A DNA stretch of 64,000 bases, from the NCBI RefSeq assembly GCF_036250695.1, contig NZ_CP109427.1:6386001-6450000 (forward strand), given 5' to 3'. The position numbers and the translations under genes were made by a program. Under the pieces are notes generated by a model. The model ran no database searches, was not told the origin of the DNA, and was given only the letters and a program-made list of their open reading frames with translations. Origin of the DNA: Streptomyces sp. NBC_01497. GTDB lineage: Bacteria; Actinomycetota; Actinomycetes; Streptomycetales; Streptomycetaceae. This document shows positions 1-64,000 of this stretch, piece by piece (positions within the stretch are counted from its first letter, which is position 1; the number at the start of each line of letters is the position of its first letter).

Positions 1-225
1 CAGAAGTTCACCGAGGTCGCCAAGGCGTACTGCCGCCTGATCGACGCCGCGACGGACGAGGAACTCGTCCGCTTCGACCTGACCAACGCCGAGGCGGAGA
101 CGGGGGTCATGATGGCCAAACTGGTTCGGCAGTTCTCGGGAGAGTGGGAGATGACCGCGATGGGCGAGTTCGCGAAGTCCCGTACGGTGCGCGGCATGGT
201 CAAGCCGGCCGCGAAGGCGCTGTGA
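1..225 (+). CDS. TerD-family protein, C-terminal fragment
   Basis: The window opens inside this gene, so only the last 74 residues are visible. They carry the acidic '..DLTNAEAETGVMMAKL' stretch and the 'FSGEWEMTAMGEF' segment typical of the C-terminal half of TerD/TerZ/TerE stress proteins, which bind calcium and are linked to tellurite and general stress resistance. The stop codon overlaps the GTG start of the next gene (GTGA), so the two are probably translationally coupled. Family assignment is good. The exact paralogue cannot be named, because Streptomyces genomes hold many TerD copies and the N-terminal half is missing. Confidence 0.85.
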   Translation, partial: QKFTEVAKAYCRLIDAATDEELVRFDLTNAEAETGVMMAKLVRQFSGEWEMTAMGEFAKSRTVRGMVKPAAKAL

Positions 226-983
226 CGGCGGCCGGGCGCGGCGTCCTCGTCACGGGCGCGTCGCGGGGCCTCGGCCGGGCGGTCGCCGCGGCCTTCGCCG
301 GGCGCGGCGACCGGGTGGCGGTGCACTACGGCACCCGCGAGGAGGACGCGCGCGCGACGCTCGCGTCGCTGCCGGGCGAGGGGCACGTCCTCGTCGGCGG
401 CGACGTGTCGGACCCGGCGGGCGCGGCCCGCGTCGCGGACGCGGCCGACGAGGGTCTCGGCGGTGTGGACGTCCTCGTCAACAACGCGGCCGTCAACGAC
501 GCGCATCCGCCGCTCACGACGTCGTACGAGGAGTTCGCCGAGCACTGGCAGCGCCATGTCGCGGTGAACCTCAACGCGCCCGCGCTGCTCGGCCACCGCG
601 TCGCCGGACGCATGGTGGAGCGCGGCGTACGCGGCCGGATCGTCAACGTCGGCTCGCGCGGCGCCTTCCGAGGCGAGCCCGACTACCCGGCCTACGGCGC
701 CTCCAAGGCGGGGCTGCACGCGCTCGGCCAGTCGCTGGCTGTGGCGCTCGCGCCGCACGGCATCGCCGTGGCGTCGGTGGCGCCCGGGTTCATCGGCACG
801 GAGCGGGTCGCCCACCGGCTGAGTGGCGCCGAGGGTGAGGCGATCCGCGCCCAGAGCCCGTTCGGCCGGGTCGCGACGGCCGAGGAGATCGCGGCGGCCG
901 TGCTGTGGCTGGCCTCGGACGAGGCGGAGTGGGCGTCCGGCTCGGTGCTCGACCTCAACGGCGCCTCGTACCTGCGGACCTGA
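222..983 (+). CDS. Short-chain dehydrogenase/reductase
   Basis: A classical SDR of 253 residues. The Rossmann glycine motif TGASRGLG lies at residues 11-18, an NNAAV motif at about 87, and the catalytic pair YxxxK at Tyr158/Lys162, so the enzyme should be an active NAD(P)H-dependent oxidoreductase. The frame is open further upstream, but the GTG at 222 is preferred: it overlaps the TerD stop codon and puts the glycine motif at the usual distance from the N terminus. It ends shortly before a strong bidirectional hairpin. The substrate cannot be inferred. Proteins of this layout are often annotated as 3-oxoacyl-ACP reductase, but nothing nearby supports a lipid role. Confidence 0.85.
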   Translation: MTAAGRGVLVTGASRGLGRAVAAAFAGRGDRVAVHYGTREEDARATLASLPGEGHVLVGGDVSDPAGAARVADAADEGLGGVDVLVNNAAVNDAHPPLTTSYEEFAEHWQRHVAVNLNAPALLGHRVAGRMVERGVRGRIVNVGSRGAFRGEPDYPAYGASKAGLHALGQSLAVALAPHGIAVASVAPGFIGTERVAHRLSGAEGEAIRAQSPFGRVATAEEIAAAVLWLASDEAEWASGSVLDLNGASYLRT

Positions 984-1040
984 CCGGCGCGGGCCGGAGC
1001 AGGCCTGACCTGACCGGCGCGGCCTGAGCAGGGCCGTCCG

Positions 1041-1080
1041 CGCGCCGGCCCCGGAGGCGGGGTCCTCCGGGGCCGGCGCG
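1041..1080. terminator. Bidirectional terminator hairpin
   Basis: A perfect 17-bp G+C-rich stem (1041-1057 with 1064-1080) closed by a 6-nt loop. It sits between the converging ends of the SDR (plus strand) and the GH3 gene (minus strand). There is no U-tract, as is usual for Streptomyces terminators. Confidence 0.8.
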
Positions 1081-1143
1081 GGTCAGGGAGCGGTGTCCGC
1101 CCTCAGCGGCGCGGTGTTCGCGCGACCGCCCGGGCGGCGGCCC

Positions 1144-4100
1144 TCAGGTGACCGTCCAGACGAAGGACACCGTGGCCCGCGCGCCGGCCGGGGTGGTGGC
1201 TGTGACCGTCACCGTCCCGGTGCCCGCCCGCGTGGCCCTGCCCGTGATCACACCGTCCTTCGTCAGGCTCAGGCCCCGCGGCAGTCCGCTCGCGGTGTAC
1301 GCGGCGTCCGCCGCCGACGCCTTGACCGGCAGGGACACCGAGGCGCCCGCCGGGCTGCTCATGCCGTGCGGGTCGGCGAGGGTGAGCTTCCCGGTCGTGC
1401 CGCCCGCCGCCGCGGGCGCCGCCTTCGCGGCGGTCGCCGCCGTCGCCGCCGTGACGTTCAGGGTCCCCGTCAGCGGCAGGTTCCGCGACGAGTCGCCGAC
1501 CTGGACGCGGTACGCGCCCGCCGGTGTGGTCCACGAGTTGGAGGACGTCGAGAAGTACGCGAGGTCGTGCGGTGTGAGCGTGAACGTCACGGGGGCGCTC
1601 GCGCCGGGCTGCAGGTCGACCCGCTGGAAGCCCTTCAGCTGCTTCGCGGGCTCGCCCGCCGCCGGGGAGCCGAGGTAGAGCTGTGCCACCTCGGCGCCCG
1701 CTCGCGAGCCCGTGTTCGTCACCGTCGCGGTGACCGTACGGTCGCCCGCGCCGTCCGCCGCGCCGATCTGGAGGCCGGAGAAGCCGAACGACGTGTACGA
1801 CAGGCCGTAGCCGAACGGGAAGAGCGGGGCGATGTTCTTGTCGTCGTACCACCGGTAGCCGACGTCGAGTCCCTCCGAGTACTGCACGTCGGTGCCGTTG
1901 CCCGGCCACTGCGCGCTCGTGTGCGCCGGTACGTCGGCGAGGCTCTTGGGGAACGTGACCGGCAGCTTCCCGGAGAAGTCGTCGTCCCCGTACAGCAGCC
2001 GGGCGAGTGCCGTGCCGACGGTCTGGCCCGCGTACCAGTTCTCCACCACGCCCTTGACCTGGCCGAGCCACGGCATGGTCACCGCGGAGCCGGTGTTGAG
2101 CACCACGACGGTGTTCGGGTTCGCGGCGGCCACCTGCGAGATCAGCGCGTTCTGCTGTCCCGGCAGGTCGATGCTCGTCAGATCGGTGCCCTCCTGCTCC
2201 CCGTAGCTCGCGAACACGATCGCCACCTTCGAGGACCTGGCGAGCGCGACCGCCGAGGCGATGTCCGTGGCGTCGTTGTACTGCACGTTCACGCCGGTGC
2301 CCGCGCGCGCCTTGATCCCGTCCAGCGGGGAGACCGTGCCGGAGCTGGTGGCGGTGGCGCTGCCGCCGCCCACGCTCTGCACGCCCGCGCCGCCGTCGGC
2401 GCCGAGGACCGCGACGGACGTGGTGGCGGCCGTCAGCGGCAGGACGCCCCCGTCGTTCTTCAGCAGGACGGTGCCCTGTTCGGCGACCTGCCGGGCGGTG
2501 TCCTGGTGCGCGGCCGTGGTGACGGTCGCGGTGGGCGAGCCGGTGTGTGCCGTGTCGAACAGGCCGAACGCGAACATCTGCGTCAGTACGCGGCCGGCCA
2601 TCGTGTTCAGCGTCGCCTGGCTCACCTGGCCGTTCGCCAGCGCCTGCGCCAGGAAGTCGGCGTAGAAGTAGCCGCCGGGCATCTCCATCGTCATGCCGTT
2701 GTTCGCGGCCTTCACGGTGGAGTGGGCCGCGCCCCAGTCGCTGGTGACGAACCCGCCGAAGCCGGCCTGCTGGTACAGCGCCGTGTTCAGCAGGGCGCCG
2801 CTGTCGCAGTCGTAGTCGCCGTTGACCGTCGAGTACCCGCACATCACGGAGGCCGCGGCGCCCTTGCTCACCACGGACTGGAAGCCGGGCAGGTAGATCT
2901 CGTTGAGGGTCCTCGCGTCGACGATCGCGTTGTCCGCCGGCCCGTTGCGGTCGGTCTCCTGGTTGTAGACGGCCACGTGCTTGGGCTCCGCCATCACACC
3001 CTGGCTCTGCAGGCCCCGCACGTTGGCGGTGGCCAGGGACGCCGTCAGGTACGGGTCCTCGCTGTACGTCTCGAACGCGCGGCCCCAGCGGGGGTCGCGG
3101 TCGATGTTCAGCGTCGGGCCGAGCGCCACGCCCGCGCCCTTGCCCGCGAACTCGGCGCCCGCGACGGCCCCGTACTGCTGCACGAGGGACGGGTTCCAGG
3201 TCGCGGCCGAGGACACGGCGGACGGCAGCTGTGTCACGCCGCCCATGCCGTCACCCACACCGCTCGGACCGTCCTGGAAGCCGACGTCGGGAACGCACAG
3301 GGACGGGATGCCGGAGAGGTCGCCGATGTACGGGGAGGCGTTGCCGTTGCCGTGCAGGAGCGAGATCTTCTGCGCCTGCGTCATCTCGGCGAGCACCTGG
3401 GCGACGCGTGTGGCGACGGGGGCCGTCGAACCGACCCACGGGCAGTCGCCGTTGCCGCCGGAGGGCGGCGCGGTCCCACCCGGGGTGAGCACGCTGAACT
3501 CCCAGAGTGAGTAGCCGTAGGCGGTGGCGCGCTGTGTCCCGTACATCCGCACGTAGCGGGCGCTGGTGGGGGAGAAGGAGAGGTTCTCCGTACCGCCCTT
3601 GCCGGTCGTCGTCGTGTAGACGTCGCTCCAGTCCGAGCCGTTGGCGGAGACCTGGATGCGGTACGCGCTCGCGTACGCGGCCTCCCAGGTCAGCTGGGCG
3701 CCGCAGACGGTGGTGGCGGCGCCCAGGTCGACCTGGAGCCACTGCGGATCGCTCGCCGCGCTGGACCAGCGGGTGCCGGCGTTGCCGTCGAACGCGGCGC
3801 CGGGCGTGAAGCTCGCGTCCTGGACGGACGAGGCCGTGGCCGGCTTGCCGAGGGCGGCGGTGGCGATGCCGCAGGGCTGCCCGCTTCCGCCGCCGTCCCC
3901 GGACGTTCCGTAGACCTGGAACTCCCAGAGCGAGTAACCGTAGGCGGTGGCGCGCTGCGTGCCGTACATCCGCACGTAGCGGCCGGATCCGGAGACGGGC
4001 AGGGTCTGGGTGCCGCCGGTCCCGGTGGTGGTCGAGTAGACCGTGCTCCAGTGGGAGTCGTCGGTGGAGGTCTGGATCTGGAAGGCCTTCGCGTACGCGC

Positions 4101-4422
4101 CCTCCCAGACGAGGGTGACCTGCGAGAGGGGCTGGGTGGATCCCAGGTCGACCTGGAGCCACTGCGGGTCGGCGCCGGCGGCGCTGGACCAGCGGGTGCC
4201 CGGGTCGCCGTCGACGGCGGAGGACGCGGGGAAGACCGCGTTCTCGGTGGAGGAGGCCGTGGCGGGTCTGCCCTGCGACAGCGGGGCGGGCGCGGCGGCG
4301 CGGGAGGTGGTGGCGCCCGCGCCGAGCAGGGTGCTCGCGGCGAGGACGAGGAAGCCGAGGAGGAGGGCGAGGCGGGCCCGGGGCTGCCGGATGCCTCGGC
4401 GGGTTCTTGGCGGACGGGACAT
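1144..4422 (-). CDS. Secreted family 3 glycoside hydrolase with two F5/8C-type carbohydrate-binding domains
   Basis: A 1092-residue exported beta-glycosidase. A Tat/Sec-like N terminus with several arginines is followed by a hydrophobic segment and an Ala-rich cleavage region. Two discoidin (F5/8 type C, CBM32-like) domains follow at about 40-170 and 180-315, then GH3 N (about 345-600), GH3 C (about 660-870), a fibronectin III-like domain and an Ig-like C terminus. The GH3 nucleophile is expected at Asp562 in the motif TSDWGA. Both discoidin domains end in a nearly identical RYVRMYGTQRATAYGYSLWE segment, so they arose by duplication. Start: a GTG at 4437 is in frame, but the ATG at 4422 has GAGAGG 8 nt upstream. 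A promoter and a LacI-type palindrome lie directly upstream. It probably releases glucose or xylose from plant polysaccharide; the exact sugar is unknown. Confidence 0.93.
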   Translation of the reverse strand: MSRPPRTRRGIRQPRARLALLLGFLVLAASTLLGAGATTSRAAAPAPLSQGRPATASSTENAVFPASSAVDGDPGTRWSSAAGADPQWLQVDLGSTQPLSQVTLVWEGAYAKAFQIQTSTDDSHWSTVYSTTTGTGGTQTLPVSGSGRYVRMYGTQRATAYGYSLWEFQVYGTSGDGGGSGQPCGIATAALGKPATASSVQDASFTPGAAFDGNAGTRWSSAASDPQWLQVDLGAATTVCGAQLTWEAAYASAYRIQVSANGSDWSDVYTTTTGKGGTENLSFSPTSARYVRMYGTQRATAYGYSLWEFSVLTPGGTAPPSGGNGDCPWVGSTAPVATRVAQVLAEMTQAQKISLLHGNGNASPYIGDLSGIPSLCVPDVGFQDGPSGVGDGMGGVTQLPSAVSSAATWNPSLVQQYGAVAGAEFAGKGAGVALGPTLNIDRDPRWGRAFETYSEDPYLTASLATANVRGLQSQGVMAEPKHVAVYNQETDRNGPADNAIVDARTLNEIYLPGFQSVVSKGAAASVMCGYSTVNGDYDCDSGALLNTALYQQAGFGGFVTSDWGAAHSTVKAANNGMTMEMPGGYFYADFLAQALANGQVSQATLNTMAGRVLTQMFAFGLFDTAHTGSPTATVTTAAHQDTARQVAEQGTVLLKNDGGVLPLTAATTSVAVLGADGGAGVQSVGGGSATATSSGTVSPLDGIKARAGTGVNVQYNDATDIASAVALARSSKVAIVFASYGEQEGTDLTSIDLPGQQNALISQVAAANPNTVVVLNTGSAVTMPWLGQVKGVVENWYAGQTVGTALARLLYGDDDFSGKLPVTFPKSLADVPAHTSAQWPGNGTDVQYSEGLDVGYRWYDDKNIAPLFPFGYGLSYTSFGFSGLQIGAADGAGDRTVTATVTNTGSRAGAEVAQLYLGSPAAGEPAKQLKGFQRVDLQPGASAPVTFTLTPHDLAYFSTSSNSWTTPAGAYRVQVGDSSRNLPLTGTLNVTAATAATAAKAAPAAAGGTTGKLTLADPHGMSSPAGASVSLPVKASAADAAYTASGLPRGLSLTKDGVITGRATRAGTGTVTVTATTPAGARATVSFVWTVT

Positions 4423-4440
4423 GGGGGTGCCTCTCACTCA

Positions 4441-4452
4441 GAGAGCGCTCTC
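4441..4452. promoter_or_regulatory. LacI-family operator-like palindrome before the GH3 gene
   Basis: A perfect 12-bp palindrome, GAGAGCGCTCTC. Its core matches the AGCGCT centre of CebR-type LacI-family operators, which control sugar-hydrolase genes in Streptomyces. It lies just downstream of the predicted transcription start and upstream of the GH3 start, where a bound repressor would block elongation. No lacI-family gene is present in this window, so the regulator would act in trans. Confidence 0.7.
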
Positions 4453-4463
4453 AGGGTGAGGCG

Positions 4464-4492
4464 ATAATGTGGCGTTGTCGGGGCCGCGTCAA
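4464..4492 (-). promoter_or_regulatory. Predicted sigma-70-type promoter of the GH3 gene
   Basis: On the minus strand, a -35 TTGACG (4492-4487) is separated by exactly 17 bp from a -10 CATTAT (4469-4464). The predicted start near 4457 places the operator-like palindrome at about +5 to +16. Confidence 0.65.
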
Positions 4493-4691
4493 GAAGGTGA
4501 ACGCTTTTCGGGACGGACGGGGTCCGTGGGGACAAGTAGTGAAGGCGGACTCACGAACGCCGGTTCCCGGGCCGCCCGTTGGACCCCGGCCGATCACGGC
4601 GGGGCAGGCGCGCGGACGGCGGAGGAGCGGCGGGGCGCGCGCCCTCGACGCGGCGGGACGCCCCGGCACCGCTGCGGGCGGGCGCGCCGGG

Positions 4692-5177
4692 TCAGCGCAG
4701 GGTGAGGTGGATCTCCCGGATCGGGCCGCCCCGCGCGTTCGCGTGCGACACCGACTCGCCCGTGACCTCGAACCCGCAGGCTCGCAGCACGCGCAGCGAC
4801 CCGGCGTTGTCCGCCGCCGCGCTCGCGTGCACCGGGCGCTCGTCCGGGACCAGGGCGAGCAGCGCGCGCAGGGCCCCGGTCGCGATGCCGCGTCCCCACA
4901 GGGCGCGGTCCACCCAGTACGTGACCTCGCGCTCGCCCGGCGTGGGCCCGTACAGCGCCGTCATTCCGGCGACCCGCCCGTCGGCCAGCACCGTCCGCAG
5001 GACGTCCGTGCGCTCCGGCGCCCGGATGCGGCGCCAGTGCGCGTCGAAGTGCGCCCGGTCGTCCGGGTCCTCATGCGTGAAAGCCGCCATCTCGACGGCG
5101 GCCGGGTCCCGCATCATGGCGAACAGCAGCGGGAGGTCGCCGTCCTCGACCTCCCGCAGGGACACGTCGGGGGTCAC
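4692..5177 (-). CDS. GNAT-family acetyltransferase (RimJ/RimL-like)
   Basis: A 161-residue single-domain N-acetyltransferase. The acetyl-CoA binding region is visible as 'WGRGIATGALRALL', followed by the 'NAGSLRVLRACGFE' segment typical of the RimJ/RimL branch. The start is GTG at 5177, which overlaps the TGA of the upstream IclR gene (GTGA), so it is co-translated with the regulator. The substrate (protein N terminus, ribosomal protein or a small molecule) cannot be told from sequence. The coupling suggests a metabolite link to the IclR/dehydrogenase pair, but that is inference. Confidence 0.82.
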   Translation of the reverse strand: MTPDVSLREVEDGDLPLLFAMMRDPAAVEMAAFTHEDPDDRAHFDAHWRRIRAPERTDVLRTVLADGRVAGMTALYGPTPGEREVTYWVDRALWGRGIATGALRALLALVPDERPVHASAAADNAGSLRVLRACGFEVTGESVSHANARGGPIREIHLTLR

Positions 5178-5980
5178 AGGCGCCGCGTCGCCATCGTGAG
5201 CCGGTCACGCGCGTCGAACAGCGCCTCCCGGACGGTCTGTTCGTGCGCGGGGGTCAGCCGGGCCACCGGGACAGAGCAGCTCACCGCGTCCCGCGCGGGC
5301 GTGCGGTACGGGATGGCGATGCCGAAGCACCGCAGGCCGAGGGTGTTCTCCTCGCGGTCCACCGCGAAGCCCTGCTCCCGTACCGACCGCAGCTCCTCGA
5401 TCAGCTTCTCGCGGTCGGTGATCGTGTGCTCGGTCAGCGCGGGAAGTTGCGCGGGCAGCATCGTGCGCACCTGCTCGTCGCTGTACGTGGACAGCAGGGC
5501 CTTGCCCAGCGACGTGGAGTGCGCGGGGAGTCTGCGGCCGACCCGCGTGAACGGCCGCAGGTAGTGCTGCGACTGGCGGGTCGCGAGGTAGACGACGTTG
5601 GTGCCGTCGAGCCGCGCGAGGTGGATCGTCTCGGCCGTGTCGTCCGAGAGCCGGTCGAGCGCGGGACGCGCGGCGGCGACGACCTCGTCGCCGTCGATGT
5701 ACGAGGTCCCCACCAACAGGGCTCGCACGCCGATGCCGTAGCGTGTTCCCGTTGCGTCCGTCTCCACCCAGCCGAGCTCGACCAGGGTGCGCAGCAACAT
5801 GTAGAGGCTGGACTTCGGGTAGCCGACGGCTTCCTGGACGGTGGCGAGCGAGTGCATTCCGGGCCGGCCCGCGAAGTACTCAAGCAGCTCCACCGTCCGG
5901 ACGGCGGACTTGACCTGTGCGCCGCCCGCGCCTCCCGCCCCGATCGTCCCGCCAGCCCCGCCTGTCTCCACAGCTGACAT
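5174..5980 (-). CDS. IclR-family transcriptional regulator
   Basis: A 268-residue regulator. After a Gly/Ala-rich N terminus, a winged helix-turn-helix occupies about residues 22-80 ('HSLATVQEAVGYPKSSLYML') and the IclR effector-binding domain fills about 90-265. Start: ATG 5980 has GAGG upstream at good spacing; the long upstream extension of the frame is antisense to the dehydrogenase. It is divergent from the dehydrogenase gene, with 174 bp between them holding an inverted repeat at 6078-6097. The arrangement suggests that it controls that gene and responds to a sugar-acid or keto-acid intermediate, as many IclR proteins do. Confidence 0.92.
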   Translation of the reverse strand: MSAVETGGAGGTIGAGGAGGAQVKSAVRTVELLEYFAGRPGMHSLATVQEAVGYPKSSLYMLLRTLVELGWVETDATGTRYGIGVRALLVGTSYIDGDEVVAAARPALDRLSDDTAETIHLARLDGTNVVYLATRQSQHYLRPFTRVGRRLPAHSTSLGKALLSTYSDEQVRTMLPAQLPALTEHTITDREKLIEELRSVREQGFAVDREENTLGLRCFGIAIPYRTPARDAVSCSVPVARLTPAHEQTVREALFDARDRLTMATRRL

Positions 5981-6077
5981 AACGCCTCGCCTCGCCCCTT
6001 CTTCCTGACCGTTCCTGACGGCCTTGACCACACAGAACGCCGGAAATAGAGTCCCTGAGGATTCACCATCAGGAATC

Positions 6078-6097
6078 GTGTTCAGAATAGCGAACAC
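6078..6097. promoter_or_regulatory. Inverted repeat in the IclR/dehydrogenase divergent promoter region
   Basis: Perfect 6-bp arms GTGTTC (6078-6083) and GAACAC (6092-6097) separated by 8 A/T-rich bases, in an otherwise G+C-rich genome. Size and position suit an IclR-family operator controlling both divergent genes. Not tested. Confidence 0.5.
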
Positions 6098-6154
6098 TAG
6101 CGAATACAGCCTCGGAACGGCCCGCAGGCCCAGGCCCTTGGGAAGGAAGCCGCG

Positions 6155-7687
6155 GTGGCAGCAACACCAGTCTGGAGTGTCGACCCTCGTACGGGGAAGC
6201 AGCGTGAGCACGTCGCCGACGAGGCGACGGCCGAGGAGGTCGACCTCGCGGTGCGCAGAGCGCACGCCGTCCGCGCCGCGCTCGCCGACCGCACGACCCG
6301 CGCCGCACTGCTGCGGACCGCGGCCGACCTGCTGGACGAGGCCGGTGAGCACGTGATCGAGGCGGCCGACGCCGAGACCGCGCTCGGCCCGGCGCGGCTC
6401 ACCGGCGAACTGGCCCGCACGTCCGCTCAGTTCCGCGCGTTCGCGGAGGTCGTGCAGGACGGCTGGTTCCTCGACGTCCGCATCGACCACGCCGACGCGA
6501 CGCGCACCCCGCCGTGGCCCGACCTGCGCCGCTACAAGGTGCCGCTCGGTGTCGTCGCGGTCTACGCGGCGAGCAACTTCCCGCTGGCGTTCTCGGTGCC
6601 GGGCGGCGACACGGCGAGCGCGCTCGCCGCGGGCTGCCCCGTCATCGTCAAGGCGCACCCGGACCACCCGGCGACGTCCGAACTGTGCGCGTCGGTGATC
6701 CGCAGGGCCGCGGCCCAGGTCGGACTGCCGGAGGACGTGCTGATCCTGGTGCACGGCTTCGACGCGGGCGTCGCCCTCGTCAAGCACCCGCTGATCGCGG
6801 CGGCCGGCTTCACCGGGTCCGTACGTGGCGGCCGCGCGCTCTACGACGCGGCGGCGGCGCGGCCCGAGCCGATCCCGTTCCACGGCGAACTGGGCTCGCT
6901 CAACCCGGTCGTCATCACCGAGGCCGCCGCGGGCGAGCGTGCCGACGAGATCGGCGCGGGGCTCGCGGGCTCGATGTCGTCGGGCGTCGGACAGTTCTGC
7001 ACGAAGCCCGGCTTCGTCCTCGCGCCCACGGGCGAGGCGGGCGACCGGCTGCTCACGACGCTGACCGCGGCGGTCAGCGAGACCGAGCACGGTGTGATGC
7101 TCGACCACCGGATGCGGGACGCGTTCATCGCGGGCATCGAGAAGCGGGCCCGCCTCGACGACGTCACGGCGCCGGTCACGCCGGGCGCAGGCAGCGAACA
7201 CACCGTCAGCGCGGGCTTCCTGACCGTCCCGGCGGCGCGGCTCGCCGAGGCGGGGGAGCACGACCTGCTGCTGGAGGAGTGCTTCGGCCCGGTCACCGTC
7301 GTCGCGCGCTACACGTCCGTGGACGAGGTGGGCGCGGTGCTCTCGCGGCTGCCGGGAAACCTGACGGCGACCCTGCACCTCTCGGACGGCGAGGGCGACG
7401 GCAGCGTGCCGGGCGGCGCCGAACTGCTCCGCTCGCTCACCCCGCTGGCGGGCCGCGTCCTCGTGAACGGCTGGCCCACGGGGGTGGCCGTCGCGGACGC
7501 CCAGCAGCATGGCGGCCCATACCCCGCGACGACGTCGACGTCCACCTCGGTGGGTGCCACGGCGATCGAGCGCTGGCTGCGGCCGGTGTCGTACCAGTCC
7601 ACGCCGCCGGCCCTGCTGCCGGTGGAACTGCGCGACGACAACCCCGAAGGGCTGCCGCGCCGGGTGGACGGCGCACAGGAGAAGTGA
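6155..7687 (+). CDS. Aldehyde dehydrogenase, alpha-ketoglutarate semialdehyde dehydrogenase type
   Basis: A 510-residue NAD(P)-dependent aldehyde dehydrogenase. The catalytic cysteine is Cys282 in GQFCTKPG, with the glutamate in the 'HGELGSLNP' stretch. Those motifs and the length match the 2,5-dioxovalerate (alpha-ketoglutarate semialdehyde) dehydrogenase branch, which ends the non-phosphorylative pentose and hexarate pathways by making 2-oxoglutarate. Start: GTG 6155 with GGAAGGA upstream. It stands alone on the plus strand, divergent from an IclR regulator, and is followed by a strong hairpin. Without neighbouring dehydratase genes the pathway (arabinose, glucarate, hydroxyproline) cannot be fixed. 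Confidence 0.88.
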   Translation: MAATPVWSVDPRTGKQREHVADEATAEEVDLAVRRAHAVRAALADRTTRAALLRTAADLLDEAGEHVIEAADAETALGPARLTGELARTSAQFRAFAEVVQDGWFLDVRIDHADATRTPPWPDLRRYKVPLGVVAVYAASNFPLAFSVPGGDTASALAAGCPVIVKAHPDHPATSELCASVIRRAAAQVGLPEDVLILVHGFDAGVALVKHPLIAAAGFTGSVRGGRALYDAAAARPEPIPFHGELGSLNPVVITEAAAGERADEIGAGLAGSMSSGVGQFCTKPGFVLAPTGEAGDRLLTTLTAAVSETEHGVMLDHRMRDAFIAGIEKRARLDDVTAPVTPGAGSEHTVSAGFLTVPAARLAEAGEHDLLLEECFGPVTVVARYTSVDEVGAVLSRLPGNLTATLHLSDGEGDGSVPGGAELLRSLTPLAGRVLVNGWPTGVAVADAQQHGGPYPATTSTSTSVGATAIERWLRPVSYQSTPPALLPVELRDDNPEGLPRRVDGAQEK

Positions 7688-7731
7688 CGCCGCTGTCCCG
7701 GACGGCCGACGCCGCCCGGGACCGGCCCCGT

Positions 7732-7762
7732 GAGCCGCGGACCCTCATCCGGTCCGCGGCTC
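7732..7762 (+). terminator. Terminator after the aldehyde dehydrogenase
   Basis: A perfect 12-bp stem (7732-7743 with 7751-7762) and a 7-nt loop, 44 bp after the dehydrogenase stop codon. Confidence 0.75.
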
Positions 7763-8202
7763 CCGTGCGTTCGGGCGGATGGCGCTCACCCGGCGGGCGG
7801 GTCGTGGGTGCCGGGGCCGGCGACGGGTGCCGGTTGACGACGGGTGTGGCGGACGACGGGTGTGGCGGGTGGCGGGCCGCCGGCGGGCGTCGCCGGGTGC
7901 AGCGGTCGTTGGCGGGACGGCGGCAGGTGCGCCGGGTGCGGCGGGTGATGCCCCCGTGTTGCCCGGGAGGGCTCACTTCGCGGTCCCGTACGTGATTCCG
8001 CTCACGCCCTCGCAGCGCGCCCGGCGTCCCGGTGCCGGGCCGGGCGGCCGGTCCCCGAACGGCTCTGGCCAGGCGTGGCACGGCAGTGGCACGGCAGTGC
8101 GCCCTCACGGCGGCCCGGGGCGGGGGACCCGGGGAGAAAAACCACAGTCGCCCCTTGACCCTCCGGCGCACCTCACGGTAATGAAACCCGTTCACCCTCT
8201 TA
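7763..8202. other. Gene-free stretch between dehydrogenase terminator and marR
   Basis: About 440 bp, G+C-rich, with imperfect GACGGGTGTGGCGG-like direct repeats near 7836-7875. The base composition turns A/T-rich only at the right end (8135-8220), where the marR promoter lies. An open frame here has no coding signature. Nothing else recognisable. Confidence 0.5.
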
Positions 8203-8208
8203 TATAAT
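8203..8208 (+). promoter_or_regulatory. Consensus -10 element of marR-FUSC (leaderless)
   Basis: TATAAT, a perfect -10 hexamer, ends 6 bp before the marR ATG, so transcription should start at or next to the A of the start codon. No convincing -35 is visible at 16-18 bp. This fits a leaderless mRNA and the absence of a Shine-Dalgarno sequence. Confidence 0.65.
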
Positions 8209-8214
8209 TGCTGT

Positions 8215-8694
8215 ATGCATTCATCGCCGGTGTCCGACGAGCAGCGCGTTGTCGCCGCCGCTCGTGGACTGCTGAGGACCATCGGCCGACTGTCGCGCGA
8301 CCTGTACCAGGCCGGTGAGTTCGGCCTCTCCCGCAGCCATGTGTCCGTCCTCGACGCTTTGGAGACACGCGGACTGCGCGTCACCGAACTCGCCGCCGAC
8401 ACCGGCCTGACGCAGCCCCGCGTCACCGTCGTCCTCCAGGAACTCGCGGAGCGCGGGCTGGCCGAGCGCACGCGGTGCACCACCGACCGCCGCGCCGTCG
8501 ACGCCTCCATCACGCCGGCCGGCCGCCAGTACCTCGAAGACGCCCGCCAGCGCATGGCCGCCGCCATCCACACCGGTCTCGCCGCCCGCGGATCCGACGC
8601 CGAGGATTCCGAGCGTGCCGTCCTCGCCGCCCGCGCGGCCGTCTCCACCCTTCTCGACGCCCTGCACGCCCCCATCGAAGCGGAGGTCAGTTGA
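8215..8694 (+). CDS. MarR-family transcriptional regulator
   Basis: A 159-residue winged-helix regulator. The recognition-helix region 'LRVTELAADTGLTQPRVTVV' and the 'RRAVDASITPAGR' wing are typical of MarR. A perfect -10 box 6 bp before the ATG and the lack of a ribosome binding site suggest a leaderless transcript. Its stop codon is overlapped by the TTG start of the FUSC-family transporter, so the pair is almost certainly one operon. MarR proteins next to an exporter usually repress it until an aromatic or phenolic ligand binds. Confidence 0.92.
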   Translation: MHSSPVSDEQRVVAAARGLLRTIGRLSRDLYQAGEFGLSRSHVSVLDALETRGLRVTELAADTGLTQPRVTVVLQELAERGLAERTRCTTDRRAVDASITPAGRQYLEDARQRMAAAIHTGLAARGSDAEDSERAVLAARAAVSTLLDALHAPIEAEVS

Positions 8695-11624
8695 CCGCCC
8701 CCGTCCGCACGACGACCGCGACCGACGAAGCGGCCGAACCCGGCACCACCGTCACCGGATCCCGTACCACCCGCCACCACCCGCTCCCCGTGGCGCCCCG
8801 CCGCGTCGGCGGTCCCCGACGCTGGTGGGACTGGGTGCTCGCCGCCGACCCCGGCCTCGGACAGCTCCAGGCCGGCTGGCGGTCCGTCATATCCATGATC
8901 ACCGCGCTCGCCGTCGGCTACGGCATGTCCGTGGCCCTGGGCCTGCCCGCCATGCTCGGTATGACCATCGGCGGCATGATGGGCCTGATGAGCGCCTTCG
9001 CGGTCGCCGAGAACACGGCGCCGCGCCTGGCCCGGGCCATCCTGTGGATGCCGATCCCGTTCTCCGCGGTCCTGCCGCTCACGGCAACGCTCCACGACAA
9101 CCGCCCGCTCGAGCTCAGCCTGATGGGCTTCGGCCTCGCGCTCACGTTCTTCCTCGCGCGTTTCGGCACGATGTACCTGCTCACGGGCATGATGCTGTTC
9201 AACTCCTTCATGGTCGGCATGATGGCCGCCATCCCGTTGAACCTCAGCTTCAAGGCCTTCCTCGTGGCCTTCGTGTGCTGCGCGGCCGTCCTGGCCGCCC
9301 GGCTGCTGTTCTGCTACCCGATGCCCCGCGAGGACCTGCTGCGCACCCAGCGCGCGTTCGTCGTGGAGGCCCGCCGGGTCGCCGACGCGGCCGTCGCCGC
9401 ACTCGACCCCGACGCCGACCACGACACCGCCGTCAAGCGGATGCGCCGCAGCATGCGCCGCCTCAACATGACCACCGTCATCATCGACGGCCGGCTCGCC
9501 CAGCCCGAGGTCGCGGCCGACCCGGACACCGCAGAACTCCTGCACCGCCACCTGTTCGACGCGGAACTCGCACTCCAGGGCATCGGCCAGGCCGTCCAGC
9601 GGCTCACCCCCCTCAAGATGACCCCGTCGCTGCGCGAGACCGTCGTCGTGGGGCTCGTCATCGCCCGCGGCACGCCGCTCGGCCGGGCCGGCGCGCTGCG
9701 TCCCGCCGCCCAGCTCATCCAGCAGCAGGCCGAGGCCGTCACCGCCACGGGAGCGGAGCTCACCACCGACGAGGCCGAGGCCGCCGCGCTCGCCGAGCGG
9801 GTCGGTCAGCTCCTCGACTCGCTCGCCATCTCGCTCGCCCACTGGCTGGCCCTCGGCTGGGACGCGCCGACCGCGCCCGCCAAGGTCCCCTTCCAGCCGA
9901 CCATCGCGCTGGAGCAGAACCGCCCGGCCGGCACCGGCGCCGTCGCCCGCCGCGTCTCGGCCGCCCAGAACGTGGGCGGCTGGCGTCGCGTTGTGCCGTA
10001 CCTGCGCCTCCCGCTGCACGCGGGCGTCGCCGTCGCGATCGTCGCGCCGATCTCCGACGCCATCGACCCCAGCCGGTTCTACTGGGGCCTGGTCGGCGTG
10101 ATGATCACGCTCTTCGGCACGAACACCACCCACGACCGGGTGCGCAAGTTCGGCCACCGCATGGCCGGCACGGTCGTCGGTGCCGTGATCGGCGTGCTGT
10201 TCCTGCACCTCATCGGCCCCGGCCATGTGTACCCGACCCTCGCGGTCATCGTCGTGGGCCTCTCGCTCGGCGCCTGGGGCATGCAGCGGGCGTACGCGTT
10301 CTGGGTCGTCGGGCTCGTCACCGCGCTCGTCCAGCTGTACGGGCTGACGACGCCCTACAGCGGCATGGACCACCTCCTCGCGGAGCGGCTCCTCGACAAC
10401 GCCATCGGCATCGCCGTCGCCACCGTCTGCGCCGCGCTGATCTTCCCGGTCTCCAACGGACGCCTCATCCGGGAGGCCGAGCGCGGCTTCGCCGCGGCCA
10501 TCGGGCAGTTGATCTCGCAGATCACCGACCGGTGGCAGGACCCGGAGGCCCCGGTCAGGCTGCGCGGTGCGGCGCGCGGCGTGGACGCGGCGCTGTTCCA
10601 GGTCCAGGGTGTGGCCCGGCCGCTGATCAAGATGCCCCTCGGGGTGCGCGGCCCCGACGGGGCCAACCGGCTGGCCCTGCTCACCAACGCGACCGGCCAC
10701 GCCCGCGCCCTCGCCGCGGCCGCCGACATCGACATCGACCTGGCGCCGCACCTCGCGGCCCGGATCGAGTACGTCATGCGGACGTTCACCGAGTCGCTCG
10801 GCGCCCTCGACCGGCGCTTCGCCACCGGGGAGCCCGAGGGCGACTGGGTGCGGGTCGGCCCGCTGGTGTGCGACCTGGAGGCTGCGCTCAACGCACCGTC
10901 CGGGCCGCGTGCGGAGCGGCTGCACGCGGCGCTGCGTGAGCTGTCCGCCCTGGACGAGGCACTCGCCGGGTACGCGGAGGCCCGCGGCCTGCGGGTCGTG
11001 ACCGCTTCCGACCATGGTCCTGGGCCGCGTGGGGCAGCGGTGATCGCCCGGCCCGCGCGGCCGTCCTGGGCGGCGCCCGCCGCCGAGGCGGCGCAGAACG
11101 CGCAGGCGCCGCAGGCTCCCCGCACACCCCACGCACCGGCGGCCCCGGGGGCCACGTGGGCGCCGCAGGCACCGGGGGCCGGGCAGGCGCCGCCCTTCGC
11201 GTCCGCGGCGCTGTCGGCGTCCGAACCGCCGGCGGGCGGGCTGCCGGAGCCCTCGGCAGCCCGGGCCGGACACGGCCGGCACGCGGCGCCGCCCCGGGAC
11301 GCCGTACCTGCCCCGCGCAGGGCGCCACGGGCGCCGGACGCGTACCCCGCCACCGGTCAGGTCACCGTCGTCGGACTGCTGCGCTGCACGGACCACCCCG
11401 CGGGGTGCGACGCGTGGATCACGGTCGTCAGCGACCGCGGCAAGCGCCGCGCCGGTGTCCGGGCCGTGGGCGGGCGCTACCGCGTCACCGGCCTCGAACC
11501 CGGCCGCTACACGCTGATCGCGGCGGGCGCGGCGCACCCGCCGCGCGCCGAGTACCTGTCGGTACGGCAGGAGGGCGGCGAGCTGCGCCACGACATCGAC
11601 ATGGACGCGGAACCCCGCGACTGA
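8691..11624 (+). CDS. FUSC-family membrane protein (aromatic acid exporter-like) with C-terminal beta-sandwich domain
   Basis: A 977-residue protein. Two blocks of membrane helices (about residues 65-205 and 435-590) are each followed by soluble helical regions, the layout of FUSC/YccS/AaeB-type permeases. The start is unusual: TTG at 8691 overlaps the marR stop (TTGA) and has a perfect GGAGG 4 nt upstream; the open frame extends further up but overlaps marR. After about residue 780 comes a Pro/Ala-rich linker of about 100 residues, then a roughly 85-residue C-terminal domain ('VTVVGLLRCTDHPAGCDAWI..') that looks like a carboxypeptidase-regulatory/Cna-B-like beta-sandwich. I do not know this extension from ordinary FUSC proteins. 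Likely role: export of aromatic or weak acids under MarR control. Confidence 0.85.
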   Translation: MTAPVRTTTATDEAAEPGTTVTGSRTTRHHPLPVAPRRVGGPRRWWDWVLAADPGLGQLQAGWRSVISMITALAVGYGMSVALGLPAMLGMTIGGMMGLMSAFAVAENTAPRLARAILWMPIPFSAVLPLTATLHDNRPLELSLMGFGLALTFFLARFGTMYLLTGMMLFNSFMVGMMAAIPLNLSFKAFLVAFVCCAAVLAARLLFCYPMPREDLLRTQRAFVVEARRVADAAVAALDPDADHDTAVKRMRRSMRRLNMTTVIIDGRLAQPEVAADPDTAELLHRHLFDAELALQGIGQAVQRLTPLKMTPSLRETVVVGLVIARGTPLGRAGALRPAAQLIQQQAEAVTATGAELTTDEAEAAALAERVGQLLDSLAISLAHWLALGWDAPTAPAKVPFQPTIALEQNRPAGTGAVARRVSAAQNVGGWRRVVPYLRLPLHAGVAVAIVAPISDAIDPSRFYWGLVGVMITLFGTNTTHDRVRKFGHRMAGTVVGAVIGVLFLHLIGPGHVYPTLAVIVVGLSLGAWGMQRAYAFWVVGLVTALVQLYGLTTPYSGMDHLLAERLLDNAIGIAVATVCAALIFPVSNGRLIREAERGFAAAIGQLISQITDRWQDPEAPVRLRGAARGVDAALFQVQGVARPLIKMPLGVRGPDGANRLALLTNATGHARALAAAADIDIDLAPHLAARIEYVMRTFTESLGALDRRFATGEPEGDWVRVGPLVCDLEAALNAPSGPRAERLHAALRELSALDEALAGYAEARGLRVVTASDHGPGPRGAAVIARPARPSWAAPAAEAAQNAQAPQAPRTPHAPAAPGATWAPQAPGAGQAPPFASAALSASEPPAGGLPEPSAARAGHGRHAAPPRDAVPAPRRAPRAPDAYPATGQVTVVGLLRCTDHPAGCDAWITVVSDRGKRRAGVRAVGGRYRVTGLEPGRYTLIAAGAAHPPRAEYLSVRQEGGELRHDIDMDAEPRD

Positions 11625-11637
11625 TCCGCACCCACCC

Positions 11638-11676
11638 GGTGCCGGCCGGTCCCGCCCGAAGGGACCGGCCGGCGCC
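11638..11676 (+). terminator. Terminator of the marR-FUSC operon
   Basis: A 16-bp stem (11638-11653 with 11661-11676, one G-U pair) with a 7-nt loop, beginning 14 nt after the stop codon. Confidence 0.8.
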
Positions 11677-12046
11677 GAGTGCTGTGTGCCGCGTGCTTGT
11701 ACCGTCTGCCGCCGGGCCGGCTGTTCCCACCGTCCAGGGCCCGCCTCCCGCCGCGCGCCGTGGGTTCCGCGCCCTCCCGCCTCCGCGTTCCGCGTCCGCC
11801 GCGGGCCCCTCCGCCGCGCGTCCGCCGGGCGGGTCCGTCCCCGTCTCCCCGGCCCCGGCGGGCGTGCGCCCGGCAGCGCACCGGGGCCGGCCGCCCCGCG
11901 CGTCCCCGGATGTACGCCTCGTAGGCCTGCGCACCTCCTCGTGATCACCGGGCATGGGTGGAGCACCTTGTGACAAAGGGCACTTTACGGAGCGCGCCGG
12001 AAGAGAGCAGACTCGGACAATCCGGCACTAACGCGGAAAGGCGCCC
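11677..12046. other. Gene-free stretch upstream of the SpoIIE-type phosphatase
   Basis: About 370 bp. The first 250 bp are very G+C-rich with no coding signature on either strand. The last 100 bp are less G+C-rich (around 11960-12030) and presumably hold the phosphatase promoter, but I cannot identify a clear -35/-10 pair. Confidence 0.4.
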
Positions 12047-14662
12047 ATGCCCGCACCCGGTGAAGTCCCCGAAGTCCTCCCCGAGCACCCACCCCGCCGA
12101 CCGACCGACGACGTCCACCCCACGGTGGCCGGCGCCGCGACGTCGCCGCTCCTGGCGGCCGTCGGTCCGGCCCTCGCCGCCGTCGCGCTGCTCGACGACG
12201 CGGGGCGCGTCGCCGAGTGGACGCCGGGCGCCGAGCGGCTGCTCGGTCACACCGCCGACGAGGTCGTCGGCCGGTACGCCGCGGAACTGCTCGCGTGCCG
12301 GACGCCGGGCCCGTCCCAAGGTCCCGAGGACGAGGCAGCAGGCGGGCCGTTCGGGCGGGGCTCCTGGGAGGAGCGGGCCAGCGCCGTCCGCGAGAGCGGG
12401 CACTGGTCCGGGGTGCAGGACCTGCGGCACCGCGACGGCCGGGTCGTGCGAGCCACTCTGGAGGCCGTGCCGCTGTCGGGCGACAACGGTGTCACCCACT
12501 GGTTCCTGTGGGCCTCCGAGTTCGCCGGCGCCCAGGACGTGCCGCCGGCGCGCGCCGCCGTGATGCGGACCCTGCTCGACCACGCGCCGATCGCCCTCGC
12601 CGTGTGGGGCACCGATCTGCGGTGCGTCTGGCTCAACACCACCGCCGAGCACGAGGTCGGCGCCTTCCGCAACCGTGACATCGGCCTGCCCATGCGCGAG
12701 GCACTGCACGGCTTCGACACGGCCACCGCGGAGAACGTGATGCGGCGGGTGCTGGACGGCGGCGGCCCGGTCATCGACCACGAGTTCCGCTGGATGTCCG
12801 ACGACGGCAGCCAGGAGCGGGTCTTCTCGTCGTCCTTCTTCCGCCTCGACACGGCGGACGGGGACCCGATCGGCGTGTGCAGCATCGCCGTCGACATCAC
12901 CAACAGCTGGGCGCGCGACCGGCTGTCCATCCTGAGCCGGGCCGGCCGGCAGGTGGGCACCACGCTGGACGTGATCACGACGGCGCAGGAACTGGCGGAC
13001 GTGGCCGTTCCGCTCCTCGCCGACTTCGTCGCGGTCGACCTCTCCGAGTCGGTGCCCTTCGCCGTCCACCCGCCGGAGCGGGTGGAGCCGGCGTCCGACG
13101 GGAGACTCCCGCTGTACCGGCGCGCCGCGGCGGCATCGGTGCACGAGGGTGTGCCCGAATCGGTGTTCACGAACGGTGAGGTGGTGTTCGTACGGCCGCC
13201 CTCGCCGTACTTCCGCGCGGCCACGGGCGGCGTCTCCATCTTCGAACCCGACATCCGCTCGAACTGGTCGGCCTGGCGGCTCTTCGAGCCCGAGCGGGTC
13301 GAAGCGATGGAGCAGACCGGCATCCACTCGCTGATGGTGGTTCCCCTCAAGGCACGCGGAACGACCCTCGGGATCGCGATCTTCGCCCGTTCGGAGAACG
13401 CGGCGCCCTTCTCCCGCGACGACCTGCTGCTCGCCGAGGAGCTCGGCCTGCAGGCCGGGCTGAGCATCGACAACGCGCGCCGCTACACGCGGGAGCGGAC
13501 CGCCGCGCTCGCCCTCCAGCGCAACCTCATGCCCCGCAAGCTGTCCGGCGGCACGACGATGGAGGTCGCGTCCCGCTACCTGCCGACCGACGTCCACGAG
13601 GGGGTCGGCGGTGACTGGTTCGACGTGATCCCGCTGCCCGGGGCCCGGCTCGCCCTCGTGATCGGCGACGTCGTCGGCCACGGCATCAACGCCGCAGCGG
13701 CGATGGGCCGCTTCCGTACCGCGGTGCACACACTGGCCGACCTGGACCTGCCGCCCGACGAACTGCTCGCGCACCTCGACGATCTCGCAGTACACCTCTC
13801 GGAGTCGGAGATGTCCTCGGGCGCCGGGACGGCGACCGGTCTCCAGCCCGAGGCCGCCGAGGCGTTCTCCCCGCCGACGATGGCCGCCACCTGTGTGTAC
13901 GCGGTCTACGACGCGGTCAACCAGACCTGCACGATCGCGCGGGCCGGCCACCCGCCGCCGGCGGTCGTCGACCCGAGCGGCTTCGTCACCTTCCCCGAGA
14001 CGCCGGCCGGGGCGCCGGTCGGCATGGGGGTCGGGTCGTACGAGTCGGTGGAGCTCAAGCTCGCCGAGGGCAGCCTGGTCGCGCTCTACACGGACGGGCT
14101 CGTGGAGCGCCGCACCTCCGACCTGGACGCCGGTCTCGACCGGCTGGCGGACGTCGTCTCGCAGGCGGGGCCGAAGACGCCGCTCGACGGGCTGTGCCGG
14201 CGGATCGTGGACTCCATGACGGCCCGCCTGCACACCGAGGACGACATCGCGCTGCTGCTGGCGCGCACCCGCGCCCTGGATCCGGGGCAGGTCGCCACCT
14301 GGGAGCTGCGCCGCGATCCGTCGACGGTGGGGGAGGCGCGCGGCGCCGCGTCCGCGCAGCTCGCCGAGTGGGGGCTCGAAGCGCTGAGCCCGGCGGTGGA
14401 GCTGATCGTCAGCGAACTGGTGACGAACGCGGTCCGCTACGGCGGCACCCCGGTCAGGCTGCGGCTGATCCGCCACTCGACGCTCGTCATCGAGGTCGCG
14501 GACGCCGACAGCAGTTCGCCGCGGCTGCGGCACGCCCGGGTCACGGAGGAGAGCGGCCGCGGCCTGTTCCTCGTGTCGAAGACGGCGGACCGGTGGGGCA
14601 GCAGGTTCACCCCGGAAGGCAAGATCACCTGGGCGGAGCTGGACACGGGCGGCCCGGCATAG
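12047..14662 (+). CDS. PAS/GAF/PP2C (SpoIIE-type) serine phosphatase with anti-sigma-type ATPase domain
   Basis: An 871-residue soluble sensor. Domains in order: a PAS-like domain (about 40-165), a second PAS (about 170-285, 'LDHAPIALAVWGTDLRCVWLN'), GAF (about 295-480), a PP2C/SpoIIE phosphatase (about 500-720, with the metal-site motifs GGDWFDV and GDVVGHG), and a C-terminal HATPase_c domain (about 745-865, N-box 'ELIVSELVTNAVRYGG'). This is the RsbU-plus-RsbW architecture common in Streptomyces, where one protein can dephosphorylate an anti-anti-sigma factor and also act as a kinase. Start ATG 12047 has GGAAAGG upstream. No sigma, STAS or anti-sigma gene is adjacent, so its partner is encoded elsewhere. 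Confidence 0.92.
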   Translation: MPAPGEVPEVLPEHPPRRPTDDVHPTVAGAATSPLLAAVGPALAAVALLDDAGRVAEWTPGAERLLGHTADEVVGRYAAELLACRTPGPSQGPEDEAAGGPFGRGSWEERASAVRESGHWSGVQDLRHRDGRVVRATLEAVPLSGDNGVTHWFLWASEFAGAQDVPPARAAVMRTLLDHAPIALAVWGTDLRCVWLNTTAEHEVGAFRNRDIGLPMREALHGFDTATAENVMRRVLDGGGPVIDHEFRWMSDDGSQERVFSSSFFRLDTADGDPIGVCSIAVDITNSWARDRLSILSRAGRQVGTTLDVITTAQELADVAVPLLADFVAVDLSESVPFAVHPPERVEPASDGRLPLYRRAAAASVHEGVPESVFTNGEVVFVRPPSPYFRAATGGVSIFEPDIRSNWSAWRLFEPERVEAMEQTGIHSLMVVPLKARGTTLGIAIFARSENAAPFSRDDLLLAEELGLQAGLSIDNARRYTRERTAALALQRNLMPRKLSGGTTMEVASRYLPTDVHEGVGGDWFDVIPLPGARLALVIGDVVGHGINAAAAMGRFRTAVHTLADLDLPPDELLAHLDDLAVHLSESEMSSGAGTATGLQPEAAEAFSPPTMAATCVYAVYDAVNQTCTIARAGHPPPAVVDPSGFVTFPETPAGAPVGMGVGSYESVELKLAEGSLVALYTDGLVERRTSDLDAGLDRLADVVSQAGPKTPLDGLCRRIVDSMTARLHTEDDIALLLARTRALDPGQVATWELRRDPSTVGEARGAASAQLAEWGLEALSPAVELIVSELVTNAVRYGGTPVRLRLIRHSTLVIEVADADSSSPRLRHARVTEESGRGLFLVSKTADRWGSRFTPEGKITWAELDTGGPA

Positions 14663-14826
14663 CCCGTGGCGGCGCGCGCCCCGCGTGCTGCCGGGCGCCG
14701 CCGGGCCGGCACCGGCGGGAATGGACGCCGTCCACCGGACGTTTTTCGTGCGGGGCCATGGGCGGACCGTTGTCCGCCTGCCCCGCCGTCCGCCCGCGAA
14801 CCGAGAGAAACGGACCACCGATACCC

Positions 14827-15477
14827 ATGCGCGTCGAGATATGGAGCGACATCGCCTGCCCCTGGTGCTACATCGGAAAGGCGCGCTTCGAGCAGGGCCT
14901 CGCGGCCTTCCCGCATCGCGACGAGATCGAGGTCGTGCACCGGTCCTTCGAACTCGACCCGCAGGCGGCCCCGGCGAGCGGCGAGAGCGTGGTGGACCTG
15001 ATCGCGTCGAAGTACGGGCGCACGCGCGAGGAGGCCGCCGCGATGGAGGAGCACGTCGCCTCCAACGCCCGTTCGGAGGGGCTCGGTTACCTCACCGAGG
15101 GCCGCGACCACGGGAACACCTTCGACATCCACCGCCTCCTGCACCTCGCCAAGGAGCGGGGCCGCCACAGCGAGCTGCTGGACCTCGCCTACCGCGCCAA
15201 CTTCGCCGAGGAGCGGTCCGTGTACGCGCCGGACACCCTGGTCGCGCTCGGCGTCGAGGCGGGTCTGGACGAGGCGGAGGTCCGTGCCGTGCTCGCGGAG
15301 AAGTCCGCGTACGCCGAGGAGGTACGGGCCGACGAGCGCGAGGCGGCGGAACTCGGGGCGAACGGCGTGCCGTTCTTCGTCCTGGACCGGCGCTACGGCG
15401 TGTCCGGCGGTCAGCCCGCCGAGCTGTTCACGCAGGCGCTGCAGCAGGCGTGGGACTCGCGCGGCGCCACCGTCTGA
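14827..15477 (+). CDS. DsbA-family oxidoreductase, FrnE-like
   Basis: A 216-residue thioredoxin-fold protein with the redox motif CPWC at residues 11-14, the helical insertion typical of FrnE/DsbA-like proteins, and the cis-proline loop 'NGVPFFVLD'. There is no signal peptide, so it acts in the cytoplasm, probably as a protein-disulfide or small-thiol oxidoreductase. ATG 14827 is chosen because the CPWC motif must lie close to the N terminus; the longer upstream frame overlaps the phosphatase gene. In polyketide clusters frnE is a biosynthetic gene, but nothing here suggests that role. Confidence 0.9.
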   Translation: MRVEIWSDIACPWCYIGKARFEQGLAAFPHRDEIEVVHRSFELDPQAAPASGESVVDLIASKYGRTREEAAAMEEHVASNARSEGLGYLTEGRDHGNTFDIHRLLHLAKERGRHSELLDLAYRANFAEERSVYAPDTLVALGVEAGLDEAEVRAVLAEKSAYAEEVRADEREAAELGANGVPFFVLDRRYGVSGGQPAELFTQALQQAWDSRGATV

Positions 15478-15518
15478 CCGGCGGCGGCTCGCGGTCCGTG
15501 CCCGGGCCTCGGGCGGGT

Positions 15519-15540
15519 GGGGGCCGAATCCTCGGCCCCC
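15519..15540 (+). terminator. Terminator after the FrnE-like gene
   Basis: A 9-bp stem (15519-15527 with 15532-15540) with a 4-nt loop, 41 bp after the stop codon, followed by a C/G-rich run. Confidence 0.65.
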
Positions 15541-15637
15541 CGCCCCCCGGGGGCCGTCCCCCGTGGCGAGGACCGCCGGCCGTTTCCCGCTCGTCGTGAT
15601 TGACGGGAGGACGCGGCCCGCCTCAGGGTGGCTGTCC

Positions 15638-16696
15638 ATGGACCTCTCGCATCGGCTCGGCGGCGCGGAGTTCGCGCCCGACACGGCGTACCTGAACACC
15701 TCGAACTGCGGCCTGCTGCCGCGCAGGGCGGTGGCCGCCGTCCAGGAACTCGCCGCGGCCAACGCGACGGGCCGGCGCGGCGGCGGCGCGGGAAGCTTCG
15801 ACTCGGTGGAAGCGGCCCGTGCGTCGTTCGCGCGGCTCGTGGGGGTGGCCCCCGACCGGGTCGCGGTCGGCGGCGCGGTGTGCGTCCATGTCGCGCTGAT
15901 CGCGGGATCGGTCCCTTCGGGCGGTGAAGTCGTGGTTCCCGAGGGGGAGTTCAGTTCACTCGTCACACCGTTCGCGGTACGCGGGCTCACCGTCAGGCAG
16001 GTGCCGCTCGATCGGCTCGCCCAGGCGGTGGACGCGCGTACGGCGCTCGTCGCGTTCTCCGCGGTCCAGTCGGCGGACGGGCGGCTCGCCGACCTGGCCG
16101 CGATCCGGGCGGCCGCCGCCGCGCACGGCGCCCGCACCCTGCTGGACGCGACCCAGGCGGCCGGCTGGCTGCCGGTCGCGGCGGGGGACTGGGACTACAC
16201 CGTGACCGGGGGCTACAAGTTCCTGTGCTGCCCGCGCGGCACGTCGTTCCTGACCGTCTCGGAGCGGGCGCAGCAGACGCTGGTGCCGCTGCACGCCGGA
16301 TGGGTCGCGGGCGCGGACCCCTGGCAGTCCACGTACGGGCCGGTCACCGAACTCGCGGATTCGGCACGGCGGTTCGACGAGAGCGTCTCCTTCCTCGCCT
16401 ACCACGGCGCCGAGCAGTCGCTCGCGCTGCTGGAGGAGATCGGCGCGGGCCCGGTCCACGCGCGGGTGACGGCGCTCGCGGGACGCTTCCGGCGCGGGAT
16501 GGCGCGGGCGGGTCACGACGTGGTGGAGGCCGGGGACTCGGCGGTCGTGGCGGCACCGGGCCTCGGCGGCCGGCAGGAGGCCCTGAGCGCGGCGGGCGTG
16601 GACGCGTCGGTCCGGGCGGGCAACCTGCGGCTGTCCTTCCACCTGTACAACACGGACGCCGACGCGGACCGGGCACTGGAGGCGCTGACCGGGTGA
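15638..16696 (+). CDS. Class V aminotransferase-fold PLP enzyme
   Basis: A 352-residue fold-type I PLP enzyme of the aminotransferase class V group (isopenicillin epimerase/cysteine desulfurase-like). The Schiff-base lysine lies in 'VTGGYKFLCCPRG', and the preceding 'LLDATQAAGWLPV' stretch carries the PLP-pyridine-binding Asp. ATG 15638 is the first methionine that gives a normal N terminus (MDLSHRLGG); the ribosome binding site is only moderate. It converges on ectD with a strong shared hairpin between. The substrate cannot be named. It lacks the usual cysteine-desulfurase active-site loop, so it is more likely a transaminase, lyase or epimerase. Confidence 0.82.
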   Translation: MDLSHRLGGAEFAPDTAYLNTSNCGLLPRRAVAAVQELAAANATGRRGGGAGSFDSVEAARASFARLVGVAPDRVAVGGAVCVHVALIAGSVPSGGEVVVPEGEFSSLVTPFAVRGLTVRQVPLDRLAQAVDARTALVAFSAVQSADGRLADLAAIRAAAAAHGARTLLDATQAAGWLPVAAGDWDYTVTGGYKFLCCPRGTSFLTVSERAQQTLVPLHAGWVAGADPWQSTYGPVTELADSARRFDESVSFLAYHGAEQSLALLEEIGAGPVHARVTALAGRFRRGMARAGHDVVEAGDSAVVAAPGLGGRQEALSAAGVDASVRAGNLRLSFHLYNTDADADRALEALTG

Positions 16697-16765
16697 CATC
16701 CGCGCGGTCCGGGCCCGGGGCCCCCGCACGGGCCGAGCCCGGACACGGCCCGTGCCCGGACACGG

Positions 16766-16812
16766 CGACGGGTGCGGGACGGCAGGAATCCCTTGCCGTC
16801 CCGCACCCGTCG
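16766..16812. terminator. Bidirectional terminator between the aminotransferase and ectD
   Basis: A perfect 19-bp stem (16766-16784 with 16794-16812) and a 9-nt loop, centred between converging genes. It should end both transcripts. Confidence 0.85.
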
Positions 16813-16839
16813 TGCGTCATGCCCCTGCGGGGCCGGGTG

Positions 16840-17739
16840 TCACCGTACCGGGGTGAAGTCCCGCGAACCGATGAACTCCGGGCGCGGTACGGGAGCCGCG
16901 TACGGCTCCACGGCCGTGTTCTCCACGCTGTTGAACACGATGAAGACGTTGCTGCGCGCGTACGGCGTGATGTTGTCGCCGGACCCGTGCATGCAGTTGC
17001 AGTCGAACCAGGTCGCCGAGCCGGCGGCACCGGTGAACAGCCGGATGCCGTGCGCGTCCGCGAGCCGGGTCAGCGCCTCGTCCGACGGCGTGCCCGCGTC
17101 CTGCATCTGCAGCGACCGCTTGTAGTTGTCACTCGGTGTCTCGCCCGCACACCCGAGGAAGGACTTGTGGGAGCCGGGCATGATCATCAGCCCGCCGTTC
17201 GTGTCGTAGTTCTCGGTCATCGCGATCGACACCGACACGGCCCGCATGTTCGGCATGCCGTCCTCGGCGTGCCAGGTCTCGAAGTCGGAGTGCCAGTAGA
17301 AGCCGGAGGCGCCGAACCCGGGCTTGAGGTTGATGCGCGACTGGTGCACGTACACCTCGGAGCCGAGGATCTGCCGCGCGATCCCGGCGACGCGCTCGTC
17401 CCGTACGAGGGAGGCGAACACCTCGCTGATCTTGTGGATCTCGAAGACCGACCGGATCTCCTGCGAGTGGGGCTCCACGATGGAGCGCTCGTCGGCGCGA
17501 ATCGCCGGGTCCGTGATCAGGCGCTCGGTCTCGGTGCGGAACCGCGCCACGTCAGCGGGTCCGACCAGCTGTTCGATCGAGAGGAACCCGTCGCGCTCGA
17601 AGGCGCCGAGTCCGGCCGGCTCGATCGGTCCAGGGGCGTCCGGCACGGACCAGACGACCGGGTCCTGGCGCGGGGTGACGACTTCGGCGGCGCCGCGTGT
17701 CGGGTAGAGGTCCTTGGGTCGGGCGGGGGCAGTGGTCAT
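16840..17739 (-). CDS. ectD: Ectoine hydroxylase
   Basis: A 299-residue Fe(II)/2-oxoglutarate dioxygenase that converts ectoine to 5-hydroxyectoine in the cytoplasm. The iron-binding HxD lies in 'GFYWHSDFETWH', with the distal His in 'CNCMHGSGDNITP'; these are also signature stretches of EctD. Start ATG 17739 has GGAAGGA upstream. It is the last gene of the ectABCD set, 91 bp after ectC, and ends at a strong terminator. Expression is expected with ectC under salt or heat stress. Family identity is secure. Confidence 0.97.
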   Translation of the reverse strand: MTTAPARPKDLYPTRGAAEVVTPRQDPVVWSVPDAPGPIEPAGLGAFERDGFLSIEQLVGPADVARFRTETERLITDPAIRADERSIVEPHSQEIRSVFEIHKISEVFASLVRDERVAGIARQILGSEVYVHQSRINLKPGFGASGFYWHSDFETWHAEDGMPNMRAVSVSIAMTENYDTNGGLMIMPGSHKSFLGCAGETPSDNYKRSLQMQDAGTPSDEALTRLADAHGIRLFTGAAGSATWFDCNCMHGSGDNITPYARSNVFIVFNSVENTAVEPYAAPVPRPEFIGSRDFTPVR

Positions 17740-17830
17740 GGGGTTCCTTCCTCGGTATCCCGGTGGAGTACCGGTTCTTCTTCGTGTCTCAAACAGTCCT
17801 TCGCGGTGCCGGGTGGCTGGGCCGTGCGGC

Positions 17831-18226
17831 TCAGTCCTCGGTCAGCAGCGGGTACACGCCGTTCTCGTCGTGCTCCTCGCGGCCGGTCACCGGCGGGTTG
17901 AACACGCAGATGACGCGGAAGTCCGACTTGGGCCGCACGGTGTGGTGCTCATGGCCGTTGAGCAGGTACATCGTGCCGGGCCTGATGTCGTGGACCTCGC
18001 CGGTCTCGTCATCGGTGACCTGGGCCTCGCCCTCGACGCACAGCACGGCCTCGATGTGGTTCGCGTACCACATCGACGTCTCCGTACCGGCGTACATGAT
18101 GGTCTCGTGGAGGGAGAAGCCGACCTTCTCCTTGGCCACGACGATCCGCTTGCTCTCCCAGGTGCCCGACGCGGCCTTGATGTGGCGGTCGGTGTTCTCG
18201 ATGTCCTTGAACGATCGGACGATCAC
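17831..18226 (-). CDS. ectC: L-ectoine synthase
   Basis: A 131-residue cupin that cyclises N-gamma-acetyl-2,4-diaminobutyrate to the osmolyte ectoine. The N terminus MIVRSFKDI, the '[16 protein letters not shown]' stretch and 'YLLNGHEHH' are diagnostic for EctC. The start is GTG at 18226, with AAAGG somewhat far upstream. The gap to ectB is 213 bp and contains a strong hairpin just after ectB, so ectC may have extra transcriptional control. Confidence 0.97.
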
Positions 18227-18356
18227 GGTGCGTTCTTGCCTTTCTGTGTTACGGACGTACGGCTTCCGGGACGGCGGGGCGGCCCGGACGGGGGGCGCGC
18301 CCGCGCCGGCTTCAGGCCTGTGGGGGGCCTTCGTACCGGCGCGGGACGCCCCGGCC

Positions 18357-18390
18357 CGGTCCGCCCCCGGTCGTGGCCGGGGGCGGACCG
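18357..18390 (-). terminator. Strong hairpin between ectB and ectC
   Basis: A perfect 14-bp stem (18357-18370 with 18377-18390) and a 6-nt loop, 50 bp after the ectB stop. It looks like a terminator or attenuator inside the ect operon and could lower or separate ectCD expression from ectAB. Confidence 0.65.
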
Positions 18391-18439
18391 TTGGTCTCCT
18401 GCTGCAGGGGGAGCGGTGCCGGGAGCGGCCGGGGGCCGC

Positions 18440-19729
18440 TCAGGCCGCGCCGGCCCGGACGGGCGCGGTGTCCCGTACGGCGCGCTCCAGTGTCCGCAGT
18501 CCCTCGTCCAGCTCCTCCGGCGTGATGGTCAGTGCCGGCAGCAGCTTGACGACCTCGCTCTCCGGGCCCGACGTCTCCAGCAGCAGCCCCAGTTCGAAGG
18601 CGCGCCGGCACACGGCACTCGCCCGTGCCTTCTCGTGGAACTCCATACCCCACACGAGGCCGCGGCCCCGGAACTCGGCGTCGCCGCCGGCGCTCTCCGC
18701 GCAGATCCCCGCGAGCGCCTGCTCCACCTGCTCGCCGCGGGCGATGGTCTGCTTCTCCATCTGCCCGTCGGCCCAGTAGGTGTTGAGCGCGGCGGCGGCG
18801 GTCACGAACGCCGGGTTGTTGCCGCGGAAGGTGCCGTTGTGCTCGCCGGGCTCCCAGATGTCCAGCTCGGGCCGGAACAGGCACAGCGACATCGGCAGTC
18901 CGTAGCCGCTGATCGACTTCGACACCGTCACGATGTCCGGGACGATCCCGGCCTCCTCGAAGGAGAAGAACGGGCCGGTGCGGCCGCACCCCATCTGGAT
19001 GTCGTCCACGATGAGCAGCATGTCGTGGCGCCGGCACAGGTCGGACAGCGCGCGCAGCCACTCGGGCCGTGCCACGTTGATGCCGCCCTCGCCCTGCACC
19101 GTCTCGACGATCACGGCGGCGGGCGTGTTAAGGCCGGAGCCGCGGTCCAGCAGCAGCCGCTCGAACCACAGGAAGTCCGGCACCTGGTCGTCCAGGTAGT
19201 GGTCGAACGGCATCGGCGTGCCGTGGACCAGCGGGATGCCGGCGCCGGCCCGCTTGAAGGCGTTGCCGGTGACGGCGAGGGAGCCGAGCGACATGCCGTG
19301 GAACGCGTTGGTGAACGAGACCACCGACTCGCGTTCCTTCACCTTGCGGGCCAGCTTCAGCGCGGACTCGACGGCGTTGGTGCCGGTCGGGCCCGGGAAC
19401 ATGACCTTGTACGGGAGGTCGCGCGGGCGCAGGACGACGTTCTGGAACGACTCCAGGAACGCGCGTTTCGCGGTGGTGGCCATGTCGAGGCCGTGCGTGA
19501 TGCCGTCGCGCTCGATGTAGTCGATCAGCGCGCGTTTCAGCACGGGGTTGTTGTGGCCGTAGTTCAGTGAGCCGGCGCCGGCGAAGAAGTCGAGGTACGT
19601 GTGACCGTCCTCGTCGGTGAGGCGGCTGCCCTGCGCGCGGTCGAAGACGGCAGGCCAGCCGCGGCAGTAGCTGCGCACCTCGGACTCGATCGTCTCGAAG
19701 ACACTCAGGGCGGGCGGGGTGATGGTCAC
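18440..19729 (-). CDS. ectB: L-2,4-diaminobutyrate transaminase
   Basis: A 429-residue class III PLP aminotransferase. It transfers an amino group from glutamate to aspartate semialdehyde, giving 2,4-diaminobutyrate, the first committed step to ectoine. The PLP lysine is in 'VTVSKSISGYG' and the pyridine-binding Asp in 'LLIVDDIQMG'. A longer frame opens 12 codons upstream, but GTG 19729 has AGGAG at good spacing and gives the conserved N terminus MTITPPALSVFE. It follows ectA by about 207 bp. Confidence 0.97.
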   Translation of the reverse strand: MTITPPALSVFETIESEVRSYCRGWPAVFDRAQGSRLTDEDGHTYLDFFAGAGSLNYGHNNPVLKRALIDYIERDGITHGLDMATTAKRAFLESFQNVVLRPRDLPYKVMFPGPTGTNAVESALKLARKVKERESVVSFTNAFHGMSLGSLAVTGNAFKRAGAGIPLVHGTPMPFDHYLDDQVPDFLWFERLLLDRGSGLNTPAAVIVETVQGEGGINVARPEWLRALSDLCRRHDMLLIVDDIQMGCGRTGPFFSFEEAGIVPDIVTVSKSISGYGLPMSLCLFRPELDIWEPGEHNGTFRGNNPAFVTAAAALNTYWADGQMEKQTIARGEQVEQALAGICAESAGGDAEFRGRGLVWGMEFHEKARASAVCRRAFELGLLLETSGPESEVVKLLPALTITPEELDEGLRTLERAVRDTAPVRAGAA

Positions 19730-19936
19730 GGCGGTCTCCTGCGGTGCAGAGAACGGGGGCTTCATGGGTCGGGGGTCGTGCGTGGTCCGAAGGGGCGCCG
19801 CGTCGGTCAGGTGGATCGCGAGGATCCCGCGGCGTCCGGGGCGAGTGGGGGTCGGATCGGTGCCGGTGCCGCACGGACCGCGGCCCGGGCCGGTGTCAGC
19901 GGCGCCGTCCGGGTGGGTGCGGGTCGGCCTGAGGGC

Positions 19937-20506
19937 TCAGCCCGTGGTCAGCGGGCCGATGCGGTAGAGGACCTCGGGCGCGTGTGCGACGTCGCCGTCC
20001 GCGGGGAACAGCCCGCCGTCGAAGAGGACCTCGCGGTCCAGCACCGCGCCGCGGCGTGCGGCGTACGCGGTGAACATGTGGTCCGAGGGGATGTTGTCGG
20101 GGGTGACGGTCGTCTCGACCCCGGTGATCCCGAGGTCGCGGACGACCCGGTCGGTGAGTTCGTCGAGCAGGGCGGCGGCGATGCCCTTTCCGCGGTGCGC
20201 GTCGTCCACGGCGACCTGCCAGACGACCAGCACGTCGGACCGCTGTGGCCGGACGTAACCGGTCACGAAGCCCATCGGCGCGCCTGCGGCGTCCCTCGCG
20301 ACGACGGACGTCGCGGCGAAGTCGCGGCACCACAGCAGGTAGCTGTACGAGGAGTTGAGGTCGAGTACCTCGGAGTCACGGGCGATGCGCCAGATCGCGG
20401 CTCCATCCTCGACTCGTGGGGTGTCGATCACGAAAGATCCCGGAGAACCCGAGGAGGAGGTGAATTCGCTACTGGCCCCTGCAAGGTCTGCTTGTGCGGC
20501 GGTCAT
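19937..20506 (-). CDS. ectA: L-2,4-diaminobutyrate N-gamma-acetyltransferase
   Basis: A 189-residue GNAT enzyme acetylating 2,4-diaminobutyrate in ectoine synthesis. The segment 'LDLNSSYSYLLWCRDFAATS' and the acetyl-CoA loop 'HRGKGIAAALL' identify EctA. Start: a TTG 15 codons upstream (20551) is also open, but the ATG at 20506 (MTAAQADLAG) matches the usual EctA N terminus. No clear Shine-Dalgarno precedes it, so a leaderless or weak start is possible. It is the first gene of ectABCD, and the 600-bp region upstream carries the operon's promoter. Confidence 0.95.
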   Translation of the reverse strand: MTAAQADLAGASSEFTSSSGSPGSFVIDTPRVEDGAAIWRIARDSEVLDLNSSYSYLLWCRDFAATSVVARDAAGAPMGFVTGYVRPQRSDVLVVWQVAVDDAHRGKGIAAALLDELTDRVVRDLGITGVETTVTPDNIPSDHMFTAYAARRGAVLDREVLFDGGLFPADGDVAHAPEVLYRIGPLTTG

Positions 20507-20616
20507 ACGGATTGAATTTACCGAGCAATTCCGAAAGATGCATCTGGGCAAGGGGTTGGGCTAAACGCGGTCTTGTGTTATCACGCGGGCGCGAACCTCA
20601 ACAAGAGGAACGGCGA

Positions 20617-20715
20617 ATGGTCCAGATTTGTGGCGGATTTATGGGGCGAATCGACGCTCACTGTGGACTCGGTCACAAGTGGATGACGGGCGTAAATGTG
20701 TCCGAATTACGCTGA
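20617..20715 (+). CDS. Candidate 32-residue small ORF opposite the ect leader
   Basis: An ATG at 20617 is preceded by AGAGGAA at 6 nt, followed by 32 codons. The peptide is short and has Cys and His residues (CGG.., HCGLGH). Codon use is unlike Streptomyces genes (many A/T third positions, including a rare TTA leucine codon that would need the bldA tRNA). It could be a chance frame in the A/T-richer ectA upstream region, or a small regulated peptide. Unsupported beyond start, ribosome site and codons. Confidence 0.22.
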   Translation: MVQICGGFMGRIDAHCGLGHKWMTGVNVSELR

Positions 20716-20947
20716 ACATCCTGTCGAAATCTTGGCGTTTAACCAAGGGCTAAGCGGGCAGAAGCATAACGGGAAGCTGTCTGCAAAAGAGCGGGAATTC
20801 TTATTCTCAACTTAACATATTCTTGGCTCTGCGGTACAGGGGAATTCCCCACGGAAACCACAGAAACATCATGAGGCGTCACGAAGCGTCAGGACGCGCG
20901 GGCGGTACGCCGTAACGTCGCGCAAAACGCCACCGAACACTGTTCGC
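20716..20947. other. A/T-richer non-coding region upstream of ectA
   Basis: No gene is visible. The stretch is clearly richer in A/T than its surroundings (for example 20795-20825). It contains CTTGG/CCAAG arms at 20731-20747 and a perfect 12-bp palindrome GGGGAATTCCCC at 20839-20850. It probably holds regulatory sites of the ectoine operon, which reads leftward from 20506, though an unannotated RNA is possible. Confidence 0.45.
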
Positions 20948-20999
20948 AGCGACGGAAGGCGCCGCCGGAGATCCCTCTCCGGCGGCGCCTTCCGTCGCT
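20948..20999 (-). terminator. Very strong hairpin after the 21.2-kb aminotransferase
   Basis: A perfect 23-bp stem (20948-20970 with 20977-20999) and a 6-nt loop, about 170 bp downstream of the minus-strand aminotransferase stop. It insulates that gene from the ect upstream region. Confidence 0.8.
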
Positions 21000-21169
21000 C
21001 CCGGGCCGCCGCGCCCCGCGCAGGAGCGTGCACCGGCGCGTGTCGTGACCCACGGAGGCACGACTACGTACGTCGGCGCACGTCAGGCGCTCGGCGGCGC
21101 ACTGCGGCGCGCGCCTCGCTCCGGCGACCCCCAGGGGACCCCCGGCGGCCCGCGCCGGGCCTCAGGCGC

Positions 21170-22309
21170 TCAGGCCCACGCCTCGGCCACGGCGCGCGCC
21201 GCGGCCCGCGTGTCGAGCGGATCGCGGTCCGCACCGGCCGAGGCCGCCAGCGCGTCGCCCAGGGCCGTCAGTGACGCGGTCACCGCCTCCGCCGTGGCGT
21301 CCCGCCCGTAGTGGTTCACCCTGATCATCCGCGTCGCGAGCGCTCCGCCACCCGCGATCAGCGGGAGCGAGGGATCGGCCGCGAGCGCCTTCGCCACCAG
21401 CGCGGACGCGTCCACCCCGGCCGGCGTGCGCAGCGTCGTCGCCACCGGGGCCGCGGCCACCGCCTCGTGCACGTACGGAGCGAACCCGCCCCCCAGCGCG
21501 AGGACACCCGCGCGGGTCGCCGCGGCGGCCCGCGCGTGCCGCTCCCGCACGACGGCCGCGCCCGTCCGCTCGATGCGGGCCAGGCAGGCGTCCAGCGCCG
21601 CCATCTCCAGCTGCGCCGGCGCGTGCGGAAGGGCGCGCCTGCCGGTGTCGATCCAGCGCTCCTTCCAGTCGAGCAGCGAGAGGTACGAGCGCCGCGGGGC
21701 GCTGGGGTTGTCCGCCAGCCGGGCCCAGGCGCGCTCGCTGACCGATACCGCCGACACGCCCGCGGGACCGCCCATCGCCTTCTGCGCGCCGATCACGCAC
21801 AGGTCCACGCCCCACGCGTCGGGCAGCAGCGGCTCGGCCGCGACCGACGCCACGGCGTCCAGCATCAGCAGGGCGCCGTGCGCCCGTACGACCTCGGCGA
21901 TCTCCGCGACCGGGTTGGTGTTGCCGGTGGCCGCCTCGGCGTGCACCAGCGAGACGAAGTCCGTCTCGGGGTGCTCCGCGAGCGCGCGCTCCACCTGCTC
22001 GGCGCTCACCGCACCGGAGAACGGCACCCGCAGGTCGTGCACCCTCGCGCCGCAGTCGCGCAGCCAGCCGCCGAAGGTCTGCCCGTAGGGCCCCGTCACG
22101 ACGTTCAGCGCGGTGGAGCCCGGACGGGCGGCGCCCTTCACGCATCCTTCGAGCGGCAGCAGCGCCTCACCCTGCATGATCACCACGTCGTTGCCGGTGT
22201 CCAGCAGCGCGGCCACCCGCCGCTCAACGGCCGCGAACGCGGCGGCGGTCGGCGGCGCCAGGTCCAGCAGGGCGTTCGACGGGGGCGTGGCGGGCGCGGG
22301 GTGTGTCAC
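21170..22309 (-). CDS. Class V aminotransferase (alanine/serine-glyoxylate type)
   Basis: A 379-residue PLP enzyme of the alanine-glyoxylate/serine-pyruvate aminotransferase group. The pattern 'VHAEAATGNTNPV' for phosphate and substrate binding, 'LLMLDAVASVAAEPL' with the pyridine-binding Asp, and the Schiff-base lysine in 'CVIGAQKAMGGPAG' are all present. The start is GTG 22309 with AAAGAAG upstream. It is divergent from the amidohydrolase gene. A role in glyoxylate, serine or a related amino-donor step is likely; the exact substrate pair is not determinable. Confidence 0.85.
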   Translation of the reverse strand: MTHPAPATPPSNALLDLAPPTAAAFAAVERRVAALLDTGNDVVIMQGEALLPLEGCVKGAARPGSTALNVVTGPYGQTFGGWLRDCGARVHDLRVPFSGAVSAEQVERALAEHPETDFVSLVHAEAATGNTNPVAEIAEVVRAHGALLMLDAVASVAAEPLLPDAWGVDLCVIGAQKAMGGPAGVSAVSVSERAWARLADNPSAPRRSYLSLLDWKERWIDTGRRALPHAPAQLEMAALDACLARIERTGAAVVRERHARAAAATRAGVLALGGGFAPYVHEAVAAAPVATTLRTPAGVDASALVAKALAADPSLPLIAGGGALATRMIRVNHYGRDATAEAVTASLTALGDALAASAGADRDPLDTRAAARAVAEAWA

Positions 22310-22419
22310 GGCGGGGCTTCTTTCGCGTTTCCGAGTGTCCTGGACACGGCGGCCGGGGGCCGCCGTTCGAGCGGCTGCGATCTTCTCGGATCCTCTCGAA
22401 CGAGGGTACTCACGGCTCG

Positions 22420-22425
22420 TACAGT
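22420..22425 (+). promoter_or_regulatory. -10 element of the amidohydrolase gene (leaderless)
   Basis: TACAGT ends 6 bp before the ATG, with a weak -35 TCGAAC 17 bp further up. No ribosome binding site lies before the ATG. The geometry is the same as at marR and at the ABC-F leader ORF. Confidence 0.5.
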
Positions 22426-22431
22426 GCTCTC

Positions 22432-23532
22432 ATGAGCGATGGGACGACAGCGCCGGCACTGCACGTGAAGGGCCGGGTGCTCCTCGGCCCCGACGAGGTC
22501 GTGGACGAGCTGTGGGTGGTGGGCGGCAGGATCACCCACGAACGGCCCGCGGGCGTCCGCGACGTGCGTACGGTCACCGGCTGGGCGCTGCCCGGCCTGG
22601 TCGACGCGCACTGCCACGTCGGCCTCGACACCCACGGCCCGGTGGACGACGCGACCAGCGAGAAGCAGGCGATCGGCGACCGCGAGGCGGGCGCGCTGCT
22701 GCTGCGCGACGCGGGTTCGCCGTCCGACACGCGCTGGATCGACGACCGCGACGACCTCCCGAAGATCATCCGGGCCGGCCGGCACATCGCACGCACCCGC
22801 CGCTACATCCGCAACTTCGCCCACGAGATCGAGCCCGACGACCTCGTCGCGTACGTGGCGCGCGAGGCGCGGCGCGGCGACGGCTGGGTCAAGATCGTCG
22901 GTGACTGGATCGACCGCGAAGCGGGCGACCTCACCGCGTGCTGGCCGCGTGGCGCCGTCGAGGCGGCCATCGCGGAGGCGCACCGGCTGGGCGCCCGGGT
23001 CACCGCGCACTGCTTCGCCGAGGACTCGCTGCGCGATCTGGTGGAGGCCGGCATCGACTGCGTCGAGCACGCCACGGGACTGACCGAGGACACCATCCCG
23101 CTGTTCGCGCGGCGGGGCGTCGCGATCGTGCCGACACTGGTGAACATCGCGACGTTCCCGCAGCTCGCCGCCGGGGGAGCGGCCAAGTTCCCCCGCTGGT
23201 CCGCGCATCTGGAGCGACTGCACGAGCGCCGCTACGACACTGTGCGCGCCGCCTACGACGCGGGCATCCCGGTCTACGTGGGCACCGACGCGGGCGGCTC
23301 GCTCGGCCACGGCCTGGTCGGCGCGGAGGTCGCCGAACTGGTGAAGGCGGGCATCCCGGTGGTGGACGCCCTGTCCGCGACGACCTGGGCGGCGCGGAGC
23401 TGGCTCGGCCGCCCGGGACTTGAGGAGGGCGCGCCCGCGGACCTCGTGGTCTACGAGGAGGACCCGCGCGCTGAGGTGCGGGTGCTGACGGCGCCGCGCC
23501 GGGTGGTGCTCAACGGGCGTGTGGTCGGCTGA
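22432..23532 (+). CDS. Amidohydrolase-family metal-dependent hydrolase
   Basis: A 366-residue TIM-barrel hydrolase of the imidazolonepropionase/dihydroorotase-like amidohydrolase superfamily. The metal-binding HxH is His60/His62 in 'DAHCHVG'; further ligands lie in 'RVTAHCFAE', 'CVEHATGL' and 'VGTDAGG'. The C-terminal 'LEEGAPADLVVYEEDPR' closes the small beta-sandwich. ATG 22432 fits the leaderless promoter just upstream and gives a normal N terminus; the frame continues upstream over the divergent promoter region. The substrate is unknown; cyclic amides or dipeptides (prolidase-like) are the usual ones. Confidence 0.88.
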   Translation: MSDGTTAPALHVKGRVLLGPDEVVDELWVVGGRITHERPAGVRDVRTVTGWALPGLVDAHCHVGLDTHGPVDDATSEKQAIGDREAGALLLRDAGSPSDTRWIDDRDDLPKIIRAGRHIARTRRYIRNFAHEIEPDDLVAYVAREARRGDGWVKIVGDWIDREAGDLTACWPRGAVEAAIAEAHRLGARVTAHCFAEDSLRDLVEAGIDCVEHATGLTEDTIPLFARRGVAIVPTLVNIATFPQLAAGGAAKFPRWSAHLERLHERRYDTVRAAYDAGIPVYVGTDAGGSLGHGLVGAEVAELVKAGIPVVDALSATTWAARSWLGRPGLEEGAPADLVVYEEDPRAEVRVLTAPRRVVLNGRVVG

Positions 23533-24009
23533 ACGTCCTTCTGGGACGGCCGAGTTGACGCCGGACAAGTCGGCCGGCGGGTGTGGCGGCCCGTCCGTTT
23601 CGGCGCGCGGTGGGGCGGTCGCCGCGAATGCGCGGGGCCGCGGCGCGGCACGCCGGGGCGCGGGCGGCCTCCTGTGCGGCGTTCGCGGGGTCGGTGCGGC
23701 GCCCCCGGACGTCCTCCCCGTCGGCGACGCGGCGGGTTGACGAGGCGTGACGGAGAGGAACGTCCCTCGTTAGACATTAACTTGTCCGCGGCTTCGACCG
23801 CCCCGCACGAGTGACGGCTGTGCTCTGCGAGGGAACTCCCGTGCCTCACAAATCGAATGTTGTCACGGAAACCCCCCTTTCGAGTGAACTAGCGCTCCGT
23901 CCCGCCACGTTCACTCTCCGTGCGTAAAGATGCGGATGTCTCGGTCGCCGTCGGCCTGTCCCCAGCCGGCCGGTCGGCGACGCCATGTCTATGTGGGGGT
24001 TTCACGATC
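23533..24009. other. Gene-free stretch before the LAETG surface protein
   Basis: About 475 bp. The left half is G+C-rich without coding character. The right half (23760-23930) is A/T-richer and contains a possible promoter, TTGTCA at 23860-23865, with a poor -10 about 19 bp downstream. This would give a leader of about 110 nt. I see no riboswitch consensus. Confidence 0.4.
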
Positions 24010-25005
24010 TTGAAAAGCAATACCTTTCGCCGGATGCCCGCGCGTCGCTACGCCGCGATCGCGGCGGCGGCCGCGCTGACGGCGGGCCCCGTGCTCCTCG
24101 CGGCGCCCGCGTCGGCCACGGGCGTCGAGGGGGGCGGCGGGGCGGCCCACGCGGCCGTACTGAAGGCGGGACTCGACGTCTCCCTGCTCAACAGGTCCGT
24201 CGACGTACCGCTGAACACGTCGCTCAACGAGGTGGAGGCGCCGCGGAGCGCGGACAAGAAGGCGCTGAGCCTGACGGTCGACGGGGTGGACAAGGGAAAG
24301 CCGTTCAGCATGCTCAGCGCGGACGTCGCCGACGCGAGGGCGACCGTGGCGGGCGGGAAGGCGGAGGGCTATGTGAACGTGGCCCACGCGAAGGTGCACG
24401 TGCCAGGACTCCCGCTGCTCTCGCTGATCGAGATCCAGCAGGTCACCTCCAGGGCGACGTGCGAGGCCGGGAAGCACCCGGTCGCCGCCTCGAACCTGCT
24501 GGGCGACGTCACGGTGCTCGGCAAGCGGATCACGCTGTCGACGGCCGGCCCCACGAAGGTGAGCGTGCCGGGGGTGGGTGACGTCAGCCTGGAGCTGTCC
24601 CAGACCCGGACGACGTCGCGCACGGCGGCCGCCACGGCCCTCTCCCTCGACGTCTCCGTCAACCCGCTCAAACTGAACGTCGCGGACGTTCAGGGCTCGG
24701 TGAAGCTCGCCACGGCCGACTGCACGACGCCCAGGCGGTCGGGGTCCCACGGCGGCGGGGCGCCGTCGAAGCCGACCGACCCGCGAACGGGTGCCCCGTC
24801 CCAGGCGCCCGCGCCCGCCTCCTCCGCGCCGGACGTCACGGCGCAGAGCGCGTCGGACCCGAAGCCGGTCCCCACGGCGAAGGAGAACCTCGCGGAGACC
24901 GGCGGCAGTTCGACGACGCCGTACATCGCGGGCGGCGCCGCGGTCCTGCTGGTGGCGGGCGCGGGAGCCGTCGTCCTGGCGAAGCGGCGCACCTCGCAGC
25001 GCTGA
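24010..25005 (+). CDS. Secreted LAXTG-anchored cell-wall protein, unknown function
   Basis: A 331-residue exported protein. An N-terminal signal peptide (RRxx..AAAAALTAGPVLLAAPASA) is followed by a conserved region of about 200 residues ('LDVSLLNRSVDVPLNTSLNEV') with two cysteines, then a Pro/Ser/Ala-rich stalk. A cell-wall sorting signal ends it: LAETG at residues 294-298, a hydrophobic stretch and the tail KRRTSQR. LAXTG is the motif used by class E sortases of actinobacteria, which also anchor long chaplins. Start: TTG 24010 has GGGGG about 10 nt upstream; ATG 24034 is an alternative. The conserved domain is known to me only as a hypothetical actinobacterial secreted protein, found near the cob genes. 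Confidence 0.85.
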   Translation: MKSNTFRRMPARRYAAIAAAAALTAGPVLLAAPASATGVEGGGGAAHAAVLKAGLDVSLLNRSVDVPLNTSLNEVEAPRSADKKALSLTVDGVDKGKPFSMLSADVADARATVAGGKAEGYVNVAHAKVHVPGLPLLSLIEIQQVTSRATCEAGKHPVAASNLLGDVTVLGKRITLSTAGPTKVSVPGVGDVSLELSQTRTTSRTAAATALSLDVSVNPLKLNVADVQGSVKLATADCTTPRRSGSHGGGAPSKPTDPRTGAPSQAPAPASSAPDVTAQSASDPKPVPTAKENLAETGGSSTTPYIAGGAAVLLVAGAGAVVLAKRRTSQR

Positions 25006-25070
25006 CGGCGCCCGGTACGGACACGGGGGCCGCGCGCGGGCACGGCCCAGTCCGTGCAGCACGCGGCCCT

Positions 25071-25106
25071 GCCCCCGCGCCCCGGTGACGACCCGGGCGC
25101 GGGGGC
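25071..25106. terminator. Bidirectional terminator between the LAETG gene and cobC
   Basis: A 12-bp stem (25071-25082 with 25095-25106) with a 12-nt loop, between converging genes. Confidence 0.65.
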
Positions 25107-25209
25107 ACCGGCGCCCCGGCGCCGACCCGCCCCGAGGAGCGGGGAGCCGGCCGGGTGCGAGCGGCTACCGCGACAGGGGACGGCTCCGGTGGCTGCCCCG
25201 GTCCTGGGC

Positions 25210-26874
25210 TCACACGTCCCTGCCGACGCCCGTCACCGCGAGGTCGAGCGCCTGCAGGAAGCGGTTCGTCGTCGCCCGGTCGCGTACCGCGAGGCGCAGC
25301 CACTCGCCGTCCAGGCCGGGGAAGGTGTCGCCCCGGCGCACCGCGAAACCGTACGTCCGCAGCCGGGCCCGAACGGCGTCCGCGCGGGCCGTGCGGACCA
25401 GGACGAACGGGCCCTGGGCCGCATGCACGGCCTCGACCTCGTCGAACTCGGCGAGCCCCGCCAGCAGGTGGGCCCGCTCCGCGCACATGGCCCGGGCCGC
25501 CGCGTCCGCCTCCGCCAGCGCGGCGGGCGTCATGCAGGCCTCCGCCGCCGCCAGCGCGGGCGTCGAGACGGGCCACAGGGGCTGAGCGCGTTCCAGCTCC
25601 TCGATCAGCGGCGGCTCACCCAGGACGTAACCGATCCGCAGCCCCGCGAGGCCCCAGGTCTTCGTCAGGCTCCGCAGCACCACGAGCCCCGGTACGTCCG
25701 TGTCGCCCGCCAGCGCCTCCAGCTCGCCCGGGACCGCGTCCATGAACGCCTCGTCGACCACGAGCACCCGGCCCGGCCGCGCGAGCGAGACCAGGGTGTC
25801 CGCCGGGTGCAGGACCGAGGTGGGGTTCGTCGGGTTGCCGACGACCACCAGGTCCGCGTCGTCCGGGATCGCTTCCGGGTCCAGCCGGAAGCCGTCCTCC
25901 CGGCGCAGCAGCACCCGCCGCACCTCGTGCCCGGCGTCGCGCAGGGCCGCCTCCGGCTCGGTGAACTGCGGATGGACCACCACCGGCCTGCGCACCCGCA
26001 GCGCACGTGCCAGCAGGACGAACGCCTCGGCGGCGCCCGCCGTCAGCAGCACCCGCTCCACGGGCAGACCGTGCCGTGCCGCCACCTCCGCGCGGGCCCT
26101 GCGCCCGTCGGGGTAGGCCGCGAGGCCGGTCAGCGAGGCGGCGATGTGGTCCCGCAGCCAGGCGGGGGGCGTCCCGCCCCGCACATTGACGGCCAGGTCG
26201 ATGAGGTCGCCCGGGGTGTCCCGTACCTCGGCGTCGCCGTGGTGGCGCAGATCGTGGGTGCCTGCGGCACCGTGGGGGTCAGCGCTCTGCTCGGCCGTGC
26301 GTCTCACGGCGCTCCCTCCGTACGCGCCCTGTGGGGAGGGCACGTCAGCATCCGGTTCAGCGTGTCCGAGCTGTCTACCCTCCGTACAGACGTTCTGTCC
26401 ACGGGGCGCACACGAACCGTCACCGGGGAGGTCGCGCCCGGTTCCGCCGTCCGGGACGGCGCCGTCCGGCCCCTTGCGCGCGATCGCGCACGTCGCCGTG
26501 GCCGTGGCGCCCTTCCGCTTCGCGACGAGCAGCCGGCCGCCGCCGACGAGGGCCGCCGCCTCCGCGACCGAGCCCGTACCGACGGCGGCCCGTACGCCCT
26601 GGGCCGGACGCGGTACGGGCACCGCGTCGAGCACCCGGGCCGGGTAGCCGCGCAGGGGTACGCCGAGCCGCGCCGCGGCGGCCACCAGCCCCGGCTCGGC
26701 GACCCGGGTGTCGAGGGTGGCCAGCTCCGCAACGGCGGCCGGCCGCAGCCCCGCCGCCAGCAGCGCGTCCGCCACCAGGGCGATCACGTCGTCCGCCGGG
26801 ACGCCCGGCCGCGCGCCGATCCCGACAGTCAGGTCAGGTGCCCCGAAAGGCGCATCAAACGTGAGGTTGGTCAC
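25210..26874 (-). CDS. cobC: CobE/CbiG C-terminal domain fused to CobC-type threonine-phosphate decarboxylase
   Basis: A 554-residue two-domain protein of cobalamin synthesis. Residues about 1-125 match the CobE/CbiG_C domain ('VGIGARPGVPADDVIALV', 'VGTGSVAEAAALV'). After a low-complexity linker, residues about 230-550 form a class I/II PLP aminotransferase like Salmonella CobD and mycobacterial Rv2231c. Its Schiff-base Lys405 is in 'SLTKTWGLAG', and 'VVVGNPTNPTSV' and 'VLVVDEAFMD' are also present. The PLP part should make (R)-1-aminopropan-2-ol O-phosphate for the nucleotide loop. The start is GTG 26874, only 62 bp from the divergent ZIP gene. The fusion is known in actinobacteria. Histidinol-phosphate aminotransferase is the main alternative reading and is less likely here. 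Confidence 0.87.
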   Translation of the reverse strand: MTNLTFDAPFGAPDLTVGIGARPGVPADDVIALVADALLAAGLRPAAVAELATLDTRVAEPGLVAAAARLGVPLRGYPARVLDAVPVPRPAQGVRAAVGTGSVAEAAALVGGGRLLVAKRKGATATATCAIARKGPDGAVPDGGTGRDLPGDGSCAPRGQNVCTEGRQLGHAEPDADVPSPQGAYGGSAVRRTAEQSADPHGAAGTHDLRHHGDAEVRDTPGDLIDLAVNVRGGTPPAWLRDHIAASLTGLAAYPDGRRARAEVAARHGLPVERVLLTAGAAEAFVLLARALRVRRPVVVHPQFTEPEAALRDAGHEVRRVLLRREDGFRLDPEAIPDDADLVVVGNPTNPTSVLHPADTLVSLARPGRVLVVDEAFMDAVPGELEALAGDTDVPGLVVLRSLTKTWGLAGLRIGYVLGEPPLIEELERAQPLWPVSTPALAAAEACMTPAALAEADAAARAMCAERAHLLAGLAEFDEVEAVHAAQGPFVLVRTARADAVRARLRTYGFAVRRGDTFPGLDGEWLRLAVRDRATTNRFLQALDLAVTGVGRDV

Positions 26875-26936
26875 GACAGGCCCCGATCCGGGCCTCCGAG
26901 GGCCCGCGGATGTGCGCTCGACGGCAGTGATCGGCT

Positions 26937-27782
26937 ATGCAGGGGCTCATGGCGGTGTTCGTCGCGCTCGGCGCGTTCCTGATGACGCTGTTCGGCGGCT
27001 GGACGGCGCAACGCGTCACCGACCGCCGGCATCTCGTGCTCGGCCTCGCCGGTGGGCTCATGCTCGGCGTCGTCGGCCTCGATCTGCTGCCCGAGGCGGT
27101 CTCCGCCGCGGGCAACGAGGTGCTGGGCGTCCCCCAGGCGCTCCTGCTGTTCGTCGGCGGCTTCCTCGTCGCCCATCTGGTCGAACGGCTCCTCGCGACC
27201 CGCAGGACCTCCCACGGCGGTGACGAGACGGAGGCCGCCTCCGGCGCGGCTCATGCGGCGGGGACCGCCGGGACGCCCGGCACCGGGAGCCACCCCCACG
27301 TGGAGGGCCACGCCCCGGTCCGCGGTCCCTCCGGCGCGCCGCGCGTCCCGCAGTTCGGCCTCACGGCGGCGGCCGCCATGGTCGGGCACAGCCTGATGGA
27401 CGGCGTCGCCCTCGGCGCGGCCTTCCAGGCAGGCGGCGCGATAGGCACCGCGGTCGCGCTCGCCGTGATCGCCCACGACTTCGCCGACGGGTTCAACACG
27501 TACACGATCACCAGCCTGTACGGGAACGCCCGCCGCAAGGCCCTCGCCATGCTGTTCGCGGACGCCGTCGCACCGGTCGTCGGTGCCGCGTCCACGCTGT
27601 TCTTCCGGCTCCCCGAGCAGGTGCTCGGCAGCTACCTGGGATTCTTCGGCGGCGCGCTGCTCTACCTCGCGGCCGCCGAGATCCTCCCCGAGGCCCACCA
27701 CGAGCACCCGGCCCGCTCGACGCTGCTGTGCACGGTGGCGGGCGTCGCGTTCATCTGGCTGGTGGTGGGCGTCGGGGGCTGA
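26937..27782 (+). CDS. ZIP-family divalent metal transporter
   Basis: A 281-residue inner-membrane protein with about eight hydrophobic segments and a His-containing central loop (about 90-130). The ZIP metal-binding motifs are in helix IV 'VGHSLMDGVALGAA' and helix V 'VIAHDFADGFN'. It should import zinc or a related divalent cation. ATG 26937 is taken as start; ATG 26949, with AGGGG just before it, is a close alternative. It stands divergent from cobC inside the cobalamin region, so cobalt uptake is possible, but this is only context. The stop codon lies inside the first copy of a 30-bp tandem repeat. Confidence 0.85.
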   Translation: MQGLMAVFVALGAFLMTLFGGWTAQRVTDRRHLVLGLAGGLMLGVVGLDLLPEAVSAAGNEVLGVPQALLLFVGGFLVAHLVERLLATRRTSHGGDETEAASGAAHAAGTAGTPGTGSHPHVEGHAPVRGPSGAPRVPQFGLTAAAAMVGHSLMDGVALGAAFQAGGAIGTAVALAVIAHDFADGFNTYTITSLYGNARRKALAMLFADAVAPVVGAASTLFFRLPEQVLGSYLGFFGGALLYLAAAEILPEAHHEHPARSTLLCTVAGVAFIWLVVGVGG

Positions 27783-27918
27783 GCACCCGCGCTCCACGGC
27801 GTCGGGGGCTGAGCACCCGCGCTCCACGGCGTCGGGGGCTGAGCACCCGCGCTCCACGGCGTCGGGGGCCGGGCACCCGCGCTCCACGGCGTCGGGGGCC
27901 GGGCACCCGCGCTCCACG
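27769..27918. repeat. Five tandem copies of a 30-bp unit spanning the ZIP stop codon
   Basis: The unit begins GCGTCGGGGGCTGAGC and is repeated head to tail at 27769, 27799, 27829, 27859 and 27889. Copies 1-3 have CTGAG where copies 4-5 have CCGGG; the rest is identical. Copy 1 encodes the last residues and the TGA of the ZIP transporter, so copies 2-3 repeat the same stop in frame. Near-perfect identity points to recent slippage or minisatellite growth. Confidence 0.92.
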
Positions 27919-28057
27919 GTCCCGGTCCCGGCCGGCCGGCCCGCGAGCGGGCGGCAGGTCCCCGCGCCCGGGCCCCTCAGCGGGCGAGGGACCCGCCCTG
28001 TCCTGCCGTCCACCACCGCGCTGCCTCCCGCCGTGCCCCGGAGCCCGTGGGCCGCCC

Positions 28058-29449
28058 TCACGGGCTGCTCGCCGACGCCGCGGCGCGGGATACGAAGCGG
28101 GCCGCGAACTCCGGTGTGGCCGCCCAGTGCGTGTGCAGGTAGCTGGCGTGCACCCCGCGCCGTACGAACCCCTCCATGTGCCGCTCGGGGCGCACAAAGC
28201 CCCAGGCCGGGTAGGTGCCCGCGCGCGGCTGCAGGACCGTGCGGTGGAACTCGTGGCCGCGCGTGCGCGCCCCGGCCTCCGCGATCGAGCTGTCGCCGAT
28301 GGCGACGGCCTCCCGGTAGCCGAGGGTCAGCCGGTCCGTCATCCGCGCGTCGGCGTCCAGCACCCCGCACATCTGCCGCCCGTCGAGCGACCGCGCCAGA
28401 TACAGCAGCCCGGCGCACTCCGCGGCGACCGGCGCACCCGAATGCGCCAGTGTGGCCACCGCGCGCCGCAGTTCGTCGTTGGCCGACAGTTCGGGCGCGA
28501 ACACCTCGGGGAAGCCTCCGCCCACCACCAGGCCGGCGGTGCCGGGCGGCAGCCCGTCGTCGTGCAGCGGGTCGAAGGACACGACGTCCGCGCCCGCCGC
28601 CGTCAGCAGTTCGGTCTGCTCGGCGTACGAGAACGTGAACGCCGAGCCGCCCGCGACCGCGACCACCGGCCGCCGGTCCGTGACGGCCTCGCCGCCGACG
28701 GCCGCCACCGGATCCCAGGCCCGCGCGTCGAGCGGCGGCGCCGAGCGCGCGAGGGCCAGCAAGCCGTCCAGGTCGCACCCGGCGCGTACGTGCTCCGCGA
28801 GCGCACGCGTCGCCGCGACCGCGTCCGCGTGCCGTTCCGCGACCGGTACGAGCCCGAGGTGGCGCGAGGGCGTGTTCACGCCGTCCGAGCGGCGCAGCAC
28901 CCCCAGCACGGGCACCCCGCAGTCCTCCAGGGCGTCGCGCAGCAGCTGTTCGTGCCGGTCGCTGCCGACCTTGTTCAGGATGACCCCGCCGACCCGTACG
29001 TCCGGGTCGAACGAGAGGAATCCGTGCACCAGCGCCGCCACGGACCGCGACTGCGAGGACGCGTCCACCACGAGCACGACCGGCGCGCGCAGCAGCTTGG
29101 CCACGTGTGCGGTCGACGCGAGCTCGCCGAGGCCCGCCGCACCGTCGTACAGCCCCATCACGCCCTCGACGACCGCGAGGTCGCAGCCGGCGGAGCCGTG
29201 CGCGAACAGCGGACCGATCAGCTCGGGCCCGCACATGTACGCGTCGAGGTTGCGGCCGGGCCGCCGGACCGGGCCGCCGCCGGAGACGGCGAGCGCGTGG
29301 TAGCCGGCGTCGATGTAGTCCGGGCCGACCTTGTGCGGCGAGACGATCAGGCCGCGCTCGGAGAACGCGGCCATCAGCCCGGTGGCGACGGTGGTCTTGC
29401 CGCTGCCCGAGGAGGGCGCGGCGATGACCAGCCGGGCGACGGCGGTCAT
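28058..29449 (-). CDS. cobB: Cobyrinate a,c-diamide synthase
   Basis: A 463-residue glutamine-dependent amidotransferase that amidates carboxylates a and c of the corrin ring (CobB/CbiA). An N-terminal P-loop domain ('IAAPSSGSGKTTVATGL') is followed by a C-terminal class I glutaminase-like domain, with the nucleophile Cys in 'PVAAECAGLLYL' and the 'HEFHR' region near the end. Start is ATG 29449. It follows cobO by 145 bp on the minus strand and sits last in the visible cob run, downstream of cobO, the chelatase subunit, cobQ and cbiB. Confidence 0.95.
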   Translation of the reverse strand: MTAVARLVIAAPSSGSGKTTVATGLMAAFSERGLIVSPHKVGPDYIDAGYHALAVSGGGPVRRPGRNLDAYMCGPELIGPLFAHGSAGCDLAVVEGVMGLYDGAAGLGELASTAHVAKLLRAPVVLVVDASSQSRSVAALVHGFLSFDPDVRVGGVILNKVGSDRHEQLLRDALEDCGVPVLGVLRRSDGVNTPSRHLGLVPVAERHADAVAATRALAEHVRAGCDLDGLLALARSAPPLDARAWDPVAAVGGEAVTDRRPVVAVAGGSAFTFSYAEQTELLTAAGADVVSFDPLHDDGLPPGTAGLVVGGGFPEVFAPELSANDELRRAVATLAHSGAPVAAECAGLLYLARSLDGRQMCGVLDADARMTDRLTLGYREAVAIGDSSIAEAGARTRGHEFHRTVLQPRAGTYPAWGFVRPERHMEGFVRRGVHASYLHTHWAATPEFAARFVSRAAASASSP

Positions 29450-29594
29450 CGCGCGGCCCCCGCCGCCGGACGTCCAGTGCGGTGGTCGCGGTGCCGGCCC
29501 CCGACGCGGAGTGCCGCGCCGGCCCCCGCACCGGGACGCTCAGCGGTGCGCGGCCCGCTCCCCGGCCCGGCGGTTCTCCGAGTACCGCGCGAGG

Positions 29595-30194
29595 TCACCA
29601 TTCGATGCCTCGCTGGCCCTTCTGGCCCGCGTCCATCGGGTGCTTCACCTTCGTCATCTCCGTCACGAGGTCCGCGAAGTCCATCAGCTCCTGCGGCGCG
29701 TTGCGGCCCGTGATCACCACGTGCTGGGTGCCGGGACGGTCCCGCAGGACCTCGATCACCTCGGCGGTGTCCACCCAGCCCCAGTGCAGCGGGTACGCGA
29801 ACTCGTCCAGCACGTACAGCCGGTGCGTCTCGGCCGCGAGGTCGCGCTTGACCTGCTCCCAGCCCTCGCGGGCCGCCTCCTCGTTGGAGAGCTGGCTGTC
29901 CCGCTGGACCCACGACCAGCCCGCGCCCATCTTGTGCCAGGCGACACTCCCGCCCTCGCCGCTCGCGCCGAGCGTCGTGAGTGCCTTCTCCTCGCCGACC
30001 TTCCACTTCGCGGACTTCACGAACTGGAACACCCCGATCGGCCACCCCTGGGTCCAGGCGCGCAGCGCGAGCCCGAAGGCCGCGGTCGACTTGCCCTTCC
30101 CCGGGCCCGTGTGGACGAGGACCAGCGCCCGGTTGCGGCGCTGGCGTGTGGTGAGGCCGTCGTCAGGGACGGCCTCCGGCTTTCCCTGGGGCAT
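29595..30194 (-). CDS. cobO: Cob(I)yrinic acid a,c-diamide adenosyltransferase
   Basis: A 199-residue ATP:corrinoid adenosyltransferase of the CobO/CobA (BtuR) type, adding the upper adenosyl ligand. The modified P-loop GPGKGKST lies near residue 30, and 'LVITGRNAPQEL'-like and 'MTKVKHPMDAGQKGQRGIEW' segments are family signatures. Its ATG shares its A with the TGA of the preceding chelatase gene (TGATG), showing tight translational coupling. Confidence 0.95.
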   Translation of the reverse strand: MPQGKPEAVPDDGLTTRQRRNRALVLVHTGPGKGKSTAAFGLALRAWTQGWPIGVFQFVKSAKWKVGEEKALTTLGASGEGGSVAWHKMGAGWSWVQRDSQLSNEEAAREGWEQVKRDLAAETHRLYVLDEFAYPLHWGWVDTAEVIEVLRDRPGTQHVVITGRNAPQELMDFADLVTEMTKVKHPMDAGQKGQRGIEW

Positions 30195-32326
30195 CAGGCG
30201 ACCCTTCGCAGCTCGTTGGTGGTGGTGTGCCGCGCGGTACGCGCGTGCTGTTCGTCCCGTACGTCCTTGACGAGGCCCGCGATCGAGTCCGCGCGCAGTT
30301 CGTCCAGCGTCACCGCGGTGCCACCGAGCGAGGTCGCGAGCGAGCGGGCGAGACCGAGCCGTACGGGTCCCGACTCGCAGTCCACGACGACCGACGCGAT
30401 GCCCTCCGCCGCGTGCAGGGAGGCGGCCCGGGCGGCCTGCGCCACGGCGGCCCCGCCGCCGGCCGCCGTCGCGCGCCCGTCGGTGACGACGACGAGCAGC
30501 GCGCGGCGCGCGGGGTCCCGCAGCCGCTCCACGCGCAGCACGTCGTGCGCCTTCAGCAGCCCCGCCGCCAGCGGCGTGCGGCCGCCCGTCGGCAGTGACT
30601 CCAGGCGGGCCGCCGCCGCGTCGACGGACGAGGTGGGCGGCAGCGCGAGCGCCGCGTCCCGGCCGCGGAAGGTGATCAGGCCGACCTTGTCCCGGCGCTG
30701 GTAGGCGTCGAGGAGCAGCGACAGCACGGCGCCCTTGACCGCGCCCATGCGCTGCCGGGCCGCCATCGAGCCGGACGCGTCCACGACGAACAGCACCAAG
30801 TTGCCCTCACGGCCCTCGCGGGTCGCCTGCCGCAGGTCGTCGCGGCGTACGAGCAGTCCCCGCCCGACGCGGCCGCGGGCCCGCTGGTGGGGCGCGGCGG
30901 CCTGCACGGTCGCGGCGAGGTGCAGCTTGGTCAGCGCGCCCCGGGGCCGCCGGGACCCGGTGGTCCTGCCGTGTTCGGTGCGCGCCCTGGAACGGCGTCC
31001 GGCCGCGCCCTCGCCGAGGCCGGGCACGGTGAGGACGCGGGCCCGGAAGGGTTCGCCGGCGCCGGTGGCGGGGCGTTCGGCCGGGGCGGAGCCCTGCCGG
31101 GGGACACCGTTGCCCGCCGGTTCCGGGGAGTCGGGGGAGCCGTCCGACGCGGGATCCTGTCCGGCCTCCGGCTCCTCGGGCGCCGGGGCGCCGCCGGAGC
31201 CCGGGCCGTCCGGTCCCGGGCCGCCGCCGGGTCCGTCCGGGCCGTCGTCCCCGCCGTCGCCGTCCGGGTCGTTCCCCTCGGGACCCGGTCCTTCCGGTTC
31301 GGGCCCGGGGGTGTCGTCGTCGAACTCGTCGAGCGTGCTGTCGAGCTTGTCCTCGTCCAGGCCCGGCGCGTCGAACGGGTTGCGGCGCCGCCGGTGCGGC
31401 AGCGCGAGCAGAGCCGCCTGCCGCACGTCGTCGGGGGTGACCTCCTCGCGTCCGGCCCACGCGGCGAGCGCGGTCGCGGTACGGGCCATGACGATGTCCG
31501 CCCGCATCCCGTCGACCTCGAACGCCGCGCAGGTCGCGGCTATCCGGCGCAGTGCCCCGTCGCCCAGCACGACACGCGGCAGCAGCGCCCGGGCCGCGAC
31601 GATCCGCTCCCGCAGCGCCCCCTCCTCGTCCGCCCACCGGGCCGCGAAGGCCTCCGTGTCGTCGTCGTAGGCGAGCCGGCGGCGTACGACCTCGACCCGC
31701 AGGTCGGGCTCCCGGGACGCGGCGACCTCGACGGTGAGCCCGAACCGGTCCAGCAGCTGCGGGCGCAGCTCGCCCTCCTCCGGGTTCATGGTGCCCACGA
31801 GGAGGAAGCGGGCCGCGTGCCGCACCGAGACGCCCTCCCGCTCGACGTAGGAGGCGCCCATGGCGGCGGCGTCCAGCAGCAGGTCGACGAGGTGGTCGTG
31901 GAGCAGGTTGACCTCGTCGACGTAGAGCACCCCCCGGTGCGCGTCGGCGAGCAGGCCCGGCTCGAAGGCCTTGACCCCCTCCGCGAGCGCCCGCTCGATG
32001 TCGAGCGCGCCGACGAGCCGGTCCTCGGAGGCGCCGACGGGCAGCTCCACCATGCGCGAAGGCCGGTGCACGGCGGGCTCGTTGCCGTGCGGGCCGTCGG
32101 GGCACTGCGGGTCGGGAGCGGCCGGGTCACAGGAGAACCGGCACCCGGCGACGACGCTCAGCTCCGGCAGCAGCGCGGAAAGCGCCCGCACGGCCGTGGA
32201 CTTGGCGGTTCCCTTCTCCCCCCGCACCAGCACACCGCCGACGGCGGGACTGACGGCGTTGAGCAGCAGGGCGAGCCGGAGGTCGTCCATGCCGACGACG
32301 GCGGTGAAGGGATAGGGGGTGGTCAT
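30194..32326 (-). CDS. Putative cobaltochelatase, fused ChlI/ChlD-type AAA+ and vWA subunit
   Basis: A 710-residue protein. An N-terminal AAA+ module (about 1-320) has Walker A GEKGTAKST and Walker B 'GVLYVDEVNLL'. A long acidic Pro/Gly-rich linker (about 330-450) follows, and a C-terminal von Willebrand A domain carries the MIDAS motif DASGSMA. This is the I+D fusion that powers cobalt or magnesium insertion together with a large CobN/BchH-type subunit. ATG 32326 has AAAGGAG at ideal spacing. It lies between cobQ and cobO in the cob run, supporting cobalt as the metal. The large cobN subunit usually seen beside it is not in this window. Confidence 0.9.
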   Translation of the reverse strand: MTTPYPFTAVVGMDDLRLALLLNAVSPAVGGVLVRGEKGTAKSTAVRALSALLPELSVVAGCRFSCDPAAPDPQCPDGPHGNEPAVHRPSRMVELPVGASEDRLVGALDIERALAEGVKAFEPGLLADAHRGVLYVDEVNLLHDHLVDLLLDAAAMGASYVEREGVSVRHAARFLLVGTMNPEEGELRPQLLDRFGLTVEVAASREPDLRVEVVRRRLAYDDDTEAFAARWADEEGALRERIVAARALLPRVVLGDGALRRIAATCAAFEVDGMRADIVMARTATALAAWAGREEVTPDDVRQAALLALPHRRRRNPFDAPGLDEDKLDSTLDEFDDDTPGPEPEGPGPEGNDPDGDGGDDGPDGPGGGPGPDGPGSGGAPAPEEPEAGQDPASDGSPDSPEPAGNGVPRQGSAPAERPATGAGEPFRARVLTVPGLGEGAAGRRSRARTEHGRTTGSRRPRGALTKLHLAATVQAAAPHQRARGRVGRGLLVRRDDLRQATREGREGNLVLFVVDASGSMAARQRMGAVKGAVLSLLLDAYQRRDKVGLITFRGRDAALALPPTSSVDAAAARLESLPTGGRTPLAAGLLKAHDVLRVERLRDPARRALLVVVTDGRATAAGGGAAVAQAARAASLHAAEGIASVVVDCESGPVRLGLARSLATSLGGTAVTLDELRADSIAGLVKDVRDEQHARTARHTTTNELRRVA

Positions 32327-32401
32327 GAATCTCCTTTGCTACGTGAGCCGTTCGGGGCGTGGAAGCGGGCGCCGCGTGGCCGGGGGCGGCGGCGGGGGTG
32401 C

Positions 32402-34017
<1,616 letters not shown>

Positions 34018-34021
<4 letters not shown>

Positions 34022-35058
34022 CGCCGTACCTCCCCGCTCCGCCACGCCGTCGCCCACCCCGATCGCCGCACGGGTTCCCGCGCGCTTCCCGCCAGCGATC
34101 CCCGTATGGCTCCCCATGCCAGCCGCCCCGTCACACACGCCGCGAGTGCGAGCCAGGTCACGCGCCGCGACAGGCGTACCGCCCGCTCGACGTCCGGGAC
34201 CTCCACTTCGCGCAGCCCCTCGCCCAGCACCGGCCGCTGCTCCACCCGCCCGCCGTAGGCCAGTGTCCCGCCGAGCCGTACGCCCAGCGCGCCCGCGAAC
34301 GACGCCTCGACCGGGCCCGCGTTGGGACTCGGGTGGCGGCTCGCGTCGCGTCGTACGACCCGCAGCGCACGGCGCGGCGCGCCGCCCGCGAGGACCGCGA
34401 GCGCGGCCGTCAGCCGGGCGCCCGGCCATCCGACGGCGTCGTCGAGGCGCGCCGACGCCCAGCCGAACCGCAGGTAGTGGGACGAGCGGTGGCCGACCAT
34501 CGCGTCCAGCGTGTTCACGGCGCGGAAGCCCACGAGACCCGGGACACCCGCGAGCGCGCCCCACACGAGCGCGCCGACGACCGCGTCGGAGGTGTTCTCG
34601 GCGACCGACTCGACGACGGCCCGCGCGAGTTGCCGCTCGTCCAGGGCCTGGGGGTCGCGCCCGCACAGGTGCGGCAGCCGGGTACGCGCCGCCTCGACGT
34701 CGCCGGCCGTGAGGGCGGAGCCGATGAGTGCGGCCTCGCGGGCGAGGGAGGTGCCGCCGACGACGGCCCAGGTGGCTGCCGCGCCCAGGGCGAGCGAGGC
34801 GGTGCGCCGGTCCCGCAGTGCCCGGGCCGCCAGCGAGGCCGCGCCTGCGGCCGACCCGACGCAGACGGCGGTGAACAGGGCCCCGCGTCCCCGGTCGTCG
34901 TGCCACAGCAGCCGCTCCGCGGCGCCGGCGCACCGCCCGAAGGCGGCGACAGGATGGCCGCGGCGCGGATCACCGAGCACGGCGTCGGCGATCAGGCCGA
35001 GCCCGGCGGCCGCGCCGAACGCGAAGGTGTCCTTGACGGCTCTGCCACGGGCAGGCAT
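34018..35058 (-). CDS. cbiB: Adenosylcobinamide-phosphate synthase (CbiB/CobD)
   Basis: A 346-residue membrane protein that joins aminopropanol phosphate to adenosylcobyric acid. Features are 'LIADAVLGDPRRGHPVAAFG' near the N terminus, 'AVVESVAENTSDAVVGAL', 'FRAVNTLDAMVGHR' and about four to five hydrophobic segments. It is the first gene of the cob run, with a cobalamin riboswitch 50 bp upstream of its ATG, and its stop overlaps the cobQ start. The product of the CobC fusion enzyme is its co-substrate. Confidence 0.94.
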
Positions 35059-35107
35059 GGGGCAGTGTCCTCACTCAGGGTCCGCGCCCCGGCTCGACGT
35101 GAAACAC

Positions 35108-35274
35108 GGCGGCGAGAGTTCCTGGCTCCCGGCGCGCCCCGGGGGCGCTCACCGGTGACAGTGGCGGGACCGCGCCGGATTCGCACCGGCTTCCTCTGTT
35201 GCTGCCGCGGTAATGGCCACGGAAGTCCACCACGCCCCACAACGCCCGTCAACCTCACCCTTGACCTGCGGTGG
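35108..35274 (-). ncRNA. Cobalamin riboswitch upstream of cbiB
   Basis: The minus strand carries the conserved cobalamin aptamer core: GGAAGCCGGTGCGAATCC begins at 35194, followed by the GCGGTCCCGCCACTG (B12 box) ending at 35159 and the distal GAGCCAGGAACTCTCGCC element ending near 35110. Outer limits are approximate. It lies between the promoter region and the cbiB start. High adenosylcobalamin should shut down the cbiB-cobQ-chelatase-cobO-cobB transcript. Confidence 0.92.
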
Positions 35275-35393
35275 TGCAGTGTGCGAAGAGCCACACCCGG
35301 GCCCGGGCGGACACGTCATAAGGGCTCCCGGCGGGCACGCACGCGCCGTGTCCGGGCGGCCCGCCCGCGCGGACCGGCGGCGCCGGGCACTTC

Positions 35394-35422
35394 GGTACCG
35401 GCGCCGCTCCGGCGCCCGTACC
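35394..35422. terminator. Secondary hairpin upstream of the cob riboswitch
   Basis: 12-nt arms (35394-35405 and 35411-35422) with one mismatch and a 5-nt loop. It lies between the phosphate-permease terminator and the cbiB leader, probably as a backup terminator. Confidence 0.4.
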
Positions 35423-35439
35423 CGGCGGGCCCGTGACGC

Positions 35440-35481
35440 GCCGAAGTCCCTCGCGTGCCCGGGCACGCGAGGGACTTCGGC
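35440..35481 (-). terminator. 42-bp perfect palindrome ending the phosphate-permease operon
   Basis: A perfect inverted repeat with no spacer (21 bp per arm, axis between 35460 and 35461), 18 bp downstream of the small membrane gene. As RNA it forms a very stable hairpin; as DNA it could also be a cruciform. Confidence 0.85.
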
Positions 35482-35498
35482 CGTCCTGCGAGAAGCGC

Positions 35499-35696
35499 TC
35501 AGCCGACGATCAGGAAGATCCCGTACGCGACGGCCGCCGCGCACAGGGCGAAGCAGGCGTACGCGGCGGATGTGACGACCACCGAGCCCTGCTTGGCGAG
35601 CCCCACGGTGCCCAGGGCGAACAGGCCCACCAGGGCCACGCTCACCAGCAGGCTGACGCCGAAGACACTGCCGACGGATGCCCAGTCGATGTTCAT
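35499..35696 (-). CDS. Small membrane protein downstream of pit
   Basis: 65 residues with two hydrophobic helices (about 10-32 and 40-63) joined by a short loop 'TVGLAKQGS'. ATG 35696 has AGGGA upstream; the upstream extension of the frame overlaps pit. It sits 115 bp after the phosphate permease on the same strand and ends just before the long terminator palindrome, so it is probably co-transcribed. It may be an accessory subunit of the permease. The function is unknown to me. Confidence 0.75.
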   Translation of the reverse strand: MNIDWASVGSVFGVSLLVSVALVGLFALGTVGLAKQGSVVVTSAAYACFALCAAAVAYGIFLIVG

Positions 35697-35811
35697 ACGG
35701 CCGTGTCCCTGTCCTTGTCCCTGACGGTGGCCCGGTGCACGCACCCGGCCCGATTCGGCTGTCCCTCGCGGGCGAAGGCGGTGATGCGGGCCGCACCCGC
35801 CGCCGGGCCGC

Positions 35812-37056
35812 TCATGCCGCGGCCGACTGCGGAGGCGCGGGCGCGGCGGCGGCCGGCGCGGGCGCGGGGATGGTCGCGCTGAGGTCCCCGTCCTGCTCTC
35901 GGGCGCCGGCACCGGATGGCGCGGCCACGGCGGCCCCGGCGGGCTGCGTGGTCATGCCGCTCGCCGTCACGCTCTGCGCGGTGACGGGCCGTCGGCGGGC
36001 CGCCAGCCAGATGACCGTGGAGGCGGCCACCAGTACGGCCGCCACCACCGCGATGCCCCAGGCACCCTGCCCGGCGACGAACTCCGCGCCCGCCGCGACC
36101 AGCGCGGCGGCCGGCAGCGTCAGGCACCAGGCGATCGCCATCCGCGACGCGGTCGACCAGCGCACCACCCCGCCCTTGCGGCCGAGGCCCGCGCCCATCA
36201 CGGCGCCCGAGCACACCTGCGTGGTGGAGAGCGAGAAGCCGAGGTGCGAGGAGGCGAGGATCGAGATCGCCGCGCTGGTCTGCGCCGCGAAGCCCTGCTG
36301 CGGGCGCAGGTCGGTCAGGCCGGTGCCCATGGTGCGGATGATCCGCCAGCCGCCGATGTACGTGCCGAGGGCGATCGCCAGACCCGAGCAGACGATGACC
36401 CAGACCGGCGGATTGGAGCCGGGAGCGATCACGCCGCCGGTGACGAGCGCGAGCGTGATCACTCCCATCGTCTTCTGCGCGTCGTTGGTGCCGTGTGCGA
36501 GGGAGACCAGCGCGGCGGAGGCGATCTGCCCCGCGCGGTAGCCCTTCGCGGTGGCCGCGTCGCCCGTGTGCCGCCCGATGCGGAAGGTCAGGCGGGCGGC
36601 GACGAGCGCCGCGAGCCCGGCCACCGCCGGGGCGGCGACCGCGGGGAGGAGGACCTTGGTGATCACCACGTCGCCGTTGACCGCCGAGGCGCCCGCGGAC
36701 ATCACGGCCGCGCCGATCAGGCCGCCGAACAGGGCGTGCGACGAACTCGACGGGAGTCCCAGCAGCCAGGTGACGAGGTTCCAGAGGATGGCACCGACCA
36801 GGGCCGCGAAGATGACCTGGGTTCTGATGCCCGACTCGTTGACGATCCCGCCGGAGATCGTCTTGGCGACCTCCACCGACAGGAAGGCGCCGACGAGGTT
36901 CAGGGCGGCGGACATCGCCACCGCGATCTTGGGGTTGAGCGCACCGGTCGAGATGGTCGTGGCCATCGCGTTGGCGGTGTCGTGGAAGCCGTTCGTGAAA
37001 TCGAACGCGAGGGCTGTCGCGATCACGACCGCGAGCAGCAGCGTCACATGCTCCAT
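35812..37056 (-). CDS. pit: Inorganic phosphate transporter, PiT family
   Basis: A 414-residue low-affinity phosphate/metal symporter. The duplicated PiT signature is visible: 'FDFTNGFHDTANAMATTIS' in the N-terminal half and 'SLAHGTNDAQKTMGVI' in the second. There are about ten membrane segments, then a Pro/Ala-rich cytoplasmic tail of about 60 residues. ATG 37056 is chosen because the family starts close to the first helix. PHO-box-like direct repeats lie 37-73 bp upstream, so it is likely part of the PhoR-PhoP regulon. A small membrane gene follows. Confidence 0.95.
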   Translation of the reverse strand: MEHVTLLLAVVIATALAFDFTNGFHDTANAMATTISTGALNPKIAVAMSAALNLVGAFLSVEVAKTISGGIVNESGIRTQVIFAALVGAILWNLVTWLLGLPSSSSHALFGGLIGAAVMSAGASAVNGDVVITKVLLPAVAAPAVAGLAALVAARLTFRIGRHTGDAATAKGYRAGQIASAALVSLAHGTNDAQKTMGVITLALVTGGVIAPGSNPPVWVIVCSGLAIALGTYIGGWRIIRTMGTGLTDLRPQQGFAAQTSAAISILASSHLGFSLSTTQVCSGAVMGAGLGRKGGVVRWSTASRMAIAWCLTLPAAALVAAGAEFVAGQGAWGIAVVAAVLVAASTVIWLAARRRPVTAQSVTASGMTTQPAGAAVAAPSGAGAREQDGDLSATIPAPAPAAAAPAPPQSAAA

Positions 37057-37092
37057 GTACCCAGGCAATCGTTCGACGGGGTGTGTGGCCGA

Positions 37093-37129
37093 GATGAACG
37101 TAGGGAGCGTGGATGAACGCAAGGTGAAC
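37093..37129 (-). promoter_or_regulatory. PHO box-like direct repeats upstream of pit
   Basis: On the minus strand GTTCACCTTGC (37129-37119) is followed directly by GTTCATCCACG (37118-37108), two 11-nt direct-repeat units close to the PhoP consensus GTTCACC. A third GTTCATC lies at 37099-37093, 19 nt after the second unit. A possible -10 AACGAT (37073-37068) follows. This is the classic arrangement of a PhoP-controlled phosphate gene in Streptomyces. Confidence 0.75.
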
Positions 37130-37426
37130 TGGGTCGGTATTCGCGGTGTCTCTCCTGACGATTCGCCCCGGACCCCGTCCCCGGAGCCCCCCGTATCACG
37201 GAGGACATCCGAGGCGACGTGAGCCCCGTACGCAACCGTGCGCGAGCCCGGGACCGTTCGCGCGCACCCCTTTCTCGCGGCCGGCGCGCGCGCCCTCCCC
37301 TCCCGCGCGCCTCGTTCCCGGAGCCCACGACTCCGCCGGGACCGCAGCCCGGATCCCCCTGCCCGCGGCGGACGTGCCCGGGACCGCTCCCGGCCGCCCC
37401 CGGCGTGGCGCTGGCACGATCTCCCC

Positions 37427-38161
37427 ATGACAGAGATGACAGAGATGACGGATCAGCAGGCGGACCGGCTCAGGGACGCGCTGACCGGGCCGTGGCTCGA
37501 CCTCGTCGCCACCGCCCGCAGGACCGCCGCGGAGGGCCTCGTCGTCGGCACCTCGGGCAATGTGTCCGTCCGCGTGGACGACCTCGTCCTCGTCACCCCC
37601 AGCGGCGTGGCCTACGACCGGCTCGGCGCGGCGGACACCGTCGCCGTACGCCTGGACGGCACGCGGGTCCTCGGCGCCTTCACCCCCACCAGCGAACTGC
37701 CCATGCACCTCGCCGTGTACCGCACCACCGACGCCCAGGCGGTCGTCCACACCCACGCCGTGCACGCCACCGCCGTCTCCACGCTCGTCCCCGAACTGCC
37801 GCTCGTGCACTACATGACCGCCGCGCTCGGCGGGCCCGTGCGGGTCGCGCCCTACGAGACGTACGGCAGCGACGCCCTCGCCGAGCGGATGCTCGAAGCG
37901 CTGGAGGGCCGGTCCGGCTGCCTCCTGCAAAACCACGGCGCCCTGACCTACGGGGCCTGTCTCGACCAGGCGTACGACCGCACGGCGCAGCTGGAGTGGA
38001 TGTGCCGGGTGTGGCTCACCGCCGCGGCGGTGCCCGGCCGGGAGCCCTCGCTGCTGTCACGGGAGGAGATCCGCAGGGTCGGGGAGAAACTCGCGGGCTA
38101 CGGCCAACGCCCCGCCGGCGGGGCAGGCCCGGGGCCGGGGGGCACGGGCGGACAGGGCTGA
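37427..38161 (+). CDS. Class II aldolase/adducin family protein (fuculose-phosphate aldolase-like)
   Basis: A 244-residue zinc aldolase of the L-fuculose-1-phosphate/ribulose-5-phosphate epimerase family. The phosphate loop 'GTSGNVSVRVDD', catalytic Glu in 'TPTSELPMHLAVY', zinc histidines in 'VVHTHAVHA', and 'LLQNHGAL' are all present. Three in-frame ATGs (37427, 37436, 37445; MTEMTEM) make the start uncertain. No clear Shine-Dalgarno precedes the first, but a weak CACGAT -10 sits 6 bp upstream, so a leaderless start is possible. The sugar substrate is unknown. The C terminus is Gly-rich and probably disordered. Confidence 0.88.
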   Translation: MTEMTEMTDQQADRLRDALTGPWLDLVATARRTAAEGLVVGTSGNVSVRVDDLVLVTPSGVAYDRLGAADTVAVRLDGTRVLGAFTPTSELPMHLAVYRTTDAQAVVHTHAVHATAVSTLVPELPLVHYMTAALGGPVRVAPYETYGSDALAERMLEALEGRSGCLLQNHGALTYGACLDQAYDRTAQLEWMCRVWLTAAAVPGREPSLLSREEIRRVGEKLAGYGQRPAGGAGPGPGGTGGQG

Positions 38162-38222
38162 ACGGCCCCACCGGGGCCGACGCCCACTGGCGCGGGCGGG
38201 CGGGGCCCCGGACACTTGGGGA

Positions 38223-39350
38223 GTGCGCCCCGCTACAGCGACGGCAGCTGCCGTCACCACAGTGATCGGGATCGGTGCGGCTGCGGCAGTCGCGGCCGGC
38301 CGCTACGCGAGCGACGCGGCACTCAAGGCACCTCCCCGACGGCCCCTGCCCAGCGACCCGAAGGTCACCGTGCACGGCACCGCGGCCGGTCGGATCACCC
38401 TCACCCGCAGCCTCGCGTCACTGCGTCCCGGCACGTACGGCCTGAAGGGGCCCGGCGTGCATGCCGCCGTCGGTCCGGTGGTCGGGGGCGCCGAGCGCAG
38501 CGCGGACACCGTCGTACGGCGGCTCCTGCGGGTCAGTCAGGGCAGGCTCACGCCGGGCACCAGGCTCTGGCTCACGCCCGAGGTGTACGCGGGTGACCCC
38601 CGCAGCGCGCTCGGCCTCGACCACCGCGAGGTGCTCGTCCCCGGGGAACTGGGCGACGCGCCCGCCTGGTTCGTGCCCGGCACCCGCGACACCTGGGTCA
38701 TCTGCGTCCACGGCCTCGGCACCGGCCGGGCCCAGACGATGAACCTCATGCCGTTCCTCACCGAGCGGCGCTTCCCCCTCCTCGCGGTGTCCTACCGGGG
38801 CGACGAGGGCGCGCCCCGCCCCAGGGAGGGCCTCGGTCACCTCGGCGAGACGGAGTGGCGCGATCTCGACGCGGCCATCGGCTTCGCCCTGCGCGGCGGT
38901 GCCCGGCGCGTGGTTCTCTACGGCTGGTCCGTCGGCGCCACCATGGCGCTGCGCTGCGCCGTCGGCTCCGAGCGCAGGTCGCGCATCAGCGGACTGGTCC
39001 TCGACTCACCCGTGCTGGACTGGCGCGCCACCCTCAGGGCCCTGGCGTCGGCCCGTACCCCGGCGCCGCTCGTGCCGCTGGCCGTGCGCGCGGCCGAGGG
39101 CAGGACGGGGCTGGACACCCACCGGAGCGCGACGGCCGACTTCCCCCACCGCCTCAAGATCCCGACCCTGATCCTGCACGGCCCCGGCGACACCGTCGCC
39201 CCGTGGGCCGCGTCCCGTGCCATGGCCCGCCAGAGGCCCGACCTGATCAGTCTCCACACGGTTCCGAATGCGCCCCACGCGGCCATGTGGAACGCCGACC
39301 CCGAAAAGTACGAGGAGGCCCTGCGCCGCTACATCACCCCGCTGATGTGA
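38223..39350 (+). CDS. Membrane-anchored alpha/beta hydrolase
   Basis: 375 residues. An N-terminal hydrophobic anchor or signal (about 8-27) is followed by a conserved region of about 90 residues. The alpha/beta-hydrolase fold has its oxyanion stretch 'VICVHGLGTGRAQTMNL', nucleophile elbow GWSVGA (Ser), Asp in 'LILHGPGDTVAPW' and His in 'VPNAPHAAMWN'. The catalytic triad therefore looks complete. GTG 38223 is the most N-terminal start and is weakly supported. A peptidase or esterase activity is likely, facing the outside of the membrane if the anchor is type II; the substrate is unknown. Confidence 0.82.
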   Translation: MRPATATAAAVTTVIGIGAAAAVAAGRYASDAALKAPPRRPLPSDPKVTVHGTAAGRITLTRSLASLRPGTYGLKGPGVHAAVGPVVGGAERSADTVVRRLLRVSQGRLTPGTRLWLTPEVYAGDPRSALGLDHREVLVPGELGDAPAWFVPGTRDTWVICVHGLGTGRAQTMNLMPFLTERRFPLLAVSYRGDEGAPRPREGLGHLGETEWRDLDAAIGFALRGGARRVVLYGWSVGATMALRCAVGSERRSRISGLVLDSPVLDWRATLRALASARTPAPLVPLAVRAAEGRTGLDTHRSATADFPHRLKIPTLILHGPGDTVAPWAASRAMARQRPDLISLHTVPNAPHAAMWNADPEKYEEALRRYITPLM

Positions 39351-39550
39351 GGTGATACCCCGGGCATCGACCCGAGTACACCGCCCCCGACCTGCTCTCA
39401 CGCCCTTCGGTCCACCGAGCACCACCGCCCCGCGCGGGCGCCGGCACACACCGGACAAAGTGGCGCGAGCCACCTCCGCGCCGCCGACAACCAGCCCGCA
39501 CGACACGTTCCGTTTGGGCTTTCGGGCGGACAGCGGGGAGACTGCCATCC

Positions 39551-40984
39551 GTGACGTCCCGAAAGCCTGATGAGCAATTGGCGCGCAACTCCAGACTCCG
39601 ACTCGTCCCGTCGCAGCCACTGGCCTCCGCACGACGGGCCGTGACCACCGGACGCAATCGCCAGGCACCCCGGCCGCCGGAGGGCACCCCGCCCCGTGCG
39701 GAGCTGGCCCGCCAGGCGAGGGCCGTCCTGTCCGATGCGGTGCGGATGGCCCGCTGGGCCGCCGCGGACCGCGACCCTGGGGCGGGGCCCCTGGGTCCGA
39801 AGGCCCTGGAACGGGCTGTCACCACGCTGGATCTGACGGCCTCCCAGGCGCACACGGCGTGGGACCGGGCCAAGCTCTCCGGCCTCGTGGAAGTCCACGA
39901 CGGCGTCGTACGCCCCGGCTGGCGGCTGCACGCGTGGGACAGCGACGACAGTGCCGTCCTGCGCGGCTGGGTGGCCCTGTTCGACGCGTGGTCGCTGATC
40001 CACCTCGCGCCCGCCGGCGTCGACCCCGGCCTCGTCGCCGAGGTCGTCGAGTCCGTCCCCCAGGTGCTCTCGCTCCTGCAGCTCTCCGCCGGTCCCGTCA
40101 CCGCGCCCGCCCTGCTCGACCTGCTGGCGCAGCGGGTGGCGGAACTCCACGAGGAACGCTGCGAGATCCCCGACGGCCCGGCGGCACCGGTCCCCGCCGA
40201 CGGTGACGCGCCGGCAGCGGCGGCCCGGCCCGACACCGGCTCGGCTGCGGTGCCCACGGCCGCCTCCCTCGCGCCGCTGCTGCGCTGGGCGCTGGAGGGC
40301 CTGGCCTCGGTGGGAGCGCTCGTCCTCGGCCACGGCCAGGCCACCCTCACCCCCCTCGGCAGCTGGGCGGTGTGGGTCAAGCTGGAGCAGATCTGCGTCG
40401 CGGCGCAAAGCCCCGCGGGCAACATCGAGCAGTCCGCGCAGGACATGCTCCGCGGCTGCGCCCAGCTCACCCCGGGACCCGCCCGCGCCGAGTACCGCGC
40501 CTGGCTCGCCGCCCGCACGGTCTCCAGCGCGGTCGGCGAGCTCGTCACCGTCGCCCGGGGCGAGGACGCCCTGCTGCGCGGCCTCGCCTTCGAGGCGCTG
40601 CGCGTCGTCGGGGCCCCGGCCGAGACCGCCGTGCGCGGTGTCGTCGAGGAGCCCCAACTACGCCCCTACGCGCTGATCTGGCTCGCCGAGTACGAGGGGG
40701 CCGACCCCGAGGACGCGCAGGAGGTCCTCACCCGCGAGGAATCCACCTGGCTCTGGGTCGACACGGCCGCGGCCGTCGCCGACCACGGCGACAGCGAACT
40801 GCTCGTACGGCACCTCGACTCGGCCGTGCAGGGCAACGTGCCCACCCTCATCGCGGAGGTCCGGGCCATAGGGCATCCCCGAACCGTCCAGGTGCTCGTC
40901 GCCCTCGCCGCCGCCCATCCCGACCCGGCGCTCGCCAAAGCGGTGCGACGGGCGGCCTTCCAGGTCCACACCGGCGGAGTCTGA
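39551..40984 (+). CDS. Conserved hypothetical protein with helical-repeat C-terminal half
   Basis: 477 residues, no signal peptide or membrane helix. The N-terminal half (about 50-180) contains a winged-helix-like stretch ('LDLTASQAHTAWDRAKLSGLVEVHDGVVRPG'). After a Pro/Ala-rich linker (about 195-230), the C-terminal 200 residues are made of Leu/Ala-rich paired helices resembling HEAT-type repeats ('LLRGLAFEALRVVGAPAETAVRG'). Start is GTG 39551, with GGGGAG 10 nt upstream. I recognise it only as an actinobacterial hypothetical. It stands alone between the hydrolase and the ABC-F leader. A scaffold or nucleic-acid-binding role is a guess. Confidence 0.7.
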   Translation: MTSRKPDEQLARNSRLRLVPSQPLASARRAVTTGRNRQAPRPPEGTPPRAELARQARAVLSDAVRMARWAAADRDPGAGPLGPKALERAVTTLDLTASQAHTAWDRAKLSGLVEVHDGVVRPGWRLHAWDSDDSAVLRGWVALFDAWSLIHLAPAGVDPGLVAEVVESVPQVLSLLQLSAGPVTAPALLDLLAQRVAELHEERCEIPDGPAAPVPADGDAPAAAARPDTGSAAVPTAASLAPLLRWALEGLASVGALVLGHGQATLTPLGSWAVWVKLEQICVAAQSPAGNIEQSAQDMLRGCAQLTPGPARAEYRAWLAARTVSSAVGELVTVARGEDALLRGLAFEALRVVGAPAETAVRGVVEEPQLRPYALIWLAEYEGADPEDAQEVLTREESTWLWVDTAAAVADHGDSELLVRHLDSAVQGNVPTLIAEVRAIGHPRTVQVLVALAAAHPDPALAKAVRRAAFQVHTGGV

Positions 40985-41239
40985 CGCGGTCGCGGTCGCC
41001 GTCGCGTCCGGCGGTCCCGCCGGTCGCGACGCGCACCCCGGCGCCGGGCTCTCCCGGGCCCCTTCACGCCCGTCCCGGGGGCTGTGCCCTCCCCGGCGTG
41101 TGCCCGCCGTCCCCGCAGTCGACTGTGAGCCGGATCTCAGTCTCCGGCCGGCCGCGGGCGGCGGGGCGCCGCGGCCTCCCGCCGGAGCCGGGGATACGCA
41201 GGCCGCGGCCCCGGCGTTCTCCCGCCCGGCGACGGCTGC

Positions 41240-41271
41240 TTGTACAGGGCGGGCGCGCCGACCGCTAGAAT
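41240..41271 (+). promoter_or_regulatory. Promoter of the ABC-F leader/gene
   Basis: A near-consensus -10 TAGAAT (41266-41271) has TTGTAC (41240-41245) upstream, with a long 20-bp spacer. Transcription should start at the A of the ATG at 41278, giving a leaderless leader ORF. Confidence 0.55.
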
Positions 41272-41277
41272 GGCGGT

Positions 41278-41301
41278 ATGGCAATTCTCCTTGTGCATTA
41301 G
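41278..41301 (+). CDS. Seven-codon leader peptide upstream of the ABC-F gene
   Basis: ATG GCA ATT CTC CTT GTG CAT followed by TAG, encoding MAILLVH. It begins 6 bp after a strong -10 box, exactly where a leaderless mRNA would start, and ends 58 bp before the ABC-F GTG start. Leader peptides that sense a stalled ribosome are known before several ABC-F and other antibiotic-resistance genes, where they release an attenuator. No strong terminator hairpin is obvious between it and the gene; the spacer is a C-rich stretch. Candidate regulatory peptide. Confidence 0.45.
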   Translation: MAILLVH

Positions 41302-41359
41302 CGGCGTCGAAGAATCTCCGCCTGCCCTTCCGCCGTCCTTCCCGCCCTGGAGTCTTTCC

Positions 41360-42958
41360 GTGATCACCGCAACCGGTGTCGAGCTGCGCGCCGGAGCCCG
41401 CATCCTCATCGAGTCCGCAACGTTCCGTGTCGCCAAGGGCGACCGCATCGGTCTGGTCGGCCGCAACGGCGCCGGCAAGACGACGCTCACCAAGTGCCTC
41501 GCGGGGGAGGCCCAGCCCGCCGCGGGCACCATCACCCGGGGCGGCGAGGTCGGCTACCTCCCGCAGGACCCGCGCACCGGGGACCTCGACATCCTGGCCC
41601 GTGACCGGGTCCTGTCCGCGCGGGGCCTCGACACCGTGCTGAAGAAGATGCGGGAGAACGAGGAGCGCATGGCCAACGGCCAGGGCGCCACCCGCGAGAA
41701 GGCGATGAAGAAGTACGAGCGCCTGGAGACGGAGTTCCTCACCAAGGGCGGGTACGCCGCCGAGGCCGAGGCCGCCACCATCGCCGCCGCGCTGGGCCTG
41801 CCCGATCGGGTGCTGGGCCAGCCGCTGCACACGCTCTCCGGTGGTCAGCGCCGCCGTATCGAGCTGGCGCGGATCCTCTTCTCCGACGCGGACACGCTGC
41901 TTCTGGACGAGCCGACCAACCACCTGGACGCCGACTCGATCGTCTGGCTGCGGGACTACCTCAAGACCTATCGCGGCGGTTTCATCGTCATCTCCCACGA
42001 CGTGGACCTGGTGGAGACGGTCGTGAACAAGGTGTTCTACCTGGACGCGAACCGCTCGCAGATCGACATCTACAACATGGGCTGGAAGCTGTACCAGCAG
42101 CAGCGTGAAGCCGACGAGAAGCGCCGCCACCGCGAGCGCGCCAACGCCGAGAAGAAGGCCGCGGCACTGAACGCGCAGGCCGACAAGATGCGCGCGAAGG
42201 CCACCAAGACCGTCGCCGCGCAGAACATGGCCCGCCGCGCCGAGCGGCTGCTCGCGGGCCTCGAAGAGGTGCGGGCGTCGGACAAGGTCGCCAAGCTGCG
42301 CTTCCCCGAACCGTCGCCGTGCGGCAAGACGCCGCTGACGGCCGAGGGCCTGTCGAAGTCGTACGGCTCGCTGGAGATCTTCACCGACGTCGACCTCGCG
42401 GTCGACAAGGGCTCCCGGGTCGTCATCCTGGGCCTGAACGGCGCGGGCAAGACGACACTGCTGCGACTGCTCGGCGGGGTGGAGAAGCCGGACACCGGCA
42501 CGGTCGTGCCGGGATACGGGCTCAAGCTCGGGTACTACGCGCAGGAGCACGAGACCCTCGACCCCGAACGTTCGGTCCTGGAGAACATGCGCTCCTCCGC
42601 GCCCGACCTGGACCTGGTGGAGGTCCGCAAGACGCTGGGCTCCTTCCTGTTCTCGGGCGACGACGTCGACAAGCCCGCCGGAGTGCTCTCCGGCGGTGAG
42701 AAGACCCGGCTGGCGCTCGCCACGCTGGTCGTCTCCTCGGCCAACGTGCTGCTGCTGGACGAGCCGACCAACAACCTCGACCCGGCCAGCCGCCAGGAGA
42801 TCCTCGGAGCGCTGCGCACGTACAAGGGCGCGGTCATCCTCGTCACCCACGACGAGGGCGCGGTCGAGGCCCTGGAGCCGGAGCGGATCATCCTGCTGCC
42901 GGACGGGGTCGAGGACCTGTGGGGAGCCGACTACAAGGACCTGGTCGCGCTCGCCTGA
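41360..42958 (+). CDS. ABC-F family ATPase (ribosome-associated)
   Basis: 532 residues with two ABC ATPase domains and no membrane part. Walker A motifs are GRNGAGKTT and GLNGAGKTT, signatures LSGGQ and LSGGE, Walker B 'LLLDEPTNHLD' and 'LLLDEPTNNLD'. A charged linker of about 80 residues (Lys/Arg/Ala-rich, 'QQREADEKRRHRERANAEKK') separates them, the part that reaches into the ribosomal exit site in this family. Start: GTG 41360 has GGAG at 7 nt; the frame continues upstream across the leader ORF but without support. It acts in translation, either as a housekeeping factor or in antibiotic resistance. A seven-codon leader ORF and its own promoter lie upstream. Confidence 0.93.
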   Translation: MITATGVELRAGARILIESATFRVAKGDRIGLVGRNGAGKTTLTKCLAGEAQPAAGTITRGGEVGYLPQDPRTGDLDILARDRVLSARGLDTVLKKMRENEERMANGQGATREKAMKKYERLETEFLTKGGYAAEAEAATIAAALGLPDRVLGQPLHTLSGGQRRRIELARILFSDADTLLLDEPTNHLDADSIVWLRDYLKTYRGGFIVISHDVDLVETVVNKVFYLDANRSQIDIYNMGWKLYQQQREADEKRRHRERANAEKKAAALNAQADKMRAKATKTVAAQNMARRAERLLAGLEEVRASDKVAKLRFPEPSPCGKTPLTAEGLSKSYGSLEIFTDVDLAVDKGSRVVILGLNGAGKTTLLRLLGGVEKPDTGTVVPGYGLKLGYYAQEHETLDPERSVLENMRSSAPDLDLVEVRKTLGSFLFSGDDVDKPAGVLSGGEKTRLALATLVVSSANVLLLDEPTNNLDPASRQEILGALRTYKGAVILVTHDEGAVEALEPERIILLPDGVEDLWGADYKDLVALA

Positions 42959-43238
42959 GCCCTCGCGCAGAGGCGTACGGGGCCTTCGGGGTCTCCGGGA
43001 CGCGCGGATGCCCCGATGAGCGGCGCGGCGCGCGGGATCGGGCCCCCGGGGCGGGCGGATCGCGGCTCCGGTCCGCGGGCGGCGGTACCCGGGTCGGTGC
43101 GGGCCCTCGCGGGACCGCGCGGACCACCCGGCCGACCCCCGGCCGCCCGCCCGGTGCCCGGCCGGACGGCACTCACCGTGGCCGCCCGCTCACCGTCGGA
43201 CGTCCGTGCGGGTGGACGGCCGCGCCGGCCCGGCCGGT
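42959..43238. other. Gene-free stretch after the ABC-F gene
   Basis: About 280 bp of very G+C-rich sequence with many short CCCGGG-type inverted repeats but no single clear terminator and no coding signature. The composition changes sharply at about 43240, where the gbn upstream region starts. Confidence 0.4.
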
Positions 43239-43523
43239 GATCAACTTCGTATGGATCATTCGGCTCAGCGGTGATCCATCATCTGGGGGAGAGCGTCTAC
43301 TGCCGCGGCGCGGCTGCGTGCGGATAGCACGTATCGTGCCCGACTTCCGCTTTTTGGCCGGAAAACCTCGCTGACCAGGCACTTCTTTCCGGTTGTCGGC
43401 GGAATCCCGTCATGATCGCCGCTGGAACGGCCAATTCCATTCGTGCTGAAATGTTGAAGTGCGGTCCAGCATGTCGAGCGGACCTTGCCGAATGGGTGGC
43501 CAGGACGGCCGCTAGGGGTGATC
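43239..43523. promoter_or_regulatory. gbn upstream region with five GATC sites
   Basis: An A/T-richer non-coding region before gbn. GATC occurs at 43239, 43254, 43273, 43414 and 43520, the first three within 38 bp. Gbn itself is, as I recall, a GATC-binding nucleoid-associated-type protein, so these may be autoregulatory sites. A 13-bp palindrome GCACGTATCGTGC is at 43327-43339. No clear -35/-10 pair can be named. Confidence 0.5.
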
Positions 43524-43562
43524 ATGAGAAGTCCAGAGCGCACTTCCCATGAGGAGGCACGG

Positions 43563-43784
43563 GTGGCCGAGACTCTGAAGAAGGGCAGCCGGGTGACCGG
43601 CGCCGCGCGCGACAAGCTCGCGGCAGACCTCAAGAAGAAATACGACTCCGGTGCGAGCATCAGGGCACTGGCCGAGGAGACCGGCCGGTCCTATGGGTTC
43701 GTCCACCGGATGCTGAGCGAGTCCGGAGTGACCCTGCGGGGGCGTGGCGGAGCCACGCGCGGCAAGAAGGCCGCTTCGGCCTGA
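43563..43784 (+). CDS. gbn: Small GATC-binding nucleoid-associated-type protein Gbn
   Basis: A 73-residue basic protein. A Lys-rich N terminus (MAETLKKGSRVTG) leads into a helix-turn-helix ('YDSGASIRALAEETGRSYGF') and ends in an Arg/Gly/Lys-rich tail (RGRGGATRGKKAASA). It matches my memory of the highly conserved Streptomyces protein SCO1839/Gbn, reported to bind GATC sequences and to influence development and antibiotic production. Start: GTG 43563 has a perfect GAGGAGG 5 nt upstream; an ATG at 43524 is in frame but unsupported. It is followed by an enoyl-CoA hydratase gene on the same strand after 121 bp. Confidence 0.88.
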   Translation: MAETLKKGSRVTGAARDKLAADLKKKYDSGASIRALAEETGRSYGFVHRMLSESGVTLRGRGGATRGKKAASA

Positions 43785-43905
43785 GAGCCGCCGGTTCGGC
43801 GGGTGACCCCTGGGCGGTCGTGATGATCGTCCGGTGGTTACTGTGCAGTCACTTAGCAGCGCGCCCCCGGGCGTGACTGTGCGACTGCCCGAACCGGAGG
43901 CCCGC

Positions 43906-44712
43906 ATGACCACATCGGAATCGCTCGATCCCGTACCCGTAGTCGACAAGGACGGCGTGCGGCTGACCATCGAGGACGCCGTCGCCACGGTGACGCTGAC
44001 CAATCCGGCCAAGCGCAACGCCCAGTCTCCCGCCCTCTGGCGGGCGTTGGCCGAGGCCGGGGCGTCACTGCCGGGCTCGGTCCGGGTCGTCGTGGTGCGC
44101 GGGGAGGGCATGTCGTTCTCCGCGGGTCTCGATCGTCAGGCGTTCACCCCGGAGGGCTTCGAGGGTGAGCCGTCGTTCCCTGATCTGGCGCGGCTCGGTG
44201 ACGCCGAACTGGACTCCGCGATCGCGGAGTACCAGTCGGGCTTCACCTGGCTGCGACGCAACGACGTCCTGTCGGTGGCCGCCGTGCAGGGGCATGCGAT
44301 CGGTGCCGGTTTCCAGCTCGCGCTCGCCTGCGACCTGCGTGTGGCGGCCGACGACGCCCAGTTCGCCATGCGCGAGACCAGTCTGGGCATCGTTCCCGAC
44401 CTCGCGGGCAGCCATCCCCTCGTGGGCCTGGTGGGATACGCCCGCGCTCTCGAAATCTGCGTGACGGGCCGGTTCGTCCACGGGGACGAGGCGGAGCGCA
44501 TCGGGCTGACCAATCTCACCGTTCCGCGCGCCGACCTGGACGCGGCGGTGTCCGACCTGACGGCGGCCCTCCTCGCGGCCCCCCGGTCCGCGGTCATCGA
44601 GACGAAGGCGCTGCTGCGCGGCGCGTCGGGCCGTACGTACGACGAGCAGCGGGCGGCCGAGCGTGCTGCCCAGGCCAGGCGCCTGCGGGACCTGGCCGGT
44701 CTCGGCGACTGA
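43906..44712 (+). CDS. Enoyl-CoA hydratase/isomerase family protein
   Basis: A 268-residue crotonase-fold protein. The first oxyanion-hole segment is 'GEGMSFSAGLDRQAF' and the second 'VQGHAIGAGFQLALACDLRV'. The hydratase catalytic glutamates are expected around 'AMRETSLGIVPDL', where a Glu is present. ATG 43906 has CCGGAGG 5 nt upstream; an upstream GTG in frame lacks one. The substrate is unknown: beta-oxidation or a related CoA-ester reaction. Gene order next to gbn is, from memory, conserved in Streptomyces. Confidence 0.88.
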   Translation: MTTSESLDPVPVVDKDGVRLTIEDAVATVTLTNPAKRNAQSPALWRALAEAGASLPGSVRVVVVRGEGMSFSAGLDRQAFTPEGFEGEPSFPDLARLGDAELDSAIAEYQSGFTWLRRNDVLSVAAVQGHAIGAGFQLALACDLRVAADDAQFAMRETSLGIVPDLAGSHPLVGLVGYARALEICVTGRFVHGDEAERIGLTNLTVPRADLDAAVSDLTAALLAAPRSAVIETKALLRGASGRTYDEQRAAERAAQARRLRDLAGLGD

Positions 44713-44759
44713 CGCGCCCCGCGCCGCGGGTGCCGGACGGGCCGGCCGCTTCCCGATCC

Positions 44760-44870
44760 GGCTTCCCGGGGCGTGCGTTCCTCGCGGCCCCGGGCGCGGC
44801 CGTCCCGTTGCGTTGCGGGCTTCCCGGGGCGTGCGTTCCTCGCGGCCCCGGGCACGGCCGTCCCGTTGCG
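44760..44870. repeat. Direct repeat of 53 bp, two copies
   Basis: Copies at 44760-44812 and 44818-44870 differ at one base and are separated by 5 bp (period 58). They lie in the non-coding gap after the enoyl-CoA hydratase. Confidence 0.9.
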
Positions 44871-44977
44871 GGGCGCTCCTGGGGGCCGTCGGCGCGGCCC
44901 GGTCCCTCGGGTCCTTTCGGCATCCTCGGCACGGCGCCGGCAGCGGGAATTCCCCGGCCCGGGCGAGGTGGATTCGT

Positions 44978-45008
44978 GATCAATTCCAAAGATCAATTCC
45001 CGTTGATC
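44978..45008. promoter_or_regulatory. Cluster of three GATC sites in an A/T-rich patch
   Basis: GATC at 44978, 44991 and 45005 (spacing 13 and 14 bp). The first two are followed by the same AATTCC, and the third lies in TTGATCATATG. The cluster sits in the gap between the enoyl-CoA hydratase and the L,D-transpeptidase, 220-250 bp before the latter. Possible binding site for Gbn, whose gene is 1.2 kb upstream. Confidence 0.4.
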
Positions 45009-45151
45009 ATATGCAAGGACGGGACTCATCTCGCCTTCGGAATGGCCGAATTCCGTCCTCGTGTGAGATCACTCTCGCTCCGTCGACGCTGTGAAAAGGC
45101 GCGATTTGGCGTGCCCTTTGCCCGCCCTGTGCCAGTCTCTAAGGGGTTCGA

Positions 45152-45214
45152 ATGCGTGACGCGATCCACGAAGCGGGATGTGCGGTGCGCGAAGGCGTAC
45201 CTCTGACGCAATGA
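45152..45214 (+). CDS. Candidate 20-residue ORF before the L,D-transpeptidase
   Basis: ATG 45152 has AAGGGG 5 nt upstream, a good ribosome site. Twenty codons follow (beginning MRDAIHEAGC, ending VPLTQ) with a normal Streptomyces third-position bias apart from a few codons. The stop is 19 bp before the transpeptidase ATG, so the two could be co-translated. It may be a leader peptide or a small protein. No homologue is known to me. Confidence 0.35.
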   Translation: MRDAIHEAGCAVREGVPLTQ

Positions 45215-45233
45215 CACGAGTGGGGCAGCGAGA

Positions 45234-46331
45234 ATGGGCCGTGGCAAAAGCAGCATAGGTACGGCGCTCCTGGTGGGGGCGGTACTCGCGGGGGCGGGGG
45301 CGTGCGGGGCCGGGGGAGCGACCGCCTCGGCCGACGCCCGGACCCCGCCCGCGACTCAGGCGCCACCCCCGTCGGCGAGTGCCTCCACGGCGCCCTCACC
45401 CTCGGCATCCGCCTCCTCGGCGTCGCCCTCGGCCTCCGCGACCCCCTCGGGCACGCCCTCGGGGCAGGTCCAGGCATCGGTGACAGCCGCGCCGACCCCG
45501 AAGAAGACGCCCGCCAAGCCGCCGATGCTGCTCAACACCATCACGCCGACCAACGGCGCGACCGTCGGTGTGGCCATGCCCGTGTCCGTCGTCTTCACCG
45601 ACCCGGTGGCGCCCTCGGCCCGCGCGACGGTCGAGCGGCACCTCAAGGTGTCGGCCTCACAGGCGACGACCGGCGCCTGGCACTGGATGAGCGGCACGCG
45701 CGTCGACTGGCGTCCCAAGACGTACTGGCACTCCGGTACGAAGGTGTCGGTGAACGCCGACCTGGCGGGTGTGAGCAACGGCAACGGCCGTGTGGGGACG
45801 CACAGTTACTACCACAGCTTCACCATCGGGGAGGACGTCGAGGCGACCGTGTCGGTCACCGGCCACTCGATGAAGGTCACCCATGACGGGACGACCGTAC
45901 GCACCGTGCCGATCGACGCCGGCAGCAAGTCGTGGCCCTCCTGGGACGGCACCATGGCGGTGATCGACAAGCAGCCGAAGGTCCGGATGACCTCGTGCAG
46001 CGTCGGTATCAGCTGCAACAAGAAGGACAAGGACTACTACGACCTCACGCTGCCGTGGGACGTGCACCTCACGAACTCCGGCACGTACCTGCACTACTCG
46101 ACCGGCGACCCGTACCCGGGCCACAGCGTCGGCTCCCACGGCTGTGTGCACCTCTCCCTGGCCGACGCGAAGTGGTTCTACAACTACGTGAAGCAGGGCG
46201 ACCCCATCACGATCACGGGATCCCCGCGCGGCAAGGCGGCGCCCGACAACGGCTACGCCGATTTCAACCTCTCCTGGTCGCAGTGGCTTGCCGGCAGCGG
46301 AAGCGGCGCGCAGACGACCCTCCCGTACTGA
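45234..46331 (+). CDS. L,D-transpeptidase lipoprotein
   Basis: A 365-residue exported cell-wall enzyme. A lipobox-like 'LAGAGAC' at about residue 24 marks a lipoprotein signal peptide. A Ser/Pro/Ala-rich linker (about 35-95) follows, then an Ig-like LDT domain (about 98-205) and the YkuD catalytic domain, with the active-site motif HSVGSHGCVHLS (Cys nucleophile). Such enzymes make 3-3 cross-links in peptidoglycan and can attach proteins to it. Start ATG 45234 with a modest purine-rich site. It stands alone and ends at a strong hairpin. Confidence 0.94.
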   Translation: MGRGKSSIGTALLVGAVLAGAGACGAGGATASADARTPPATQAPPPSASASTAPSPSASASSASPSASATPSGTPSGQVQASVTAAPTPKKTPAKPPMLLNTITPTNGATVGVAMPVSVVFTDPVAPSARATVERHLKVSASQATTGAWHWMSGTRVDWRPKTYWHSGTKVSVNADLAGVSNGNGRVGTHSYYHSFTIGEDVEATVSVTGHSMKVTHDGTTVRTVPIDAGSKSWPSWDGTMAVIDKQPKVRMTSCSVGISCNKKDKDYYDLTLPWDVHLTNSGTYLHYSTGDPYPGHSVGSHGCVHLSLADAKWFYNYVKQGDPITITGSPRGKAAPDNGYADFNLSWSQWLAGSGSGAQTTLPY

Positions 46332-46348
46332 CCCCGCCCCGATCCGGC

Positions 46349-46388
46349 CCTCCGCCCCGTTCCGCGCTCCCGCGGGACGGGGCGGAGG
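46349..46388 (+). terminator. Terminator of the L,D-transpeptidase gene
   Basis: An 18-bp stem including one G-U pair (46349-46366 with 46371-46388) and a 4-nt loop CTCC, starting 18 bp after the stop codon. Confidence 0.8.
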
Positions 46389-46826
46389 CGGTTGAACCGG
46401 GGATTTCGAGCCTGCGGTGGCCGAAACCGCCGACGCGGCGTGGGTGCATGCCGTGGCGGGAGCGGATAAACGCCCTGGAAGGGCGGGAAAGGCGGCGGTG
46501 CCGAATTAGCCGGGGGGCCGGGGGAATTCGGGAACCCGCGAGGGGCCGGGCGTCGGTTGCCGCGGACAGGGAGCCGTCGCACACCGGAGCAGGAGACACG
46601 GCGCCCGATTTTCGCGACCGTGCCGGGTGCCGGGTGCCGGGTGCCGGGTGCCGGGTGCCGGGTGGCCGCGTCCCGTCGGCCGGGGCGCCGCGATGGAGGC
46701 ACGAGCCCCGCGTCCCGGCGGGCGGAGCCTTGGCCGCACGCGGCGGCAGTCGCGCGGCGCGGGCCCCACCGGGTGCCGCCGAGCGCGGGCCCCACCCGGG
46801 TGCCCACGATCGGGGGGCACCCGGGG
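46389..46826. other. Gene-free stretch between convergent genes
   Basis: About 440 bp without a credible gene on either strand. It holds the heptamer repeat at 46621-46662 and otherwise nothing I can name. Confidence 0.45.
46621..46662. repeat. Six tandem copies of TGCCGGG
   Basis: A perfect 7-bp microsatellite, six units, in a non-coding region between convergent genes. Likely variable in copy number between strains. Confidence 0.95.
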
Positions 46827-47591
46827 TCACGGCCGCGCAGCCTCCGGGGCCGCGGCGATCTCCGTCACGACGACCGCGACCGACCGCGCGCCGGGCCGCT
46901 CCCGCGCCAGCGCGACCCGCACCGCCCGCGCCACGTCGAGCACCCGGTGCCCAGCGGACGTCGCCAGTTCCACCCGCAGGTCGCCCTCGGAGGACTCGCT
47001 CAGCCCACGCCCCAGCACCGCCGTCAGATGCGCCACCCCGGGGACGTCCGAGACGCCGGGTACCCCGTCCGGGCCAACGGGCCCCGACCTTTGCGCGACA
47101 GGCTCCCGCGCGGCCGGTTCCCCCTCGTCCCCCCGCAGTCCCGTCACCCGCAGGTCCACCGCCTCCACCCGCAGCCCGAGCCCGTCGCGGGCACAGGCGA
47201 GCAGGGCCGCCCGCAGCCGCTGGGCCAGGGCGGGCAGGGGCTCGTCCCGGGCCGCCTCGAACTCCGCCTCGATCCTGAGCGGTCCGGGCGGCTGCGCGCT
47301 CCACGGCACCGGCGGTACAGGCGCGAGCGCCGCATCGCCCGTGGGGCCGGGGGCCTTCGGGTCTTCTCCGCCCTCCTCGTCGTCCGCGGGGCCCACCCGT
47401 ACGCGACCGAGGGTCAGGGCCCCGCCCGTGCCCGCCGCCCCGGCGGCGCGCAGCGCCCTTGCGGCCGCCGCTTCGGCGAGCCAGGAGCCGTCCTCGGCCG
47501 AGCCCAGCGGCAGCAGTCTGCCGAGCCCCAGCCGTCGTCGTACCCCCGCCTGCCACCCCTCGCTGCCGTGCGTGTCGTGCGCAGTCGTCAT
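46827..47591 (-). CDS. Conserved hypothetical protein divergent from the Asp23 operon
   Basis: 254 residues, Ala/Arg/Leu-rich, no signal peptide or membrane helix. The N-terminal 60 residues are predicted helical. A Pro-rich, low-complexity middle (about 75-95) is followed by a segment with a repeated beta/alpha pattern: 'GPLRIEAEFEAARDEPLPAL..', 'LRVEAVDLRVTGL', and 'GDLRVELATSAGHRVLDVARAV' near the end. That last pattern recalls the Asp23-like fold of its neighbours. I recall such genes labelled 'nucleopolyhedrovirus P10 family' in databases, a label without functional value. ATG 47591 is preferred over an upstream in-frame start. It shares an 88-bp divergent promoter region with the Asp23 genes. 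Confidence 0.7.
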   Translation of the reverse strand: MTTAHDTHGSEGWQAGVRRRLGLGRLLPLGSAEDGSWLAEAAAARALRAAGAAGTGGALTLGRVRVGPADDEEGGEDPKAPGPTGDAALAPVPPVPWSAQPPGPLRIEAEFEAARDEPLPALAQRLRAALLACARDGLGLRVEAVDLRVTGLRGDEGEPAAREPVAQRSGPVGPDGVPGVSDVPGVAHLTAVLGRGLSESSEGDLRVELATSAGHRVLDVARAVRVALARERPGARSVAVVVTEIAAAPEAARP

Positions 47592-47679
47592 GGGCTCAGC
47601 CTGCCGTATCCGTGGCGCGCGGTCCGGCAAGCGCACCTAATGTGAGAGCGAGAGCAGGAAACCGCCCGGAAAGGGACGA

Positions 47680-48228
47680 ATGGCTATGCCTGAGAACACA
47701 CCGCGTGACCAGTTCGGTTCGACCGGCTCCGGCGGTTCCAGTGCGACACCGCCGTCGTCCTCCTCGGGTTCGCCGTCGTCGTCCTCGCCGTCGTCCTCCT
47801 CGGGCTCAGCGGGCAGGCGCGGCGGCGGGGCCCCCGCCACACGCGGCAGGACGACCATCGCCGACGGCGTGGTCGAGAAGATCGCGGGGCTCGCGGCGCG
47901 CGACGTCGTCGGGGTCCATGCCATGGGCAGCGGCGTCTCCCGGACGTTCGGCGCCATGCGCGAGCGCGTGCCGGGCGGCGGGAGCGGCAAGTCCGTGACA
48001 CGCGGCGTCAAGGCCGAGGTCGGCGAGGTCCAGACGGCGCTCGACCTGGAGATCGTCGTGGACTACGGCGTGGCCATCGCCGACGTGGCGCGCGACGTGC
48101 GGGAGAACGTCATCGCCGCCGTGGAGCGGATGGCCGGCCTCGAAGTCGTCGAGGTCAACATCGCGGTCAGCGACGTCAAACTGCCCGACGAGGACGATGA
48201 CGACGACCAGGACTCCCGACTGCAGTGA
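47680..48228 (+). CDS. Asp23/Gls24 family envelope stress protein
   Basis: 182 residues. A Ser/Gly-rich disordered N terminus (1-50) precedes the Asp23 domain (about 58-165: 'IADGVVEKIAGLAARDVVGVHAM', 'VQTALDLEIVVDYGVAIADVARDVRENV', 'GLEVVEVNIAVSDVKLP') and an acidic tail. Asp23 proteins are cytoplasmic but membrane-associated through AmaP and respond to cell-envelope stress. ATG 47680 has AAAGGGA upstream. First gene of a five-gene plus-strand operon that ends with amaP. Confidence 0.92.
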   Translation: MAMPENTPRDQFGSTGSGGSSATPPSSSSGSPSSSSPSSSSGSAGRRGGGAPATRGRTTIADGVVEKIAGLAARDVVGVHAMGSGVSRTFGAMRERVPGGGSGKSVTRGVKAEVGEVQTALDLEIVVDYGVAIADVARDVRENVIAAVERMAGLEVVEVNIAVSDVKLPDEDDDDDQDSRLQ

Positions 48229-48311
48229 GCGGCGGCTGAGCCGACCGCCCCCGGGAGCACAGCGCGAACCACGCGGTACCGACGCGGAACCGACAGCGAG
48301 CGGAGTACGGG

Positions 48312-48539
48312 ATGAGCATGGCGGTGGCCGGCCTAGCGGCCGGCATGGCACTGGGCTTCGCCGGGTATTTCGGCGGCTTCGGCGCGTTCGTGGTGGTGGC
48401 CGTGCTCGGCGCGATCGGGTTCGCCGCGGGCCGGTTCGCGGACGGCGACCTCGAACCGGGAGACTTCTTCCGGAGCCGCGATCGCGACCGGGACCGGAGC
48501 CGCGACCGCGACTTCGGCCGTGACGAGCGCCGGCGGTGA
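48312..48539 (+). CDS. Small membrane protein of the Asp23 operon
   Basis: 75 residues: two closely spaced hydrophobic stretches (about 3-20 and 24-42, Gly/Ala-rich) and a hydrophilic tail with repeated Arg-Asp dipeptides (RDRDRDRSRDRDFGRD). ATG 48312 has GGAG 7 nt upstream. The 83-bp gap from the Asp23 gene and the 7-bp gap to the next gene place it in the operon. Small proteins of this kind are regular members of actinobacterial Asp23 operons. The specific role is unknown. Confidence 0.8.
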   Translation: MSMAVAGLAAGMALGFAGYFGGFGAFVVVAVLGAIGFAAGRFADGDLEPGDFFRSRDRDRDRSRDRDFGRDERRR

Positions 48540-48546
48540 GCGCGAC

Positions 48547-48918
48547 ATGACGACGGTTCACCCGACGGCGGACTCCGGCGACGTGAGCCCGGGGGAGCGC
48601 GGCTCGACGTCGATCGCGGATCGCGTCGTCGCGAAGATCGCCGCGCAGGCGGCACGTGAGGCGCTCTTCCGCGGCGTACCGGCGGGCGGCGATGTTCCGC
48701 ACGCCGTCGTCACCGTGCACAAGAACCACGCGCGGGTGCGGATCGGGGTGGAGCTCGACTACCCGTCCGACATCGGCGCGCAGTGCGGCGCGGTCCGCGT
48801 GCACGTCGCCGAGCGGGTGCACCACCTCGCCGGGATGACCGTCCCCGAAGTGCAGGTGCAGGTCGAGCGCCTGCACTCCGTCCACTCCCGCGCCGCGGCG
48901 GCGGGGAGGTCCCGATGA
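48547..48918 (+). CDS. Second Asp23-like protein
   Basis: 123 residues with a shortened Asp23-type domain: 'SIADRVVAKIAAQAAREALF' and 'VTVHKNHARVRIGVELDYPSDIGAQCGAVRVHVA' match the alternating pattern of the first copy. ATG 48547 is chosen over the upstream in-frame ATG, which overlaps the previous gene. Its stop overlaps the next ATG (ATGA). Confidence 0.82.
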   Translation: MTTVHPTADSGDVSPGERGSTSIADRVVAKIAAQAAREALFRGVPAGGDVPHAVVTVHKNHARVRIGVELDYPSDIGAQCGAVRVHVAERVHHLAGMTVPEVQVQVERLHSVHSRAAAAGRSR

Positions 48919-49550
48919 GCGAGGAACGGCCCACCGAGGCCCTGCCGGTGCGGCACCACGAGCGGCCCGAGGAGGCCGGGGCGCACCAGGGCGCGTACGA
49001 GCACCGGCGGGCTGGCCGGTTCTGGTCGGCACGGCGCTTCCCGGCGGCCCTCGTGGCCGCCGTCGTGCTGGGCGCTTCGGGTCTGCTGCTCTACGACGTG
49101 GTCTCGGTGCGGGCGGACCGGCCGGCCATGTACTGGCGGCGCTGGCTCGCCCGCGAACTCGCCCGGACGCAGTTCGACTCGACGGCCGCGCTGACCGGTG
49201 GGGCCATCGCCATGGCGGTCGGCGTCTGGCTGATCTGGCTGGCCCTCACCCCCGGCCTGCGGGCCGTGCTGTCGATGCGCCGCTCCGTTCCCGACGTACG
49301 GGCCGGGCTGGACCGGGACGCCGCCGCGCTGGTGCTGCGCGACCGGGCCATGGAGGTCCCCGGTATCCAGTCCGTGAAGGTACGGATGAAGCGGCACAAG
49401 GCGAAGGCCCGCGCGCAGTCGCACTTCCGGCCGTTGGACGACGTGCGGGGGGACCTGGAGGAGGCGCTCGCCCTCGGGGTCCGCGACCTGGGCCTCGCGA
49501 GGCCCCCGTCCGTCACGGTGAAGGTCCGCAGACCGGCGAAGAAGGGATGA
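48915..49550 (+). CDS. DUF6286-type membrane protein of the Asp23 operon
   Basis: 211 residues with two transmembrane segments (about 42-62 and 96-118) and a C-terminal soluble domain of about 85 residues ('ALVLRDRAMEVPGIQSVKVRMKRHKAKARAQSHF') that itself resembles a degenerate Asp23 fold. ATG 48915 overlaps the preceding stop codon and has GGGGAGG upstream. It probably forms part of a membrane anchor for the Asp23 proteins together with AmaP. Confidence 0.8.
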   Translation: MSEERPTEALPVRHHERPEEAGAHQGAYEHRRAGRFWSARRFPAALVAAVVLGASGLLLYDVVSVRADRPAMYWRRWLARELARTQFDSTAALTGGAIAMAVGVWLIWLALTPGLRAVLSMRRSVPDVRAGLDRDAAALVLRDRAMEVPGIQSVKVRMKRHKAKARAQSHFRPLDDVRGDLEEALALGVRDLGLARPPSVTVKVRRPAKKG

Positions 49551-49560
49551 GTGACGACGG

Positions 49561-50151
49561 ATGTTCCGACTGCTGCGGCTCGTGAACCGGCTGGCGCTCG
49601 GCCTGATCGGCCTGGTCCTGCTGTGCGCGGGCGGGGTGGTGGTCGCCCTCGGCGCCCAGTGGTCCGTGCCGTCCTGGTGGCCCTACAACGGACCGCACGA
49701 CACCCTGCTCAGCCACGCGGACCGGTTCCGGTGGCGGGGCGACGGCTGGTTCTGGCCCGTGGTGATCGCGGCGCTGGTGGCACTGGTGGTGCTGACGCTG
49801 TGGTGGCTGCTCGCGCAGCCGCGGCGGGCCCGGCTGCCGGAGGTCCTCGTCGACAGCGGTGACGGCGAGGGCGCACGGGTGAGGGGCCGCGCCCTGGAGG
49901 ACGTCCTGGAGCGGGAGACCGAGGCACACGACGGAGTGGCGCGGGCGCAGGCCCTGCTGACGGGCCGTCGGCGCCGGGCGCCCGCCGCACGTATGCGGGT
50001 GCTGCTGGAGCCGTACGCGGCCCCGGAGGAGACCCTGGGCAGGGTGACCGACGAGGCGCTCGCGCACGCCCGGGACTCAGCGGGGCTGGAGTCGCTGCCG
50101 GCGGAGATCCGCATGCGCGCCGCCCGGCACCGCGCGGAACGCGTGCGGTAG
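49561..50151 (+). CDS. amaP: Alkaline shock response membrane anchor protein AmaP
   Basis: 196 residues. Two membrane segments (about 9-31 and 66-86) enclose a short external loop; a cytoplasmic domain of about 110 residues follows. The layout matches AmaP, which tethers Asp23 to the membrane in Gram-positive bacteria. Start ATG 49561, 10 bp after the DUF6286 stop. Last gene of the operon, followed by a weak hairpin and 8-bp direct repeats (50205-50228). Confidence 0.85.
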   Translation: MFRLLRLVNRLALGLIGLVLLCAGGVVVALGAQWSVPSWWPYNGPHDTLLSHADRFRWRGDGWFWPVVIAALVALVVLTLWWLLAQPRRARLPEVLVDSGDGEGARVRGRALEDVLERETEAHDGVARAQALLTGRRRRAPAARMRVLLEPYAAPEETLGRVTDEALAHARDSAGLESLPAEIRMRAARHRAERVR

Positions 50152-50322
50152 GCGCACCGCCCCCACCGTCCCCGGGCCGTCGCGGGCCGGCCTCTCGGCG
50201 TAGCGGTCCGCCGGTCCGCCGGTCCGCCGGGCGAGCGGACCGGGCACCTGCCGGCCGCGAAGCGTCGGCCCCGCGGGCGGACATCGCCCTCGTGCGGTGC
50301 GGCCGCTCACGCGCCGGACCGC

Positions 50323-50347
50323 GGCGCCGGGGGCGGGGGCCGGCGCC
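50323..50347. terminator. Hairpin between amaP and the convergent SDR
   Basis: An 8-bp stem (50323-50330 with 50340-50347) with a 9-nt G-rich loop, located just before the SDR stop codon. Likely a bidirectional terminator. Confidence 0.5.
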
Positions 50348-50365
50348 CGGCGACCCCGGCCGGTC

Positions 50366-51130
50366 TCAGAATCCGTGCCGCGCTCCGCCGTCCACCGGGA
50401 CCATCAGGCCCGTCAGGAACGACGCCGCGGGGGAGAGCAGGAACGCCGCCACCGCGCCGAACTCCTCCGGTGTGCCGTACCGCCCCAGCGGGATGCGCGC
50501 CGCCATCGCCGCGCGGGTCCCCTCGGCGTCGCCCGTGAGCGCGTCCAGTTCGCGCACCCGGTCCGTATCGATGCGTCCGGGCAGGAGCCCCACGACCCGG
50601 ACGCCGCGCGGGCCCAACTCGTCGGCCAGCGACTTCGCGAAGCCCGCGAGGCCCGGCCGGAGGCCGTTGGAGATGGTCAGGCCCGGGATCGGCTCGTACA
50701 CCGAACCGGACAGGACGAAGCCGATCACTCCGCCCTCGCCCAGTTCCTCCGCCGCGGTGCGCGCCATCCGTACGGCCCCGAGGAAGATCGACTCGAACGA
50801 GGCCTGCCACTGCTCGTCGGTGCTGTCGATGGTGCTTCCGGGCGGCGGGCCGCCCACGCTGATCAGTACCCCGTCGAACCGGCCGAATCGTTCCTTCGCG
50901 GCATGGACCAGGCGCTGAGCCGCCGTCGGGTCGGCGTTGTCCGCCGCGACGCCCAGCGCCCCCGCCCCGTGGGCGCCCAGTTCCGCCGCGGCCTCCGCGA
51001 CCTGTTTGCCGTCGCGGCCGGAGACGACGACCCTCGCGCCGTCCGCCGCGAGCGCCCGCGCCGCCGCGTTGCCGAGTCCTCGTGTGCCGCCCGTGACCAC
51101 ATAGACACGGTCCTTCAGTCCAAGATCCAT
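50366..51130 (-). CDS. Atypical SDR-family protein lacking the YxxxK motif
   Basis: 254 residues with an intact Rossmann motif TGGTRGLG (about 14-21) and the usual C-terminal 'SFLTGLMVPVDGG'. Where classical SDRs have YxxxK, this protein reads 'LTISNGLRPGLAGFAKSLA', so the catalytic Tyr and Lys are replaced by Ser and Arg. A subgroup of reductases with a TISNxLR motif is known and appears active with altered chemistry. Start is ATG 51130. It may be a reductase with a different proton donor, or a non-catalytic cofactor-binding protein. Confidence 0.85.
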   Translation of the reverse strand: MDLGLKDRVYVVTGGTRGLGNAAARALAADGARVVVSGRDGKQVAEAAAELGAHGAGALGVAADNADPTAAQRLVHAAKERFGRFDGVLISVGGPPPGSTIDSTDEQWQASFESIFLGAVRMARTAAEELGEGGVIGFVLSGSVYEPIPGLTISNGLRPGLAGFAKSLADELGPRGVRVVGLLPGRIDTDRVRELDALTGDAEGTRAAMAARIPLGRYGTPEEFGAVAAFLLSPAASFLTGLMVPVDGGARHGF

Positions 51131-51183
51131 GGGGACATCGTTACCACGCCCGTCACACGGTCCTGTGCCCGGCCACCCCTCGA

Positions 51184-52203
51184 TCAGGCCTCCGCGGCCG
51201 GCGGCGTCGCGGGGGGCGGGACCGTCCCCGCCACGGGCGTCACGTCCCGCAGGAGCTGGGTGAACGCGGCCTCATCCACCACGGGCGTCCCGAACGCGGC
51301 GGCCTTGACCACCTTCGAGGTGAGCGCGCCGGGATCGTTCGTGACGAGCAGGCTGGTCAGCCGCGACACGCTCGTCGCCACGTGGAGGCCGGCCTCCACG
51401 GCGCGGTCCTCCAGGAGTTCACGGTCGATCGACGTGTCCCCGGAGAACGCCACCCGCATGCCCTGCGTCAGGGTCCCGCCCGGCTCGTAGCGCCCCGGAT
51501 TGGGGTACGGACACGCGGGACGTCTGCGCGAGGCGCGCCAACTGGCCGGGCGGTACGCGTGAGCGCCCGACGGCTGGTAGCCCACCCGCGGCCCGGCCGG
51601 ACCGTCCGACCACTCCGTCAGCGGACGGCACTCCAGCAGCGGCAGCCGCACGCCGCCCCGCGCCGCCGCCACGAGGCTCGGCCTGAACGCCTCGGCCAGC
51701 ACCCGCGCGTCGTCCAGCGCGTGGTGCGCGTGCCGCTGGACCACACCGAAGTGGGCCGCCAGCGACTCCAGTTTGTGGTTGGGCAGCGGGAGCGCCAGTT
51801 CCTTGGAGAGCGCGATGGTGCACAACCGCTGCCGGGTCGGGGCCGTCAGCCGCGCACGGGCGTACTCCCGGGAGATCATCGACCAGTCGAAGATCGCGTT
51901 GTGCGCGACGAGCACGCGGCCTTCGAGCCGGGCCGCGAACTCCTCGGCGATGTCCGGGAAAAGAGGCGCGGCCTCCAGCACGTCGCTCGTCAGACCGTGG
52001 ATCCACACGGGGCCCGGATCGCGCTCCGGGTTGACGAGGGTGTACCAGTGGTCCTCGACCTCGCCGCGGGCGTCGAGCCGGTAGACGGCAGCAGAGATTA
52101 TCCGGTCGTCCCTGGCGAGACCGGTGGTCTCCACGTCGACGACCGCGTACCCCTCGGGATACGCGGCCGGCCATGGCGCTGCTGTCGTACGGTCGTCGAG
52201 CAT
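51184..52203 (-). CDS. DEDDh-type 3'-5' exonuclease with C-terminal BRCT domain
   Basis: 339 residues. The exonuclease domain (about 15-185) has the DEDDh residues: DxE in 'AVVDVETTGL', Asp in 'VLVAHNAIFDWSM', and His...Asp in 'HHALDDARVLAEAF'. A BRCT domain (about 245-325) follows, 'MRVAFSGDTSIDRELLEDRA', as in DNA polymerase III epsilon-like proteins of actinobacteria. It probably takes part in DNA repair or proofreading independent of the main polymerase. ATG 52203 is preferred; the longer frame upstream overlaps the divergent VIT1 gene. Confidence 0.9.
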   Translation of the reverse strand: MLDDRTTAAPWPAAYPEGYAVVDVETTGLARDDRIISAAVYRLDARGEVEDHWYTLVNPERDPGPVWIHGLTSDVLEAAPLFPDIAEEFAARLEGRVLVAHNAIFDWSMISREYARARLTAPTRQRLCTIALSKELALPLPNHKLESLAAHFGVVQRHAHHALDDARVLAEAFRPSLVAAARGGVRLPLLECRPLTEWSDGPAGPRVGYQPSGAHAYRPASWRASRRRPACPYPNPGRYEPGGTLTQGMRVAFSGDTSIDRELLEDRAVEAGLHVATSVSRLTSLLVTNDPGALTSKVVKAAAFGTPVVDEAAFTQLLRDVTPVAGTVPPPATPPAAEA

Positions 52204-52344
52204 GGTCACAGAGGATACGGGCCCGGACTGACAGCGCCGAGTCCGCCCGTACCCCGCACCCCGCCCGGTATGTCCGCAGCGCCCGTACTCCCTCGGCCCG
52301 CACGCCGGACCAGGAGACCGCGCCGGGGATGAGAGGCTCCCGCA

Positions 52345-53178
52345 GTGACGAACACGAACACGGCGCAGGGCGATTCGCCCGACGACCCGCGCGACGGGCG
52401 GCGCCGGCCGCGCGGCGGGCGCGACGAGACGCACGGTCCCCGGGGTGCCGCGCCGGCCGCGGGCCGCGGGGACGGCGGGCACGACGAGCCGCACGGCGAG
52501 GCGCTCGGCTCGCGGCTCAACTGGCTGCGGGCTGCGGTGCTCGGTGCCAACGACGGGATCGTCTCCACGGCCGGCATCGTGGTAGGCGTCGCCGGCGCGA
52601 CCCAGTCGCGCGAGGTCCTGCTGACGGCGGGTCTCGCCGGACTCCTCGCCGGATCGATGTCGATGGCAGCCGGGGAGTACGTGTCGGTCTCCACGCAGCG
52701 CGACTCGCAGAAGGCCGCCCTCGCGGTCGAGCGACGTGAGCTGCGCGAGCAGCCGGAGGAGGAACTCGCCGAGCTGGCGGGCCTGCTGAGGGGGCGTGGC
52801 CTGTCCGAGGAGGTGGCCAGGGAGGCCGCGGAACAGCTCACCCGCCGGGACGCGCTGCGCGCCCACGCCAGCGAGGAACTCGGCATCGACCCCGACGCGC
52901 TCACGAACCCCTGGCACGCGGCGGGCGCGAGCTTCCTCGCCTTCACGGTGGGCGCGCTGCTGCCGCTGCTCGCCATCGTGCTGCCGCCGCAGTCCTGGCG
53001 GCTGGCCGTGACGGTCGCCTCGGTACTCGCCGCGCTCTCGGTGACGGGCTGGGGCAGCGCGCGCCTCGGCGCGGCCCCCGTCGGCCGGGCACTGCTGCGG
53101 AACATGGGCGGCGGGGCGATCGCGATGGCCGTCACCTACGCGGCCGGCGCCCTGCTGGGCGCGGCGGGGGTCGGCTGA
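52345..53178 (+). CDS. VIT1/CCC1-family iron/manganese transporter
   Basis: 277 residues. A hydrophilic Arg/Gly-rich N terminus of about 55 residues precedes five membrane segments, with the family motifs 'VLGANDGIVSTAGIVVGVAGA' and 'AGLLAGSMSMAAGEYVSVSTQ'. A helical cytoplasmic metal-binding domain sits between helices 2 and 3 (about 110-190, Glu-rich). It should export Fe2+/Mn2+ from the cytoplasm. GTG 52345 has GAGAGG 9 nt upstream. It is divergent from the exonuclease gene, 141 bp apart. Confidence 0.9.
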   Translation: MTNTNTAQGDSPDDPRDGRRRPRGGRDETHGPRGAAPAAGRGDGGHDEPHGEALGSRLNWLRAAVLGANDGIVSTAGIVVGVAGATQSREVLLTAGLAGLLAGSMSMAAGEYVSVSTQRDSQKAALAVERRELREQPEEELAELAGLLRGRGLSEEVAREAAEQLTRRDALRAHASEELGIDPDALTNPWHAAGASFLAFTVGALLPLLAIVLPPQSWRLAVTVASVLAALSVTGWGSARLGAAPVGRALLRNMGGGAIAMAVTYAAGALLGAAGVG

Positions 53179-53468
53179 GCCCGCGCCGGTCCGGGTCGCA
53201 CGCCCCGGCCCGAGATCCCCGGGCCCGTCCCGTCATACTCCCGGCAGCCCGTCCCACCGCACCCCGCCCTGCCCCGCCCACCCGGGCTCGCGATGCGGCT
53301 TCCCGCGCCCCGGAGCACCGCGTGACGAGGGCGCGGAGCCCGCGCCGGCACTGGCGTAACGTGATGGTCGTTCGAAGAGTATCGATCACGTCGACCCTGC
53401 CCGCTCACCCCCTGCCGGCGGCGCGACCGTGCCCGATCACGCCGTACCAGCAGCGAGGAATCACCGCG

Positions 53469-54518
53469 ATGCGCGCCACCGTCATCAACGCCCCGTACGA
53501 GATCCGGGTGGAAGACGTACCCGACCCGGTCGTCCGGCAGCCCACCGACGTCGTGGTGCGTGTCCTGCGCGCCTGTATCTGCGGCAGCGACCTGTGGCCG
53601 TACCGCGGTGAGGTGGCGAACAAGCCCCGGCCCGGGCAGCGCATCGGGCACGAGTTCCTCGGCGTGGTCGCCGAGGTCGGTTCCGAGGTGACCGGTTTCA
53701 CGGTCGGTGACCTGGCTGTCGCCCCCTTCATGTACTCGGACGGGGTCTGCGCGTACTGCCGGGAGGGCCTGCAGACGTCCTGCGTGCACGGAGGCGGCTG
53801 GGGCGGCTTCGACCACGACGGCGGCCAGGGCGAGGCCGTACGCGTCCCCCACGCCGACGGGACCCTCGTCAAGCTGCCCGCGGAGGCCGTCTCCGACGAC
53901 CGGATGCTCGCCTCGTTCCTCACGCTCTCCGACGTGATGGGCACCGGACACCACGCCGCCGTGGGCGCGGACGTGCGGACCGGCGGGACCGTCGCGGTCG
54001 TGGGCGACGGAGCGGTGGGCCTGTGCGGCGTCCTCGCGGCCAAGCGGCTCGGTGCCGAGCAGATCATCATCCTGGGCCGGCATACCGTACGGACCGATAT
54101 CGCCCGGTCGTTCGGCGCGACCGACGTCGTGGCCCAACGCGGCGACGAGGCCGTGGAGGCCGTGCGCGAGCTGACGAAGGGCCAGGGCGCGCACTCCGTC
54201 ATCGAGGCCGTCGGCACCGAGCAGTCCATGTCCACGGCGCTGCGGATCACCCGCCCCGGCGGCTCCGTCGGCTACGTCGGCGCTCCGCACGGCAGCGGCG
54301 ACGGCGTCGACCTGCGCCACCTGTTCGACCGCAACATCGGCCTGCGCGGCGGTATCGCGCCGGTGCGCCAGTACCTGCCCGAACTGCTGGCGGACGTCGT
54401 GAGCGGCGCGATCGACCCGTCACCCGTCTTCGACCTGAGCATCGGGCTCGACGAGGTGGCGGACGGCTACCGGGCCATGAACGACCGCACCGCGCTGAAG
54501 GTCCTCATCGCGTTCTGA
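53469..54518 (+). CDS. Zinc-dependent alcohol dehydrogenase (MDR family)
   Basis: 349 residues. The catalytic zinc site is visible as Cys in 'ACICGSDLW' and His-Glu in 'RIGHEFLG'; the NAD(P) fold has 'VGDGAVGLCGVLAAKRLG'. The structural zinc lobe reads 'SDGVCAYCREGLQTSC': only three of the four cysteines are present, with Asp at the first position, a change seen in one subgroup of this family. ATG 53469 has GAGGA upstream; earlier in-frame starts lie in the promoter region. The substrate is unknown. Confidence 0.88.
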   Translation: MRATVINAPYEIRVEDVPDPVVRQPTDVVVRVLRACICGSDLWPYRGEVANKPRPGQRIGHEFLGVVAEVGSEVTGFTVGDLAVAPFMYSDGVCAYCREGLQTSCVHGGGWGGFDHDGGQGEAVRVPHADGTLVKLPAEAVSDDRMLASFLTLSDVMGTGHHAAVGADVRTGGTVAVVGDGAVGLCGVLAAKRLGAEQIIILGRHTVRTDIARSFGATDVVAQRGDEAVEAVRELTKGQGAHSVIEAVGTEQSMSTALRITRPGGSVGYVGAPHGSGDGVDLRHLFDRNIGLRGGIAPVRQYLPELLADVVSGAIDPSPVFDLSIGLDEVADGYRAMNDRTALKVLIAF

Positions 54519-54924
54519 ACCGGTGGGCCGTCCCGCCCGCGCGGCTGCGCGGCGGGGCGGCCATCCGGCGCGCCGGAGCGGTGCGGGGGCGCCGGGGCGC
54601 GGGCGAGGTGGCCTCGGGCACGGACGAGGAGCGCGAGGGCCCACGGTGCCCCGAGTTCCCGGCCTGCGGGACCGAGCTGGACGAGGCACGCCGTGCCGTT
54701 GTGTTCGTGATCTGAGATGACGTGTGTGACGAAGGAGCCCGTTCCGCTCCTGAGCGCCCGTCAGTCCCCTTCGGCAGAAGAGGCACGCGCCGGCCGCGCA
54801 CGCCCGGGGTCGTAGGGTCCTACGACCGGGCCGCGAGGACCCTCGGAGCAATCGGCCCCGGCCGATGTCCGGGCTCTGACGTAGGCTCGAAGAGGTCGGA
54901 TCGGCGATATCAGGAGGCGGCACA
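54519..54924. other. Gene-free stretch before moaA
   Basis: About 400 bp, no credible gene. The left 200 bp are very G+C-rich. A 16-bp inverted repeat (ATCGGCC and GGCCGAT, 54851-54866) lies just before a possible -10 TAGGCT (54882-54887) and could be the moaA promoter with an operator at the -35 position. Confidence 0.4.
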
Positions 54925-55914
54925 GTGCTCATCGACACGTATGGCCGGGTTGCCACCGACCTGCGGGTCTCGCTCACGGACCGGTGCAACCTGCGGTGCT
55001 CCTACTGCATGCCGGAAGAGGGTCTGCAGTGGCTGGCGAAGCCGGACCTGCTCACCGATGACGAGATCGTCCGCCTCATACGGGTGGCGGTGACCACCCT
55101 CGGTATCACCGAGGTCCGCTTCACCGGCGGGGAACCCCTGCTCAGGCCCGGTCTGGTCGGCATCGTCGAACGGGTCGCGGCGCTCGGTCAGCGTCCGCGG
55201 ATGTCCCTCACGACCAACGGCATAGGCCTGAAACGTACGGCCGAGGCGCTGAAATCGGCCGGTCTCGACCGGGTCAACGTCTCCCTCGACACCCTCCGCC
55301 CGGAGGTCTTCAAGACCCTCACGCGCCGCGACCGGCACGCGGACGTCCTCGCGGGCCTCGATGCCGCCCACGCCGCGGGGCTCGTCCCCGTCAAGGTCAA
55401 CACGGTGCTGATGCCGGGGCTCAACGACGACGAGGCCCCCGAGCTGCTGGCCTGGGCCGTCGAGCGGGGCTACGAGCTCCGCTTCATCGAGCAGATGCCG
55501 CTCGACGCGCAGCACGGCTGGAAGCGCGAGGGCATGATCACCGCGCAGGACATCCTCACCTCGCTGCGTGCGCGCTTCACCCTGACACCCGAGGGTGAGG
55601 AGGAGCGCGGTGCCGCGCCCGCCGAGCGCTGGATCGTGGACGGGGGCCCGCACCGCGTCGGTGTCATCGGCTCGGTGACCCGCCCGTTCTGCGCGGCCTG
55701 CGACCGTACGCGTCTCACGGCCGACGGCCAGGTGCGGACCTGCCTGTTCGCGACGGAGGAGACCGACCTGCGCGCCGCGCTGCGCTCCGGCGCGGAGGAC
55801 GAGGACATCGCGCGGATCTGGCGGCTCGCCATGTGGGGCAAGAAGGCGGGTTCGGGTCTCGACGACCCGTCCTTCCTGCAGCCGTCGCGGCCGATGTCGG
55901 CCATCGGAGGCTGA
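54925..55914 (+). CDS. moaA: GTP 3',8-cyclase (molybdenum cofactor synthesis)
   Basis: A 329-residue radical SAM enzyme that, with MoaC, turns GTP into cyclic pyranopterin monophosphate. The N-terminal cluster motif is Cys21/25/28 in 'CNLRCSYC' and the C-terminal [4Fe-4S] cysteines are in 'FCAACDRTRLTADGQVRTCLF'. The C-terminal 'GG' needed for activity ends the protein (..MSAIGG). The start is GTG 54925 with GGAGG upstream. It is monocistronic here; other moa genes are elsewhere. Confidence 0.96.
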   Translation: MLIDTYGRVATDLRVSLTDRCNLRCSYCMPEEGLQWLAKPDLLTDDEIVRLIRVAVTTLGITEVRFTGGEPLLRPGLVGIVERVAALGQRPRMSLTTNGIGLKRTAEALKSAGLDRVNVSLDTLRPEVFKTLTRRDRHADVLAGLDAAHAAGLVPVKVNTVLMPGLNDDEAPELLAWAVERGYELRFIEQMPLDAQHGWKREGMITAQDILTSLRARFTLTPEGEEERGAAPAERWIVDGGPHRVGVIGSVTRPFCAACDRTRLTADGQVRTCLFATEETDLRAALRSGAEDEDIARIWRLAMWGKKAGSGLDDPSFLQPSRPMSAIGG

Positions 55915-55949
55915 GCGCGGGGGCCCGCCGGGCCCTCCCGGGGTACGCC

Positions 55950-56210
55950 TCAGGCGCCGGGCGCCTGCCCGCCCGCCTCCGGGCGCGCCGCGCCGCCGCC
56001 CGCCTCCCATTGCGCGAGGGGCACCACGTCCTTGAGGAACCCCCGGACGCCGAGGAACGCCGACAGGTGCTCACGGTGCTCGTCGCACGCCGACCAGGTC
56101 TTGCGCCGGTCCGGCGTGTGCAGTTTCGGGTTGTTCCAGGCGAGCACCCAGACGGCGGGTGCCTGGCAGCCCTTGGCGGAACAGACGGGTGTGGGGTGGT
56201 CTGCGGACAT
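55950..56210 (-). CDS. Small conserved protein with possible zinc-binding cysteines
   Basis: 86 residues with 'VCSAKGCQAPAVWVLAWNNPKLH' and 'WSACDEHREHL', a C-x4-C plus C-x2-H arrangement that could hold a metal. It then continues with a conserved stretch 'FLGVRGFLKDVVPLAQWE' and a Gly/Ala-rich tail. ATG 56210 is chosen; a GTG just before is possible. It is common in Streptomyces as a hypothetical protein. No function known to me. It converges on moaA with a 35-bp gap. Confidence 0.72.
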   Translation of the reverse strand: MSADHPTPVCSAKGCQAPAVWVLAWNNPKLHTPDRRKTWSACDEHREHLSAFLGVRGFLKDVVPLAQWEAGGGAARPEAGGQAPGA

Positions 56211-56381
56211 CACACCGTCAGCCTAGGCCCCGCGCGAAGCCGGGATGCGGGTGGCGTGCCGCGGCGGACCGTTCCGGGCCGGTGATCAACGGCGAGTGAC
56301 GACGCAAGCCCGGGAAGGGTCACGAGGGACCGGGGGAGGCCGCGAAAGGTGAGAGGGGAACCGTGAAAGACGGTGAAAGGC

Positions 56382-56531
56382 ATGAAAGACAAACGACGCC
56401 GAGCAGCCACGGGGGGAGCTGCCCGGCGTCGGTCCGTCGCTCCGACGGGGGATGCGGAGCGCCTGGGAAGTATGTCACGCGGTTCGCATCCGCCGGAGGT
56501 GAACCGCGTGATTGATCTGAGCTTTTCCTGA
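56382..56531 (+). CDS. Candidate 49-residue ORF in the DUF3099 downstream region
   Basis: ATG 56382 opens a 49-codon frame rich in Arg, beginning MKDKRRRAATGG and ending PPEVNRVIDLSFS. Upstream is a purine-rich stretch (GGTGAAAGG) that could help initiation but is too close to be a normal site. Third positions are less G/C-rich than in known genes here. The frame overlaps two hairpins (56395-56430, 56475-56511) that may be terminators for the DUF3099 gene. Either it is a small real gene or a chance frame over structured RNA. Confidence 0.3.
   Translation: MKDKRRRAATGGAARRRSVAPTGDAERLGSMSRGSHPPEVNRVIDLSFS
56395..56430. terminator. Hairpin in the moaA-DUF3099 gap
   Basis: A stem of 7+5 bp with one A/C mismatch (56395-56407 with 56418-56430) and a 10-nt loop. 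Possible terminator for the leftward DUF3099 transcript or an RNA structure of the overlapping candidate ORF. Confidence 0.45.
56475..56511 (-). terminator. 11-bp inverted repeat after the DUF3099 gene
   Basis: Perfect arms TCACGCGGTTC (56475-56485) and GAACCGCGTGA (56501-56511) with a 15-nt spacer, 46 bp after the DUF3099 stop codon. Terminator or operator. Confidence 0.5.
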
Positions 56532-56556
56532 CCTTGGCGAAGCCCTGACGGACGCG

Positions 56557-57024
56557 TCAGACCCGGTCGCCCCGGCGCCGGGCACGGCTCTCATCAGTCA
56601 CTTCGTCCTCGGCCACCGGTCCCTGCGGCCCTCCAGGGGGCGGCGCCGTCGAGCCCGCCTCCGAGCCCTGACCGGACCGTCGTGCGCCCTCGGCGCCCTC
56701 GTCTGCTGAGGGGGCGGCCGCCGGGGATCCGGCGGTGATCATCGGCCGCGTCGGAGTGGGTACGAAGGTCGACGGGAGCGACCTCACGTTCTCCCGGCCG
56801 GCGTTCGCGATCACCACGGCCACGTACGGCAGCAGCAGCCCCACGGCCAGGGCCGCCACCGCCACGGGCCGTTCGACGTTCCACAGGACCACGGTCAGGA
56901 TCACGGCGATCGTGCGGATCCCCATGGAGATCACATAGCGCCGCTGCCTGCCCCGGACGTCCTCCTGGAGGCCCGTGCGGGCCCCGGTGATCCGGAAGAC
57001 TCCGTTGTCATTTCGCTTCCGCAT
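56557..57024 (-). CDS. DUF3099 membrane protein
   Basis: 155 residues. The N-terminal DUF3099 signature 'VFRITGARTGLQEDVRGRQRRYVISMGIRT' is followed by two hydrophobic helices (about 33-50 and 55-75), then a Pro/Ala/Gly-rich disordered tail. ATG 57024 is preferred to the GTG one codon upstream; there is no strong ribosome site, so initiation may be leaderless. It is an actinobacterial small membrane protein of unknown function, divergent from the GlsB-like gene with 264 bp between. Confidence 0.85.
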   Translation of the reverse strand: MRKRNDNGVFRITGARTGLQEDVRGRQRRYVISMGIRTIAVILTVVLWNVERPVAVAALAVGLLLPYVAVVIANAGRENVRSLPSTFVPTPTRPMITAGSPAAAPSADEGAEGARRSGQGSEAGSTAPPPGGPQGPVAEDEVTDESRARRRGDRV

Positions 57025-57137
57025 CACAGTCCATCACCCGATTCATGGTCGGACCCGCCCCGGTCCTGACGCTCCTCACGGTACGCCGGGTGACCGTGCC
57101 CTTCGAGACCGGGGCGCACCCGAATGCCACGAAAACG

Positions 57138-57163
57138 CCGTATCCGGCCGCGGCCGGATACGG
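57138..57163. promoter_or_regulatory. 26-bp perfect palindrome between DUF3099 and glsB-like genes
   Basis: A perfect inverted repeat with no spacer, centred between 57150 and 57151 and built around CCGGCCGCGGCCGG, flanked by CGTAT/ATACG. It lies in the divergent intergenic region, 114 bp from one start and 126 bp from the other. Candidate operator or RNA hairpin. Confidence 0.45.
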
Positions 57164-57288
57164 GGTCCGGACGCGACAGGACGTCGTCTCCCGCCGTCCC
57201 GCGTACGGGCCTTCCGGCATGCGGGGCGTGCGGCGCCGACAGACACTGGCCCTGCGATGCGCGCACCGCGCCGCAGGAGGAGACCGCC

Positions 57289-57567
57289 GTGAACTGGTTG
57301 TGGATCATCATCGTGGGCCTGGTCCTCGGCCTGGTGGCCAGGGCGATCATCCCGGGCAAGCAGTCCATCCCGATCTGGCTGACGGTCATCTGCGGCATTC
57401 TCGGCAGCATCCTCGGCAACGCGGCCTCCGGATGGCTCGGCGTCGCCGACACCAAGGGCGTCGACTGGACGCGCCATGTGCTCCAACTGGCGGGCGCCGT
57501 CCTCATCGTGTTCGTGGGGGACGTCGTCTGGGCCACTGTCCGGGGCAAACGCCGCGACCGCATCTGA
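57289..57567 (+). CDS. GlsB/YeaQ/YmgE family stress response membrane protein
   Basis: 92 residues with three membrane segments and the family's Gly-rich pattern 'LGLVARAIIPGKQSIPIWLTVICGILGSILGN'. The start is GTG 57289, with GGAGGAG at ideal spacing; the upstream in-frame region lacks coding character. These small membrane proteins are induced by envelope or acid stress in several bacteria, which fits with the Asp23/AmaP (Gls24-type) genes 7 kb away, although they are not linked in one operon. Ends at a shared terminator with tyrS. Confidence 0.88.
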   Translation: MNWLWIIIVGLVLGLVARAIIPGKQSIPIWLTVICGILGSILGNAASGWLGVADTKGVDWTRHVLQLAGAVLIVFVGDVVWATVRGKRRDRI

Positions 57568-57764
57568 CGGGCCGTTCCCGAACGGCGGGGCCGCCAGGGG
57601 CCGAGCGGGCATCCGGAGCGGACAACCGGGCCGGAGTGAACAGGGGCAGTGGACAGCGGCGCCGGAGAACGGCGGAACAGCGGCGCCGGAGAACGGCAGG
57701 ACAACGCCGGCGGCCGACGTCAGAACGGCGGCAGCGGACAACGACGGCGAACGAGGGCGGCGCA

Positions 57765-57802
57765 CGACGGCAGGGGCCCACCGAAGCGGGCCCCTGCCGT
57801 CG
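57765..57802. terminator. Bidirectional terminator between glsB-like gene and tyrS
   Basis: A perfect 15-bp stem (57765-57779 with 57788-57802) with an 8-nt loop, between converging genes and 31 bp from the tyrS stop. The preceding 200 bp contain two copies of a 21-bp direct repeat (57653-57673 and 57677-57697). Confidence 0.82.
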
Positions 57803-57832
57803 CGCCGTGTCGTCCCCCGCGCGGGGGACGGG

Positions 57833-59107
57833 TCAGGCGCCGGTGACCTCGACGGCCGCCAGGTTCCTCTTGCCCCTGCGCAGCACCAGCCACCGCCCGT
57901 GCAGCAGATCCTCCGCGCCGGGTACCGCCTCCGCGTCCACGACCTTCTCGTTGTTCACGTACGCCCCGCCCTCCTTGACCGTGCGCCGCGCGGCCGACTT
58001 GCTCGGCGCGAGCCCGGTCTCGGCGAACAGGTCGGCGAGCGGCGCCGGGGCGGCGACCGTCGCCGACGGCAGCTCGGCGAGCGCCGCGCGCAGCGTCGCC
58101 TCGTCCAGCTCCGCCAGGTCGCCCTGTCCGAACAGCGCCTTCGACGCGGCGATCGCCGCCGCGCACTGCTCGGCGCCGTGCACCAGTGTCGTCAGCTCCT
58201 CGGCGAGGGCACGCTGCGCGGCCCGCGCCTGCGGGCGCTCGGCGGTCTGCCGCTCCAGTTCCTCCAGCTCCTGGCGGGAGGCGAAGCTGAAGATCCGGGC
58301 GAACCGGGAGATGTCCCGGTCGTCCGTGTTGAGCCAGAACTGGTAGAAGGCGTAAGGCGAGTACATCTCCGGGTCGAGCCAGATGGCGCCGCCCTCGGTC
58401 TTGCCGAACTTCGTACCGTCCGCCTTGGTCAGCAGCGGCGTCGCGAGCGCGTGCACGGATTCGCCCTCGACCCGGTGGATCAGGTCGATGCCGGCCGTCA
58501 GGTTGCCCCACTGGTCGCTGCCGCCGGTCTGCATGGTGCAGCCGTACTGCTGGTACAGCTTCAGGAAGTCCATGCCCTGCAGGATCTGGTAGCTGAACTC
58601 CGTGTAGCTGATGCCCTGGTCGGAGTTGAGGCGGCGCGACACCGCCTCCTTCGCGATCATCTTGTTGACCCGGAAGTACTTGCCGATGTCCCGCAGGAAC
58701 TCGATCGCGGACAGCCCGGACGTCCAGTCGAGGTTGTTGACGACGATCGCCGCGTTCGGCCCCTCGAAGGAGAAGTACGGCTGCAGCTGCCGCTGGAACC
58801 TGCCCACCCACTCGGCGACGACCTCCGGCGCGTTCAGCGTGCGCTCCGAGGTCGGCTTCGGGTCGCCGATGAGTCCGGTCGCGCCGCCGACCAGGGCCAG
58901 CGGGCGGTGGCCCGCCTGCTGGAGGCGGCGGACGGTGAGGATCTGCACGAGGTTGCCCAGGTGCATGCTCGGCGCGGTCGGGTCGAAGCCCACATAGACC
59001 GTGACGGGACCGTCCGCGAACGCCTTGCGCAGTGCGTCCTCGTCAGTGGACACGGCGATCAGGCCGCGCCACTGCAGGTCGTCGACGATGTCCGTCACGG
59101 TGCTCAT
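57833..59107 (-). CDS. tyrS: Tyrosyl-tRNA synthetase
   Basis: 424 residues, class I synthetase. HIGH-like motif 'PTAPSMHLGNL', tyrosine pocket region 'YQILQGMDFLKL', 'GGSDQWGNLTAGIDL', and the KMSKS-like 'KADGTKFGKTEGG'. A C-terminal S4 RNA-binding domain (about 355-420, 'APSKSAARRTVKEGGAYVNN') binds tRNA. ATG 59107. No T-box leader is apparent upstream. Housekeeping gene. Confidence 0.97.
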   Translation of the reverse strand: MSTVTDIVDDLQWRGLIAVSTDEDALRKAFADGPVTVYVGFDPTAPSMHLGNLVQILTVRRLQQAGHRPLALVGGATGLIGDPKPTSERTLNAPEVVAEWVGRFQRQLQPYFSFEGPNAAIVVNNLDWTSGLSAIEFLRDIGKYFRVNKMIAKEAVSRRLNSDQGISYTEFSYQILQGMDFLKLYQQYGCTMQTGGSDQWGNLTAGIDLIHRVEGESVHALATPLLTKADGTKFGKTEGGAIWLDPEMYSPYAFYQFWLNTDDRDISRFARIFSFASRQELEELERQTAERPQARAAQRALAEELTTLVHGAEQCAAAIAASKALFGQGDLAELDEATLRAALAELPSATVAAPAPLADLFAETGLAPSKSAARRTVKEGGAYVNNEKVVDAEAVPGAEDLLHGRWLVLRRGKRNLAAVEVTGA

Positions 59108-59280
59108 GTCTCCTCGTGGAAGGGGCTCGCCGTCCCCCGCGGCGGTACCCGGGGCGGCCGGAAGTTCTGAAAGCAGTCTAGGGGTGCCTCTCGGACACCT
59201 CCGCCGCTCCCGCCCACCGGTGACCGGGCGCGACGGCGGAGGGACGGACGGCGACCCGACCGGCGGTGGCCGTAGGCGCC

Positions 59281-59340
59281 CGGACCGGAGACGCCAGGAC
59301 CGGAGCCGACCGGACCGGAGGCGCCAGGACCGGAGCCTGC
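59281..59340. repeat. 30-bp tandem duplication
   Basis: Two adjacent copies (59281-59310 and 59311-59340) of a unit beginning CGGACCGGAG, differing at three positions, in the gap between tyrS and the TldE gene. Confidence 0.85.
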
Positions 59341-59404
59341 CGTGGACGACCGCCTGTCCCGCGCCGGCGCGGCCGGAACCGGGCGGAAGCGTCCGCCGGG
59401 CGCC

Positions 59405-60808
59405 TCAGACGCCCTTGCTGACCGAGCTCATGTTGAAGTCGGGCACCCGCAGGGCGGGCATCGCGGCCCGGGTGAACCAGTCGCCCCACTCGCGCGGCAG
59501 CGTCCGCTCCGTCCGCCCGGCCTCGGTGGCCCTGGCCAGCAGGCTGACCGGCGACTCGTTGAAGCGGAAGTTGTTGACCTCGCCGACGACCTCCCCGTTC
59601 TCCACCAGATACACGCCGTCCCTGGTCAGCCCGGTGAGCAGCAGGGTCGCCGGGTCCACCTCGCGGATGTACCACAGTGACGTGAGGAGCAGGCCACGCT
59701 CCGTTGCCGCCACCATCTGTGCCAGCGAGCGTTCGCCCACGCCCGCGCCGAGGCCGTCCAGGACGAGGTTGCCGATGCCGGGGGCCACCGGCAGCCCGGT
59801 CAGCTCCGCGCTCTGCCGCGTGGTGACCAGCCGGTCGAGGCGGCCGTCCTTGATCCAGTTCGTCGCGGTGAGGGGCAGGCCGTTGTCGAACACCGACGAG
59901 TCGTCGCCCGAGGAGTGCGCGACGACGAACGGCGCGCATTCGAGGCCCGGCTCGTCGGGATCGCTGCGCAGCGTCAGCGGCAGTCCGCTCAGCCGGTCGC
60001 CGACGCGCGTGCCGCCGCCTGGCTTGGAGAAGACCGTGCGGCCCTCCGCGGCGTCCCGGGCCGCCGACGACCACAGCTGGTAGATCAGCAGGTCCGCCAC
60101 GGCCGTCGGGGGGAGCAGCGTCTCGTAGCGGCCGGCGGGCAGTTCGACCTTCCGCTCCGCCCAGGCCAGCCGGCGCGCCAGGTCCTGTTCGAGGGCCAGC
60201 GGGTCGACGTCCTTGAAGTCGCGGGTGGCCTGCCCCGCCCAGGCGGAGCGCGTACGTCCGTGGGACTTCGCGTTCAGCTCCAGCGTGCCGCTCGGCTGGT
60301 CGTGGCGCAGCCGCACGCCCGTGGAGGTGCCGAGGTAGGTGGAGGTCAGCTCGTGGTGGGCGAATCCGTAGAGCTCACGGCCGCCCGCCCGGGCCCGCGC
60401 GAAGGACTCGCCGAGGGCGGGCGCGAAGTCCGTGAACACCGCGGAGGACGTCTCGCCCGGCGCGCCCGCGAAGTCGTCGGACAGCTCGGGGACGTCGATC
60501 AGCGGGCGCGCGTCGTCGGCGGGCTCCGCGCTTCTCGCCGCGGCCTCGGCCGCGCGGACGAGCGGTTCCAGGTCGTCGGCCGTGACGGCGGACCGGGACA
60601 CCACACCGGCGGCGGTGCCCTGCGCCCCGTCGACGGTGGCGATGACGGTCAGCGTCCGGCCGCGGGTCACGCCGTTGGTGGTCAGCGCGTTGCCGGCCCA
60701 CCGCAGGTTCGCCGAGGAGTTCTCGTCCGCGATGACCACGCAGCCGTCGGCCCGGGACAGGCCGAGGGCGCGCTCGACGATCTCGTGCGGTGTGATGACG
60801 GCGCTCAT
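59405..60808 (-). CDS. Metalloprotease TldE/PmbA-like subunit
   Basis: 467 residues, the non-catalytic partner of the TldD/TldE heterodimeric protease. It has the U62 family fold but no HExxxH motif. 'FVVAHSSGDDSSVFDNGLPLTATNWIKDGRL' and 'LLLTGLTRDGVYLVENGEVVGEVNNFRFNESPV' are family signatures. Its ATG overlaps the TldD stop (ATGA), so the subunits are made in equal amounts. In other bacteria the pair degrades unfolded peptides and matures some ribosomal peptides such as microcin B17. No precursor peptide gene is visible here. Confidence 0.92.
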   Translation of the reverse strand: MSAVITPHEIVERALGLSRADGCVVIADENSSANLRWAGNALTTNGVTRGRTLTVIATVDGAQGTAAGVVSRSAVTADDLEPLVRAAEAAARSAEPADDARPLIDVPELSDDFAGAPGETSSAVFTDFAPALGESFARARAGGRELYGFAHHELTSTYLGTSTGVRLRHDQPSGTLELNAKSHGRTRSAWAGQATRDFKDVDPLALEQDLARRLAWAERKVELPAGRYETLLPPTAVADLLIYQLWSSAARDAAEGRTVFSKPGGGTRVGDRLSGLPLTLRSDPDEPGLECAPFVVAHSSGDDSSVFDNGLPLTATNWIKDGRLDRLVTTRQSAELTGLPVAPGIGNLVLDGLGAGVGERSLAQMVAATERGLLLTSLWYIREVDPATLLLTGLTRDGVYLVENGEVVGEVNNFRFNESPVSLLARATEAGRTERTLPREWGDWFTRAAMPALRVPDFNMSSVSKGV

Positions 60809-62331
60809 CGCCCTGCCTCCTGCGTGGTGTTGAGGATGTTGACCCCGCGGAACAGTGCGGAGGGGCAGCCGTGCGACACGGCGGCCACCTGGCCGGGCTG
60901 CGCCTTGCCGCAGTTGAACGCGCCACCGAGCACGTAGGTCCCCGGGCCGCCGACGGCCTCCATCGACCCCCAGAAGTCCGTCGTCGTCGCCTGGTACGCG
61001 ACGTCCCGCAGCTGGCCCGCCAGCCTGCCGTTCTCGATGCGGAAGAACCGCTGGGCGGTGAACTGGAAGTTGTACCGCTGCATGTCGATCGACCAGGACC
61101 GGTCGCCCACGACGTAGATGCCGTGGTCGACGCCGCCGATCAGGTCCTCCGTCGACAGGCCGGCCGGATCCGGCCGCAGCGACACGTTCGCCATGCGCTG
61201 CACCGGCACATGGCCGGGGGAGTCCGCGTACGCGCAGCCGTTGGACCGCTCGAAGCCGGCCAGGTGCGCGATCCCGCGATCCAGCTGGTAGCCGACGAGG
61301 GTGCCGTCCTTGACGAGGTCCCACGACTGGGCCTCCACGCCCTCGTCGTCGTAGCCGATCGTGGCGAGGCCGTGCTCGGCGGTGCGGTCGCCCGTCACCT
61401 GCATCGCGGGTGAGCCGTACGTCAACGTGCCCAGCTGGTCGAACGTGGCGAACGAGGTGCCCGCGTACGCCGCCTCGAAGCCGAGCGCCCGGTCCAGCTC
61501 CGTGGCGTGCCCGACGGACTCGTGGATCGTCAGCCACAGGTTGGAGGGATCCACCACCAGGTCGTACGAGCCCGCCCGCACGCTCGGCGCACGCATCTTC
61601 TCGGCGAGCAGGGCGGGGATGCGCTCCAGCTCGCCGTCCCAGTCCCAGCCCGTGCCGGTCAGGTACTCCCAGCCGCGCCCGGCGGGCGGGGCGAGCGTGC
61701 GCATCGAGTCGAACTCGCCGCTCCCGCCGTCCACCGCGACGGCCGTCAGGGCGGGGTGCAGCCGCACCCGCTGCTGGGTGGTGACCGTGCCCGCGGTGTC
61801 CGCGTAGAACTTGTTCTCGTGCACCGTCATCAGCGACGCGTCCACATGCGCGACGCCCTCCGCGCGCAGCAGCCGCGCGCTCCACTCGGCGAGCAGCCCC
61901 GTCTTGTCCTCGTCGGGCACCGTGAACGGGTCGATGTCGTAGGCCGACACCCATGTCCTGTCCGCGTGCACCGGCTCCTCGGCGAGCGCCACCTGCCCGC
62001 CCGCCTCCCCGGCGGCCCGGACGACCCGCGCGGACAGCTTCGCCATGGCGACCGCCTGCGAGGCGACGCGCGCCGCGGCGTCCATCGTGCGGTCGACGCC
62101 GGACGCGAACCCCCAGGCGCCACCGTGCACCACCCGTACCGCGTACCCGATGTCCGTGCTGTCCGAGGACCCGGCGGCCTTCGCGTCGCGCAGCCGCCAG
62201 GACGCGTACCGCACGCGTTCGAAGCGGAAGTCGGCGTGTTCGGCCCCGAGTGCGCGCGCCCGCGCGAGGGCGGCATCCGCGAGCGCCCGCAGCGGCAGCT
62301 CAAGGAACGACTGATCTACCTCATGGCGCAC
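60805..62331 (-). CDS. tldD: Metalloprotease TldD-like catalytic subunit
   Basis: 508 residues. The zinc-binding motif is HESVGH in 'NLWLTIHESVGHATELDRALG', with a downstream conserved segment 'GLATIGYDDEGVEAQSW' and a C-terminal Cys-containing 'GGAFNCGKAQPGQVAAVSHGCP'. GTG 62331 is chosen: GGGGAG lies 8 nt upstream and the N terminus MRHEVDQSFLELPLRALAD matches the family; other in-frame starts upstream have no such site. Divergent from fabG. Forms an active protease with the coupled TldE subunit. Confidence 0.93.
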   Translation of the reverse strand: MRHEVDQSFLELPLRALADAALARARALGAEHADFRFERVRYASWRLRDAKAAGSSDSTDIGYAVRVVHGGAWGFASGVDRTMDAAARVASQAVAMAKLSARVVRAAGEAGGQVALAEEPVHADRTWVSAYDIDPFTVPDEDKTGLLAEWSARLLRAEGVAHVDASLMTVHENKFYADTAGTVTTQQRVRLHPALTAVAVDGGSGEFDSMRTLAPPAGRGWEYLTGTGWDWDGELERIPALLAEKMRAPSVRAGSYDLVVDPSNLWLTIHESVGHATELDRALGFEAAYAGTSFATFDQLGTLTYGSPAMQVTGDRTAEHGLATIGYDDEGVEAQSWDLVKDGTLVGYQLDRGIAHLAGFERSNGCAYADSPGHVPVQRMANVSLRPDPAGLSTEDLIGGVDHGIYVVGDRSWSIDMQRYNFQFTAQRFFRIENGRLAGQLRDVAYQATTTDFWGSMEAVGGPGTYVLGGAFNCGKAQPGQVAAVSHGCPSALFRGVNILNTTQEAGR

Positions 62332-62568
62332 AGCGGCCACTCCCCGGTTCGGCACGTCATCGTCAACCCGCAGTGAACCACGCGCGCGCGAGGGCCACCG
62401 TCCTTCGGAGGGTGTCCGCGCGGACCGCCGGACGGGCCGGACGCGGACGCGGACTGTGGGGATCCGACAGTGTGCGTCCCGAGGCCCTGTCGGGGGGCGA
62501 TCGCTGCTGGTGGCGGCCGAGCCGATAGGTTTCGGGTGTATGCACACCGCTAGGGAAAGGGTGATCCG

Positions 62569-63288
62569 TTGAGCCGCTCGGTTCTCGTCACCGGAGGAAA
62601 CCGGGGCATCGGCCTCGCCATCGCCCGCGCTTTCGCGGCAGGCGGCGACAAGGTCGCCATCACCTGCCGCTCGGGCGAACCGCCCGAGGAGCTGACCTCG
62701 CTGGGCGTGCTGGCCGTGCGCTGCGACATCACCGACACCGAGCAGGTGGAGCAGGCGTACAAGGAGATCGAGGAGAAGCACGGTCCCGTCGAGGTGCTGG
62801 TGGCCAACGCCGGTATCACCAAGGACCAGTTGCTGATGCGGATGTCCGAGGAGGACTTCACGTCCGTCCTCGACACCAATCTCACCGGGGCCTTCCGCGT
62901 GGTCAAGCGCGCCAACCGGGGCATGCTGCGGGCCAAGAAGGGCCGCGTCGTGCTGATCTCCTCGGTGGTCGGCCTGATGGGCAACCCGGGCCAGGCCAAC
63001 TACGCCGCGTCCAAGGCCGGACTTGTGGGGTTCGCGCGGTCGCTGGCGCGGGAGCTCGGCTCGCGGAACATCACCTTCAACGTCGTGGCACCCGGCTTCG
63101 TCCAGTCGGACATGACCGCGGTGCTCACCGACGAGCAGCGCGAAGCGGTCCTCGGACAGGTGCCGCTCAAGCGTTTCGGACTCGCCGAGGAGATCGCCGC
63201 GACGGTGCGCTTCCTCTCGTCCGACGACGCTTCGTACATCACTGGAGCCGTCATTCCCGTTGACGGCGGATTGGGCATGGGTCACTGA
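62569..63288 (+). CDS. fabG: 3-oxoacyl-ACP reductase
   Basis: A 239-residue classical SDR with TGGNRGIG near the N terminus, 'ANAGIT', Ser in 'VLISSVVGLMG', and YxxxK in 'NYAASKAGLVGFARSLARELG', all typical of FabG. The TTG start at 62569 has GGGAAAGG upstream. It is followed after 4 bp by fabI, the enoyl reductase of the next-but-one step of fatty-acid elongation, so the operon supplies both reductions of the cycle. A possible -10 TAGGTT (62526-62531) lies upstream, and an inverted repeat GGTGT/ACACC (62535-62548) sits in the leader. Confidence 0.95.
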   Translation: MSRSVLVTGGNRGIGLAIARAFAAGGDKVAITCRSGEPPEELTSLGVLAVRCDITDTEQVEQAYKEIEEKHGPVEVLVANAGITKDQLLMRMSEEDFTSVLDTNLTGAFRVVKRANRGMLRAKKGRVVLISSVVGLMGNPGQANYAASKAGLVGFARSLARELGSRNITFNVVAPGFVQSDMTAVLTDEQREAVLGQVPLKRFGLAEEIAATVRFLSSDDASYITGAVIPVDGGLGMGH

Positions 63289-63292
63289 TCAC

Positions 63293-64000
63293 ATGAGTGG
63301 AATCCTGGCAGGCAAGCGCATTCTCGTGACCGGGGTGCTCACGGAGGCGTCCATCGCCTTCCAGGCCGCCAAGGTGGCTCAGGAGGAGGGCGCCGAGGTC
63401 ATCCTGACCGGCTTCGGCCGGCTCTCCCTGGTCGAGCGCATCTCCCGGCGGCTGCCCAAGCCCGCGCCCGTCATCGAGCTGGACGTCACCAATCAGGAGC
63501 ACCTGGACGCCCTCGAAGGCCGGGTGCGTGAGCACCTCGGCGAGGACGCGAGCCTGGACGGGGTCGTGCACTCCATCGCCTTCGGCCCGCAGGGTGTCTT
63601 CAACTTCCTCGGTGCCGAGTGGGACGACGTGGCCACGGCCGTCCACGTCTCCGCGTTCTCGCTGAAGTCCCTGACCATGGCCTGCCTGCCGCTCATGGAG
63701 CAGCGCGGCGGCTCGGTCGTCGGCCTCACCTTCGACGCACAGACCGCGTGGCCCAAGTACGACTGGATGGGCGTCGCCAAGGCGGCCCTGGAGTCCACCA
63801 GCCGCTACCTGGCCCGCGACCTCGGCGCGAAGAACATCCGCTGCAACCTGATCTCGGCGGGCCCCCTCGGGTCGATGGCAGCCAAGTCCATCCCGGGGTT
63901 CAGCGAACTCGCGGACGTCTGGAACCACCGCGCCCCCATCGGCTGGGAGCTCTCCGACCCGGAGCCCGCGGGCCGCGGCATCGTCGCGCTCCTCTCGGAC
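63293..64000 (+). CDS. fabI: Enoyl-ACP reductase (NADH), InhA/FabI type, truncated by window end
   Basis: The first 236 residues of a FabI/InhA protein: the SDR-like 'GKRILVTGVLTEASIAFQAA' NADH-binding start, 'DGVVHSIAFGPQGVFN', 'LTFDAQTAWPKYDWMGVAK' with catalytic Tyr and Lys in Y-x6-K spacing, and the substrate-loop region 'AGPLGSMAAKSIPGF'. Length so far fits a 255-270 residue family. Start ATG 63293 is 4 bp after the fabG stop, so the genes are co-transcribed. In mycobacteria this enzyme is the isoniazid target. The gene runs off the window. Confidence 0.95.
   Translation, partial: MSGILAGKRILVTGVLTEASIAFQAAKVAQEEGAEVILTGFGRLSLVERISRRLPKPAPVIELDVTNQEHLDALEGRVREHLGEDASLDGVVHSIAFGPQGVFNFLGAEWDDVATAVHVSAFSLKSLTMACLPLMEQRGGSVVGLTFDAQTAWPKYDWMGVAKAALESTSRYLARDLGAKNIRCNLISAGPLGSMAAKSIPGFSELADVWNHRAPIGWELSDPEPAGRGIVALLSD

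Follow-up and report, generated by a model that had tools for sequence, protein, structure and literature searches.

What does a seven-codon ORF, placed directly behind a promoter element, do in front of an ABC-F gene of Streptomyces, and could it sense the drugs against which such genes protect the ribosome? In the window (the whole 64,000-nt stretch of DNA that was analysed), the first-pass annotation had described a MAILLVH ORF that ends 58 bp before the ABC-F gene and stands behind a -10 box, and these coordinates were confirmed. The leader ORF (ATGGCAATTCTCCTTGTGCATTAG; codons ATG, GCA, ATT, CTC, CTT, GTG and CAT, followed by the stop TAG) occupies positions 41278-41301 of the plus strand, as recognized by sequence reading and conservation, and 58 nt separate its end at 41301 from the GTG start codon of the ABC-F gene at 41360.

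The -10 box TAGAAT (41266-41271, plus strand) lies 6 nt (GGCGGT) upstream of the leader ATG at 41278, and the mean distance between -10 box and transcription start is given as 6.3 nt for measured promoters of S. lividans (PMC8079986), suggesting that the mRNA starts on the A of the leader ATG (41278, plus strand). Because the distance from the -10 box to the ATG is only 6-7 nt, the leader is predicted to be leaderless; its translation without an upstream Shine-Dalgarno (SD) sequence would follow only if the transcript begins at the ATG. The predicted transcript leader before the ABC-F gene would be 82 nt long, with no SD sequence for the leader ORF. A generic sigma-70 promoter and terminator scan of the window returned no promoter at the leader site; the -35 region is poor, the nearest TTG hexamer found by eye being TTGTAC (41240), 20 nt from the -10 box. 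An Rfam search of positions 40900-41500 gave zero matches.

The ABC-F gene and its orthologs

The gene behind the leader (41360-42958, plus strand) has a GTG start, encodes 532 amino acids, and was assigned by NCBIfam model NF000355.4 (ribosomal-protection-like ABC-F), which it passes narrowly (387.4 bits against a cut-off of 380), by gene order, and by its match to PoxtA, the best solved (PDB) relative by sequence. Matches with E ≤ 1e-100 are present in 286 of 296 genomes of the class, with one match in most of them. According to Pfam assignments, the upstream neighbours are a phosphate transporter, a class II aldolase, an alpha/beta hydrolase and a protein without a family, and the downstream neighbour is an enoyl-CoA hydratase; gene order in the window agrees with that of S. 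coelicolor SCO1840-SCO1845 as described in PMC11272600. In addition, the printed SCO1840 primer has a single match in the window, at 41391-41410 with three mismatches (0.02 expected).

As judged from gene order and the primer match, the window gene is the ortholog of SCO1840, and it is probably also that of M. tuberculosis Rv1473/OcrA; it shares 64% identity with a Mycobacteriaceae ortholog. Rv1473/OcrA is presumably the name that belongs to this ortholog group; the name Rv1473 was absent from the 120 entries listed. In the open-licence literature, covered mostly by title, no leader was described for SCO1840 or Rv1473, and nothing concerned their switching-on apart from a published report, known by title, in which WhiB7 is said to regulate Rv1473. 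SCO1840 appears in one paper of that literature, the available part of which names no leader. Three closely spaced GATC sites follow the ABC-F gene (43239-43280), and gbn (SCO1839) is predicted by gene order to be near them; the gbn protein is described as binding GATC motifs (PMC9239103).

Conservation and occurrence of the leader ORF

The first-pass annotation had staked its proposal on conservation of the leader across Streptomyces, and both the ATG and the codons are kept: the leader ORF, with its ATG 6-7 nt after a TANNNT box, was found in 108 of 108 Streptomycetaceae loci examined, namely the window, the best 80 of 591 relatives (close ones) and 27 loci from a class-wide search, with genomes that may overlap between these sources. 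When 4-9 nt were permitted between -10 box and ATG, each of the 97 loci with a located gene start gave a single match, always at 6 or 7 nt; the remaining 13 loci were re-oriented and then searched at 6-7 nt only, 12 of them being positive. This set includes two loci from other families, one with a leader (L113) and one without (L114). Together with L113, the 108 Streptomycetaceae leaders form the set of 109 used below, in which the presence of TANNNT in 109/109 is by construction. Among the 80 loci of the close relatives (1.15 Mb, both strands), the combination of TANNNT, 6-7 nt, ATG and 3-14 codons occurs at the leader in 80/80 and at three other sites. An N-terminal extension of the ABC-F protein was ruled out by the leader-to-gene distance, which modulo 3 is distributed 43/42/24 over the 109 loci.

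Seven codons are present in 98/109 leaders, with MAILLAH (44), MAILLVH (12) and MANLLAD (8) as the most frequent peptides, and the stop codon is TAG in 108/109. Among the 108 Streptomycetaceae leaders, residue 2 is Ala in 104 (Thr in 2, Pro in 1 and Asp in 1) and Leu occupies position 4 in 100, while 14 different residues are found at position 3 (Ile 64, Phe 14, Gly 0). All four Ala codons are used among the 98 seven-codon leaders (GCC 63, GCA 29, GCT 4 and GCG 1). A search among four ABC-F-like paralogs in the same genome, which covered the 600 nt ahead of base 1560 in each locus and used gene starts that were not curated, revealed no comparable mini-ORF.

GGAAAA and TTGC are common to most Streptomycetaceae promoters before the leader (L006-L112), and positions 41240-41265 of the window have neither. 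TTGC starts 14 nt before the -10 box in 95/109 loci, 13 nt before it in 6 and 9 nt before it in 1, and is missing from 7. A WblC-activated promoter, the consensus of which is given as GAAAWY, 3 bp, TKGMNN, 16-19 bp and TANNNT (PMC7157823), was considered and rejected: the boxes are similar, but the spacer is about 8 nt rather than 16-19, and TTGC is absent in the window. The printed S. coelicolor SCO1841 RT-PCR primer is the reverse complement of the conserved promoter, with exact matches in L047:2896-2915 and L051:44-63; the corresponding site in the window is at about 41240-41300 on the minus strand. For this reason, SCO1841 seems to have been annotated antisense over the leader promoter, an annotation that may be spurious and could have hidden the leader.

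Sampling of other families revealed the same architecture, with unrelated peptides of 5-13 codons (including MMPVAD, MNSVAD, MRTPD, MRAPD, MPSSPSR and MLRCEP), in 33 of 109 loci: in 29 of the first 80 upstream regions, against 0.39 expected from dinucleotide shuffles, and in 4 of 29 further loci. This sample was not random, the 80 loci being hand-picked from the listed class matches and the 29 originating from 30 chosen for family coverage (one Streptomyces was dropped), and one or two of the leaders (e.g., that of L141, 146 nt away) may be due to chance. Outside Streptomycetaceae, the leader device is common, not universal. Some loci have a TANNNT box 8-12 nt before the ABC-F start itself; in L116, L117, L151, L174, L178, L180 and L186-L188, from several families, this box lies 9-11 nt before the start, a search for the leader ORF found none, and the ABC-F gene itself looks nearly leaderless.

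Predicted pairing between the leader codons and the ABC-F start site

The computed folds place the leader opposite the start site of the gene that it precedes (all positions on the plus strand). The SD sequence of the ABC-F gene, GGAG at 41349-41352 (from sequence and duplexes), is predicted to pair with an anti-SD CUCC in leader codons 4-5 (41287-41290), in folds and in aligned columns that are paired in 91-93 of 94 sequences. The AUGG with which the leader begins (41278-41281) is predicted, from the minimum free energy (MFE) fold and duplexes, to pair with CCGU (41358-41361) over the ABC-F start codon, a pairing that RNAalifold did not recover, and a hairpin (GCGGCG..CGCCGU; 41301-41336) is predicted in the MFE fold right after the leader stop. 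AUGG:CCGU, CUCC:GGAG and the post-stop hairpin appear in MFE folds of the window and of most of ten other Streptomycetaceae loci folded singly, the exceptions being L076, which has a different fold, and L032, which pairs other leader bases. Folding of the post-leader segment has a mean z of -1.2, with z below -1 in 62/108 loci. RNAalifold, applied to a MAFFT alignment of 94 distinct sequences (96/109 loci kept, leader-to-gene distance 75-100 nt), recovered only CUCC:GGAG, a 3-bp extension of it and a 3-bp hairpin in the coding sequence, at -3.8, a weak value with the loops misaligned; per-locus folding was used in place of alignment-based folding, which was weak.

Pairing of the SD sequence with the leader ORF averaged 0.66 over the 109 loci, against 0.21 for shuffled leader codons (180 shuffles, three for each of 60 loci). 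In silico, opening of the ABC-F site costs 12.2 kcal/mol in the free RNA and 8.0 kcal/mol when a ribosome footprint is placed over codon 3, the second value being the lower in 105/109 loci (from 10.1 to 6.6 kcal/mol in the window itself); with shuffled leader codons the cost was 9.3 kcal/mol. In a footprint control over 107 loci, masking of nt 30-51 or 35-56 gave 12.1 kcal/mol and masking of nt 25-46 gave 9.9 kcal/mol. The probability that the SD sequence is unpaired rose from 0.20 to 0.31 on masking of the leader, compared to 0.23 with shuffled leaders, and the gain exceeded 0.2 in just 31/109 loci. Among the 29 loci from other families, 18 show a reduced opening cost (the mean going from 10.1 to 8.8 kcal/mol), and pairing of the SD sequence with the leader averages 0.26. 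In these models, the SD sequence and start codon of the ABC-F gene would be sequestered by a pairing that a leader-bound ribosome disrupts.

Leader and site also coevolve. With 23 distinct leaders, each represented by its first 24 nt (22 from other families, several per family in places, and one from Streptomyces), duplexes of each leader with its own site averaged -16.7 kcal/mol, against -12.1 kcal/mol for swapped partners (0/20,000 permutations), with matching examples such as CTCCGTGGC with GCCACGGAG and CACTCCC with GGGAGTG. In 21/29 other-family loci, the leader's own duplex surpassed the mean of untranscribed upstream 24-mers. Within Streptomycetaceae, the corresponding figure is 9/20,000 permutations over 44 distinct combinations, and leader nt 1-9 against the spacer and start alone gave no significant result (7043/20,000 permutations). 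The third position of codon 2 (leader nt 6) covaries with a spacer base in the 82 loci that have seven codons and a 7-nt spacer (C-G 56, A-T 16, G-T 1, non-pairs 9), and when other leader lengths are added, the two bases pair in 76/87. The ABC-F gene tree (108 loci, 214 branches) shows 17 changes at nt 6 and 7 at the spacer base; both change on 4 branches, three of these joint changes restoring the pair and one not, and the solitary changes number 13 for nt 6 and 3 for the spacer base.

A candidate translational attenuator, its signal and its relatives

The reading favoured here, with a probability of about two in three, is a translational attenuator that operates by leader stalling and carries its anti-SD arm inside the leaderless ORF. 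Translational control is preferred because no terminator-like feature was found: an intrinsic terminator was ruled out by the scan of the window and by the runs of T between leader and binding site, the longest of which is 3 in 109 loci. In the proposed mechanism, ribosomes would enter the 5'-terminal leader ORF as a leaderless start; fast reading of the leader would allow the RNA to refold, with leader codons pairing to the ABC-F binding site (CUCC:GGAG together with AUGG over the start codon, closed by the post-stop hairpin), and the sequestered site would support poor ABC-F translation. A drug would hold the ribosome on early leader codons, most likely with Ala2 penultimate and codon 3 in the P site, in the manner of chloramphenicol or linezolid; the stalled ribosome would cover the pairing strand, leaving the binding site free, and ABC-F would be made. 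By clearing drug-bound ribosomes, the protein may then turn itself down. The suggestion of the first-pass annotation that the leader is a regulator of the ribosome-stalling type is supported in that the ORF exists, is conserved, is predicted to be leaderless, and has the position and predicted pairing of such a regulator; the mode of action now proposed is translational attenuation, with the anti-SD in the leader and no intrinsic terminator. In a co-culture to which no drug was added, sco1840 showed no up-regulation (PMC11272600), which counts against a switch.

As for the inducing signal, a phenicol or oxazolidinone is a tentative choice to which somewhat less than even odds are given. Stalling by chloramphenicol and linezolid is described as strongest with Ala as the penultimate residue of the nascent chain, and less so with Ser or Thr; stalling by chloramphenicol is relieved by Gly at position 0 or +1 and helped by Asp at position 0 (PMC8987054, PMC11832420). 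The near-invariant Ala2 and the variable, never-Gly residue 3 would fit such Ala-dependent stalling better than they would lincosamide or pleuromutilin signals, and codon 3 in the P site would put the ribosome over the pairing strand. OcrA is described as a linezolid and chloramphenicol protection protein in mycobacteria that limits linezolid potency in M. tuberculosis (PMC9159947), with an action also on macrolides in some reports (PMC13041422). Both OcrA and PoxtA act on phenicols and oxazolidinones, in line with the proposed signal. Lincomycin and pleuromutilins, which the first-pass annotation had included among the candidate inducers, appear less likely, because phenicols and oxazolidinones are the drugs on which the probable ortholog OcrA acts and whose stalling context Ala2 fits. 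Ala2 could, instead, serve leaderless initiation. Leaders that end in Ala-Asp-stop occur in L126, L138 and L143 (MMPVAD, MNSVAD) and in L008, L009 and L011 (MANLLAD); they agree with the context published as favourable to chloramphenicol stalling, in which Ala stands at -1 and Asp at 0, but have a stop codon in the A site. Similar (Thr/Ala)-Asp contexts are reportedly found in the cat-86 and cmlA leaders.

Unlikely, but the best surviving of the alternatives, is a leader that senses nothing: by bringing ribosomes to the 5' end, it would open the hairpin and stabilise the mRNA, with ABC-F output tracking leader initiation whether or not a drug is present. Peptides that vary between families within a constant architecture speak for this alternative, as do the RNA pairing, which alone accounts for CTC-CTC and AUGG, and the near-expected occurrence of Ala/Ser/Thr inside the leaders of other families (20/26, against 17.3 at an assumed 25%). 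It is opposed by leader nt 5, which is C in 107/108 Streptomycetaceae although unpaired in the predicted fold of the window, while the third base of the codon is free, and by two other Streptomyces ABC-F genes that are described as drug-induced, with drug-stalled uORFs (PMC12421871). Rather improbable is a leader whose stalling acts on transcription, by itself or in addition to translation, by way of Rho or a non-canonical terminator. Terminator/anti-terminator control has been proposed or shown for are5sc, lmrC, vmlR and others (PMC12421871, PMC10201436), and Rho-dependent ends are invisible to the scans used; the absence of a terminator in the window scan and the short T-runs argue against it, as does a pairing that converges on the SD sequence and start codon. 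A general stress or amino-acid attenuator, in which the leader senses the supply of Leu, Ile or Val or any slowdown of translation, can be given very little weight: Streptomyces leaders are Leu-rich, and sensors of Leu and Ile are among the leaderless leaders described in S. lividans (PMC8079986), but the Leu codons are the anti-SD, MLLLD is the only leader with a Leu run among other families, and the target is a ribosome-protection protein. Finally, short ORFs are common and the -35 region in the window is poor, but a chance ORF or an artefact beside a promoter is scarcely credible in view of 80/80 loci against three other sites, 29/80 against 0.39 expected, and the coevolution.

The proposed translational attenuator resembles the cat and erm attenuators in its short leader ORF, its sequestered resistance-gene binding site and a held ribosome that would free this site, and differs from them in a leader that is predicted leaderless, an anti-SD inside the leader codons and an ABC-F target. 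Translational attenuation is described for chloramphenicol- and macrolide-resistance genes (PMC13410324). For ABC-F genes, control at the level of translation has a known precedent in cplR of C. difficile, which, like vmlR of B. subtilis, has a uORF; the SD sequence of cplR is sequestered, and the gene stays under control when the poly-U is absent (PMC10201436). In cplR, however, the SD sequence lies in the stem of an intrinsic terminator, and the cplR and vmlR uORFs are MR[I/M] and MIN (PMC10201436), whereas the present locus has no terminator, is predicted leaderless and has its anti-SD within the uORF.

In S. coelicolor, uORFs precede the ABC-F genes are5sc (MLV) and tiaA (MVGDDDISG), drug-dependent stalling is reported from toeprints of are5scL1 and tiaAL, and lmrC of S. 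lincolnensis is grouped with these genes as a Streptomyces ABC-F uORF case (PMC12421871). For are5sc and tiaA, each uORF is described as having a ribosome-binding site of its own, the 5'UTRs measure 232 and 194 bp, terminator/anti-terminator folds are predicted, and the drugs concerned are LSAP drugs (PMC12421871); the present case, in contrast, has a predicted 82-nt transcript leader without an SD sequence and belongs to a different ABC-F subgroup. The whiB7/wblC attenuator is likewise an actinobacterial uORF that senses translation stress upstream of resistance, and differs in that it controls a transcription factor, by transcription attenuation (PMC7157823, PMC12421871).

Leaderless regulatory ORFs before genes include the leader peptides of S. 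lividans (leuL, ilvL, trpL and others), seven of whose eight amino-acid leader peptides are called leaderless (PMC8079986), and the Cys uORFs of mycobacteria (PMC9031893, PMC4633059). Leaderless control peptides, which the first-pass annotation had considered little described, are therefore not new as such. Peptides of 12-29 residues, to which a role in amino-acid supply is assigned, make up the S. lividans set of eight (PMC8079986), whereas the present leaders have mostly 5-10 codons, anti-SD pairing and a ribosome-protection gene as target. As read from its sequence, the present device is set apart by a predicted leaderless start, by an anti-SD that forms part of the leader codons, and by the absence of a terminator.

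More speculatively, and with the odds against it, the leader may belong to a family of switches that sense antibiotics throughout the actinomycete class, each with a 5'-terminal leaderless mini-ORF that would be both drug sensor and anti-SD strand. Peptide and pairing would then co-evolve, and the peptide would be constrained only at residues that define the context for the drug, such as Ala2 in Streptomyces or the Ala-Asp preceding the stop codon in MMPVAD, MNSVAD and MANLLAD. The Ala2 pattern offers a sharp and cheap handle on drug-context sensing. If the leaderless sensor is true, an SD-free start would be shown to gate an SD-led gene, and such a switch would matter for an ABC-F protein that is present in 286/296 genomes of the class and whose probable ortholog, OcrA, limits linezolid potency.
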